36,678 nt of DNA from Bacteroidota bacterium (GCA_020436225.1 JAGQYE010000033.1:1-36678), one strand, 5' to 3'; positions 1 to 36,678 are shown, counted from the stretch's first letter. Notes: a model not told the origin generated them from the sequence alone. A program made the numbers and translations.

Positions 1-156
1 ATTGAATTGAATATTTAAACTTAATAAAAAAAAATAAAAAGTCAGAGAAGAAGATATAAACACATAAGCATTACACAATAAATATTGTTCTAGCTCAAAT
101 CTATCTAATTTTACTCAAAAGCAATAAAAATCTTAACATATCATTTAAGCATTTCA

Positions 157-188
157 TTGAGTAAATCGCATTAATGGTTGTACTTTTG
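157..188 (+). promoter_or_regulatory. Bacteroidota-type promoter of purH
   Basis: A TTG at 157-159 and TACTTTTG at 181-188 match the Bacteroidota sigma-ABfr promoter pattern (TTG, spacer, TAnnTTTG) with a 21-base spacer. Transcription would start around 193-196, just before the GTG at 205. It is the only -7 box listed here with a well-placed -33 element. An inverted repeat ACAATA-AA-TATTGT lies further upstream at 75-88 with no assigned role. Confidence 0.6.
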
Positions 189-204
189 CACCAAATTTCT
201 AAGC

Positions 205-1740
205 GTGAAAAAAATAAAATCTGCCTTAATTTCAGTTTATTATAAAGATGGATTAGATGTCTTAATTCATACCTTAGCCAAAAATAATGTTACGTTTTAC
301 TCTACCGGTGGCACACAAGCTTTTATAGAAAAGTTGGGTTTCAAAGTAATTCCTGTAGAAGAGTTAACATCTTATCCAAGCATTTTGGGAGGTCGTGTAA
401 AAACCTTACATCCTAAAGTTTTCGGTGGTATTTTATCTCGAAGAGATAATGCAGATGACATCGCACAACTAAAACAATACGAAATTCCCGAAATAGATTT
501 GGTGGTAGTGGATTTATATCCGTTCGAAGAAACCGTAAAAAATCAAAACACTTTATTTGAAGGCGAATTGACATCGGAAATTATAGAAAAAATTGACATC
601 GGTGGCATTTCTTTAATTCGCGCTGCCGCAAAAAATTTTAGTGATACTGTTATCGTTTCTCAAAAATCGCAATATCAAACTTTAGCTGATTTTCTAGAGC
701 AAAATAATGGTTCAACTTCATTAGAGTTTCGTCAAAATTTTGCCAAAGAAGCATTTGCCGTCAGCTCACATTATGATACACTGATTTATTCTTATTTTGC
801 TACTCAGCAACCTTATGAAAATTTCAAGACAAGCTATATGCAAGCCGATGTGTTGCGCTATGGCGAAAACCCACATCAACAAGGATTTTTTTATGGCAAT
901 TTAAATGAAGTTTTTGATGTCTTAAACGGCAAACAATTATCTTATAATAATTTAGTTGATGTAGATGCTGCTGTTCACTTAATGGCAGAATTTTCAGACA
1001 CGTCCTTTGCTATCTTAAAACATACCAATGCTTGTGGCGTTGCCAGCAGACCAACACTTTTAAATGCTTGGAAAGCTGCCTATGCAGCCGATACTATTTC
1101 TGCTTTTGGTGGCGTTTTAATTACCAATGCAACTTTAGACTTGGCTACAGCAGAAGAAATTGACAAATTATTTTTTGAAGTTTTGATAGCTCCAAATTTT
1201 GATGAAGAGGCACTTCAACTTTTAAAAAGAAAGAAAAATAGAATTTTGCTAAAACAGAAATTATTCAACTTTCCAAACAAGCAATTCAAATCGCTATTAA
1301 ATGGTGTTATTGCGCAAGATTTTGATAAAAAAACAGAAACAGAAGCCGACTTAAAAACTGTTACCAAGTTGGCTCCAACACAAAAACAAATCGATGATTT
1401 ATTGTTTGCCAATAAGATTGTAAAACACTTAAAATCAAATACCATTGTATTGGTAAAAAATCAACAATTATTGGCAATGGGTTGCGGACAAACTTCTCGT
1501 GTAGATGCCTTGCAACAAGCTATTTTAAAAGCCGGTGTTTTTAATTTCGATTTAAAAGATGCTGTAATGGCAAGCGACGCATTTTTCCCATTTCCGGATT
1601 GTGTAGAAATTGCAGACAAAGCAGGCATTTCGGCAGTTATTCATCCTGGTGGCAGCATTAAAGATCAAGAATCTATTGATTATTGCGATACGCATAACAT
1701 GGCAATGGTGCTTAGCGGAACTCGACATTTTAAACACTAA
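205..1740 (+). CDS. purH: Bifunctional AICAR transformylase / IMP cyclohydrolase
   Basis: Catalyses the last two steps of de novo purine synthesis: formylation of AICAR with 10-formyl-THF, then ring closure to IMP, in the cytoplasm. The N-terminal cyclohydrolase (MGS-like) domain shows the phosphate-binding STGGT motif and the GGRVKTLHPKV segment; the C-terminal transformylase carries RYGENPHQ, the KHTNACG loop and the DAFFPFPD segment. Length from the GTG at 205 is 511 residues, normal for the family. I prefer GTG-205 over the upstream TTG at 178 because 178 lies upstream of the -7 box at 181-188, and the protein then begins with the usual KKIKSALISV. The gene is monocistronic by layout, followed by a hairpin. 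Confidence 0.96.
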   Translation: MKKIKSALISVYYKDGLDVLIHTLAKNNVTFYSTGGTQAFIEKLGFKVIPVEELTSYPSILGGRVKTLHPKVFGGILSRRDNADDIAQLKQYEIPEIDLVVVDLYPFEETVKNQNTLFEGELTSEIIEKIDIGGISLIRAAAKNFSDTVIVSQKSQYQTLADFLEQNNGSTSLEFRQNFAKEAFAVSSHYDTLIYSYFATQQPYENFKTSYMQADVLRYGENPHQQGFFYGNLNEVFDVLNGKQLSYNNLVDVDAAVHLMAEFSDTSFAILKHTNACGVASRPTLLNAWKAAYAADTISAFGGVLITNATLDLATAEEIDKLFFEVLIAPNFDEEALQLLKRKKNRILLKQKLFNFPNKQFKSLLNGVIAQDFDKKTETEADLKTVTKLAPTQKQIDDLLFANKIVKHLKSNTIVLVKNQQLLAMGCGQTSRVDALQQAILKAGVFNFDLKDAVMASDAFFPFPDCVEIADKAGISAVIHPGGSIKDQESIDYCDTHNMAMVLSGTRHFKH

Positions 1741-1749
1741 ATAAAAGAT

Positions 1750-1783
1750 AATTTTAATTTCAACTTTTAATGAAATTAAAATT
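1750..1783 (+). terminator. AT-rich hairpin after purH
   Basis: A perfect 13-bp inverted repeat (AATTTTAATTTCA / TGAAATTAAAATT) with an 8-base loop begins 9 bases after the purH stop. It is AT-only apart from one C-G pair and lacks a long T run, so terminator function is plausible but not certain. It separates purH from the mre operon. Confidence 0.5.
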
Positions 1784-1883
1784 AATTTCTACCTATAAAT
1801 CAGTATAATTTTTGTCGAAAAATGCCTTTTCGTTATTAAAAATTAAATTTTATTATCCTTTATGCTTTATCATTTATAAATCT

Positions 1884-1891
1884 TACTTTTG
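1884..1891 (+). promoter_or_regulatory. -7 box upstream of mreB
   Basis: TACTTTTG matches TAnnTTTG and sits 35 bases before the mreB ATG. No TTG is found at the expected -33 distance, so the call rests on the -7 element and the position alone. Confidence 0.4.
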
Positions 1892-1926
1892 TTGAATATA
1901 TTCATCAATAGTTAAAGTGTAGAAAA

Positions 1927-2949
1927 ATGGGATTATTTAGCTTTCTGAACAAGGAAATTGCAATAGATTTAGGCACAGCCAACACACTCATTATTTATAA
2001 AGACCAAGTGGTTGTTGACGAGCCATCTATCGTTGCTATTGACAAGAAAACTAATCAAGTGATTGCTGTTGGTCAAAAAGCATTATTAATGCATGAAAAA
2101 ACACATGCAAATATCGAAACTATCCGACCGTTAAAAGATGGTGTAATTGCCGATTTTACCGCCGCTGAAGCAATGATTCGTGGCTTGATTGATATGATTA
2201 ACGAAGGAAGCAGCTGGTTTAAACCTTCTCTTACCATGGTTATTTGTATTCCTTCCGGTGTTACGGAAGTAGAAAAGCGTGCCGTAATAGAAAGTGCGGA
2301 ACACGCCAATGCCAGAGAACGTTATTTGATTCATGAACCAATGGCTGGTGCTATCGGAATTGGATTAGATGTGGAATTACCCGAAGGTAATATGATTATA
2401 GATATTGGTGGCGGAACCACAGATATTGCGGTGATTGCACTTTCCGGAATTGTAACCGACCAATCCATCCGCGTTGCCGGTGATGATTTTACGATGGATA
2501 TTGTAGAATATATCAGACGCCAACACAATATTTTAATTGGAGAAAGAACTGGCGAACAAGTAAAAATTCATGTTGGTTCTGCTTTACAAGATTTAGAAAA
2601 TCCACCGGAAGATTTTGCCGTTCACGGAAGAGACTTATTAACCGGAATTCCAAAACAAGTAACTGTAGCTTACACAGAAATCGCCGGTTGCTTGGACAAA
2701 TCAATTTCCAAAATTGAAGAAGCAATCATGAAAGCATTAGAATCGACACCACCTGAATTGGCTTCCGACATTTATCGAAAAGGAATTTACTTAACCGGTG
2801 GCGGTGCACTATTACGTGGTTTAGATAAACGTATCGCCATGAAAACTAAACTTCCGGTAACTGTTGCTGATGATCCACTTCGTGCTGTTGTTCGCGGAAC
2901 GGCTATGGCACTTAAAAACAGACATCGTTATACGTTCTTGATGAGTTAG
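1927..2949 (+). CDS. mreB: Rod-shape determining protein MreB (actin-like)
   Basis: Bacterial actin that forms membrane-associated filaments and guides the elongasome. The 340-residue protein has the actin-family nucleotide pocket: phosphate-1 DLGTANT at residues 14-20, phosphate-2 IDIGGGTTD at 158-166, and the adenosine motif TGGGALLRG at 290-298. The N-terminus (MGLFSFLNKE) could act as a short membrane anchor, as known for MreB. It is first in a tight run mreB-mreC-mreD-mrdA-rodA with gaps of 0-9 bases or overlaps, so it is almost certainly co-transcribed with the other elongation genes. Confidence 0.97.
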   Translation: MGLFSFLNKEIAIDLGTANTLIIYKDQVVVDEPSIVAIDKKTNQVIAVGQKALLMHEKTHANIETIRPLKDGVIADFTAAEAMIRGLIDMINEGSSWFKPSLTMVICIPSGVTEVEKRAVIESAEHANARERYLIHEPMAGAIGIGLDVELPEGNMIIDIGGGTTDIAVIALSGIVTDQSIRVAGDDFTMDIVEYIRRQHNILIGERTGEQVKIHVGSALQDLENPPEDFAVHGRDLLTGIPKQVTVAYTEIAGCLDKSISKIEEAIMKALESTPPELASDIYRKGIYLTGGGALLRGLDKRIAMKTKLPVTVADDPLRAVVRGTAMALKNRHRYTFLMS

Positions 2950-2953
2950 AATT

Positions 2954-3778
2954 ATGCGCGGCATATATTACTTATTAACTCGTTTTTATGTATTGATTAC
3001 TTTTGTATTCTTAGAAATTGTTGCACTTACACTTATCTATAAAACCAATTCCTATCAAGAAGTAAAATTCTTGAACACCTCGAATGCTTTTGCCGGAAAT
3101 ATTTTAGAAAAATTCAACAGTATTAATTCATTTTTCCATTTAGGTAGTAACAATGAAGCTTTACAGGAAGAAAATGTCCGTCTAAAAAATTTAATCCAAT
3201 ATCAAGATTCATATCCAACGGATTCTATTTTGCCGACTTCTACCCTACAATATCGATTCAAATATATTGCAGCGAAAGTAGTCAACAATTCTATCAATAA
3301 AAGTATTAACTATATCACAATAGATAAAGGCAAAAAGGATGGCATAGTAAAAGGATTAGGTATTGTGAGCAGCAATGGCGTTGTTGGAATTATTACGAAT
3401 GTTTCAGAAAATTTTTCATTAGCCATGTCTGTTATCAGCGTCAAAACACAAATAAGTGTGCGACATCAAAAAACAGATGCTTTAGGCAACTTACATTGGA
3501 ATGGCGAAAACCCATTTTTATTACAAGTTGGTGGATTAAGTAAAACCTTACCTATAAAAAAGAATGATACTATTGTTACGGCAGGATTTTCTTCTCTATT
3601 TCCACCTAATATTCCTGTTGCCATTGTAAAAACTTTAGAACCTGACGAAAGTAGCAGTTTTTACAGAATGGATGTGCAGTTAACCAATAATATTAATAGT
3701 TTGAGGTATATATATGTTGTAAAAAATGAACGTAAAAATGAAATAGACTCACTTGAAATGAATAGGATTAATGAATAA
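2954..3778 (+). CDS. mreC: Rod-shape determining protein MreC
   Basis: Periplasmic scaffold of the elongasome that links MreB to PBP2 and activates it. The 274-residue protein has one N-terminal membrane helix (about residues 8-28), a predicted coiled-coil stretch near 50-80 (EALQEENVRLKNLIQYQ), and then the beta-rich MreC domain with the typical INKSINYITIDKGKKDGI and GLGIVSSNGVVGIIT segments. It starts 4 bases after mreB and its end overlaps mreD by 8 bases, which suggests translational coupling. Confidence 0.93.
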   Translation: MRGIYYLLTRFYVLITFVFLEIVALTLIYKTNSYQEVKFLNTSNAFAGNILEKFNSINSFFHLGSNNEALQEENVRLKNLIQYQDSYPTDSILPTSTLQYRFKYIAAKVVNNSINKSINYITIDKGKKDGIVKGLGIVSSNGVVGIITNVSENFSLAMSVISVKTQISVRHQKTDALGNLHWNGENPFLLQVGGLSKTLPIKKNDTIVTAGFSSLFPPNIPVAIVKTLEPDESSSFYRMDVQLTNNINSLRYIYVVKNERKNEIDSLEMNRINE

Positions 3779-4286
3779 TAAGTTTATCATATCTAATAGC
3801 ATTCGATTTTTCGTTTTAATAGCATTACAAATTTTGCTTTTCAACGAATTGCCATTTGGCAGAATGTATATTATGATTTATCCATTAATCATCTTATTAT
3901 TGCCCGTTTTTACGCCAAGAATTGTTGTGTTATTGATTGCATTTTTTACCGGATTAATATTAGATTGGTTCAGCAATGGCGGCGGTTTACATACAGCATC
4001 ACTTACTGCAGTTGGCTATTTTAGATGGCATATATTAGACACTTTTCAACCTCGATCCGGCTGGGACAAATTAGATGTACCAAACGTTAACCAACAAGGC
4101 ATTATTTGGTACTTTTATTACACATTGATTTTATTTTCTATACATCACTTTTTATACTTTTTTTTAGAAGTATTTTCGTTTGCTAATTTTTTCTCTACTA
4201 TATTTAAAACAATAATCAGCTTAGTTGGCTCTTTATCTGTCGTCTGGATGATTAGTTTGTTTTCTATGCGGAAGAAGAAAAATTAA
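3771..4286 (+). CDS. mreD: Rod-shape determining protein MreD
   Basis: A 171-residue, highly hydrophobic inner-membrane protein with about five to six membrane segments, placed between mreC and mrdA. MreD sequences are poorly conserved, so the assignment rests mainly on size, hydrophobicity and operon position, with support from the NGGGLHTAS segment after the FTGLILDWF helix, a pattern typical of MreD. It overlaps mreC by 8 bases and ends 9 bases before mrdA. Confidence 0.88.
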   Translation: MNNKFIISNSIRFFVLIALQILLFNELPFGRMYIMIYPLIILLLPVFTPRIVVLLIAFFTGLILDWFSNGGGLHTASLTAVGYFRWHILDTFQPRSGWDKLDVPNVNQQGIIWYFYYTLILFSIHHFLYFFLEVFSFANFFSTIFKTIISLVGSLSVVWMISLFSMRKKKN

Positions 4287-4295
4287 TGCATTAAA

Positions 4296-6299
4296 ATGTT
4301 ACGAGGAAATGAAAGTGGAATTTTAAGAAAGGCAATTATCGTTGCAGCATGTATGCTTATCTTAAAACTATTTTTTATCCAAGTTTTATCTCCGAATTAC
4401 AAACTCAAAGCAAGGAATAATGTCATCAAAAAAGTAACCATTTATCCTTCTCGTGGATTAATCTACGACAGAAAAGGAAAAGTAATGGTGTATAACGATG
4501 CCGTTTATGACATCTTAATTCAATGGAACCTCATCAAAGATTTAGATACACTCAAATTGTGTTCGCTATTGAATACAGACATGAATTATATCCGAAAAAG
4601 ATTAGATGAAATAAAACGAACAACACCTAATAAGCCCACTCCTATTTTCAAATTGATAGATCAACAAACATTTGCTCGATTTCAAGAACATCTTTTTGAA
4701 TTTCCGGCAATGTCATTTCAGATTAGAACTGTACGAAAATTCGCCTATAAAAGTGGAGCTGCCGTTTTCGGTTATTTAAGTGAGGTAACGCAAAATACTA
4801 TAGATAAATCGAATGGTTTTTATGAACCCGGCGATTATGTAGGAACAACCGGCATAGAAAGATTTTACGATAGTTTGTTACGTGGAACAAAAGGCTACAG
4901 TTTCCAAGTTGTGGATGTAAAAAATACATACAAAGGCAAATATAAAGATGGAAGTGAAGATATTGCACCAATTGCCGGCTGGGATATGGTTTCAGGATTA
5001 GATGCTGAATTACAAGCTTATGGTGAAAAGTTGATGGAAGGAAAAATTGGAGCTATTGTTGCTATTGAGCCATCTACCGGAGAAATCCTCGCATTTGTAA
5101 GTAGTCCAAGTTATGACCCAAACCTATTAACCGGCAGATATCGTCGCCAAAATTTTAATATTTTATATAGAAATGCCAACCATCCATTGTTAAATCGTCC
5201 GATACAAGCAATGTATCCGCCGGGCTCTACGTTTAAAGCTGCGGCAGCTTTAGCTATGTTACAAGAAAATATCCATGAATATAATTGGCAGTGGTTTTGT
5301 CCGGGTGGCTATCGTGTGGGAAACCATGTTGTAAAATGCCATGGCGTGCATGCTATTCCGGATGTACAAAGTGCTTTACAACATTCATGTAATTCATACT
5401 TCTGTAAAGTGTATAACGATTTTATTATGGATTCTATTTTTGCTTCGCCTGCAATAGGTTATCAAAAATGGTGGGATTTAATGAGTGAGTTTGGTTACGG
5501 GAAAAAATTAGGAATTGATATTAATGGCGAAAAAAGAGCCAACCTTCCTACAGTAGCATATTATAACAAAGCATTTGGCGAAGGAAAATGGAAAGCATCT
5601 ACAATAATTTCTAACTCAATTGGTCAAGGCGAAGTTTTGACAACGCCATTACAGATTGCCAATGCTATGGCTATCATAGCTAATAAAGGATTTTATATTT
5701 CTCCAAAAGTTTGTCAATATTTAGTAAAAGGTAAGGATTATAGAAAACCCAAAACAGAAAAACATTTTACTACGATTGATACATTATATTATAGATATGT
5801 GATTGACGGTTTAGAAAAAGTAGTACAAAGCGGAACGGCTCGTGTAGCTCAAATTCCGGGCATAAATTTCTGTGGAAAAACAGGCACAGCACAAAATCCG
5901 CATGGCAAAGATCATTCTATTTTTGCCGGATTTGGCCCAAAAGAAAATCCAAAAATTGCTATTGCGGTGGTTGTTGAAAATGCAGGATTTGGTGCATCTT
6001 ATGCAGCACCAATTGCATCTTTGATGGTGGAAAAATATCTAAACGATACAATTTCAAAGAAACGCCTGTATTTGCAAGAACGAATGTTTAAAGTCAAATT
6101 GATTCCTAATGAATTAGAATTAGAATATCAAAAGACACCACAACAACTATACCTCGATTCTTTAGCAAAAGTAAAAGCAAAAAAAGATTCGATTAAACGA
6201 GTTAAATATGTACAAGATTCTACAAAAAAATCTCAAGAAAAAGCATTGGAAGAAAAGAAGAAAAAAGATTCTACTCAACTAAAAACAACACAACGATAG
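4296..6299 (+). CDS. mrdA: Penicillin-binding protein 2 (class B transpeptidase)
   Basis: Cross-links peptidoglycan during elongation as the partner of RodA. The 667-residue protein has a membrane anchor (about 12-30), a PBP dimerisation domain (SRGLIYDRKG at 52-61, GTTGIERFYD near 183-192), and a transpeptidase domain with all three active-site motifs: STFK (S311, K314), SCN (364-366) and KTG (528-530). The last 40 or so residues are a Lys/Asp/Ser-rich, probably disordered tail with repeated 'DS' steps, longer than in proteobacterial PBP2. The stop codon directly abuts the rodA ATG. Confidence 0.95.
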   Translation: MLRGNESGILRKAIIVAACMLILKLFFIQVLSPNYKLKARNNVIKKVTIYPSRGLIYDRKGKVMVYNDAVYDILIQWNLIKDLDTLKLCSLLNTDMNYIRKRLDEIKRTTPNKPTPIFKLIDQQTFARFQEHLFEFPAMSFQIRTVRKFAYKSGAAVFGYLSEVTQNTIDKSNGFYEPGDYVGTTGIERFYDSLLRGTKGYSFQVVDVKNTYKGKYKDGSEDIAPIAGWDMVSGLDAELQAYGEKLMEGKIGAIVAIEPSTGEILAFVSSPSYDPNLLTGRYRRQNFNILYRNANHPLLNRPIQAMYPPGSTFKAAAALAMLQENIHEYNWQWFCPGGYRVGNHVVKCHGVHAIPDVQSALQHSCNSYFCKVYNDFIMDSIFASPAIGYQKWWDLMSEFGYGKKLGIDINGEKRANLPTVAYYNKAFGEGKWKASTIISNSIGQGEVLTTPLQIANAMAIIANKGFYISPKVCQYLVKGKDYRKPKTEKHFTTIDTLYYRYVIDGLEKVVQSGTARVAQIPGINFCGKTGTAQNPHGKDHSIFAGFGPKENPKIAIAVVVENAGFGASYAAPIASLMVEKYLNDTISKKRLYLQERMFKVKLIPNELELEYQKTPQQLYLDSLAKVKAKKDSIKRVKYVQDSTKKSQEKALEEKKKKDSTQLKTTQR

Positions 6300-7571
6300 A
6301 TGGACAATAAAAGAGGATATGATCCAATAGATGGCACTGTATTGTTTTGTTACTTATTTTTAGTAATCTTAGGCATTATGTCTGTATTTGCTACCGAATA
6401 TAACGGAAGCTTTTCCTCATCATTCTTTAGCCTCAGCCATAATTATATGCGTCAATTTATTTTTGCTATCATTTCCGGTTTGATGTTTATTACCATCTTG
6501 GGATTCGACAGAAGAATTCTTCAATTTATTTCATATCCAATGTATGCGTTGGTTATGCTCTTACTCTTATCTGTATTTGTATTTGGAGAACGAACAAAAG
6601 GCGACCAAAACTGGATCAACTTAGGTTTATTCAAATTGCAACCATCTGAATTTGCCAAATTTGCCACAGCCATGGCGTTAGCCAAATACTTCGACACTCC
6701 AAGTATGCGCTTTGTAACGCGCAAAGAACATTTAACGGCTTATGCTATAATTGGATTACCATTGTTAATGGTGGCTGCTCAAGGCGATGCCGGCTCATGT
6801 TTAGTATTTGCTGCGTTTGTGTTTGTTTTAAACAGAGAAGGACTTTCTGAATTATTAATTTATTTAGGCTTATTTATTATTACCATTTCTATTTTATCCT
6901 TGCTGATTAATCCGTACATCATCATTGCAATTAGTTTAGTTTTATTTGGCGTTTTAATCTATTGGAATTGGCTCAACAAACAATTAGTAAAAATATTAGC
7001 TATAGTCATGCTGGGAACTTGTTTCTATACATTTTCTGTAAACTATTTATTCAATAACATCTTACAAAAACATCAACGCGATAGAATTAATGTAATCTTA
7101 GGTAAAGAATTAACTAAAGAAGCAAAACGTGGCATTGCGTATAATCTCAATCAATCAAAAATTGCCATTGGTTCCGGAGGAATAATCGGAAAAGGATATT
7201 TACATGGCACACAAACTCGTTACAACTATGTTCCCGAAACCAGCACCGATTTTATCTTTTCTGCCATCGGCGAAGAATGGGGTTTTATTGGTTCTGTGGT
7301 TTTGGTGATGGTTTATGTAATAATGCTTTTGCGATTGCTTCTATTAGCAGAACGACAGCGGAGTCCTTACGGACGAGTATATATTTATGCTGTTGTAGCC
7401 ATAATTTTTATGCACGTTTTTATAAATATCGGCATGACGATTGGCTTATTGCCTGTCATAGGAATTCCTTTGCCATTTTTAAGTTATGGTGGTTCATCTC
7501 TCCTTTCATTTACTTTTATGATTGCTACTGCATTAAAATTAGACAGCGAACGCAGAATGACAATGCGCTAA
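6300..7571 (+). CDS. rodA: SEDS-family peptidoglycan polymerase RodA
   Basis: Lipid II polymerase of the elongasome, working with PBP2. The 423-residue protein has about ten membrane helices. SEDS landmarks seen: NWINLG with the conserved Trp, KLQPSEFAK, a QGDAGS version of the usual QPDLGT motif (Asp kept), PETSTDFIFSAIGEEWG with the catalytic-loop Asp, and LPVIGIPLPFLSYGGSS near the C-terminus. Its ATG follows the mrdA stop with no gap. There is no clear terminator before the next gene 30 bases on. Confidence 0.95.
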   Translation: MDNKRGYDPIDGTVLFCYLFLVILGIMSVFATEYNGSFSSSFFSLSHNYMRQFIFAIISGLMFITILGFDRRILQFISYPMYALVMLLLLSVFVFGERTKGDQNWINLGLFKLQPSEFAKFATAMALAKYFDTPSMRFVTRKEHLTAYAIIGLPLLMVAAQGDAGSCLVFAAFVFVLNREGLSELLIYLGLFIITISILSLLINPYIIIAISLVLFGVLIYWNWLNKQLVKILAIVMLGTCFYTFSVNYLFNNILQKHQRDRINVILGKELTKEAKRGIAYNLNQSKIAIGSGGIIGKGYLHGTQTRYNYVPETSTDFIFSAIGEEWGFIGSVVLVMVYVIMLLRLLLLAERQRSPYGRVYIYAVVAIIFMHVFINIGMTIGLLPVIGIPLPFLSYGGSSLLSFTFMIATALKLDSERRMTMR

Positions 7572-7601
7572 ATTACTAGAGAAAATTATGTATTTTTATT
7601 T

Positions 7602-8231
7602 ATGGAAAATTGGACAGTTTTAAACGAACTATTCGAGCCCAATCTCATAAAAGAATTAGAAAAAACTTCTAAGCAGATAAATGTTCAAGCCGGCAATACA
7701 ATTTTGGAAATCGGCGAAATCGTGCGTCATATTCCTATTATTCTCGACGGCTCTGTAAAAGTTTCTCGAATTGATGAAGACAACAGAGAATTGTTGTTGT
7801 ATTACGTAAATCCGAAAGAAAGTTGCGCTATGACTTTTACTTGTTGTATGCAACAAAATCCAAGCGAAATTAGAGCTGTTGCCGAAGATGATGTACAAAT
7901 GTTGGCGGTTCCTATTGAAGTAATGGATAAATGGTTAAACAAATTTCCAAGTTGGAAAAATTTTGTTATGAAAACCATTCATATCCGTTTTACTGAACTT
8001 CTCAAAGCCATCGACCAAATCGCTTTTCAAAAATTAGACGAACGATTAATTACTTATTTAAAAGAGAAATCAAAAGCAACCAACTCGACACTTGTCAATT
8101 TATCACATCAACAAATTGCTGACGAATTAGCTACATCGCGCGTCGTAATTTCTCGATTATTGAAAAGTTTAGAAAACGAAAACAAGCTCTTACTCTACAG
8201 AAATCAAATAAAAATCTTAAAAGCTTTGTAA
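7602..8231 (+). CDS. Crp/Fnr-family transcriptional regulator
   Basis: A 209-residue regulator with an N-terminal cyclic-nucleotide-binding-like beta barrel (about 20-125; LDGSVKVSRID and AVPIEVMDKW are typical) and a C-terminal Crp-type winged helix (about 145-209; the SHQQIADELATSRVVISRLL recognition region). The CNB phosphate-binding RAxS signature is not seen, so cAMP is unlikely as ligand. A C-AMTFT-CC cluster (residues about 74-82) could be redox-active, but no Fnr-type N-terminal Fe-S cysteines are present. It lies directly upstream of rhodanese and thioredoxin genes, and related Bacteroidota regulators often sit next to such genes, so control of sulfur/redox functions is inferred. The effector is unknown. 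Confidence 0.88.
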   Translation: MENWTVLNELFEPNLIKELEKTSKQINVQAGNTILEIGEIVRHIPIILDGSVKVSRIDEDNRELLLYYVNPKESCAMTFTCCMQQNPSEIRAVAEDDVQMLAVPIEVMDKWLNKFPSWKNFVMKTIHIRFTELLKAIDQIAFQKLDERLITYLKEKSKATNSTLVNLSHQQIADELATSRVVISRLLKSLENENKLLLYRNQIKILKAL

Positions 8232-8271
8232 CTTTTGTAACTGAATGTTGTTTCTATATATAGTAATTTTG
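8225..8271 (+). promoter_or_regulatory. Direct TTTGTAAC repeat and -7 box before the sulfur-transfer genes
   Basis: TTTGTAAC occurs twice, at 8225-8232 (overlapping the regulator's last codons) and 8234-8241. The second copy is followed by TGAAT-GTTG, giving an imperfect dyad GTAAC-N5-GTTG. A TAATTTTG -7 box follows at 8264-8271, 20 bases before the ATG at 8292. This is where a Crp/Fnr protein would bind to control the downstream genes, but the site is not a perfect palindrome. Confidence 0.4.
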
Positions 8272-8291
8272 TGGTAATAAAATTCAATAGT

Positions 8292-8519
8292 ATGAAACAG
8301 AATGTTGGGACAATTGATAGGCTGTTGCGTTTTGCTTTAGCGGCACTCATCGCCATACTATTTTTCTCACATATAATTAGCGGTGTTGTTGCCATTGTAT
8401 TAATGGTATTTGCGGGCATTTTTATTTTAACCGGTTTAGTAAATTTCTGTCCAATTTATGCAGCACTTGGCATATCTACCAAAGAAAATGAAAATGAAAA
8501 TGAAAATAATTCTAATTAA
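8292..8519 (+). CDS. YgaP-like (DUF2892) small membrane protein
   Basis: A 75-residue protein matching the DUF2892/YgaP transmembrane family: NVGTIDRLLRF at the start, two membrane helices (about 13-28 and 31-50), and the typical end FCPIYAALGIST. In E. coli YgaP this domain is fused to a rhodanese and the protein is membrane-bound; here the rhodanese is the next gene, 11 bases away, so the two products may act together. ATG-8292 is chosen because the upstream in-frame codons overlap the -7 box and the family consensus starts here. The hydrophilic tail is encoded by a GAAAAT tandem repeat and reads as alternating Glu-Asn. Confidence 0.85.
   Translation: MKQNVGTIDRLLRFALAALIAILFFSHIISGVVAIVLMVFAGIFILTGLVNFCPIYAALGISTKENENENENNSN
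8484..8507 (+). repeat. GAAAAT hexanucleotide tandem repeat (4 units)
   Basis: Four perfect GAAAAT copies inside the 3' end of the DUF2892 gene encode (Glu-Asn)4. Because the unit is six bases, copy-number change would alter tail length without a frameshift. Confidence 0.9.
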
Positions 8520-8530
8520 TAAACAAAATT

Positions 8531-8845
8531 ATGTTCTCTAAAATTAAAGAAATGTTGGGCTTAGGCGCGCCTACAGATTATAAGCAATTACTCAAAAATG
8601 GAGCTGTTATTATAGATGTTCGCACGAATGGAGAATTTGCAAGTGGACATATTAAAGGTTCAAAAAATATTCCATTAACACAATTATCAAAAGCAATTTC
8701 TACTTTAGATACTACAAAACCCATCATTACTTGTTGTGCTTCCGGCATACGAAGTGCACAAGCAAAAGCTGTATTAAAATCTAATGGATTTGCCGAAGTT
8801 TATAATGGTGGCGGCTGGCGCAGTTTACAAGGAAAACTTCAATAA
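8531..8845 (+). CDS. Single-domain rhodanese (sulfurtransferase)
   Basis: A 104-residue cytoplasmic rhodanese that would carry a persulfide on its active-site cysteine and pass sulfane sulfur to an acceptor. Rhodanese marks are VIIDVRTNGEFASGHIKGSKNIPL and the active loop C69-A-S-G-I-R74 (the preceding C68 is an extra cysteine). The C-terminal YNGGGWRSL matches the family's closing motif. No signal peptide is visible. It lies between two small membrane proteins in a tight same-strand run (gaps 11 and 3 bases), consistent with a YgaP-like membrane complex made from separate polypeptides. Confidence 0.92.
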   Translation: MFSKIKEMLGLGAPTDYKQLLKNGAVIIDVRTNGEFASGHIKGSKNIPLTQLSKAISTLDTTKPIITCCASGIRSAQAKAVLKSNGFAEVYNGGGWRSLQGKLQ

Positions 8846-8848
8846 GTT

Positions 8849-9049
8849 ATGTGGAGCAGCATAAAATATCAACTTTTTAATCAATGGAATATTATTCGAT
8901 TTATTAGATTAATGCTCGGCATCATTATTTTAGTACAAGCAATTTTAATGCGAGATTTTTTAATCGGTGCTATCAGTATTTATTTCTTATATCAAGCTAT
9001 ATTTAATCAATCTTGTTGTGGCACTAATAATTGTTCAACACCAAAATAA
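8849..9049 (+). CDS. Small membrane protein with Cys-rich C-terminus
   Basis: A 66-residue protein with two membrane segments (about 17-34 and 37-53) and the tail SCCGTNNCSTPK, which holds three cysteines in a CC-x4-C arrangement. I recognise the layout (R-x2-RLxLG..QA..RD..G) as a small conserved Bacteroidota protein near rhodaneses, but it has no established function. The tail could bind a metal or accept persulfide; this is inference. It starts 3 bases after the rhodanese stop, so co-translation is likely. Confidence 0.75.
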   Translation: MWSSIKYQLFNQWNIIRFIRLMLGIIILVQAILMRDFLIGAISIYFLYQAIFNQSCCGTNNCSTPK

Positions 9050-9078
9050 TTTTCATTTCAAATAAAAACATTCAACAA

Positions 9079-9777
9079 ATGAAAACAAAAATTTTATCCA
9101 TCTTAAGCATTTTATTGTTTTTTACTTCTGCTTGTAATTCGCAACAAGTAGATGTAAATCCTGAAAAATTTAATCAACTTATTAATGAAGATAAAAATGC
9201 TGTTGTGTTAGATGTAAGAACGCCGGAAGAATACAATTCAGGCTACATAAAAGATGCCAAAAGCATCGACTATAGAAGCAGTGATTTCGAAAATGAAGTC
9301 AACAAACTTGACAAAAATAAAACCTATTACGTGTATTGTCTTTCGGGCGGAAGAAGTGGTTCTGCAGTTAAGCTAATGCAAAAAAACGGATTTAAAAACG
9401 TCGTAAATTTAGACGGCGGCATCTTAGCGTGGAATGCTAAAGCATTGCCTTTAACACAAACAAATTCTACTGCTGTTGCCGATAAAATTTCTATGGAGCA
9501 ATATCAACAAATGATATCATCAGACACATTAGTGTTGGTTGATTTTTATGCACCTTGGTGTGGACCTTGCTTAAAAATGAAGCCAATGTTGGAAGATGTC
9601 GCACAAGAATATGCAGGCAAAGTAAAAGTAATTCGACTAAACATAGACGAAAACAAGCAATTAGCCAAAACACTAAACGTAGTAAAGATTCCTATTCTAA
9701 AAATCTTTGAAAAAGGAAAAGAAAAATGGGTACACAACGGTTACATTGAAAAAGCTGAGTTAATCAAACAACTCTAA
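9079..9777 (+). CDS. Rhodanese-thioredoxin fusion lipoprotein
   Basis: A 232-residue exported protein. A lipoprotein signal ends at C19 (LLFFTSAC). The rhodanese domain (about 25-122) has the active loop C87-LSGG-R92 and DGGILAWN; the thioredoxin domain (about 138-232) has the WCGPC redox motif (C161, C164) and the cis-Pro in KIPILK. It should sit on the periplasmic side of a membrane and combine sulfane-sulfur transfer with disulfide/persulfide reduction. ATG-9079 is chosen because it places a proper lipobox at the N-terminus. It is the last gene of the Crp/Fnr-rhodanese run; its stop overlaps the convergent gene by 4 bases. Confidence 0.9.
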   Translation: MKTKILSILSILLFFTSACNSQQVDVNPEKFNQLINEDKNAVVLDVRTPEEYNSGYIKDAKSIDYRSSDFENEVNKLDKNKTYYVYCLSGGRSGSAVKLMQKNGFKNVVNLDGGILAWNAKALPLTQTNSTAVADKISMEQYQQMISSDTLVLVDFYAPWCGPCLKMKPMLEDVAQEYAGKVKVIRLNIDENKQLAKTLNVVKIPILKIFEKGKEKWVHNGYIEKAELIKQL

Positions 9778-10451
9778 ATATAAATATCACGTTGTTTCTC
9801 ATCTAAAGATTTATCCGCAGAATAAGATTTAATTGATTCTGCAAAAACTTTTATAAACACAAACAAACAAGTACAAAGAATTATGGATGTTTGGTGTTCT
9901 AAGTGTAATTTCTCGGTCAAGCCTTTATGTAAAAATACAATCAACACTACAGAAACATGGACTACTAAAATATGTATATCTAAAAATGAATAGGTAGCGT
10001 CGGCATCTTGTGTTTTATATTTCTGCGGCAGATAATAAGAAACATAAAAATTATACAAACCGTTTGCAAAAAAACTTAGTGCCGTAATTTTATAAAAAGT
10101 TCCTTTTAAAGTCAATGCTTGAACCATTTGTATCATTTCATCTGTCCTACTTTCTTTTGCACTCATTAATACACCAATAAACGTAATTAAAAAAATCAAG
10201 TAAAAACAAAAAATTCCAATACGAGCTAAAATAAATTTTATGCCAATAAAAATTTTTGTTGACGTTGGCATTGGTTTTCCTTGCGCCATCCAAATTTTCA
10301 AAGCATCAAAAAAGGTGATAAACAACAACTCTAACCAATACAAATAAATTACAGAGAATAATGTCCATCCATAATGCACGACGCCATAAATAGGCATCAA
10401 ATTAGAAAAAATGAGTAACGGTAAACTATAATAAAAATACTTTCTCGACAT
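9774..10451 (-). CDS. Multi-pass membrane protein of unknown function
   Basis: About 225 residues from the ATG at 10451 (protein begins MSRKYFYY). About six membrane segments are visible. The pattern of an N-terminal NLMPIYGVVHYGW..YLYWLELLFITFFDALKI resembles the DUF6498-type membrane proteins, but I am not sure of this. An in-frame start at 10496 would add 15 unlikely residues. It is transcribed divergently from pdxH (66-base spacing) and converges on the rhodanese-thioredoxin gene with a 4-base stop overlap. No function can be assigned. Confidence 0.7.
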   Translation of the reverse strand: MSRKYFYYSLPLLIFSNLMPIYGVVHYGWTLFSVIYLYWLELLFITFFDALKIWMAQGKPMPTSTKIFIGIKFILARIGIFCFYLIFLITFIGVLMSAKESRTDEMIQMVQALTLKGTFYKITALSFFANGLYNFYVSYYLPQKYKTQDADATYSFLDIHILVVHVSVVLIVFLHKGLTEKLHLEHQTSIILCTCLFVFIKVFAESIKSYSADKSLDEKQRDIYI

Positions 10452-10516
10452 ATTGAATTTTTGTTTTAATAATTTTACGATGATTGTATTACACAAGATA
10501 ATTACTAATTTTAGTT

Positions 10517-11164
10517 ATGCCAAATAGAGACTTACATAAAATGCGCGAAAGCTACGAAGCCGCCAAATTATTAGAAACTGATTGTCATAAAAATCCATTT
10601 ATTCAATTCGACGCTTGGTTTCAAGAAGCATTAAACGATCAACTTGTTGAACCGAATGCTATGCAAATTGCGACTGTCGGCAAAAATATGCAACCTTCCA
10701 TTCGAACAGTTTTATTAAAAAGTTTTGATGAAAACGGATTTGTGTTTTTCACAAACTATGAAAGTAAAAAAGGCATTGAAATTGCCGAAAATGAACACGT
10801 TGCACTGTTGTTTTGGTATCGCGAACATCAACGACAAATACGCATAGAAGGCATCGCACAAAAAACAGCTGAATCGTTGAACACATCTTATTTTTATGAA
10901 CGTCCGCATGATAGTCAATTGGCTGCTTATGTTTCTCAACAAAGTCAAGTGGTAAAAGACAGACCAACCTTAGATAATCTATTTATTGAGCAACAACATC
11001 TTTTAGAAAATAAGATTATTCCTAAAAAAGAAAATTGGGGCGGTTATGTAATTACGCCAAATTTGTTTGAATTTTGGCAAGGCAGAGCTAATCGTTTTCA
11101 CGATAGAATTCAATACCAAAAAACAAGCGATAATGCTTGGATAATGGAACGCTTGATGCCTTAA
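10517..11164 (+). CDS. pdxH: Pyridoxamine 5'-phosphate oxidase
   Basis: FMN-dependent oxidation of PNP or PMP to pyridoxal 5'-phosphate, the cofactor used by HemL and ThrC elsewhere in this window. The 215-residue length is normal. Family marks: the N-terminal FDAWFQEAL, SIRTVLLKSFDENGFVFFTNYESKKG with FMN-contacting residues, EHQRQIRIEG, SQQSQVV, NWGGYVITPNLFEFWQGRANRFHDRI, and the almost universal C-terminal ERLMP. A TAATTTTA sequence (10506-10513) lies only 3 bases before the ATG and is too close to serve as a standard promoter for this start. Confidence 0.96.
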   Translation: MPNRDLHKMRESYEAAKLLETDCHKNPFIQFDAWFQEALNDQLVEPNAMQIATVGKNMQPSIRTVLLKSFDENGFVFFTNYESKKGIEIAENEHVALLFWYREHQRQIRIEGIAQKTAESLNTSYFYERPHDSQLAAYVSQQSQVVKDRPTLDNLFIEQQHLLENKIIPKKENWGGYVITPNLFEFWQGRANRFHDRIQYQKTSDNAWIMERLMP

Positions 11165-11270
11165 AATGGCCATTTATATTTTCACTTAGAAAGAAAATTT
11201 TATTTTATTTTTCTTCAACTGTAACATTTTGAAGTTTCTCGTATCTAAACGACAAACTAAAAAAAATAAA

Positions 11271-12134
11271 ATGAAAAAGATTACCATTTACGCGCTCTTA
11301 TTTGCATTGCTTATACTAAACTTATATGCAAATGCGCAATCCGACACTAACACTACATCATTTAAAGTAGAACAAACAGGACAAGGCGAAACTGCCATTG
11401 TTTTTATTCCGGGCTTTGCTTGTTCCGGCGATGTTTGGGATTCCACAATCATAAAATTTGAAAATAAATTTACGTGCTACACACTTACAATGCCAGGATT
11501 TGCAGGCGTTCCTGCGCAAAGTGAACCAACATTTAATGCTTGGAAAAATGAAATTGCCAACTTTATTAAATCAAGAAAATTACAACATACTATTTTAGTC
11601 GGACACAGTATGGGCGGCGGTTTAGCTATGTCAATCGCTGCAGATTATCCGGAATTAATTAGTAAAATTGTGATTGTAGATGCATTGCCATGCTTATCAG
11701 CTTTAATGAATCCAAATTTTAAATCAGTAGAAAATATCGACTGCTCAACAACTATACAGCAAATGACTTCTACTACCAATGATCAATTTTATAGAATGCA
11801 AAAATTAACCATGAAACAATTGGTTGCAGATACAACAAAACAAAAGGTAGCATTAAATTGGAGTATGCAATCCGACAGAAAAACGTTTGCAAAAATGTAT
11901 TGCGATTTTACCAATACCGACTTACGAGAAAAAATTAAAAATATTTCTTGTCCAACACTTGTTTTATTAGAGCCTTCATTCAAAGATTTAAAACCTGAAA
12001 TCGAAGCTCAATATAAATTGTTGAAAAATGTACAATTTGCTTATGCTAATAAAGGTTTGCATTTTATCATGTATGATGATTTTAGTTGGTACATCAATCA
12101 ATTAGAATCCTTCATCAACAAAACTACACTATGA
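11271..12134 (+). CDS. Exported alpha/beta-hydrolase
   Basis: A 287-residue alpha/beta-hydrolase-fold protein with a Sec signal peptide (about 1-23, ending NAQS). The nucleophile elbow is GHSMGG with Ser113, the oxyanion segment is FIPGFACSGDVW, and the probable catalytic His lies in KGLHFIMYD near the C-terminus. Substrate unknown; esterase or peptidase activity is possible. ATG-11271 is preferred over an upstream in-frame TTG at 11229 because it gives a clean signal peptide. Its stop overlaps the next start as ATGA (12131-12134), so it is translationally coupled to an ECF sigma factor gene. Confidence 0.85.
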   Translation: MKKITIYALLFALLILNLYANAQSDTNTTSFKVEQTGQGETAIVFIPGFACSGDVWDSTIIKFENKFTCYTLTMPGFAGVPAQSEPTFNAWKNEIANFIKSRKLQHTILVGHSMGGGLAMSIAADYPELISKIVIVDALPCLSALMNPNFKSVENIDCSTTIQQMTSTTNDQFYRMQKLTMKQLVADTTKQKVALNWSMQSDRKTFAKMYCDFTNTDLREKIKNISCPTLVLLEPSFKDLKPEIEAQYKLLKNVQFAYANKGLHFIMYDDFSWYINQLESFINKTTL

Positions 12135-12601
12135 ATTTCGAAACTATATATATCGACTATTGGCAAAAGATTTTCCGTTTGTGTATGGGTTTCACAAATG
12201 ATGCACATGCAGCGCAAGACTTAGCACAAGAAACGTTTATAATCGTTTGGCAACAATTATCCAATTTCAGAAATGAATCGTCTCTCGGAACTTGGATTTA
12301 CAAAATAGCAACCAACAACTGCTTACGACAAATAGAAAAAGAAAAACGATTTCCAAAAGCCGAAATGCCAATTCATCTTACTGAAGAAGTTACGAGCAAT
12401 CAAGAACCAAAAATTCAATTATTGTATGCCTTTATTGCTGAGCTTCCGGAAACAGACCGTATCATTATTTCCTTAGAATTGGAGAATATAAAACAAGCAG
12501 AAATCGCACAAATTGTTGGATTATCAGAAGCAAACATTCGCGTAAAAATCCATAGAATAAAAGAAAAGTTAACCAAAAAATTTAAAGAACATGGATACTA
12601 A
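12131..12601 (+). CDS. ECF-type RNA polymerase sigma factor
   Basis: A 156-residue sigma-70 family protein with region 2 (residues about 5-65: DLAQETFIIVWQQLSNF, then the GTWIYKIATNNCLRQI segment) and region 4 (about 95-150: LPETDRIIISL.. AEIAQIVGLSEANIRVKIHRIKEKL). ATG-12131 overlaps the hydrolase stop by 4 bases; a longer in-frame start at 12086 inside that gene is less likely. The next gene overlaps by 11 bases and encodes a membrane protein, the usual position of an anti-sigma factor. Promoter targets are unknown. Confidence 0.9.
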   Translation: MNFETIYIDYWQKIFRLCMGFTNDAHAAQDLAQETFIIVWQQLSNFRNESSLGTWIYKIATNNCLRQIEKEKRFPKAEMPIHLTEEVTSNQEPKIQLLYAFIAELPETDRIIISLELENIKQAEIAQIVGLSEANIRVKIHRIKEKLTKKFKEHGY

Positions 12602-13187
12602 TCAAATCAACTTCAACGAGCTTTGGTCTAAGCAAGAAAGCACACCGCCTGATATCAAAGAATTAAGCAAAAAAATACATTCTTTCAAACGAAAAAATAT
12701 ATTGCGAATAATTCTTACAAACGTTGTTCTTGCCGGCACCATTGCATTTATCATCTTCGTTTGGATGCACTACCAGCCACAACTACTGACTACCAAAATC
12801 GGAATAATATTAACTGTTTTAGCCATGGTTATCTATATCATTGTTACAAACAACACCATTTCGCTATTCAAAAAAACAACTACCGTTGCCAGCAATCAAG
12901 AATATCTACAAAATTTATTAGCAATAAAACAAAAGCAACAGTTCATCAATACGACTATCATGAAAATCTATTTCATTTTACTTTCTATCGGAATTGGTTT
13001 GTACATGATTGAATATGCTTCGCGAATGTCGTTTTGGGGCGCTATTGTAACTTATGCGATTACTTTTGCATGGATTTTATTTAATTGGATTTACACTAGA
13101 CCACGAAAAATTAAAAAACAAGAACAAAAGATGAATGAGATAATTTCAAAATTGGAAGAAATTCAATCGCAACTTAAACAAGAATAA
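12591..13187 (+). CDS. Membrane protein, candidate partner (anti-sigma) of the ECF factor
   Basis: A 198-residue protein with a hydrophilic N-terminus (about 1-37), four membrane segments in two pairs (about 38-58, 66-86, 122-142, 146-168) and a basic, coiled-coil-like C-terminus (about 170-198, rich in K/E/Q). The N-terminal ELWSKQESTPPDIKELSKKI could be the sigma-binding part. The 11-base overlap with the sigma gene suggests coupled synthesis. No zinc-binding anti-sigma motif is present, so the role is inferred from position only. Confidence 0.75.
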   Translation: MDTNQINFNELWSKQESTPPDIKELSKKIHSFKRKNILRIILTNVVLAGTIAFIIFVWMHYQPQLLTTKIGIILTVLAMVIYIIVTNNTISLFKKTTTVASNQEYLQNLLAIKQKQQFINTTIMKIYFILLSIGIGLYMIEYASRMSFWGAIVTYAITFAWILFNWIYTRPRKIKKQEQKMNEIISKLEEIQSQLKQE

Positions 13188-13293
13188 AAATTAAGCTAAA
13201 ATAAAATAATTGTAAATGCATATAGTTATAAATAGTTCAAGATTTATTGGCATTGCTTTTGATATTTATCGAGAAAAAAGATTTAAATAAAAA

Positions 13294-13707
13294 ATGAAAA
13301 CAACAAAAATTACAATTATTGCAACAGCTTGCATCCTATTTTTTGCAGCTTGCAACAACACTCAAGAAAAGGAAACAAAAGACACAACTACTCAACAAGT
13401 GCAAGCAGAAACAGCCAATTGGCGAGGCACTTACACAGGAACTATACCATGTGCATCTTGTCCCGGCATCGATGTGAAAATTACGTTGAACGAAAATGAA
13501 ACGTATGAGAAAACGACAACTTACCAAGAAAGTGATATGCACACCGAAACAACTTCAGGAAAATTTGAATGGTCTGCTGATAAATCTAAAATCAATTTAG
13601 ATAATGAAAACTACAAAGTTGGAGAAAACCAATTAACTCTATTAGATGCAGAAGGAAATGAGCCAAAAGGCGAATTAGCACCAAATTATATCCTAACAAA
13701 AAAGTAA
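13294..13707 (+). CDS. NlpE-like lipoprotein
   Basis: A 137-residue lipoprotein: signal peptide with lipobox FFAAC (C20), a low-complexity N/T/E/Q linker (about 21-42), then an NlpE N-terminal-type domain with WRGTYTGTIPCASCPGI, including the CxxC pair C53/C56. E. coli NlpE is linked to copper tolerance and envelope-stress signalling; the same job here is not established. Only the N-terminal domain is present. It is followed by a strong terminator. The upstream 106 bases hold no clear promoter. Confidence 0.85.
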   Translation: MKTTKITIIATACILFFAACNNTQEKETKDTTTQQVQAETANWRGTYTGTIPCASCPGIDVKITLNENETYEKTTTYQESDMHTETTSGKFEWSADKSKINLDNENYKVGENQLTLLDAEGNEPKGELAPNYILTKK

Positions 13708-13735
13708 AAATTCTGCTTAAAATTCAATTGTTTTT

Positions 13736-13763
13736 AAATTGCTCACTTTGAGCAATTTTTTTT
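13736..13763 (+). terminator. Rho-independent terminator after the NlpE-like gene
   Basis: AAATTGCTC and GAGCAATTT form a perfect 9-bp stem with a 5-base loop, running straight into eight T. It isolates the following Rrf2 operon from the upstream genes. Confidence 0.85.
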
Positions 13764-13869
13764 ATTTAATGCAAAAAGAAGAAACAGTAAAAAAGAGGAA
13801 ATATTAAGTAATCCTTACCAAATATTAATTTTATTTAATTTCATAAAACATTTCGGACAATTTTATCGT

Positions 13870-13894
13870 AAATATGTATAATTGCGTATATTTG
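13870..13894 (+). promoter_or_regulatory. Promoter and candidate operator of the Rrf2 operon
   Basis: A TATATTTG -7 box lies at 13887-13894, 21 bases before the Rrf2 ATG. It overlaps the right arm of an inverted repeat AAATAT-N12-ATATTT (13870-13875 and 13888-13893). An operator that covers the -7 box would suit an autorepressing Rrf2 protein. The AT-rich context makes chance dyads likely. Confidence 0.45.
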
Positions 13895-13915
13895 TAGTCC
13901 AAATCAGAAACAAGA

Positions 13916-14350
13916 ATGTTTTCAAAAGCGTGTGAATATGGTTTAAAAGCGTTGGTGTACATCGCCACTCAATCTGCAGAAAACAAACGCGTAAAAATTG
14001 GAGACATCGCAGAAAATACCGGAACTCCTGTTGCTTTCACAGCAAAAATTCTGGGAACTTTAACTAAACACGAATTTGTTGATTCATTAAAAGGACCATA
14101 TGGCGGTTTTGAGATGACAAAGAAACAACGTGATGAAATAAAACTTAGTCAAGTAGTAAATGCTATTGATGGCGACAGTATCTATAAAGCATGTTCTATG
14201 GGAATGTCAGAATGTAGTGACGAAAATCCATGCATCTTACATCATAAATATGTAAAAGTAAGAAACGAAATAAGAAAAATGTTGGAAACTACAACAATTA
14301 GTCAACTTGCTGAGAAAGCAAAAAAAGATCAAATTGCAATACATATTTAA
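13916..14350 (+). CDS. Rrf2-family regulator with three cysteines (NsrR-like)
   Basis: A 144-residue Rrf2 winged-helix regulator: CEYGLKALVYIA at the start, wing region LKGPYGGFEMTK (59-69), dimer helix and a cysteine loop C93-x6-C100-x5-C106. This spacing is close to the cluster-binding loop of NsrR and IscR, so a [2Fe-2S] or [4Fe-4S] cluster that senses NO or redox state is likely. It leads an operon with a truncated haemoglobin and a RIC protein, both NO-related, which favours an NsrR-like role. It is probably autorepressed through the dyad at its promoter. Sequence alone cannot separate NO sensing from general redox sensing. Confidence 0.88.
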   Translation: MFSKACEYGLKALVYIATQSAENKRVKIGDIAENTGTPVAFTAKILGTLTKHEFVDSLKGPYGGFEMTKKQRDEIKLSQVVNAIDGDSIYKACSMGMSECSDENPCILHHKYVKVRNEIRKMLETTTISQLAEKAKKDQIAIHI

Positions 14351-14387
14351 AAAATTTAGACCTATTTAAGACAAGACTATCCTAAAT

Positions 14388-14783
14388 ATGAAAGAATTGA
14401 AAGACATACAAACTATCGAAGACATACAACTTATGGTAAATACATTTTATACTGCTGTAAGAAAAGATGATTTGCTTGGCGATATATTTAACAACGTAAT
14501 ACAAAATAGATGGCCGGAACATCTTGAAAAAATGTATCGTTTTTGGCAAACTGTTTTATTAGAAGAGCATACTTATAATGGCAGTCCTTTTGTACCACAT
14601 GCTAAACTTCCTGTCGATAAAGAACATTTTGAAAGATGGCTCGATTTATTTTTTAATACAGTAGATACTCTTTTTGAAGGTCCAAAAGCTGACCGTGCAA
14701 AATGGCAAGGAGACAGAATGGCTTCCATGTTTTTATATAAAATAAATTATTATAGAGACAACACATCGATTCCATTATTATAA
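14388..14783 (+). CDS. Group III truncated haemoglobin
   Basis: A 131-residue haem protein that probably binds O2 and NO and may act in NO detoxification. By alignment to group III globins from memory, the key residues are Y21 (B10), H45 (E7, WPEHLEKM), H71 (proximal F8, PHAKLPV) and W84 (G8, HFERWL). Group III globins such as Campylobacter Ctb are induced by NO through dedicated regulators. It lies 37 bases after the Rrf2 gene and 43 before the methyltransferase, with no promoter or terminator between. Confidence 0.9.
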   Translation: MKELKDIQTIEDIQLMVNTFYTAVRKDDLLGDIFNNVIQNRWPEHLEKMYRFWQTVLLEEHTYNGSPFVPHAKLPVDKEHFERWLDLFFNTVDTLFEGPKADRAKWQGDRMASMFLYKINYYRDNTSIPLL

Positions 14784-14826
14784 AAAATGCAGTTGTATAT
14801 AATTAAAGAACAATAAATACACAGTC

Positions 14827-15603
14827 ATGATAAAAGATAATTTTGATAAAGCACAAGGACATTGGATTCTAGCTCGAATGGGCAAGAAAGTATTGCGTCC
14901 CGGAGGCAAAGAACTCACACAAAAATTAGTTGACTTTCTTCACATCAACAAAAATGACGAAATTGTAGAATTTGCGCCTGGATTGGGTTTCACTGCTTCA
15001 TTGACGTTAGCTCAGCATCCAAAATCTTATATTGGAGTAGATGCTGACAAAGATGCTGTTGCATTTCTCAATCAAAAAATAAAAGGCGAAAATATAAATT
15101 TTAGATTAGGCAATGCCGCTCATACAGACATCAAAGATAACTCAAAAGATAAAGTTTATGGCGAAGCAATGTTGACCATGCATGCCGACCATCGCAAAGC
15201 AGAAATAATCAAAGAAGCACATCGCATATTAAAAAAAGGTGGTTTATATGCTATTCACGAACTTGGTTTAACACCCAATGAACTTAGCGATGCAGAAAAA
15301 GCTGAAGTACAACGCGACCTTGCTAATTCTATAAAAGTAAATGCTCGACCGTTAACACTAAATGAATGGAAAACACTGTTAGAAAATGAAGGTTTCAAAG
15401 TACAAAAGGTGGCTTCAAATCCAATGCATTTATTGCAAACAAAACGATTAATTCAAGATGAAGGTTGGTTCCGTTCTTTAAAAATCGGGTTTAATATTAT
15501 CACGCATCCAAAAGCGATGAGACGTATTTTGGATATGAAAAATGTTTTCCAAAAACATCAAGAAAAAATGAATTCTGTTGTTTTAGTTGCACAAAAAATA
15601 TAA
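14827..15603 (+). CDS. Class I SAM-dependent methyltransferase
   Basis: A 258-residue Rossmann-fold methyltransferase. Motif I is EFAPGLGFTA (48-57) with D72 as the acidic residue after beta-2; the post-I region is YIGVDADKDA and the later LKKGGLYAIHELG segment is typical. An N-terminal extension (FDKAQGHWILARMGKKVLRP) precedes the fold. The substrate is unknown; small molecules or lipids are more usual for this architecture than nucleic acids. Its place between a truncated haemoglobin and RIC in one transcription unit is the striking point: it suggests a role in NO or metal stress that the sequence alone does not reveal. Confidence 0.85.
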   Translation: MIKDNFDKAQGHWILARMGKKVLRPGGKELTQKLVDFLHINKNDEIVEFAPGLGFTASLTLAQHPKSYIGVDADKDAVAFLNQKIKGENINFRLGNAAHTDIKDNSKDKVYGEAMLTMHADHRKAEIIKEAHRILKKGGLYAIHELGLTPNELSDAEKAEVQRDLANSIKVNARPLTLNEWKTLLENEGFKVQKVASNPMHLLQTKRLIQDEGWFRSLKIGFNIITHPKAMRRILDMKNVFQKHQEKMNSVVLVAQKI

Positions 15604-15631
15604 ACAATTCACTAAATTTAAAATATAAAAT

Positions 15632-16357
15632 ATGAGCATCACCAAAGACACCATTATCGGCGAATTAGTAGCACAAGATTACAGAACCGCATCTATTTTT
15701 AAACAAAATAAGATTGACTTCTGTTGTAATGGCAATAGAACAATCGAAGACGCTTGCCTTCAAAAGAAGATTGACAGTATGCAATTGATACAACATCTTG
15801 AAGAAGCAACCACCAACTCCGGAAATAGTGGCGTAGATTTTAATTCTTTTCCGTTAGATGTTTTGGCAGATTATATTCAGAAAAAACATCATCGTTATGC
15901 AGAAGCAAAAATGCAAGAAATAATTCCCTATCTTAACAAAATAATTAAAGTACATGGCAGTCATCATCCCGAACTTGAACAAGTAGGTGAATTATTTAAT
16001 GAAACAGCAAGTGAATTAACTGTACACATGAAGAAGGAAGAATTAATGTTATTTCCATTCATCAAGAAATTAGAATATGCGCGAGAAAGTGGCACACCTG
16101 TTCAAGCACCATTTGGTTCTGTCGAGAATCCAATTCAGATGATGTTGCACGACCACGATACTGAAGGTGAACGTTTTCGTAAAATTGCAGCCTTGACTGA
16201 TAATTATAATCCACCTGCAGATGCCTGCACAACTTATAAAGTAACATTTTCTTTACTAAAAGAATTTGAAGAAGATTTACATTTGCATATTCATTTAGAA
16301 AACAATATTCTATTTCCAAAATCTATTGAACTCGAAAAAAAATTAAATCAAGCATAA
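15632..16357 (+). CDS. ric: RIC/ScdA/YtfE di-iron repair protein
   Basis: A 241-residue protein that repairs Fe-S clusters damaged by NO or oxidants. An N-terminal DUF542 domain (about 5-45) carries the twin Cys of DFCCNG (C31, C32). The hemerythrin-like domain (about 78-235) has the expected di-iron ligands: H86/H87, H108-H112 cluster, H132 and E136 (HMKKE), H173 or H175 (LHDHD), and H219 and E223 (HIHLE). Length is typical for Bacteroidota members. It sits between the methyltransferase (28 bases) and azurin (30 bases). Production on NO exposure through the Rrf2 protein is the obvious expectation. Confidence 0.95.
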   Translation: MSITKDTIIGELVAQDYRTASIFKQNKIDFCCNGNRTIEDACLQKKIDSMQLIQHLEEATTNSGNSGVDFNSFPLDVLADYIQKKHHRYAEAKMQEIIPYLNKIIKVHGSHHPELEQVGELFNETASELTVHMKKEELMLFPFIKKLEYARESGTPVQAPFGSVENPIQMMLHDHDTEGERFRKIAALTDNYNPPADACTTYKVTFSLLKEFEEDLHLHIHLENNILFPKSIELEKKLNQA

Positions 16358-16387
16358 ATTATTTTTTAATCACTAAACCTTATTCAA

Positions 16388-16900
16388 ATGAAAAAATTAT
16401 TTTTAGTTTTCACAATCGCTTCTCTAACATTTGTAGCATGTAACAACAAAACAAGTGACTCAGGAGAAACCACAACAGAAACCACAACAGAAACTGCACC
16501 AGCAGAAACACCGGAAAGTAATGTAGCCACTGTTGAACTTAATGCCGGAGATGATATGAAATACGATTTAAGCGAAATCGTAGTAGAAGCCGGACAAACA
16601 GTAAAATTGACTTTACACCACACTGGTCAATCTCCAGCTACTACAATGGGACACAACTTTGTATTGTTAAAAGCAGGTGTTGACTTTGACAAATTTGTTT
16701 TAGCAACAGCAACAGCAACTGAAGCAACTGACCATATTCCTGCTGACCATGCTGCAGATGTTATTGCGCATACAAAAACAATTGGTGGTGGCGAATCTAC
16801 AGAAATTGAATTTCCTGCACCTCCAGCCGGAACATATGATTTCTTATGCTCTTTCCCTGGTCACGCAGCATTGATGAAAGGTAAATTTATCGTAGAATAA
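16388..16900 (+). CDS. Azurin-like type 1 copper lipoprotein
   Basis: A 170-residue electron carrier on the periplasmic side. The signal peptide ends in a lipobox at C18 (LTFVAC), followed by a Thr/Glu-rich linker (about 21-46) and the azurin fold (about 47-170). The copper ligands are all present: H89 (MGHNF), C154, H159 and M163 (LCSFPGHAALM). Azurins pass electrons to nitrite or NO reductases and peroxidases in other bacteria; no such partner is encoded in this window. It is the last gene before the terminator at 16944, so it belongs to the Rrf2 unit. Confidence 0.92.
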   Translation: MKKLFLVFTIASLTFVACNNKTSDSGETTTETTTETAPAETPESNVATVELNAGDDMKYDLSEIVVEAGQTVKLTLHHTGQSPATTMGHNFVLLKAGVDFDKFVLATATATEATDHIPADHAADVIAHTKTIGGGESTEIEFPAPPAGTYDFLCSFPGHAALMKGKFIVE

Positions 16901-16943
16901 TAGAGATTTATTCGATTATTTTTCGATCCAACGACTACTTACA

Positions 16944-16977
16944 CCGGAATAAATCTCTCGATTTATTCCGGTTTTTT
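16944..16977 (+). terminator. Strong rho-independent terminator after azurin
   Basis: A perfect 12-bp stem (CCGGAATAAATC / GATTTATTCCGG) with a TCTC loop is followed by six T. It closes the Rrf2-trHb-methyltransferase-RIC-azurin operon. Confidence 0.92.
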
Positions 16978-17003
16978 ATTTTATAGAAAATAAAAATTTA
17001 TAC

Positions 17004-17357
17004 ATGATGAAAACAATTAAAATCAAAAGGATATACGACACAAAAGCTGAAGACGATGGATATAGAATTTTAATTGACCGACTTTGGCCAAGAGGTGTTA
17101 GCAAAAAATTGGCAGAATTAGACGAATGGAATAAAGAAGTTACGCCAACGCCCGAACTAAGAAAATGGTTTGCACATGATCCGGAAAAATTCGAAGAATT
17201 TAAAAGTTTATATCAAGAGGAATTACGCGACCATAAAAGTGAATTAAAGCGATTAAAATCTATTGCAGCATCGCAAAACCTTACATTATTATATGCAGCA
17301 AAAGATCCGAAAATAAATCACGCCATTATTTTACTTGATGCTATCAAGAAAAGCTAA
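17004..17357 (+). CDS. DUF488 family protein (YeaO-like)
   Basis: A 117-residue cytoplasmic protein with the family signature IKRIYD..DGYRILIDRLWPRGV, then LDEWNKEVTPTPELRKWFAHDPEKF and LLYAAKDPKINHAIIL. The function of DUF488 is not established; the Arg/Trp-rich conserved face suggests a binding or enzymatic site. Start could be 17004 or the next codon 17007, since two ATGs are adjacent. It lies 26 bases after the terminator of the NO operon, so it is either separately transcribed or expressed by read-through. Confidence 0.88.
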   Translation: MMKTIKIKRIYDTKAEDDGYRILIDRLWPRGVSKKLAELDEWNKEVTPTPELRKWFAHDPEKFEEFKSLYQEELRDHKSELKRLKSIAASQNLTLLYAAKDPKINHAIILLDAIKKS

Positions 17358-17388
17358 TCAATATAGATTGAACTAAAATTTCAAATGA

Positions 17389-18633
17389 TTAGTGTATCAC
17401 TTGTATTTTTGAAAAATAATTTCCTTTATCCGAAGTAATATTTACAAAATAAAAACCATCTTCCAAATTTAAATGGAGCGGAATTTCTTTTTGCAATGCC
17501 GGTAATTCTTGTTTAAATAATTGTTGACCAGCAACTGAAACAACTTCAATATTTAATTTTTGTGCTTGGATAGATTTGGGAATTTCCAATGTAAAATTGC
17601 CATTTGTCGGATTGGGAAAAATAGAAAATGGAATTGATTTATTCTTGCTGATTAAACTTGTCACTGTATTTTGTTGTACAATTCGATATAAGAAATCAGT
17701 TGTCTTCTGCAATATCATTCTATGTGTTGCTGTATCTGCCACTTGATCCACAGGATGACCGGCAATATTAATCGGATAGAATTCTGAATAAGTTCCGTTC
17801 TGTTGCATTCTTGGAAAAATACGACTATCACCATAAAAAGTACCTAACCAACAAGCAATGGTTATAAAGCAACCTTCACCGTAAGGCACCGTAAAATCCG
17901 GATTATTATGAAATGCTAAATACTCAATTTCACTATTGTTGTTGATGTAATTCAAATCTTCAATGGCACCACTACAACTTACAACTCCTTTTATTCCTTT
18001 TATCGTATAGCCAGGATTTCCACTTTCGCCATCTAATCCTCCAATGCTTTTATAAGCAGCCTTAAAAACACCACTCATTTCTATTGTATCATTTAGATAA
18101 ACGGTATGCAAGGCTGTAATCGCGCCGGCTGACGAACCATAAATAAACATAGTGCTTGTATCTACTTTATAGCTATTATTATTTGTGGCAACATCTTTTT
18201 TAAAGAATCGAATGGCAGCTTTTAAATCTTGTGTAGCTCGCCCGATAGCTCGATGCCAATTGTAAGTATCTGCAAAATTTAAATAAGGCGAAATAACAGT
18301 TGTTTGCTCTACACGATAATAAATATTGGCCGTTACATAGCCTTTTTTTGCAAAAAACTCCGCCGTTTTATCAATGTCTTGATCCTTTCTATTATCATCA
18401 GTAAAAGAACCACCATGCACAAAGAAAATTAATGGGCGCGCAGTAGCTGTATCACTTTGTGGTTCATAAATATCCATGACCAACGTTGTCCAATGGTTGT
18501 TATTATCATAATTTCCACCATACACAACATCAGCGTGTTTTGTTATTGAAAATAATTCGTCTTTGTAGCGCGTTTGCGCAAAAGAAATCGAAATGAGAAT
18601 AAAAAGGAATAAACTTGTAAATACTTTTCTCAT
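17389..18633 (-). CDS. Secreted alpha/beta-hydrolase (esterase) with T9SS sorting domain
   Basis: A 414-residue protein. Signal peptide about 1-19 (ending SFAQ). The alpha/beta-hydrolase part (about 40-320) has the oxyanion motif HGGSF (73-77), nucleophile elbow GSSAG with S168, candidate acid D246 (NNPDFTVPYG) and candidate His293 (AGHPVD). This pattern fits carboxylesterase-type hydrolases of the BD-FAE/HSL kind. The last 80 residues (FSIFPNPTNGNFTLEI onward, ending YFSKIQVIH) are a type A C-terminal sorting domain of the type IX secretion system, so the enzyme should reach the cell surface or medium. Substrate unknown. It lies 70 bases downstream of thrC on the same strand but is probably functionally unrelated. 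Confidence 0.87.
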   Translation of the reverse strand: MRKVFTSLFLFILISISFAQTRYKDELFSITKHADVVYGGNYDNNNHWTTLVMDIYEPQSDTATARPLIFFVHGGSFTDDNRKDQDIDKTAEFFAKKGYVTANIYYRVEQTTVISPYLNFADTYNWHRAIGRATQDLKAAIRFFKKDVATNNNSYKVDTSTMFIYGSSAGAITALHTVYLNDTIEMSGVFKAAYKSIGGLDGESGNPGYTIKGIKGVVSCSGAIEDLNYINNNSEIEYLAFHNNPDFTVPYGEGCFITIACWLGTFYGDSRIFPRMQQNGTYSEFYPINIAGHPVDQVADTATHRMILQKTTDFLYRIVQQNTVTSLISKNKSIPFSIFPNPTNGNFTLEIPKSIQAQKLNIEVVSVAGQQLFKQELPALQKEIPLHLNLEDGFYFVNITSDKGNYFSKIQVIH

Positions 18634-18703
18634 TGCACGTTATTTCTTATAAAGTTAAGATATTTTGCTAAATACTTAAAAGAACATCAGTGCAAAATGA
18701 ACA

Positions 18704-20011
18704 TTAATTATTCAAAAGCCATTGTTTAAAAGCCTCAAAATCTGCCGACATTGGAATTGATTGTTTTTCACCTTTTATCAATGCTTGAAGTCGTTCCGGA
18801 ATTTCAATCTCCTCGCCTATTAATTGTTCAACAGTTTCGCCAAATTTCACAGGATGAGCAGTTGATAAAAATATTCCGTTGATATAATTTGGATTTAAAT
18901 CTTCATCATAAACATATTCATCTAAACCTAAATAAGCAACAGCAGTATGCGGACATAAAACATAATTGTATTTATCGTAAACTGTTTTTATGCAAGTTGC
19001 AGTTTGTTCATCTGTATAAGTGTATGCCATAATATCATCTCTCACTTTATCAATATCGCTGTTGTATATATCCATCATTCTGGCAAAATTGCTTGGATTA
19101 CCAACATCCATTGCATTCGACATAGTTTGTACGGAACGACGAGGAGCGAAATTGCCCGTTTGATGATAAGATGTAAATACATCATTGGCATTATTAGAAG
19201 CAATCATCTTCTCGATTGGCAAGCCCATTTTTTTAGCAAATAAACCAGCGCATAAGTTACCGAAATTCCCCGATGGAACAGAAAAATACAATGGCAAACT
19301 TTTATCAGAGAGTTGCTTGTATGCGTAGATATAATAAAACGATTGTGGAATTAATCGTGCAATATTTATGGAATTTGCAGAAGATAATGTTAGCGTTTGG
19401 TTTAATGTTTCATCTAAAAATGCACGTTTTACCATTGCTTGGCAATCATCAAAAGTACCATCAACTTCTAAAGCTGTAATGTTTGCTCCTAAGGTTGTAA
19501 ACTGTTTTTCTTGTATATCGCTTACTTTTCCTTTTGGATATAAGATGGTAACTTTTATGCCTTCTACATTTAAGAAACCATGAGCAACAGCTGAACCTGT
19601 ATCGCCGCTTGTTGCCACTAAAATGTTTACTTCTTTTTTATTGTCTTTTAAGAAATAGCCCATTAATCTTCCCATAAAACGAGCACCAAAATCTTTAAAA
19701 GCTAAGGTTGGTCCATGAAATAATTCCAACACATTATAATCGCCAACTTCAATTAATGGAGCATCAAAAGAATAAGCTTCTTGTATAATTTTATTTAACT
19801 CATTATCAGGAATATCATCTCCAATTAAATGTTTAGCAATATGAAATGCCATTTCGCAGAACGTATAATTATCTAAATTCTTCCAGAATTTTTCCGGCAA
19901 TGGTGAGATTGTATAAGGCATATACAAACCATTATCATCCGGAAGTCCTTTTAAAACAGCTTCTCGCAAATCAACATCAGGTGAAATATGTTTAGTAGAA
20001 TATAGTTTCAT
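18704..20011 (-). CDS. thrC: Threonine synthase
   Basis: PLP enzyme that converts O-phosphohomoserine to threonine. The 435-residue protein has the fold-type II start MKLYSTKHISPDVDLREAVLKGLPDDNGLYMP, the PLP lysine K106 in FHGPTLAFKDFG, the ATSGDTGSA phosphate loop, and SANSINIARLIPQS. It follows thrB by 34 bases on the same strand and closes the thrA-thrB-thrC order. Confidence 0.97.
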   Translation of the reverse strand: MKLYSTKHISPDVDLREAVLKGLPDDNGLYMPYTISPLPEKFWKNLDNYTFCEMAFHIAKHLIGDDIPDNELNKIIQEAYSFDAPLIEVGDYNVLELFHGPTLAFKDFGARFMGRLMGYFLKDNKKEVNILVATSGDTGSAVAHGFLNVEGIKVTILYPKGKVSDIQEKQFTTLGANITALEVDGTFDDCQAMVKRAFLDETLNQTLTLSSANSINIARLIPQSFYYIYAYKQLSDKSLPLYFSVPSGNFGNLCAGLFAKKMGLPIEKMIASNNANDVFTSYHQTGNFAPRRSVQTMSNAMDVGNPSNFARMMDIYNSDIDKVRDDIMAYTYTDEQTATCIKTVYDKYNYVLCPHTAVAYLGLDEYVYDEDLNPNYINGIFLSTAHPVKFGETVEQLIGEEIEIPERLQALIKGEKQSIPMSADFEAFKQWLLNN

Positions 20012-20045
20012 TTTTTATTTTATTTTCTTGACGAATAAAAATTCA

Positions 20046-20993
20046 TTAATCAATTAATGGTAAAACTTTTGGACCTTGAGCATTTACTTTGCTCACATAT
20101 ACTTCCGATTTTATATTCATTTTTTGCATTACTGCTTGCAATGCTTCGCCTGTTTTATGTGCAATTTCTTTTCCATGACACAATGCAAAAACGCTAGGTC
20201 CTGAGCCACTAATGCTAGCTCCTAATGCACCTGCTTCCATTGCTGCATTTTTCATCTCATAAAATCCGGGAATTAATTTACTTCGATAAGGTTCAGCAAT
20301 ATAATCTACTAAACTTCTTCCAATTAATTCATAATCGCCACGCAATAAACCGACCATAATACCGCCAACATTGGCACTTTGACGCAAGGAATGTGCTAAT
20401 GGAATTTCTTTCGGTAAAATTTCGCGTGCGTCTTTAGTCAACACTACCACATGTGGATGAATGACTGCACACCATAAATCTTCCGGAACAGGAATTTGAA
20501 GTATATCTAAAGGCTCGTAACTTCTCACTAATATAAATCCGCCGAACAAGCTTGCTGCAACGTTGTCTGCAATGGCTGCATCACAAGCTGCTTTTTCTGC
20601 ATTCAACAGAAACGGCATTAATTCTTGTTTGTTCAATTTTTCGGCGCACAACATATTTATGGCAAACACGCCCGCTACTGCACTTGCAGCACTGCTTCCT
20701 AACCCGCTTCCACTCGGCATCAATTTCTTCAACCAAATTTTGCAACCAAAATCTGCGTCAATAAAATCTAAATAATCTTGAATGGCAACCGTTGCAGAAT
20801 TCTTTTTGGGGTCGCGAGGCAAAACGCCGTCATCGCCTTCTATCTCTATAATTTCTACACCTTTTTGCGCAGAAATTTCCATGATTAATTCATCGCCCGG
20901 TTTGTCGATAGCAAAACCCAACACATCGAAACCACAAGCTACATTTGCCACTGTGGCCGGAGCAAAAACTCTTATTTTATCGCCAACTTTCAT
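20046..20993 (-). CDS. thrB: Homoserine kinase (GHMP family)
   Basis: Phosphorylates homoserine with ATP to give the ThrC substrate. The 315-residue protein shows GHMP motif 1 (APATVANVACGFDVLGFA), the ATP-binding motif 2 PSGSGLGSSAAS (93-104) and motif 3 GASISGSGPSVFAL. It lies between thrA (43-base gap) and thrC (34-base gap) on the minus strand. Confidence 0.96.
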   Translation of the reverse strand: MKVGDKIRVFAPATVANVACGFDVLGFAIDKPGDELIMEISAQKGVEIIEIEGDDGVLPRDPKKNSATVAIQDYLDFIDADFGCKIWLKKLMPSGSGLGSSAASAVAGVFAINMLCAEKLNKQELMPFLLNAEKAACDAAIADNVAASLFGGFILVRSYEPLDILQIPVPEDLWCAVIHPHVVVLTKDAREILPKEIPLAHSLRQSANVGGIMVGLLRGDYELIGRSLVDYIAEPYRSKLIPGFYEMKNAAMEAGALGASISGSGPSVFALCHGKEIAHKTGEALQAVMQKMNIKSEVYVSKVNAQGPKVLPLID

Positions 20994-21036
20994 ATCAACC
21001 TATTAAAATAAAATGTGCATAACCCAGCATAAAAAT

Positions 21037-23511
21037 TTAATCTGCCATATAATTTCCGATTGTTATAATCTCTGCAAAAACACCGGCAGCAGTTACTTCT
21101 GCTCCAGCTCCGGGACCTTTAATTACCAATGGATTATTTTTATATCGTTCTGTTGTAAACACAATCATGTTATCGCTACCGCTTAAATTATAAAATGGAT
21201 GCGCACTATCAACTTGTTGCAATTCGATAGTTGCTTTATCATTCTCAATAATTGCCATATAGCGCAATACATTTCCTTTTGCTTCAGCATCTTTTTTCAT
21301 TTGCTCGTATTTCTCATCTACTTCTGGCAATTTTTTCAAAAAAGTGGCAACATCTACATTTCTTAAATCTTCCGGCACTAAATTTTCTACTTTAATATCG
21401 TTTAATTCCATTATTGCACCTGAATCTCGAGATAATATAAGTGCTTTGCGTGCAACATCTAAACCGGATAAATCATCGCGTGGATCGGGTTCTGTAAATC
21501 CTTTTGCTTTGGCATCGATTACAACTTCTGAGAATTTCACATCGCCTTTAAAGGAATTAAAAATATAAGAAAGTGTACCCGACAAAACTGCTTCTATCTT
21601 TAAAATTTTATCTCCAGAATTTAAAAGAGATTGTAAGACACCAATTACAGGTAAACCTGCACCAACATTGGTTTCGTACATAAATTGCGCATTTGATTTT
21701 TTTGCTAAATCGCGCAAGCGTACGTATTTTTCCTGACTAAGTGTATTAGCAATTTTATTTGGTGTAACGATGGAAATACTTTTCTTTAACATCTTTTCGT
21801 AGTACTCTACTACATCTTTGCTGGCAGAGCAATCTACAAAAACGGAGTTCGCAAAATTTAATTCTATAATCTTATTAGTGAAAGCATCTAAATCAGAAGC
21901 TTCGCCTTTTTCTTGTAAAGTTTTTTCCCAATTTTCTAAATCCAATCCATTACTGTCTATCAACATTTTTTTGGAGTTAATAATTCCGGTTACATTCATC
22001 TGCATCGACTTTTCATTTTCTAAAAAGTCATATTGATTTTTAATTTGCTTTAATAAAGTTTTTCCGATTAATCCACTTGGACCAATAAGAAAGACATTGA
22101 CTGAATGCAAATCGCTTTCAAAAAATATTTCATGCAAAGCATTTAATGCTTTCGCTTCGTTGTGTCTATCTATCACAACTGTAATATTCAACTCAGATGA
22201 ACCTTGAGCAATGGCATTTACATTGATACCGTTTTTACCTAATGCTTTAAAAACTTTAGCAGAAACGCCCGGCATATTCGACATATTTTCGCCGATAACT
22301 GCAATAATAGAATTATTTGTTTCGACGACTAAAGGTGCAATTTGTCTATTTTGAATTTCATATCTAAATTCTTCTTCAACTGAACGTTGTGCTTTCTTGA
22401 TTTCATTCGGAAGAATTCCAAAGCAAATTGAGTGTTCGGAAGAACCTTGAGTTAAAAATATGATATTGATTTGTGCGCGAGACAAACAAGCAAATAAACG
22501 TGATGCAATACCTACAACTCCAACCATTCCGGTGCCTTCCATTCGCAATACAGCAATATCGGAAATAGAAGAAATACCTTTGATGACATTATTTGAAACG
22601 CCTGATACTTTAGAAATGAATGTTCCGGGATGTTCCGGATTAAAAGTATTTTTTATGATAAGCGGAATATTCTTGATATATGCAGGTTGTATACTTGGCG
22701 GATAAATCACTTTCGCACCAAAATGCGACATTTCCATCGCTTCTTTGTATGACAAAGTTGGAATAGTAAATGCTTGTTCTACTCGACGTGGATCTGCAGT
22801 GAGCACGCCATTTACATCTGTCCAAATTTCTATTGCATCAGCTTTGAGTGCCGCACCAAAAATAGCTGCTGTATAATCGGAGCCACCTCGACCTAAAGTG
22901 GTAACATCATTGTTATCGTTGCAACCAATAAAACCTGTAATAACGGCAATTCCATTTATCGCTTCAAAAAAATCTAAAATATTTTTGTTGGTTTTATCAA
23001 AGTTGACTTTTGCAGCGAGATAATTGGAGTCTGTTTTTACCAACTTTGTTGCATTGACATAAATGCCGTTTAGTCCTACGTTACGTAATGCGCCAGCAAC
23101 GATAAACGCAGAAAAACGTTCGCCATAAGAAACTAAATTTGCCAAAGTTTTGTCGGATAATTCGCCGAGCATGTTTATACCTTTCAAGATATCTTCTACT
23201 CTATCCATACTTTCTACAAACTCTTCCATCATCACCATCTTCACTTCTTTATTTGAAACCAAAGCTTCTATTGCCAAACGATAACGTTCTTTAAAGCTAT
23301 TGAAAATCTCGATGTATGTTGTGTTGTCTTTTTTCTCGGCTAATTTTCCGGCATTAATCAATTGGTCGGTAACTTTACTAAATGCAGAACAAACTAACAC
23401 TACATTTTCACCTTGCTCTCTTTTTTGTTGAACTATATCAATGATACGTCTGATGCTTTCGTGTGAGCCAACAGAGCTACCGCCAAATTTTAATATTTTC
23501 AAGCTATTCAT
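21037..23511 (-). CDS. thrA: Bifunctional aspartokinase / homoserine dehydrogenase
   Basis: First and third steps of the aspartate-to-threonine route: aspartate to aspartyl phosphate, and aspartate semialdehyde to homoserine. The 824-residue fused protein has the kinase N-terminus with KFGGSSVG (8-15), GRGGSDYTA, and two ACT-type regulatory segments around 315-460, then the dehydrogenase with the nucleotide-binding GPSGLIG (477-483), ETNVGAGLPVI, the DPRDDLSGLD segment and the closing GPGAGAEVTAAGVFAEI. The ACT domains imply feedback control, probably by threonine. It leads thrABC and is preceded by a -7 box and a hairpin-forming dyad. Confidence 0.97.
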   Translation of the reverse strand: MNSLKILKFGGSSVGSHESIRRIIDIVQQKREQGENVVLVCSAFSKVTDQLINAGKLAEKKDNTTYIEIFNSFKERYRLAIEALVSNKEVKMVMMEEFVESMDRVEDILKGINMLGELSDKTLANLVSYGERFSAFIVAGALRNVGLNGIYVNATKLVKTDSNYLAAKVNFDKTNKNILDFFEAINGIAVITGFIGCNDNNDVTTLGRGGSDYTAAIFGAALKADAIEIWTDVNGVLTADPRRVEQAFTIPTLSYKEAMEMSHFGAKVIYPPSIQPAYIKNIPLIIKNTFNPEHPGTFISKVSGVSNNVIKGISSISDIAVLRMEGTGMVGVVGIASRLFACLSRAQINIIFLTQGSSEHSICFGILPNEIKKAQRSVEEEFRYEIQNRQIAPLVVETNNSIIAVIGENMSNMPGVSAKVFKALGKNGINVNAIAQGSSELNITVVIDRHNEAKALNALHEIFFESDLHSVNVFLIGPSGLIGKTLLKQIKNQYDFLENEKSMQMNVTGIINSKKMLIDSNGLDLENWEKTLQEKGEASDLDAFTNKIIELNFANSVFVDCSASKDVVEYYEKMLKKSISIVTPNKIANTLSQEKYVRLRDLAKKSNAQFMYETNVGAGLPVIGVLQSLLNSGDKILKIEAVLSGTLSYIFNSFKGDVKFSEVVIDAKAKGFTEPDPRDDLSGLDVARKALILSRDSGAIMELNDIKVENLVPEDLRNVDVATFLKKLPEVDEKYEQMKKDAEAKGNVLRYMAIIENDKATIELQQVDSAHPFYNLSGSDNMIVFTTERYKNNPLVIKGPGAGAEVTAAGVFAEIITIGNYMAD

Positions 23512-23539
23512 AAACTTATAATATATGAAAAAAGTGATT

Positions 23540-23572
23540 GTATTTTACCTTAAAATACATCTAACAAAAATA
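23540..23572 (-). promoter_or_regulatory. thrA -7 box and inverted repeat at the predicted transcription start
   Basis: On the minus strand TATTTTTG (23565-23572) fits TAnnTTTG. Six bases further on lies a perfect dyad GTATTTTA-AGG-TAAAATAC (23540-23558), at or just after the expected start of transcription and 28 bases before the ATG. It could be an operator or a 5'-end hairpin of the mRNA. No leader peptide rich in Thr/Ile codons is present, so classical attenuation is unlikely. The -33 element is not recognisable. Confidence 0.45.
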
Positions 23573-23644
23573 AGTAAACCAAATTAAAATCGGGAAATGT
23601 GTGATTTTAATGAGGTTAAGGATTAATTAAATAATCGCATTAGT

Positions 23645-23674
23645 AACAAGAAAAAATGGAAAATTATTCTTGTT
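23645..23674. other. Inverted repeat directly after hemL
   Basis: AACAAGAA and TTCTTGTT form an 8-bp stem with a 14-base loop immediately downstream of the hemL stop. There is no T run on the minus strand, so it is at best a weak terminator or an mRNA 3' stabiliser for hemL. Confidence 0.3.
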
Positions 23675-24967
23675 TTACATTACCTTATCGAATGCGTTAC
23701 AAATTGCTTTGATAGTTTTTTGAATATCGGCTTCTGTATGTGCAGCAGAAACGAAACCCACTTCATAACCTGATGGTCCGAAATAAATTCCTTCTTCAAA
23801 CAAATGATGATATACTTTCGCAAATAAAGTCATCTTACCGGCATTAATTTGGTCGGCACGAGTTAAGTGTGTCATATCAGAAAAGGCGAACCAAAAAATA
23901 GAGCCAATATTATATATCGTAATTTCGTAGCCTTTTTGTTCAATATGTTTTTTTACGCCATCCACTAATAAATCTGCTTTATGTTGTAAATGATGATAAA
24001 AATCTTCTTGCAAACAAGCATGGAGTTGCGCATATCCTGCAGCCATAGCCACCGGATTTCCACTTAATGTTCCTGCTTGATATACATTGCCAACCGGCGA
24101 AACGTGATTCATAATTTCGTGGCTGGAAGCATAAGCACCGACCGGCATTCCGCCGCCAATAATTTTTCCAAAAGTGATGATGTCCGGTTGGATTTTATAC
24201 AAACCCGCTGCACCTTCAAATCCAACTCTGAAACCGGAAATAACTTCGTCAAAAATTAATAAAACATTGTACTTCGTACATAATTCTCTTAGATGTAATA
24301 AAAATTTATGCGATTGTAGAAGCAAGCCATTATTCGCAGGAATTGGTTCAATAATAATAGCCGCAATTTGATGGTGTAATTTTTCTAAAGTTGAAGAAAC
24401 AGCATCTTCATCATTCAATGGCAAGACAATTGTTTCGTTAGTAAAACTTTCTGGAACGCCTGCAGATGTTGATTCTCCAAATGTAATTAAACCCGAACCC
24501 GCTTTTACCAATAATGAATCTACATGACCATGATAGCAACCTTCAAATTTTATGATTTTTGATTTTCCGGTAACGCCACGAGCTAAACGCAAGGCAGACA
24601 TAACCGCTTCTGTACCGCTACTTACGAATCTTATTTTTTCGATATAAGAATGATTAGCAATAATTAAATCTGCCAATTGATTTTCTAAAGCAGTTGGCGC
24701 ACCAAAAGATGTTCCATTTTTTACCGTTTCGATAATTGCTTTTTCGACATCCTCATTCGCATGACCAAGAATGAGTGGTCCCCAAGAGCAGCAATAGTCG
24801 ATGTATTCGTTATTATCTTCATCGGTAATATATGCGCCTTTTCCTTTCTTAATAAAAACAGGCGTTCCGCCAACTGATTTGAATGCACGGACAGGAGAAT
24901 TTACACCACCCGGCATTAATGTTTTAGCTTTTTCAAAGAGTTGAGCAGAATTGGAATGATTTTTCAT
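23675..24967 (-). CDS. hemL: Glutamate-1-semialdehyde 2,1-aminomutase
   Basis: PLP enzyme that makes 5-aminolevulinate from glutamate-1-semialdehyde in the C5 route to haem. The 430-residue protein has PGGVNSPVRAFKSVGGTP, the SSGTEAVMSALRLAR segment, the ESxGxYHGH-like FEGCYHGHVD, FDEVISGFR with the PLP-contacting Asp240, and the PLP lysine K268 in TFGKIIGGGMPVGA, which is the HemL rather than ornithine-aminotransferase pattern. It lies 27 bases after the large histidine kinase on the same strand, so they may share a transcript; the functional reason is unknown. Confidence 0.96.
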   Translation of the reverse strand: MKNHSNSAQLFEKAKTLMPGGVNSPVRAFKSVGGTPVFIKKGKGAYITDEDNNEYIDYCCSWGPLILGHANEDVEKAIIETVKNGTSFGAPTALENQLADLIIANHSYIEKIRFVSSGTEAVMSALRLARGVTGKSKIIKFEGCYHGHVDSLLVKAGSGLITFGESTSAGVPESFTNETIVLPLNDEDAVSSTLEKLHHQIAAIIIEPIPANNGLLLQSHKFLLHLRELCTKYNVLLIFDEVISGFRVGFEGAAGLYKIQPDIITFGKIIGGGMPVGAYASSHEIMNHVSPVGNVYQAGTLSGNPVAMAAGYAQLHACLQEDFYHHLQHKADLLVDGVKKHIEQKGYEITIYNIGSIFWFAFSDMTHLTRADQINAGKMTLFAKVYHHLFEEGIYFGPSGYEVGFVSAAHTEADIQKTIKAICNAFDKVM

Positions 24968-24994
24968 GATATATGCTGATTATTTTTTAATGTA

Positions 24995-27900
24995 TTATGC
25001 TTGTTTCCATTTTGGAATATGAATATAAAAAACAGAATAGGCATCAATTTTTGAATTAAAATTAATTTTTCCGTTCATTCTTTCAATGATATTTTTGCTG
25101 ATGGCTAAACCCAAACCGGTTCCGCTGGATTTTGTTGTAAAGTTAGGTTCAAAAATATGCGTGCGTTTCTCATCGGGAATTCCAACGCCATTATCTTTGA
25201 TTGAAATAATATAATCTTGTTGGTCTTCAGTCAATTTAATTTCAATAATGCCGATTTTATTTTCAGGAATTGCTTGTGTTGCATTTTTAATAATATTGGT
25301 AAATACGCGCATCAATTGTTCTTTATCTCCAAACACAAAACAAGGCTGGTTTAAAAGTTCTAAATGGATTTCTACACCTTCAGTTTCATTAAATAAATCA
25401 ACAGTTGAAACTAAGATAGGTTCAATATCTATTTCTTTAAATTCGCCTTGTGGCATTTTAGCAAAGTCGGAAAACGCTGTAGCAATGTTGGATAAATTGT
25501 CGATTTGTTCGATTAAACGTTGAGAAATTTTTTCCGTTAATTCTTGTATATCCGGCGAATTATCTTTTAAAGCACGTTGCAAATGTTGGATGCTTAGCTT
25601 CATTGGAGTCAACGGATTTTTAATTTCGTGTGCTACTTGTTTTGCCATTTCTCGCCATGCGCCTTCACGTTCTGATTTTGCTAAAAGGTTAGCACTTTTC
25701 TCTAATTCTGTCAACATTAAGTTGTATTGTTGCACTAATAAGCCAATTTCATCATCGTTTTTCCATTGTATTTTTTTGTTTGGTTTTCCAAATTGAACAT
25801 CTCGAATATTATCAGAAATTAAGGTAAGTGAATTGGTAATTGAACGCGATAAAAATACGGCTAACAATGCTGCTGCAATCAAGAATAAAACGTAAACATT
25901 TGCCAATGCCACCAAGAAATAAGATAAATCTTCTTGGAAAGATTTTTGTTTGCCATAATATGGAAAATTGAAATAGCCCAATACTTTTCCGTTGCTTCGC
26001 AAAGGTTGATAAGCACTCAAATAATCTAATTTTCCAATTTGTTCATTGTGTACATATTTTGATTTTCCTTTTACAATTAGATTGTAATAAGCATCTGCAT
26101 CCATTTTTCCGGAAATCAAATTTCGTTTAAAAATTTCAGGCTGAGAAGTTTGCAACAATTCTCCTTTCGTGTTATAAACATTAATATCTAAAGCATGAAT
26201 TGAAGACAAAATATTTATTCTTTTAGCAATTACTTGGTCAAATGCATCTTGTCGATAAATTGGGTAAGCATCAACATAATATTGAGATACATTTTTCATT
26301 ACTGTATTTACTTTCTTCAACAATTTGCTGTTATGGTAAATATTATATTGATATTGGAAATAAAACATGGTTACCAATGCAATAATGGCTAAAGAAAATA
26401 ACACTAATGCCATCATCGAGTTTTGTATTTGTTTTTGCAGAGTGTTGCCTCTCAAGAAGTTGGTAATTGAATCTTCGCCCCAAAATTTGTTGGAAATTCC
26501 GAACAAATCAATCATCATAAAGAATAAGATAAAGAAGATTAAGAGATAAGAAAAAACAGACAATGTTCCTAAAGCCGGTCTATTTTTTTCTGACATGACA
26601 ACTTGTTTATCTGTGCTATAATAAATGGTGTGTGTATATTGACTCGTTTTATAAATTGAAAATTCTTTAGTGCTATCTATCGGAAAATTAAAGTTCACTT
26701 GATATTCATAATCGCCTCGCTGTTTGATGAGATATTTAGTATCGTAAATGGCGTAAGAAAAATTATCAAACTCTTCATCATAATAGTTTTTTTGCTTCAA
26801 TAAAAGTTCAGGATATGCACTATATGAACTAAAAATTTTAGGAACAAATTCTACAAAAAGATAACCAATGCGAGCTGAATCTTGATTGATTGGAAAAAAT
26901 CCTAAGTATTTTACTCCATTATCTTTAAACGGTAAATAATAAAAATTGGAAGAAATCTGTTTTAATTTTCTTGAATTTTTTGTTGCCAATAATGTATAAA
27001 AACCTTTTTTAGAAGTGCCAATTAAGGATGCACCTTCTTTGTCAAAAGTATAGATATTTAAAGAATACCTACGCAAAAGCGGTTTATAATATTTGGACGA
27101 AATGCGTTGTTCAATATCTACCGTTGAGATGTAAGGATTATTGAAATACGACTTAATGAAATAATCGTGTTCTATTTGATTTTCTGTTTCTGTCAAAGTA
27201 TATTCTTCGCCAATATCTTGTTCAGAAACTAATTCTTTGATTCTATATTTTCGTTTTTCAATATCTTTTTGTGTAGTATTAAAGATGATTACAACCGACG
27301 AAAGAAAAGCTATTAATGATAACAAAATTAAGTTGGATAGAAACTTATACTTTGTACTTCTTGGGAAAAAAGATTTTTCATAATAGAAGAAAAAGGTAAA
27401 AGTCATCCACCATAAAATGATAAAAGCAGCATAAAGTAGATTGGAAAGAACGCCACAAAAGAAAGCAATGCCAGCTGCGATTGAAACAAAAATAAATGAA
27501 TAGATGAAAGTGTCTTTTTTTATTTCTTGTCCAACAATCCATTTCATTAGAAAGACCAAACCCGCAAATGCCAACCCAAAAATCATTAAACTGATAAAAG
27601 TGTAGCGCGACAAAGTATTCAGTAAATAAAAATTAAAACTGATTACTGAATTTTGGATTACACTTTGTATAATCATGATGGTTAAAAAATAACCTACAAC
27701 CGGAATTGCCAATATCCAATTTTTAGATTTTGTAGAAAGAGTTTTGGTTGGCACATAATACAACAGCGACAAAATCCAAGTTACCATAAACACGCGAATT
27801 AATAGTGTTCCTAATGTGTCACTCAAGTAAGATGACGCATACAAATTGGAAGAAAACAACAACGATGTTTTGGTAAGTGAAAATAATTTTAATTGATTAA

Positions 27901-28666
27901 ACAATACATCCGTCAACACGACAATAGTCAACAGAATTAAACTTGCCCTAAAATATCGACCTTGGATTAGTATTTTTTTTATTACTTGATACATCGACCA
28001 AAACAACAACAGTAAGCCTAAAATTTCAAAAACAAGTGTATATGGATTAGATACTTCGTTTGCATTATCAGCAATTCTAACAGAAAAAATATCAGCACCT
28101 TTCCAATTTTTAATATTTGTTGTATGTGCTGTCTTTTTATTGGAAATCACAAATCGTTTTAAAAAATTAGATTTCCAAACAAAACCGTTTTCTAAAAATT
28201 TATTGCTTGTTGCATATTGATAAAAAACGGGAATTAGTGCGTAAATATTGGTTCTTCCATCGTCCGAAGTTTTATGCAATACTTCATAAAACCCATTCGC
28301 TTCTTTTAAAAAGGTAATATCTTGCGCTGAAATTCGATAAACATTTTCCGGAATAAATGCGTTTGATGTCCAATATTTCAGCACATCATCTTTGTACACA
28401 TAAAAATAAATTTCATCATCATTGTAATGTTGAGAGAAAAAGTTTTTTAGTTTAGAATAATCATCCGATGCTTGCATTAATTCTTTAGAATTTAATATTG
28501 CATCTGCCTGAATTTCCTCTTTGTGTAAAGCATTTTCAATTATTCCTTTCGCTCGATTGATATTTGGCGAAAGCGTTTGAACAGTATCCACAATTAAGCA
28601 AGTCAGTAATAAAACTATGCCGACAAATGCTATAACTGATACGATATGTTTCTTTAAAAAATTCAA
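24995..28666 (-). CDS. Large multi-membrane NtrY-like sensor histidine kinase
   Basis: A 1223-residue membrane kinase. Order of parts: membrane helix (about 10-27), extracytoplasmic region (about 30-205), about seven membrane helices in the 207-462 region, second extracytoplasmic region (about 465-700), helix (703-721), helix (750-770), third extracytoplasmic region (about 775-915), helix (916-939), HAMP-like linker (940-990), then the kinase. H1013 in VAHEIKNPLTPMKLSIQHL is the phospho-acceptor in the NtrY style, N1128 is the N box, DNGVGIP (1158-1164) the G1 box, FEPNFTTKSSGTGLGL (1172-1187) the F and G2 boxes. No receiver or output domain and no adjacent response regulator are present. It starts 2 bases after the mazG stop. 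The signal sensed is unknown. Confidence 0.9.
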   Translation of the reverse strand: MNFLKKHIVSVIAFVGIVLLLTCLIVDTVQTLSPNINRAKGIIENALHKEEIQADAILNSKELMQASDDYSKLKNFFSQHYNDDEIYFYVYKDDVLKYWTSNAFIPENVYRISAQDITFLKEANGFYEVLHKTSDDGRTNIYALIPVFYQYATSNKFLENGFVWKSNFLKRFVISNKKTAHTTNIKNWKGADIFSVRIADNANEVSNPYTLVFEILGLLLLFWSMYQVIKKILIQGRYFRASLILLTIVVLTDVLFNQLKLFSLTKTSLLFSSNLYASSYLSDTLGTLLIRVFMVTWILSLLYYVPTKTLSTKSKNWILAIPVVGYFLTIMIIQSVIQNSVISFNFYLLNTLSRYTFISLMIFGLAFAGLVFLMKWIVGQEIKKDTFIYSFIFVSIAAGIAFFCGVLSNLLYAAFIILWWMTFTFFFYYEKSFFPRSTKYKFLSNLILLSLIAFLSSVVIIFNTTQKDIEKRKYRIKELVSEQDIGEEYTLTETENQIEHDYFIKSYFNNPYISTVDIEQRISSKYYKPLLRRYSLNIYTFDKEGASLIGTSKKGFYTLLATKNSRKLKQISSNFYYLPFKDNGVKYLGFFPINQDSARIGYLFVEFVPKIFSSYSAYPELLLKQKNYYDEEFDNFSYAIYDTKYLIKQRGDYEYQVNFNFPIDSTKEFSIYKTSQYTHTIYYSTDKQVVMSEKNRPALGTLSVFSYLLIFFILFFMMIDLFGISNKFWGEDSITNFLRGNTLQKQIQNSMMALVLFSLAIIALVTMFYFQYQYNIYHNSKLLKKVNTVMKNVSQYYVDAYPIYRQDAFDQVIAKRINILSSIHALDINVYNTKGELLQTSQPEIFKRNLISGKMDADAYYNLIVKGKSKYVHNEQIGKLDYLSAYQPLRSNGKVLGYFNFPYYGKQKSFQEDLSYFLVALANVYVLFLIAAALLAVFLSRSITNSLTLISDNIRDVQFGKPNKKIQWKNDDEIGLLVQQYNLMLTELEKSANLLAKSEREGAWREMAKQVAHEIKNPLTPMKLSIQHLQRALKDNSPDIQELTEKISQRLIEQIDNLSNIATAFSDFAKMPQGEFKEIDIEPILVSTVDLFNETEGVEIHLELLNQPCFVFGDKEQLMRVFTNIIKNATQAIPENKIGIIEIKLTEDQQDYIISIKDNGVGIPDEKRTHIFEPNFTTKSSGTGLGLAISKNIIERMNGKINFNSKIDAYSVFYIHIPKWKQA

Positions 28667-28668
28667 TC

Positions 28669-29442
28669 TTAATTATTTAATGTTTGTTTTGCCAGATTCC
28701 AAATTTCATCTAATTGTTCTAAGTTCATTTCATGTAAGTTGAGATTTTTTTCTTTTGCATATTTTTCCATCCATTGAAATCTATTCATAAATTTTTGATT
28801 CGTTTTTTCTAATGCACTTTCTGTATCCACATTAATAAAACGAGCATAATTGATGAGTGCAAATAAAACATCACCAAATTCCAATTCTATTTCATCTTGT
28901 TGGTTCGTAGCAACGGCATCTTGCAATTCATTTAGTTCTTCCCAAACTTTTGCCATTACTTGCTCTTTATTATCCCAATCAAATCCGACAGCACGCACTT
29001 TATCTTGAATGCGTTGTGCTTTATTCAATGCAGGCAAACCTTTTGGAACACCTTCCAACACCGATTTTTTGCCTTCTTTTAATTTCAATTTTTCCCAATT
29101 TTTTTTCACCTCATCTTCGTCTTTCACTTCTACATCACCATAAATGTGCGGATGTCTGTAAATCAACTTTTCACAAACTCCATTTAAAACGTCAGCCACA
29201 TCAAATTGTTGTTTTTCTTTTCCAATTCTGGAATAGAAAACCAAATGCAAAAACAAATCGCCTAATTCTTCTTTTATCGCTTTCGATTCGCCACTCAAAA
29301 TGGCTTCTGACAATTCATAAGTTTCTTCTATTGTTAGTTTTCTGAGCGTTTCATTGGTTTGTTTTTTGTCCCAAGGACATTTCTCGCGCAAATCATCCAT
29401 GACATTCAACAAACGCTCAAAAGCTTTTAATCTTTCATCCAT
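28669..29442 (-). CDS. mazG: Nucleoside triphosphate pyrophosphohydrolase MazG
   Basis: Cytoplasmic house-cleaning enzyme that hydrolyses (d)NTPs to monophosphate and pyrophosphate. About 257 residues from ATG-29442 (protein begins MDERLKAFERLL), with the MazG start LREKCPWDKKQTNETLRKLTIEETYEL and the metal-binding EELGDLFLHLVFYS; a second half repeats the fold (VWEELNEL..EIELEFGDVLFALINYARF). A longer in-frame start at 29502 would add 20 residues, but a TAGATTTG -7 box on the minus strand (29457-29464) falls inside that extension, which favours 29442. It leads the run mazG-kinase-hemL. Confidence 0.93.
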   Translation of the reverse strand: MDERLKAFERLLNVMDDLREKCPWDKKQTNETLRKLTIEETYELSEAILSGESKAIKEELGDLFLHLVFYSRIGKEKQQFDVADVLNGVCEKLIYRHPHIYGDVEVKDEDEVKKNWEKLKLKEGKKSVLEGVPKGLPALNKAQRIQDKVRAVGFDWDNKEQVMAKVWEELNELQDAVATNQQDEIELEFGDVLFALINYARFINVDTESALEKTNQKFMNRFQWMEKYAKEKNLNLHEMNLEQLDEIWNLAKQTLNN

Positions 29443-29456
29443 AAAAAATATTTCTA

Positions 29457-29464
29457 CAAATCTA
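29457..29464 (-). promoter_or_regulatory. -7 box of the mazG-kinase-hemL run
   Basis: TAGATTTG on the minus strand fits TAnnTTTG, 14 bases before ATG-29442. No TTG is seen at the right distance. A plus-strand TAATTTTG at 29484-29491 could serve the divergent gene at 29522. Confidence 0.4.
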
Positions 29465-29521
29465 CTATTTTGAAGTAAATAGTTAATTTTGAAGTGACTC
29501 AAATCCGAATAATTTTCTAAG

Positions 29522-29932
29522 ATGTTTAAAAAATCTGACTTTCATTATAAAAATATACAGCCACTTCAGCAAGGAATAGTAGTTTGTACATTGCTAATTT
29601 TAATTGCATTAACGTGTTTTATTGTTGGCAAAAAAGATATTATTGCTTGGAATTTCCTTGCCGGACCAATCATGTTATATTGTGTTTTCAATCCGTTGAT
29701 GGGCGCTTTTAGAGAAAATAGATTGCCTTATTTTGGAAAATCGGTGTTGGTGTTTCTTGGAATTTTGACATTAGTATATGTTTTAGGAAATGCCATTTCT
29801 GTTGTTTCTTATCACTCTAATAGTGAGTTGCACATTATCACTATCATTTTATTTATTTTCTATTTTATGTTCAATTTTCTTTGCACTGTTTTTCGTGCAG
29901 CATTACGATTTTTTGAAGAAATTGACAATTAG
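29522..29932 (+). CDS. Small membrane protein of unknown function
   Basis: A 136-residue protein with a short polar N-terminus (about 1-17) and four membrane helices (about 18-37, 42-60, 71-92, 100-124). I recognise no family motif. It is divergent from mazG, with 79 bases between the two starts, and converges on the next gene with 4 bases between the coding ends. Reading-frame length, start context and codon use support a real gene, but no function can be given. Confidence 0.7.
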   Translation: MFKKSDFHYKNIQPLQQGIVVCTLLILIALTCFIVGKKDIIAWNFLAGPIMLYCVFNPLMGAFRENRLPYFGKSVLVFLGILTLVYVLGNAISVVSYHSNSELHIITIILFIFYFMFNFLCTVFRAALRFFEEIDN

Positions 29933-29936
29933 TTTT

Positions 29937-30362
29937 TTATTTCTCATCTACTTTTTCAAAGTAAAAACCTCCAGCTCTGATATAATAAAAATCAGGCTCT
30001 GAAAATGTATGAAAATGGAGTTTGAATGTTGCTAATTGAATTAAATTATCATCTTCATTTTCTTCATCCGTTGCAAATTGAATACTTGAAATTTCTATTG
30101 GCATTTTATTCCAATGGTCAGGAATGTGATAGTCCTTCGGCAAGTTGTGTTCTATACAATTTTTAAAATACAATTCTATTTGATGATCATAACAAGGGTC
30201 AAACATCGACTCAATAAATAATGTTTCGCCTTTTGGCTTAGTGCTACTATTTTCCCTCATTGAACGTTTATGTTCATAATTCCAATAGTAATAAAAACCA
30301 CAACCGAAAATTAGTTCGTTAAAAGATTGTAGCAAATGTTTTAATTCGCCATAACGTTGCAT
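29937..30362 (-). CDS. Hypothetical soluble protein
   Basis: A 141-residue protein with no signal peptide or membrane segment. It is rich in aromatic and acidic residues (for example GCGFYYYWNYEH near the start and PDFYYIRAGGFYFEKVDEK at the end). I do not recognise it. A TAAATTTG box on the minus strand (30367-30374) with a TTG 16 bases further upstream fits the promoter pattern, but leaves only 4 bases before the ATG, so the mRNA would be nearly leaderless if this start and promoter are both right. Confidence 0.65.
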   Translation of the reverse strand: MQRYGELKHLLQSFNELIFGCGFYYYWNYEHKRSMRENSSTKPKGETLFIESMFDPCYDHQIELYFKNCIEHNLPKDYHIPDHWNKMPIEISSIQFATDEENEDDNLIQLATFKLHFHTFSEPDFYYIRAGGFYFEKVDEK

Positions 30363-30441
30363 AATTCAAATTTAAGTTTTCTTTTTAAAACAAGATATTC
30401 ATAAAAATTTGTTAAGCTAAACTATCCATTTATATATTTTT

Positions 30442-30449
30442 TATCTTTG
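30442..30449 (+). promoter_or_regulatory. -7 box of the two-component pair
   Basis: TATCTTTG fits TAnnTTTG and lies 7 bases before the kinase ATG, again implying a very short leader. No well-spaced -33 TTG is present. Confidence 0.35.
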
Positions 30450-30456
30450 AATAGAT

Positions 30457-31725
30457 ATGAGCAGAACGGCAATCCGGAATATTATTTTATTGGCTTTTAT
30501 TTCGCTTGCCGGAATTATTTCTACACAAATTTTTTGGGTAAAAAAAGCACTTGATCTTAAAGAGCAGCAATTTAATCATCGCGTTTTGGTTGCATTAAAA
30601 AGTGTAGCCGACAGATTAATTAGTGACACCAAGAAAGGTAATGTTCAATTAGATGGCATCAACAAAAAAGCGTCCAACTATTACACGATGGATTTTAGTT
30701 CTCCGGTAAATGTAAGAATGTTGGAAAATTACTTGGTGATAGAATCAAAAAATCACAACCTAAATTCTGATTTTGAATATGGCATTTTTGAATGTACAAC
30801 TGATTCTTTTTATACCGGAAGATTTGTGAATATAGAAAAAATAGGAAAGATAGAACGCTTGAAAATAAAAGCCAAGCCATCAGAAAATTATTATATCGGT
30901 GTTTTGTTTCCTAAGAAAATTTCTTATTTACACGACGATTTAAAATTGCTCATTTTTTTCTCAATTGTATTGCTGATTGTAATTGGATTTTTCACTTATA
31001 CTATCTTGGTTATTCTAAAACAAAAAAAATTAAGCGAAATAAAAACGGATTTCGTCAATAACATGACACACGAATTCAAAACACCAATATCTACTATAGC
31101 TTTAGCAAGTGATGTATTGAAGAAAGATAACATCATCCAATATCCGGAACGATTAAAACATTATGCCACCATCATACAAGAAGAAAACAGTCGACTTAAA
31201 AGCCAAGTAGAAGCTGTTTTGCAAGTTTCGCAGATAGATTCACATAAAGTTATTCTCAATATTACCGACATCGATATGCACGATTTAATTGAGAATATTG
31301 CCAAAAATATGGAGCCTAGAATTAGCAAATTAGATGGGATTTTGAAATTAAAATTAGATGCAAAAAATGCGTTGGTTGCCGGCGACGAAGTGCATTTGAC
31401 AAATATTTTGTATAACTTGCTGGATAATGCGATTAAGTATTGCGATAAAATTCCAAGCATCGAAATTATTACGGTAAACAAACATAAAGGAATAGAAATA
31501 TCAGTAAAAGACAACGGAAAAGGAATTGACAACAATGCTCAACGGATGATATTTGATAAATTTTTTAGAGTTCCAAGTGGCAACGTACATGATGTAAAAG
31601 GTTTTGGGCTCGGTTTATTTTATGTAAAAAGTATGATTGTATTACACAAAGGAAAAATTGCTTTACATAGCACACCTAATGTTGGTACTACATTCACTAT
31701 ATGGCTTCACTCAAAAGAAAAATGA
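30457..31725 (+). CDS. Sensor histidine kinase
   Basis: A 422-residue membrane kinase: membrane helix 1 (about 8-28), periplasmic sensor region (29-162) with no recognisable fold, helix 2 (about 164-187), then HisKA with H205 in NNMTHEFKTPISTIALASDVL and a HATPase domain with the N box NILYNLLDNAIKYC, G1 DNGKGID, F box FDKFFRVPSG and G2 GFGLGLFYVK. No HAMP domain is evident between helix 2 and HisKA. One base separates its stop from the response regulator ATG, so they are a cognate pair. Confidence 0.95.
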   Translation: MSRTAIRNIILLAFISLAGIISTQIFWVKKALDLKEQQFNHRVLVALKSVADRLISDTKKGNVQLDGINKKASNYYTMDFSSPVNVRMLENYLVIESKNHNLNSDFEYGIFECTTDSFYTGRFVNIEKIGKIERLKIKAKPSENYYIGVLFPKKISYLHDDLKLLIFFSIVLLIVIGFFTYTILVILKQKKLSEIKTDFVNNMTHEFKTPISTIALASDVLKKDNIIQYPERLKHYATIIQEENSRLKSQVEAVLQVSQIDSHKVILNITDIDMHDLIENIAKNMEPRISKLDGILKLKLDAKNALVAGDEVHLTNILYNLLDNAIKYCDKIPSIEIITVNKHKGIEISVKDNGKGIDNNAQRMIFDKFFRVPSGNVHDVKGFGLGLFYVKSMIVLHKGKIALHSTPNVGTTFTIWLHSKEK

Positions 31726-31726
31726 T

Positions 31727-32422
31727 ATGCAAGAAGTAGTAAAAATTTTATTGGCTGAAGACGACCCAAATCTTGGTTTTATTATTAAAGATAACTTAAG
31801 CGATAAAGGGTTTGATGTAACACATTGTACTAATGGTTTAGATGCTGAAAGAATCTTGTACAAAGAAAAATTTGATTTATATCTCTTAGATGTGATGATG
31901 CCCAAAAAAGATGGCTTTACGTTGGCACAAGAAATTAGAGAAAAGAAAGACGACACACCAATTATTTTCTTGACAGCAAGAGAAATGCAGGAAGATAAAA
32001 TTCGAGGGTTTAAACTTGGCGCCGACGATTACATCACAAAACCTTTCAACTTCGATGAGTTAGTGATGCGCATGGAAGCCATTTTAAAACGAACGAAATC
32101 CGTAATTCCTGAACAGAAAGAATTTAAAATAGGAAAATATATTTTAAAAACAGACGAATTAAAACTGCATCTCGGCGAGGAAGTTTCTTCTCTTACTAAA
32201 AAAGAAGCTGCTTTGTTGGAATTCTTAGCTAAACACGCTAATCAATCTGTAAAGCGCGAAGATATGCTATTGAAAATTTGGAAAGATGACAGCTATTTTG
32301 CCGGAAGAAGCATGGATGTTTACATCACCAAACTGAGAAAATATTTAAAAGATGATGACAAAGTAGAAATCCAAAATGTGCACGGAGTTGGATTTAAACT
32401 CGTCATAAATCAACCTGAATAA
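31727..32422 (+). CDS. OmpR-family response regulator
   Basis: A 231-residue DNA-binding regulator, the partner of the kinase just upstream. The receiver domain (about 5-118) has the acidic pocket E11-D12-D13 and phospho-acceptor D55 in LLDVMMPKKDG, then the conserved TA and K positions (LTAREM; DYITKPF). The C-terminal winged helix (about 135-230) has SLTKKEAALLEFLAKHANQ and MDVYITKLRKYL with the closing NVHGVGFKL. ATG-31727 gives the standard N-terminus; an in-frame start at 31637 lies inside the kinase gene and adds 30 residues foreign to the family. Target genes are not indicated. Confidence 0.95.
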   Translation: MQEVVKILLAEDDPNLGFIIKDNLSDKGFDVTHCTNGLDAERILYKEKFDLYLLDVMMPKKDGFTLAQEIREKKDDTPIIFLTAREMQEDKIRGFKLGADDYITKPFNFDELVMRMEAILKRTKSVIPEQKEFKIGKYILKTDELKLHLGEEVSSLTKKEAALLEFLAKHANQSVKREDMLLKIWKDDSYFAGRSMDVYITKLRKYLKDDDKVEIQNVHGVGFKLVINQPE

Positions 32423-32511
32423 GTTTTTCATTTTTTTCTTTATAAGAGATTTCATTTTTTTTAAAACAAAAAGAAACAAAGTATACAAGTTTCTACGCAC
32501 AAGTATGCGAA

Positions 32512-32726
32512 AAATCGAGCGGGTCACAAGACCCGTCGAGGGTAAAGGTTCGGAATAGTTTTTATTTCTTATCATACTTGGACTAGTTGCTTGTACGCAG
32601 AGTCCTGCCATTGCTTTTGCCAACGCTCAGAGACTCTGCGAGGAAATAGAAATCGAGCGGGTCACAAGACCCGTCGAGGGTAAAGGTCACAAGACCCGTC
32701 GAGGGCAAAGACCCGTCGAGGGCAAA
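32512..32726. repeat. GC-rich palindromic repeat units (two full, two partial copies)
   Basis: A 38-bp unit occurs identically at 32512-32549 and 32650-32687. Each unit folds as CGA-g-CGGGTC / ACAA / GACCCGTCG, a 9-bp stem with one bulge and a 4-base loop. Truncated copies follow directly: 32685-32709 (from GGTCACAAG to GAGGGCAAA) and 32710-32726 (GACCCGTCGAGGGCAAA). The structure looks like a dispersed REP-type family, but copy number elsewhere in the genome cannot be judged here. Confidence 0.85.
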
Positions 32727-32729
32727 TAG

Positions 32730-32749
32730 ATTCCCGCTTATGCGGGAAT
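32730..32749. repeat. dRS3-like 20-bp palindrome
   Basis: ATTCCCGCTTATGCGGGAAT fits the ATTCCC-N8-GGGAAT pattern of the dRS3 repeats known from Neisseria, and the following GACAGCA matches the usual flank of similar repeats seen in many bacterial genomes. The arms also pair inside the N8 region (GC..GC), leaving a 4-base loop. Confidence 0.75.
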
Positions 32750-32762
32750 GACAGCAATAAAA

Positions 32763-32795
32763 AAAAGCACTTTGCAAAAAACGCAAAGTGCTTTT
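32763..32795. terminator. Bidirectional terminator between the response regulator and pntB
   Basis: AAAAGCACTTTGC and GCAAAGTGCTTTT pair perfectly over 13 bp with a 7-base loop. On the minus strand the stem runs into a long T tract (plus-strand A run 32757-32766), 20 bases after the pntB stop; on the plus strand there are four to five T. It mainly ends the pnt operon. Confidence 0.88.
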
Positions 32796-32814
32796 CTAAT
32801 ATCTTCCAAAAAAA

Positions 32815-34209
32815 TTATAATTGCTTAATTTCTGCTACTAATTCAGTCAATGCTTTTTTCGCATCGCCGAAGAACATCGAGCATTTTGGATCGTAGAATA
32901 ATAAATTATCTATTCCTGCATAACCTGCATTCATAGTACGTTTATTTACGACTACATGTTTTGCTTTGTCAACTTCTAAAATTGGCATACCATAAATCGG
33001 AGAACTTGGATCTGTTTTTGCTGCCGGATTGACAACGTCATTCGCACCAACAATCAACACGACATCAGTTTGCTCAAATTCTGGATTGATGTCTTCCATT
33101 TCCACCAATTTATCATATTCCACATTCGACTCAGCTAACAACACGTTCATGTGTCCCGGCATACGACCAGCCACCGGATGAATAGCATATTTTACTTCCA
33201 CGCCTCTTTCTTCCAACAATTTTTCTAATTCATGAATGATGTGTTGTGCTTGGGCAACAGCTAAACCATATCCCGGCACAATAACCACTTTTTTAGAATA
33301 ATTCAACATCACTGCCAAATCAGAAACTTGAACATCTTTAATTGTACCATTCACTTCACTTCCATCACCACTCGCACCACTGCCACCACCAAATGCACCA
33401 AAAATAACATTGCTCAATGGTCGGTTCATAGCTTTACACATCGCTAATGTCAATAATGTTCCTGCAGAACCAACTAAAATACCACCTGTAAGCATCGGCT
33501 TATTATCATACAAGAAACCACCAAACGCTGCTGCTAAACCGGTAAACGAGTTCAACAAGGAAATAACAACCGGCATATCAGCACCACCAATCGGCACTGT
33601 AAATAAAATTCCATATATAATAGCCACGGCAAACAATATCCAAATTATTGTGTGAGGTAAGTTAGCATGTTGTATCACTATAAAAATAGAAAACACAATT
33701 ACTCCTAATAATAATGCATTATTGAGCATATTATATTGCGGTAAACGAATCGGTTTTTTCATTTTTCCAGCCAACTTCAAATACGCAATAATGGAGCCTG
33801 AAAACGAAATTGTTCCTATCACTAAACCGGCAATAATAAATGCCAAAGCTCTTGTCTTGCCTAAGTTATGTTCGTATTCGGTTAAGCCAATTAAAGCCGC
33901 ACAAGCGCCACCCATTCCATTAAACATCGAAACCAATTCCGGCATTTTGGTCATTTCCACGCGTTTTGCCGTTATCCAACCGATAGCAGTTCCAATGGCA
34001 ATAGCACCAAAAATTAAAATCATTTTCATTGCATTGCGTGAAGTATGTTCGCTGTTAAACAAGAATATAGTTCCTAAGATAGCAACCGTCATACCAAAAG
34101 CACCAATTAAATTTCCTTGACGTGCGGTTTTGGCATTGCCCATCATTTTTAAACCTATAATAAATGTTATAGATCCAATCAAATAACATATTTCTAATAA
34201 ACCTTCCAT
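32815..34209 (-). CDS. pntB: Proton-translocating NAD(P) transhydrogenase, beta subunit
   Basis: Membrane subunit of the transhydrogenase that uses the proton gradient to make NADPH from NADH. The 464-residue protein has about eight to nine membrane helices in the first 270 residues (TGLAAAFGG and GGADMPVVISLLNS are typical) and then the NADP-binding domain III, with the dinucleotide motif GYGLAVAQAQH near residue 312, HPVAGRMPGHMNVLLAE, and VGANDVVNPAAKTDPSSPIYGMPIL. It is the last gene of a three-gene operon and is followed by a terminator. Confidence 0.96.
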   Translation of the reverse strand: MEGLLEICYLIGSITFIIGLKMMGNAKTARQGNLIGAFGMTVAILGTIFLFNSEHTSRNAMKMILIFGAIAIGTAIGWITAKRVEMTKMPELVSMFNGMGGACAALIGLTEYEHNLGKTRALAFIIAGLVIGTISFSGSIIAYLKLAGKMKKPIRLPQYNMLNNALLLGVIVFSIFIVIQHANLPHTIIWILFAVAIIYGILFTVPIGGADMPVVISLLNSFTGLAAAFGGFLYDNKPMLTGGILVGSAGTLLTLAMCKAMNRPLSNVIFGAFGGGSGASGDGSEVNGTIKDVQVSDLAVMLNYSKKVVIVPGYGLAVAQAQHIIHELEKLLEERGVEVKYAIHPVAGRMPGHMNVLLAESNVEYDKLVEMEDINPEFEQTDVVLIVGANDVVNPAAKTDPSSPIYGMPILEVDKAKHVVVNKRTMNAGYAGIDNLLFYDPKCSMFFGDAKKALTELVAEIKQL

Positions 34210-34245
34210 TCTATTTTTTTTGTCCTTTTTTCTTGATGTCTTATT

Positions 34246-34548
34246 TTATTTCTTTTTAAACATATCCAACATTCTGTCGGTAACAACAAAGCCTCCTACT
34301 ACGTTGAGTGTCCCTAAAATAACCGCTAAAAATCCTAATGCTAATCCAAATATATTTCCAGGATCAGTATCTAACATAACGATAATAGCACCAACAATTA
34401 CGACGCCATGTATGGCATTTGCACCCGACATTAATGGTGTATGCAAAACGGTTGGCACGCCGCCAATAACTTCTATACCAACAAAAATGGCAAGTATGAT
34501 GAAGTATATCATTTCTCTATGTTGTACAAATAAATCTAAAACTTCCAT
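34246..34548 (-). CDS. pntAB: NAD(P) transhydrogenase, alpha subunit part 2 (membrane)
   Basis: A 100-residue membrane subunit corresponding to the C-terminal membrane domain of E. coli PntA, with three helices and the typical GGVPTVLHTPLMSGANAIHGVV and VVGGFVVTDRMLDMFKK segments. In this organism, as in Rhodospirillum rubrum, the alpha subunit is split into a soluble and a membrane polypeptide. Gaps: 36 bases to pntB and 73 bases from pntAA. Confidence 0.95.
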   Translation of the reverse strand: MEVLDLFVQHREMIYFIILAIFVGIEVIGGVPTVLHTPLMSGANAIHGVVIVGAIIVMLDTDPGNIFGLALGFLAVILGTLNVVGGFVVTDRMLDMFKKK

Positions 34549-34621
34549 GTTGTTTATTTTATTATGATTGATTGAAATAATTTAGTATTGAAATACATTA
34601 TTAAATTATTCTATTTTTTAA

Positions 34622-35722
34622 TTATTTTATTATTTTCTTTCCTTCGTGAACAATCATACTACCTTTGGTAATTTCTTCTTCCATTTCCCATTTAAAGCCA
34701 TCTTTTGTAGCTAAATGGTAAAGTAATGTTTGAATATTTTTTGCATACAAATCGCTGGCATTCATTGGCAACAAAGAAGGAATATTGCCTTCGCCGATAA
34801 TAGTAACGCCGTTGATGTTTACATTTTCATTGAGTTTGCTACCAACTACGTTTCCACCTTGCTCTACTGCCATATCTAAAATAACTGAACCAAACTTCAT
34901 TGATTTTACCATTTCTTCTGTTACTAAAACAGGTGCTTTTCTGCCCGGAATTAAGGCTGTTGTAATAACGATATCTGCTTCTGCAACATGTTTGCCAACT
35001 AATTCTTGTTGTTTTTTCAAAAATTCTTCAGAAACTCCTTTCACATAACCACCTTCCATTTTTATAGACTCATCTCCTTTTACTTCGATGAATTTTCCGC
35101 CTAAAGATTGTACTTGTTCTTTCGTTTCCGGACGAATATCAGAAACTTCCACCATGGCACCTAAACGCTTGGCTGTTGCTATGGCTTGCAAGCCGGCAAC
35201 ACCAGCACCAAAAATGACCACTTTTGCCGGTTTTATTGTTCCTGCGGCTGTCGTCATCATTGGGAAAATTTTACCTAATGTATCGGCACACATAATTACA
35301 GCTTTGTAGCCGGCTAAGTTGGCTTGTGAAGAAAGTGCGTCCATTTTTTGAGCACGCGAAATACGCGGAACAGCATCCATAGAAAATGCGGAAATGCCGG
35401 CATTTTCGCACGCTTGTACTAACTCCGGATTTGTAGCCGCCCACATAAAGGAAATTAAGACTGCATTTTTCTTCATCATTGCAACTTCATCTGCTTGAGG
35501 TGCATTTACTTTCAATACAATGTCGGAAGCATACGCTGTGTTTTTATCTACTAATGTTGCGCCTGCAGTTTTATAATCTTCATCAGAAAAGAAAGATTGA
35601 ACGCCTGCGCCATTTTCTACTTGAACACTAAACCCTTGTTTGATTAAATCTTTGGCAATAGTTGGCGTAATCGCCACTCTATTTTCTTTAAATTTGGTTT
35701 CTTTAGGAATACCTATTATCAT
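34622..35722 (-). CDS. pntAA: NAD(P) transhydrogenase, alpha subunit part 1 (NAD-binding)
   Basis: Soluble NAD(H)-binding domain I subunit. The 366-residue protein is an alanine-dehydrogenase/PNT-type protein: IGIPKETKFKENRVAITP at the start, SFMWAATNPEL, and the Rossmann GAGVAGLQAIATAKRLGA (172-189) followed by VSDIRPETKEQVQSLGGKF and ITTALIPGRKAPVLVTEEMV. Hydride passes from NADH here to NADP on PntB. It leads the pntAA-pntAB-pntB operon on the minus strand. No clear TAnnTTTG box is found directly upstream; TATTTTAG is the nearest match. Confidence 0.96.
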   Translation of the reverse strand: MIIGIPKETKFKENRVAITPTIAKDLIKQGFSVQVENGAGVQSFFSDEDYKTAGATLVDKNTAYASDIVLKVNAPQADEVAMMKKNAVLISFMWAATNPELVQACENAGISAFSMDAVPRISRAQKMDALSSQANLAGYKAVIMCADTLGKIFPMMTTAAGTIKPAKVVIFGAGVAGLQAIATAKRLGAMVEVSDIRPETKEQVQSLGGKFIEVKGDESIKMEGGYVKGVSEEFLKKQQELVGKHVAEADIVITTALIPGRKAPVLVTEEMVKSMKFGSVILDMAVEQGGNVVGSKLNENVNINGVTIIGEGNIPSLLPMNASDLYAKNIQTLLYHLATKDGFKWEMEEEITKGSMIVHEGKKIIK

Positions 35723-35892
35723 TGAATTTTTAAATTTTGGGTACTAAAATAAGAATGTTAAGCATTATTTATGCATTTTGTAGATAAATTTCAACTAATG
35801 TTAAAAATAAAATGCATGCATTGATAATTTTGACCTTTAATTCTTAAAAAAATGAGCATAAAAAAGCATAAAATTTACATTAGAAGTATAAA

Positions 35893-36528
35893 ATGAGAAA
35901 ATCTATAGCTATTCCTATTGTTTTTGTGTTGATGATGTGGATTATCAATGTCATTCAATTTTTATCAAATATAGATTTTGGAAGCTTAGGTATTCAACCG
36001 CGACACATAGATTCGCTTATCGGAATAATAACTGCACCTTTAATTCACGGTAATTGGAAACATCTAATTTCTAATTCGTTACCATTGCTTATTTTAGGAA
36101 GCATTTTATTTGTTTCTTACCCAAAAACTGCTAGGAAAGTTTGGATACTCATTTATATATTAACCGGAATTTTAGTTTGGTTATTTGCGCGTGGTAATTC
36201 GTATCATATTGGTGCAAGTGGCATCATTTACGGACTTGCCTCTTTTTTATTTTTTAGTGGATTTTTCAGAATGGATATCAAAGCGATTGCTATTGCCAGC
36301 GGTGTTGCCATTTTTTATGGCGGTATGGTTTGGGGAATTTTACCTTTAGAAAAAGGTGTTTCTTGGGAATCACATTTGTTGGGCGGCATCGTCGGCTTAG
36401 GATTATCATTTTTATTTAGAAACCAATATAGAGATACACTTATTGTAGAAGATGAATCTGTTCAAGAAAAACAGAAAAATTTTGATGCTTTTTTGGAGCA
36501 GAGAAGTGAACGTAGAGTGAATGAGTAG
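35893..36528 (+). CDS. Rhomboid-family intramembrane serine protease
   Basis: A 211-residue membrane protein with about six helices. The catalytic dyad is present: S109 in GASG (107-110) and H161 in SWESHLLGG; the HGNWKHLISN segment (52-61) supplies the conserved His and Asn of the oxyanion region. Substrates are unknown. A hydrophilic, Glu/Gln/Arg-rich tail (about 175-211) follows the last helix. A TAATTTTG box lies at 35825-35832, 60 bases upstream, without a clear -33 element. The gene is divergent from pntAA. Confidence 0.9.
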   Translation: MRKSIAIPIVFVLMMWIINVIQFLSNIDFGSLGIQPRHIDSLIGIITAPLIHGNWKHLISNSLPLLILGSILFVSYPKTARKVWILIYILTGILVWLFARGNSYHIGASGIIYGLASFLFFSGFFRMDIKAIAIASGVAIFYGGMVWGILPLEKGVSWESHLLGGIVGLGLSFLFRNQYRDTLIVEDESVQEKQKNFDAFLEQRSERRVNE

Positions 36529-36579
36529 TAAGTAGTAAGAAATTTGGTCGATGGTCGATGGACTACGGACTACGGACTA
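36524..36579. repeat. Tandem 7-mers after the rhomboid gene
   Basis: AGTAGTA occurs twice (36524-36537, overlapping the rhomboid stop), then GGTCGAT twice (36546-36559) and GGACTAC two and a bit times (36560-36579). All have a seven-base period; the last five units all begin with GG. Confidence 0.85.
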
Positions 36580-36589
36580 AACAACCTTA

Positions 36590-36678
36590 TCACTTAAATG
36601 GTTGTCTGGTAATAAATATTGGTGCTTGGATGCGTTTTAGAAAATAAGGCAATAATTTATTTAAAAAGAAATTACTCA
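36590..36678 (-). CDS. Possible C-terminal fragment of a minus-strand gene
   Basis: On the minus strand an open frame enters from the window edge and ends at TGA (36590-36592), giving 28 codons ending in LPYFLKRIQAPIFITRQPFK. The residue mix looks protein-like, but the frame is too short to prove coding and I recognise no family. If real, it is convergent with the rhomboid gene and the 7-mer repeats lie between the two. Confidence 0.35.
   Translation of the reverse strand, partial: SNFFLNKLLPYFLKRIQAPIFITRQPFK

Follow-up and report, generated by a model that had tools for sequence, protein, structure and literature searches.

Does an operon of the nitric oxide (NO) stress type in Bacteroidota draw a SAM methyltransferase (MT) and an azurin lipoprotein into its response, or do these two genes merely lie beside it? 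An earlier note on this DNA raised the question, and we address it using the window, by which we mean the whole stretch of 36,678 nucleotides that was analysed, the genome to which it belongs, and the corresponding loci of relatives.

Operon anatomy and gene neighbourhood

The NO-type stress operon of five neighbouring genes is real and widely shared among bacteria. On the + strand, its genes run in the order rrf2, tHb3 (group III truncated haemoglobin), MT, RIC/YtfE and azurin lipoprotein, separated by intergenic gaps of 37, 43, 28 and 30 bp. The features at the locus are:

13736-13758, + strand: intrinsic terminator of the upstream gene; 10-pair stem and T run, -10 kcal/mol, z -4.6
13850-13873, no strand: operator 1, ATTTCGGACAATTTTATCGTAAAT; overlaps the -33 region of the rrf2 promoter; position weight matrix (PWM) score 29.7
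13887-13894, + strand: -7 box, TATATTTG
13916-14350, + strand: rrf2, 144 aa; NsrR/IscR-like repressor, predicted Fe-S protein
14364-14387, no strand: operator 2, ATTTAAGACAAGACTATCCTAAAT; abuts the tHb3 start codon, without a -7 box downstream; PWM score 23.8
14388-14783, + strand: tHb3, group III truncated haemoglobin, 131 aa; PF01152 (Bac_globin)
14827-15603, + strand: MT, class I SAM methyltransferase, 258 aa; PF08241/13649 (Methyltransf_11)
15632-16357, + strand: RIC/YtfE/ScdA di-iron protein, 241 aa; ScdA_N and hemerythrin domains
16388-16900, + strand: azurin-family lipoprotein, 170 aa; PF00127
16943-16972, + strand: operon terminator; 13-pair stem and T run, -18.1 kcal/mol, z -6.8
17004-17357, + strand: DUF488 (inactive N3 subclade) gene; PF22752, 133 bits; beyond the operon terminator here

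The earlier note had described five same-strand genes with gaps of 28-43 bp, bounded by terminators and preceded by a -7 box at 13887. The ORFs were found at the places it claimed, folding confirmed both stem-loops (z -4.6 and z -6.8), a TAnnTTTG-type box is present at 13887-13894, and domain searches upheld the names it gave to all five products. The box fits TAnnTTTG, the Bacteroidota sigma-A -7 consensus (PMC9723704), and lies 21 nt past the third base of a TTR triplet within operator 1, a distance of 18-23 nt in relatives. A sigma-70 promoter scan, which is uninformative for Bacteroidota, returned fewer matches than shuffled sequences. Farther upstream, the window holds a Crp/Fnr-family regulator (7602-8231), unconnected with the operon here.

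A conserved neighbourhood in relatives, on which the earlier note had staked its proposal beforehand, is present and recurs across Bacteroidota. Our scan of species genomes gave 43 named loci with an MT relative (50-70% identity), and whole-genome searches supplied more relatives. The recurrent Bacteroidota arrangement is rrf2-(tHb3)-...-MT-RIC-(azurin)-(DUF488), and a partial arrangement, RIC-MT-DUF488, occurs in one Ignavibacteriaceae locus. RIC is the next same-strand gene after MT in 32 of 50 loci, mostly 5-36 bp apart, and azurin comes immediately after RIC in 12 of the 34 RIC loci; rrf2 and tHb3 are common upstream of MT, and DUF488 or a hemerythrin-like gene is often found downstream. 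DUF488 follows azurin or RIC in many relatives and is thus part of the conserved neighbourhood, a point absent from the earlier note. Over a poorly resolved tree, the MT-RIC linkage recurs with about 7 changes, compared with 13.8 in shuffles. The window's MT clusters with that of locus L001, apart from the copies of its own family, and a close MT is absent from seven same-genus genomes and several same-family genomes. This grouping and the seven genomes without a close copy suggest horizontal transfer or loss of MT, and its absence from same-genus and same-family genomes indicates that the system is optional.

Many relatives carry two extra genes between tHb3 and MT, neither of which the window has. 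One, located after tHb3 in most relatives (L035:4621-5067 and 15 other loci), encodes a small membrane protein of about 145 aa that neither Pfam nor NCBIfam matches. The other, placed between tHb3 and MT (L035:5064-5987 and 11 other loci), is tryptophan-2,3-dioxygenase-like, scoring 83.7 bits to PF03301 and 98.8 bits to TIGR03036 against a cut-off of 390.7; a relative of a haem enzyme inside an NO-type operon was unexpected. A CcoN-like haem-copper oxidase accompanies the operon in L112/L121 (genome G322), where its gene sits behind the operator, and at L002:422-2539, where it reaches 261 bits against a ccoN cut-off of 583. This CcoN-like oxidase may be a cbb3-derived NO reductase.

A 24-bp operator and the genes behind it

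Footprinting across relatives yielded a 24-bp palindromic operator, ATTTnnGAYAnnnTTRTCnnAAAT, with two copies at this operon that the earlier note had overlooked. The palindrome emerged from an alignment of the DNA 5' of rrf2 in relatives, and operator 1 lies at the matching position. The PWM was symmetrised and built from 16 relatives but not from the window, whose scores are thus out of sample. Across 540 kb of loci, it found 27 matches scoring at least 16, versus 0 in a Markov null, nearly all of them at the start of rrf2, MT, tHb3, F10 or RIC. Operators 1 and 2 are the only sites with one mismatch or fewer in their own 2.69-Mb genome, and zero-mismatch sites with a PWM score of at least 22.5 adjoin regulon genes across 395 genomes. 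Two-mismatch sites do not extend the regulon in the window's own genome, where their counts equal those of a reversed-pattern control; the best extra candidate (PWM 19.2) sits inside a coding gene.

The rrf2-proximal operators of relatives overlap the -33 TTG/TTA, and TAnnTTTG follows 18-23 nt beyond, which is the placement expected of a repressor site. An internal second operator at the junction of rrf2 and its target, with no -7 box behind it, also occurs in L010, L035 and L112, and in L144 the internal operator comes after rrf2-azurin. An RNA attenuator at operator 2 was considered and rejected, as no RNA hairpin forms there (z 0.25).

Split versions of the operon keep the operator: it stands directly before MT in six loci in which rrf2 is not adjacent (L007, L009, L014, L017, L156 and L157), before azurin in L142, and before rrf2-azurin in L141 and L144. 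Other copies lie directly in front of RIC or a haem-copper oxidase gene, and in Taishania pollutisoli, a cultured relative, MT-RIC comes straight after the operator. Because the same operator stands directly before each, sequence comparison identifies MT and azurin as true regulon members, not bystanders. The earlier note's proposal that both belong to the same response is consequently borne out as regulon membership, through shared operator and synteny. Operators before rrf2 and before operons of tHb3, MT, RIC or azurin point to autoregulation combined with control of NO-defence genes. As far as sequence can establish them, we regard the operon's anatomy, the operator with its genomic specificity, and the membership of MT and azurin as settled.

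The regulator, its signal and the proteins it would control

Rrf2 has the fold of its family (PF02082, 98 bits; TIGR00738 above cut-off), and across 16 relatives C6, E7, C93, C100 and C106 never vary, with K or R at position 11. In Streptomyces coelicolor NsrR, a [4Fe-4S] cluster is bound by three Cys and Asp8, and Asp8 pairs with Arg12 (PMC5411485). The ligand pattern C93-X6-C100-X5-C106 (ending CX5C) with the N-terminal carboxylate E7 is of this NsrR type, and K/R11 corresponds to the Arg of the Asp8-Arg12 pair. With three Cys and a Glu at the positions of known cluster ligands, its sequence supports an NsrR-like architecture for Rrf2. By equivalog score it is not an NsrR, reaching 45.5 bits against a cut-off of 182 for NF008240. 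It also falls well below the IscR equivalog cut-off, and a PDB profile search ranks CymR, IscR and RsrR above NsrR. Given these sub-cut-off scores and this ranking, Rrf2 could be responding to iron, redox or nitrite instead of NO.

The partner proteins retain their expected functional residues. The sole PDB match of tHb3 is 2ig3, a Campylobacter jejuni group III truncated haemoglobin (E 4.9e-16), and its invariant Y21, H45, H71 and W84 are what we take to be Tyr B10, His E7, the proximal His and Trp G8. RIC scores 240.3 bits to TIGR03652, above the equivalog cut-off of 204.7, and its invariant C31 and C32 correspond to the di-Cys motif of YtfE. In azurin, the type 1 copper ligands H89, C154, H159 and M163 are all invariant and the lipobox C18 is conserved; its TIGR02695 score of 102.9 bits is marginally below the cut-off of 105.1, and its best PDB match is 3ay2, a lipid-modified azurin.

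MT is a distinct, highly conserved family, with the motifs GK-VLRPGG, EAMLTMHADH, HE and VN--PL invariant in a 34-sequence alignment. Its AF2 model (pLDDT 89.8) resembles small-molecule methyltransferases with a cap, and the Foldseek matches point to no substrate. None of the curated methyltransferase equivalogs BioC, ArsM, UbiE and DVU1556 was above cut-off (best NF045667, 69.5 versus 155 bits), nor was any quinone methyltransferase model. Genes flanking the MTs that are unlinked to RIC (lyase, decarboxylase, DEAD helicase, P-type ATPase, HD-domain protein, catalase, LanC-like, FeoB) share no common theme, and coupling to RIC is the best clue to the substrate. Tentatively, and with less than even confidence, we propose that MT is the first member of a new enzyme family dedicated to nitrosative stress and that, together with RIC, it methylates a small molecule which NO attack forms or releases. 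Bacteroidota would then possess, in RIC-MT, a conserved pair of genes for repair or detoxification, governed by an NsrR-like regulator that is itself new and has an operator of its own.

The window's genome encodes, on another contig (L104:6579-8057), a NirK that carries a cytochrome c domain at its C-terminus, and no operator was found near nirK in this genome. A formylglycine-enzyme-like gene and a SCO-like gene follow nirK on that contig. Gene context assigns the two haem-copper oxidases of the genome to the cbb3 and caa3 types; a search that covered NosZ, Hcp and NO-reductase-type haem-copper oxidases detected none of the three. The azurin is the genome's sole Copper-bind-family protein. 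Together with the NirK-cytochrome c on another contig, this fits the suggestion in the earlier note that azurin serves a reductase elsewhere, and azurin could plausibly pass electrons to NirK or to an oxidase. Among 295 genomes, and uncorrected for phylogeny, MT occurs with NirK in 9/18 versus 11/277 genomes (Fisher p 1.4e-7) and with azurin in 9/18 versus 18/277 (Fisher p 3e-6), and the azurin-NirK association is weaker; half of the MT genomes are without a NirK above cut-off.

We consider it probable that this is a self-regulated nitrosative-stress operon of Bacteroidota under an Fe-S, NsrR-like Rrf2, with tHb3, MT, RIC and azurin co-produced. The simplest reading is that NirK makes the NO, Rrf2 senses it, and tHb3 and RIC deal with it. 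From the evidence above we infer an Fe-S cluster in Rrf2, NO as its signal, a roadblock and the enzymatic roles, as follows. At its own promoter, Rrf2 would bind the 24-bp palindrome that overlaps the -33 region; at the rrf2/globin junction, it would occupy the second copy, probably as a roadblock. NO, most likely from the cell's own NirK, would nitrosylate the cluster and lift repression, and the five proteins would be produced together. Of these, tHb3 would bind or consume NO, RIC would deal with iron-nitrosyl or Fe-S damage, or with nitrite, and the azurin lipoprotein would carry electrons within the cell envelope, probably to NirK-cytochrome c or an oxidase. MT would act on a small molecule, methylating it, and the fate of that molecule would be linked to RIC.

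Two alternatives keep the operon and change its signal. Rrf2 might sense iron, Fe-S status or general redox, as IscR, RirA or RsrR do, and the operon would then answer cluster damage and not NO; IscR, CymR and RsrR are nearer to Rrf2 than NsrR in the NCBIfam and PDB searches, E7 aligns with E8 of RsrR, and RIC/YtfE is tied to Fe-S damage. However, the partners are NO-linked (group III globin and RIC here; NnrS-like and haem-copper oxidase genes in relatives), no operator precedes Fe-S assembly genes in the loci inspected, and NsrR is likewise an Rrf2 Fe-S protein with three Cys and a carboxylate, and we judge this reading improbable. In the other alternative, RIC reduces nitrite and thereby makes NO, the activity proposed for Escherichia coli YtfE, which is reported to reduce nitrite and, under physiological conditions, not to repair Fe-S clusters (PMC9052748); the operon would sense and clear nitrite, with tHb3 as an NO sink. 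The invariant C31 and C32, which match the YtfE di-Cys motif, favour this reading, but it leaves MT and azurin unexplained, and we hold it to be unlikely.

The remaining alternatives concern MT and azurin themselves. Instead of defending against NO, both could support denitrification, serving NirK respiration by delivering electrons and by methylating a quinone or cofactor; NirK is in the genome, MT and azurin co-occur with it, and relatives place the operon beside haem-copper oxidase genes. The probability of this reading is low, as nirK is without a nearby operator, half of the MT genomes are missing a NirK above cut-off, MT passes no quinone methyltransferase cut-off, and its neighbour is RIC, not the nir genes. 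That both are chance neighbours, sharing only a read-through transcript, is scarcely credible: some rrf2-tHb3 or RIC loci lack them and azurins stand in other contexts in many genomes, but each lies directly behind an operator, alone or with rrf2, in unrelated loci, and MT-RIC adjacency recurs across the tree. The operator and synteny evidence largely refutes it.

Under the NO-response reading, Bacteroidota gain a defined NO-type regulon with a concrete operator, usable for genome annotation, and a strongly conserved, uncharacterised methyltransferase family is placed beside RIC/YtfE, whose role is disputed (PMC9052748). Bacteroidota that have NirK but in which no NO reductase is detected matter for the release of NO and N2O, and the operon may let one of them survive its own NO.

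Comparison with known systems

Our literature search found no description of the five-gene set. Its closest parallel is with the NsrR regulons of Proteobacteria and Streptomyces. These likewise have an Rrf2 repressor whose cluster-ligand region contains three Cys together with an N-terminal carboxylate, and they share autoregulation, control of RIC/DnrN and NO-binding globins, and a palindromic operator of similar length. In contrast to those regulons, the palindrome here is the 24-bp ATTTnnGAYA-N4-TRTCnnAAAT and not the 23-bp NsrR site, the core includes MT and azurin and not hmp and hcp, Glu replaces Asp, and the equivalog score is 45.5 versus 182 bits. The operon thus appears to be a regulon of NsrR type that has its own operator and includes MT and azurin.

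The product of tehB is presumably a SAM methyltransferase. This tellurite-resistance-type gene lies within enterobacterial NsrR regulons (PMC1274295). It is a precedent for a methyltransferase gene under an NO-sensing Rrf2 repressor, but the searches run with the present MT gave no match to a TehB structure or model, and this MT is physically coupled to RIC. For the azurin, the closest solved structure, 3ay2, is one that we take to be the Neisseria lipid-modified azurin (Laz), and in both cases a lipoprotein azurin occurs in a NirK-bearing organism; the comparison is at the level of the protein, and the azurin here lies in an rrf2/RIC operon. Finally, MT shares a class I fold and substrate cap with phosphoethanolamine methyltransferase, TleD and RebM (Foldseek E 1e-17 to 1e-15, TM about 0.65-0.73), but at 14-20% identity, with none of those families above cut-off and with an EAMLTMHADH motif of its own.
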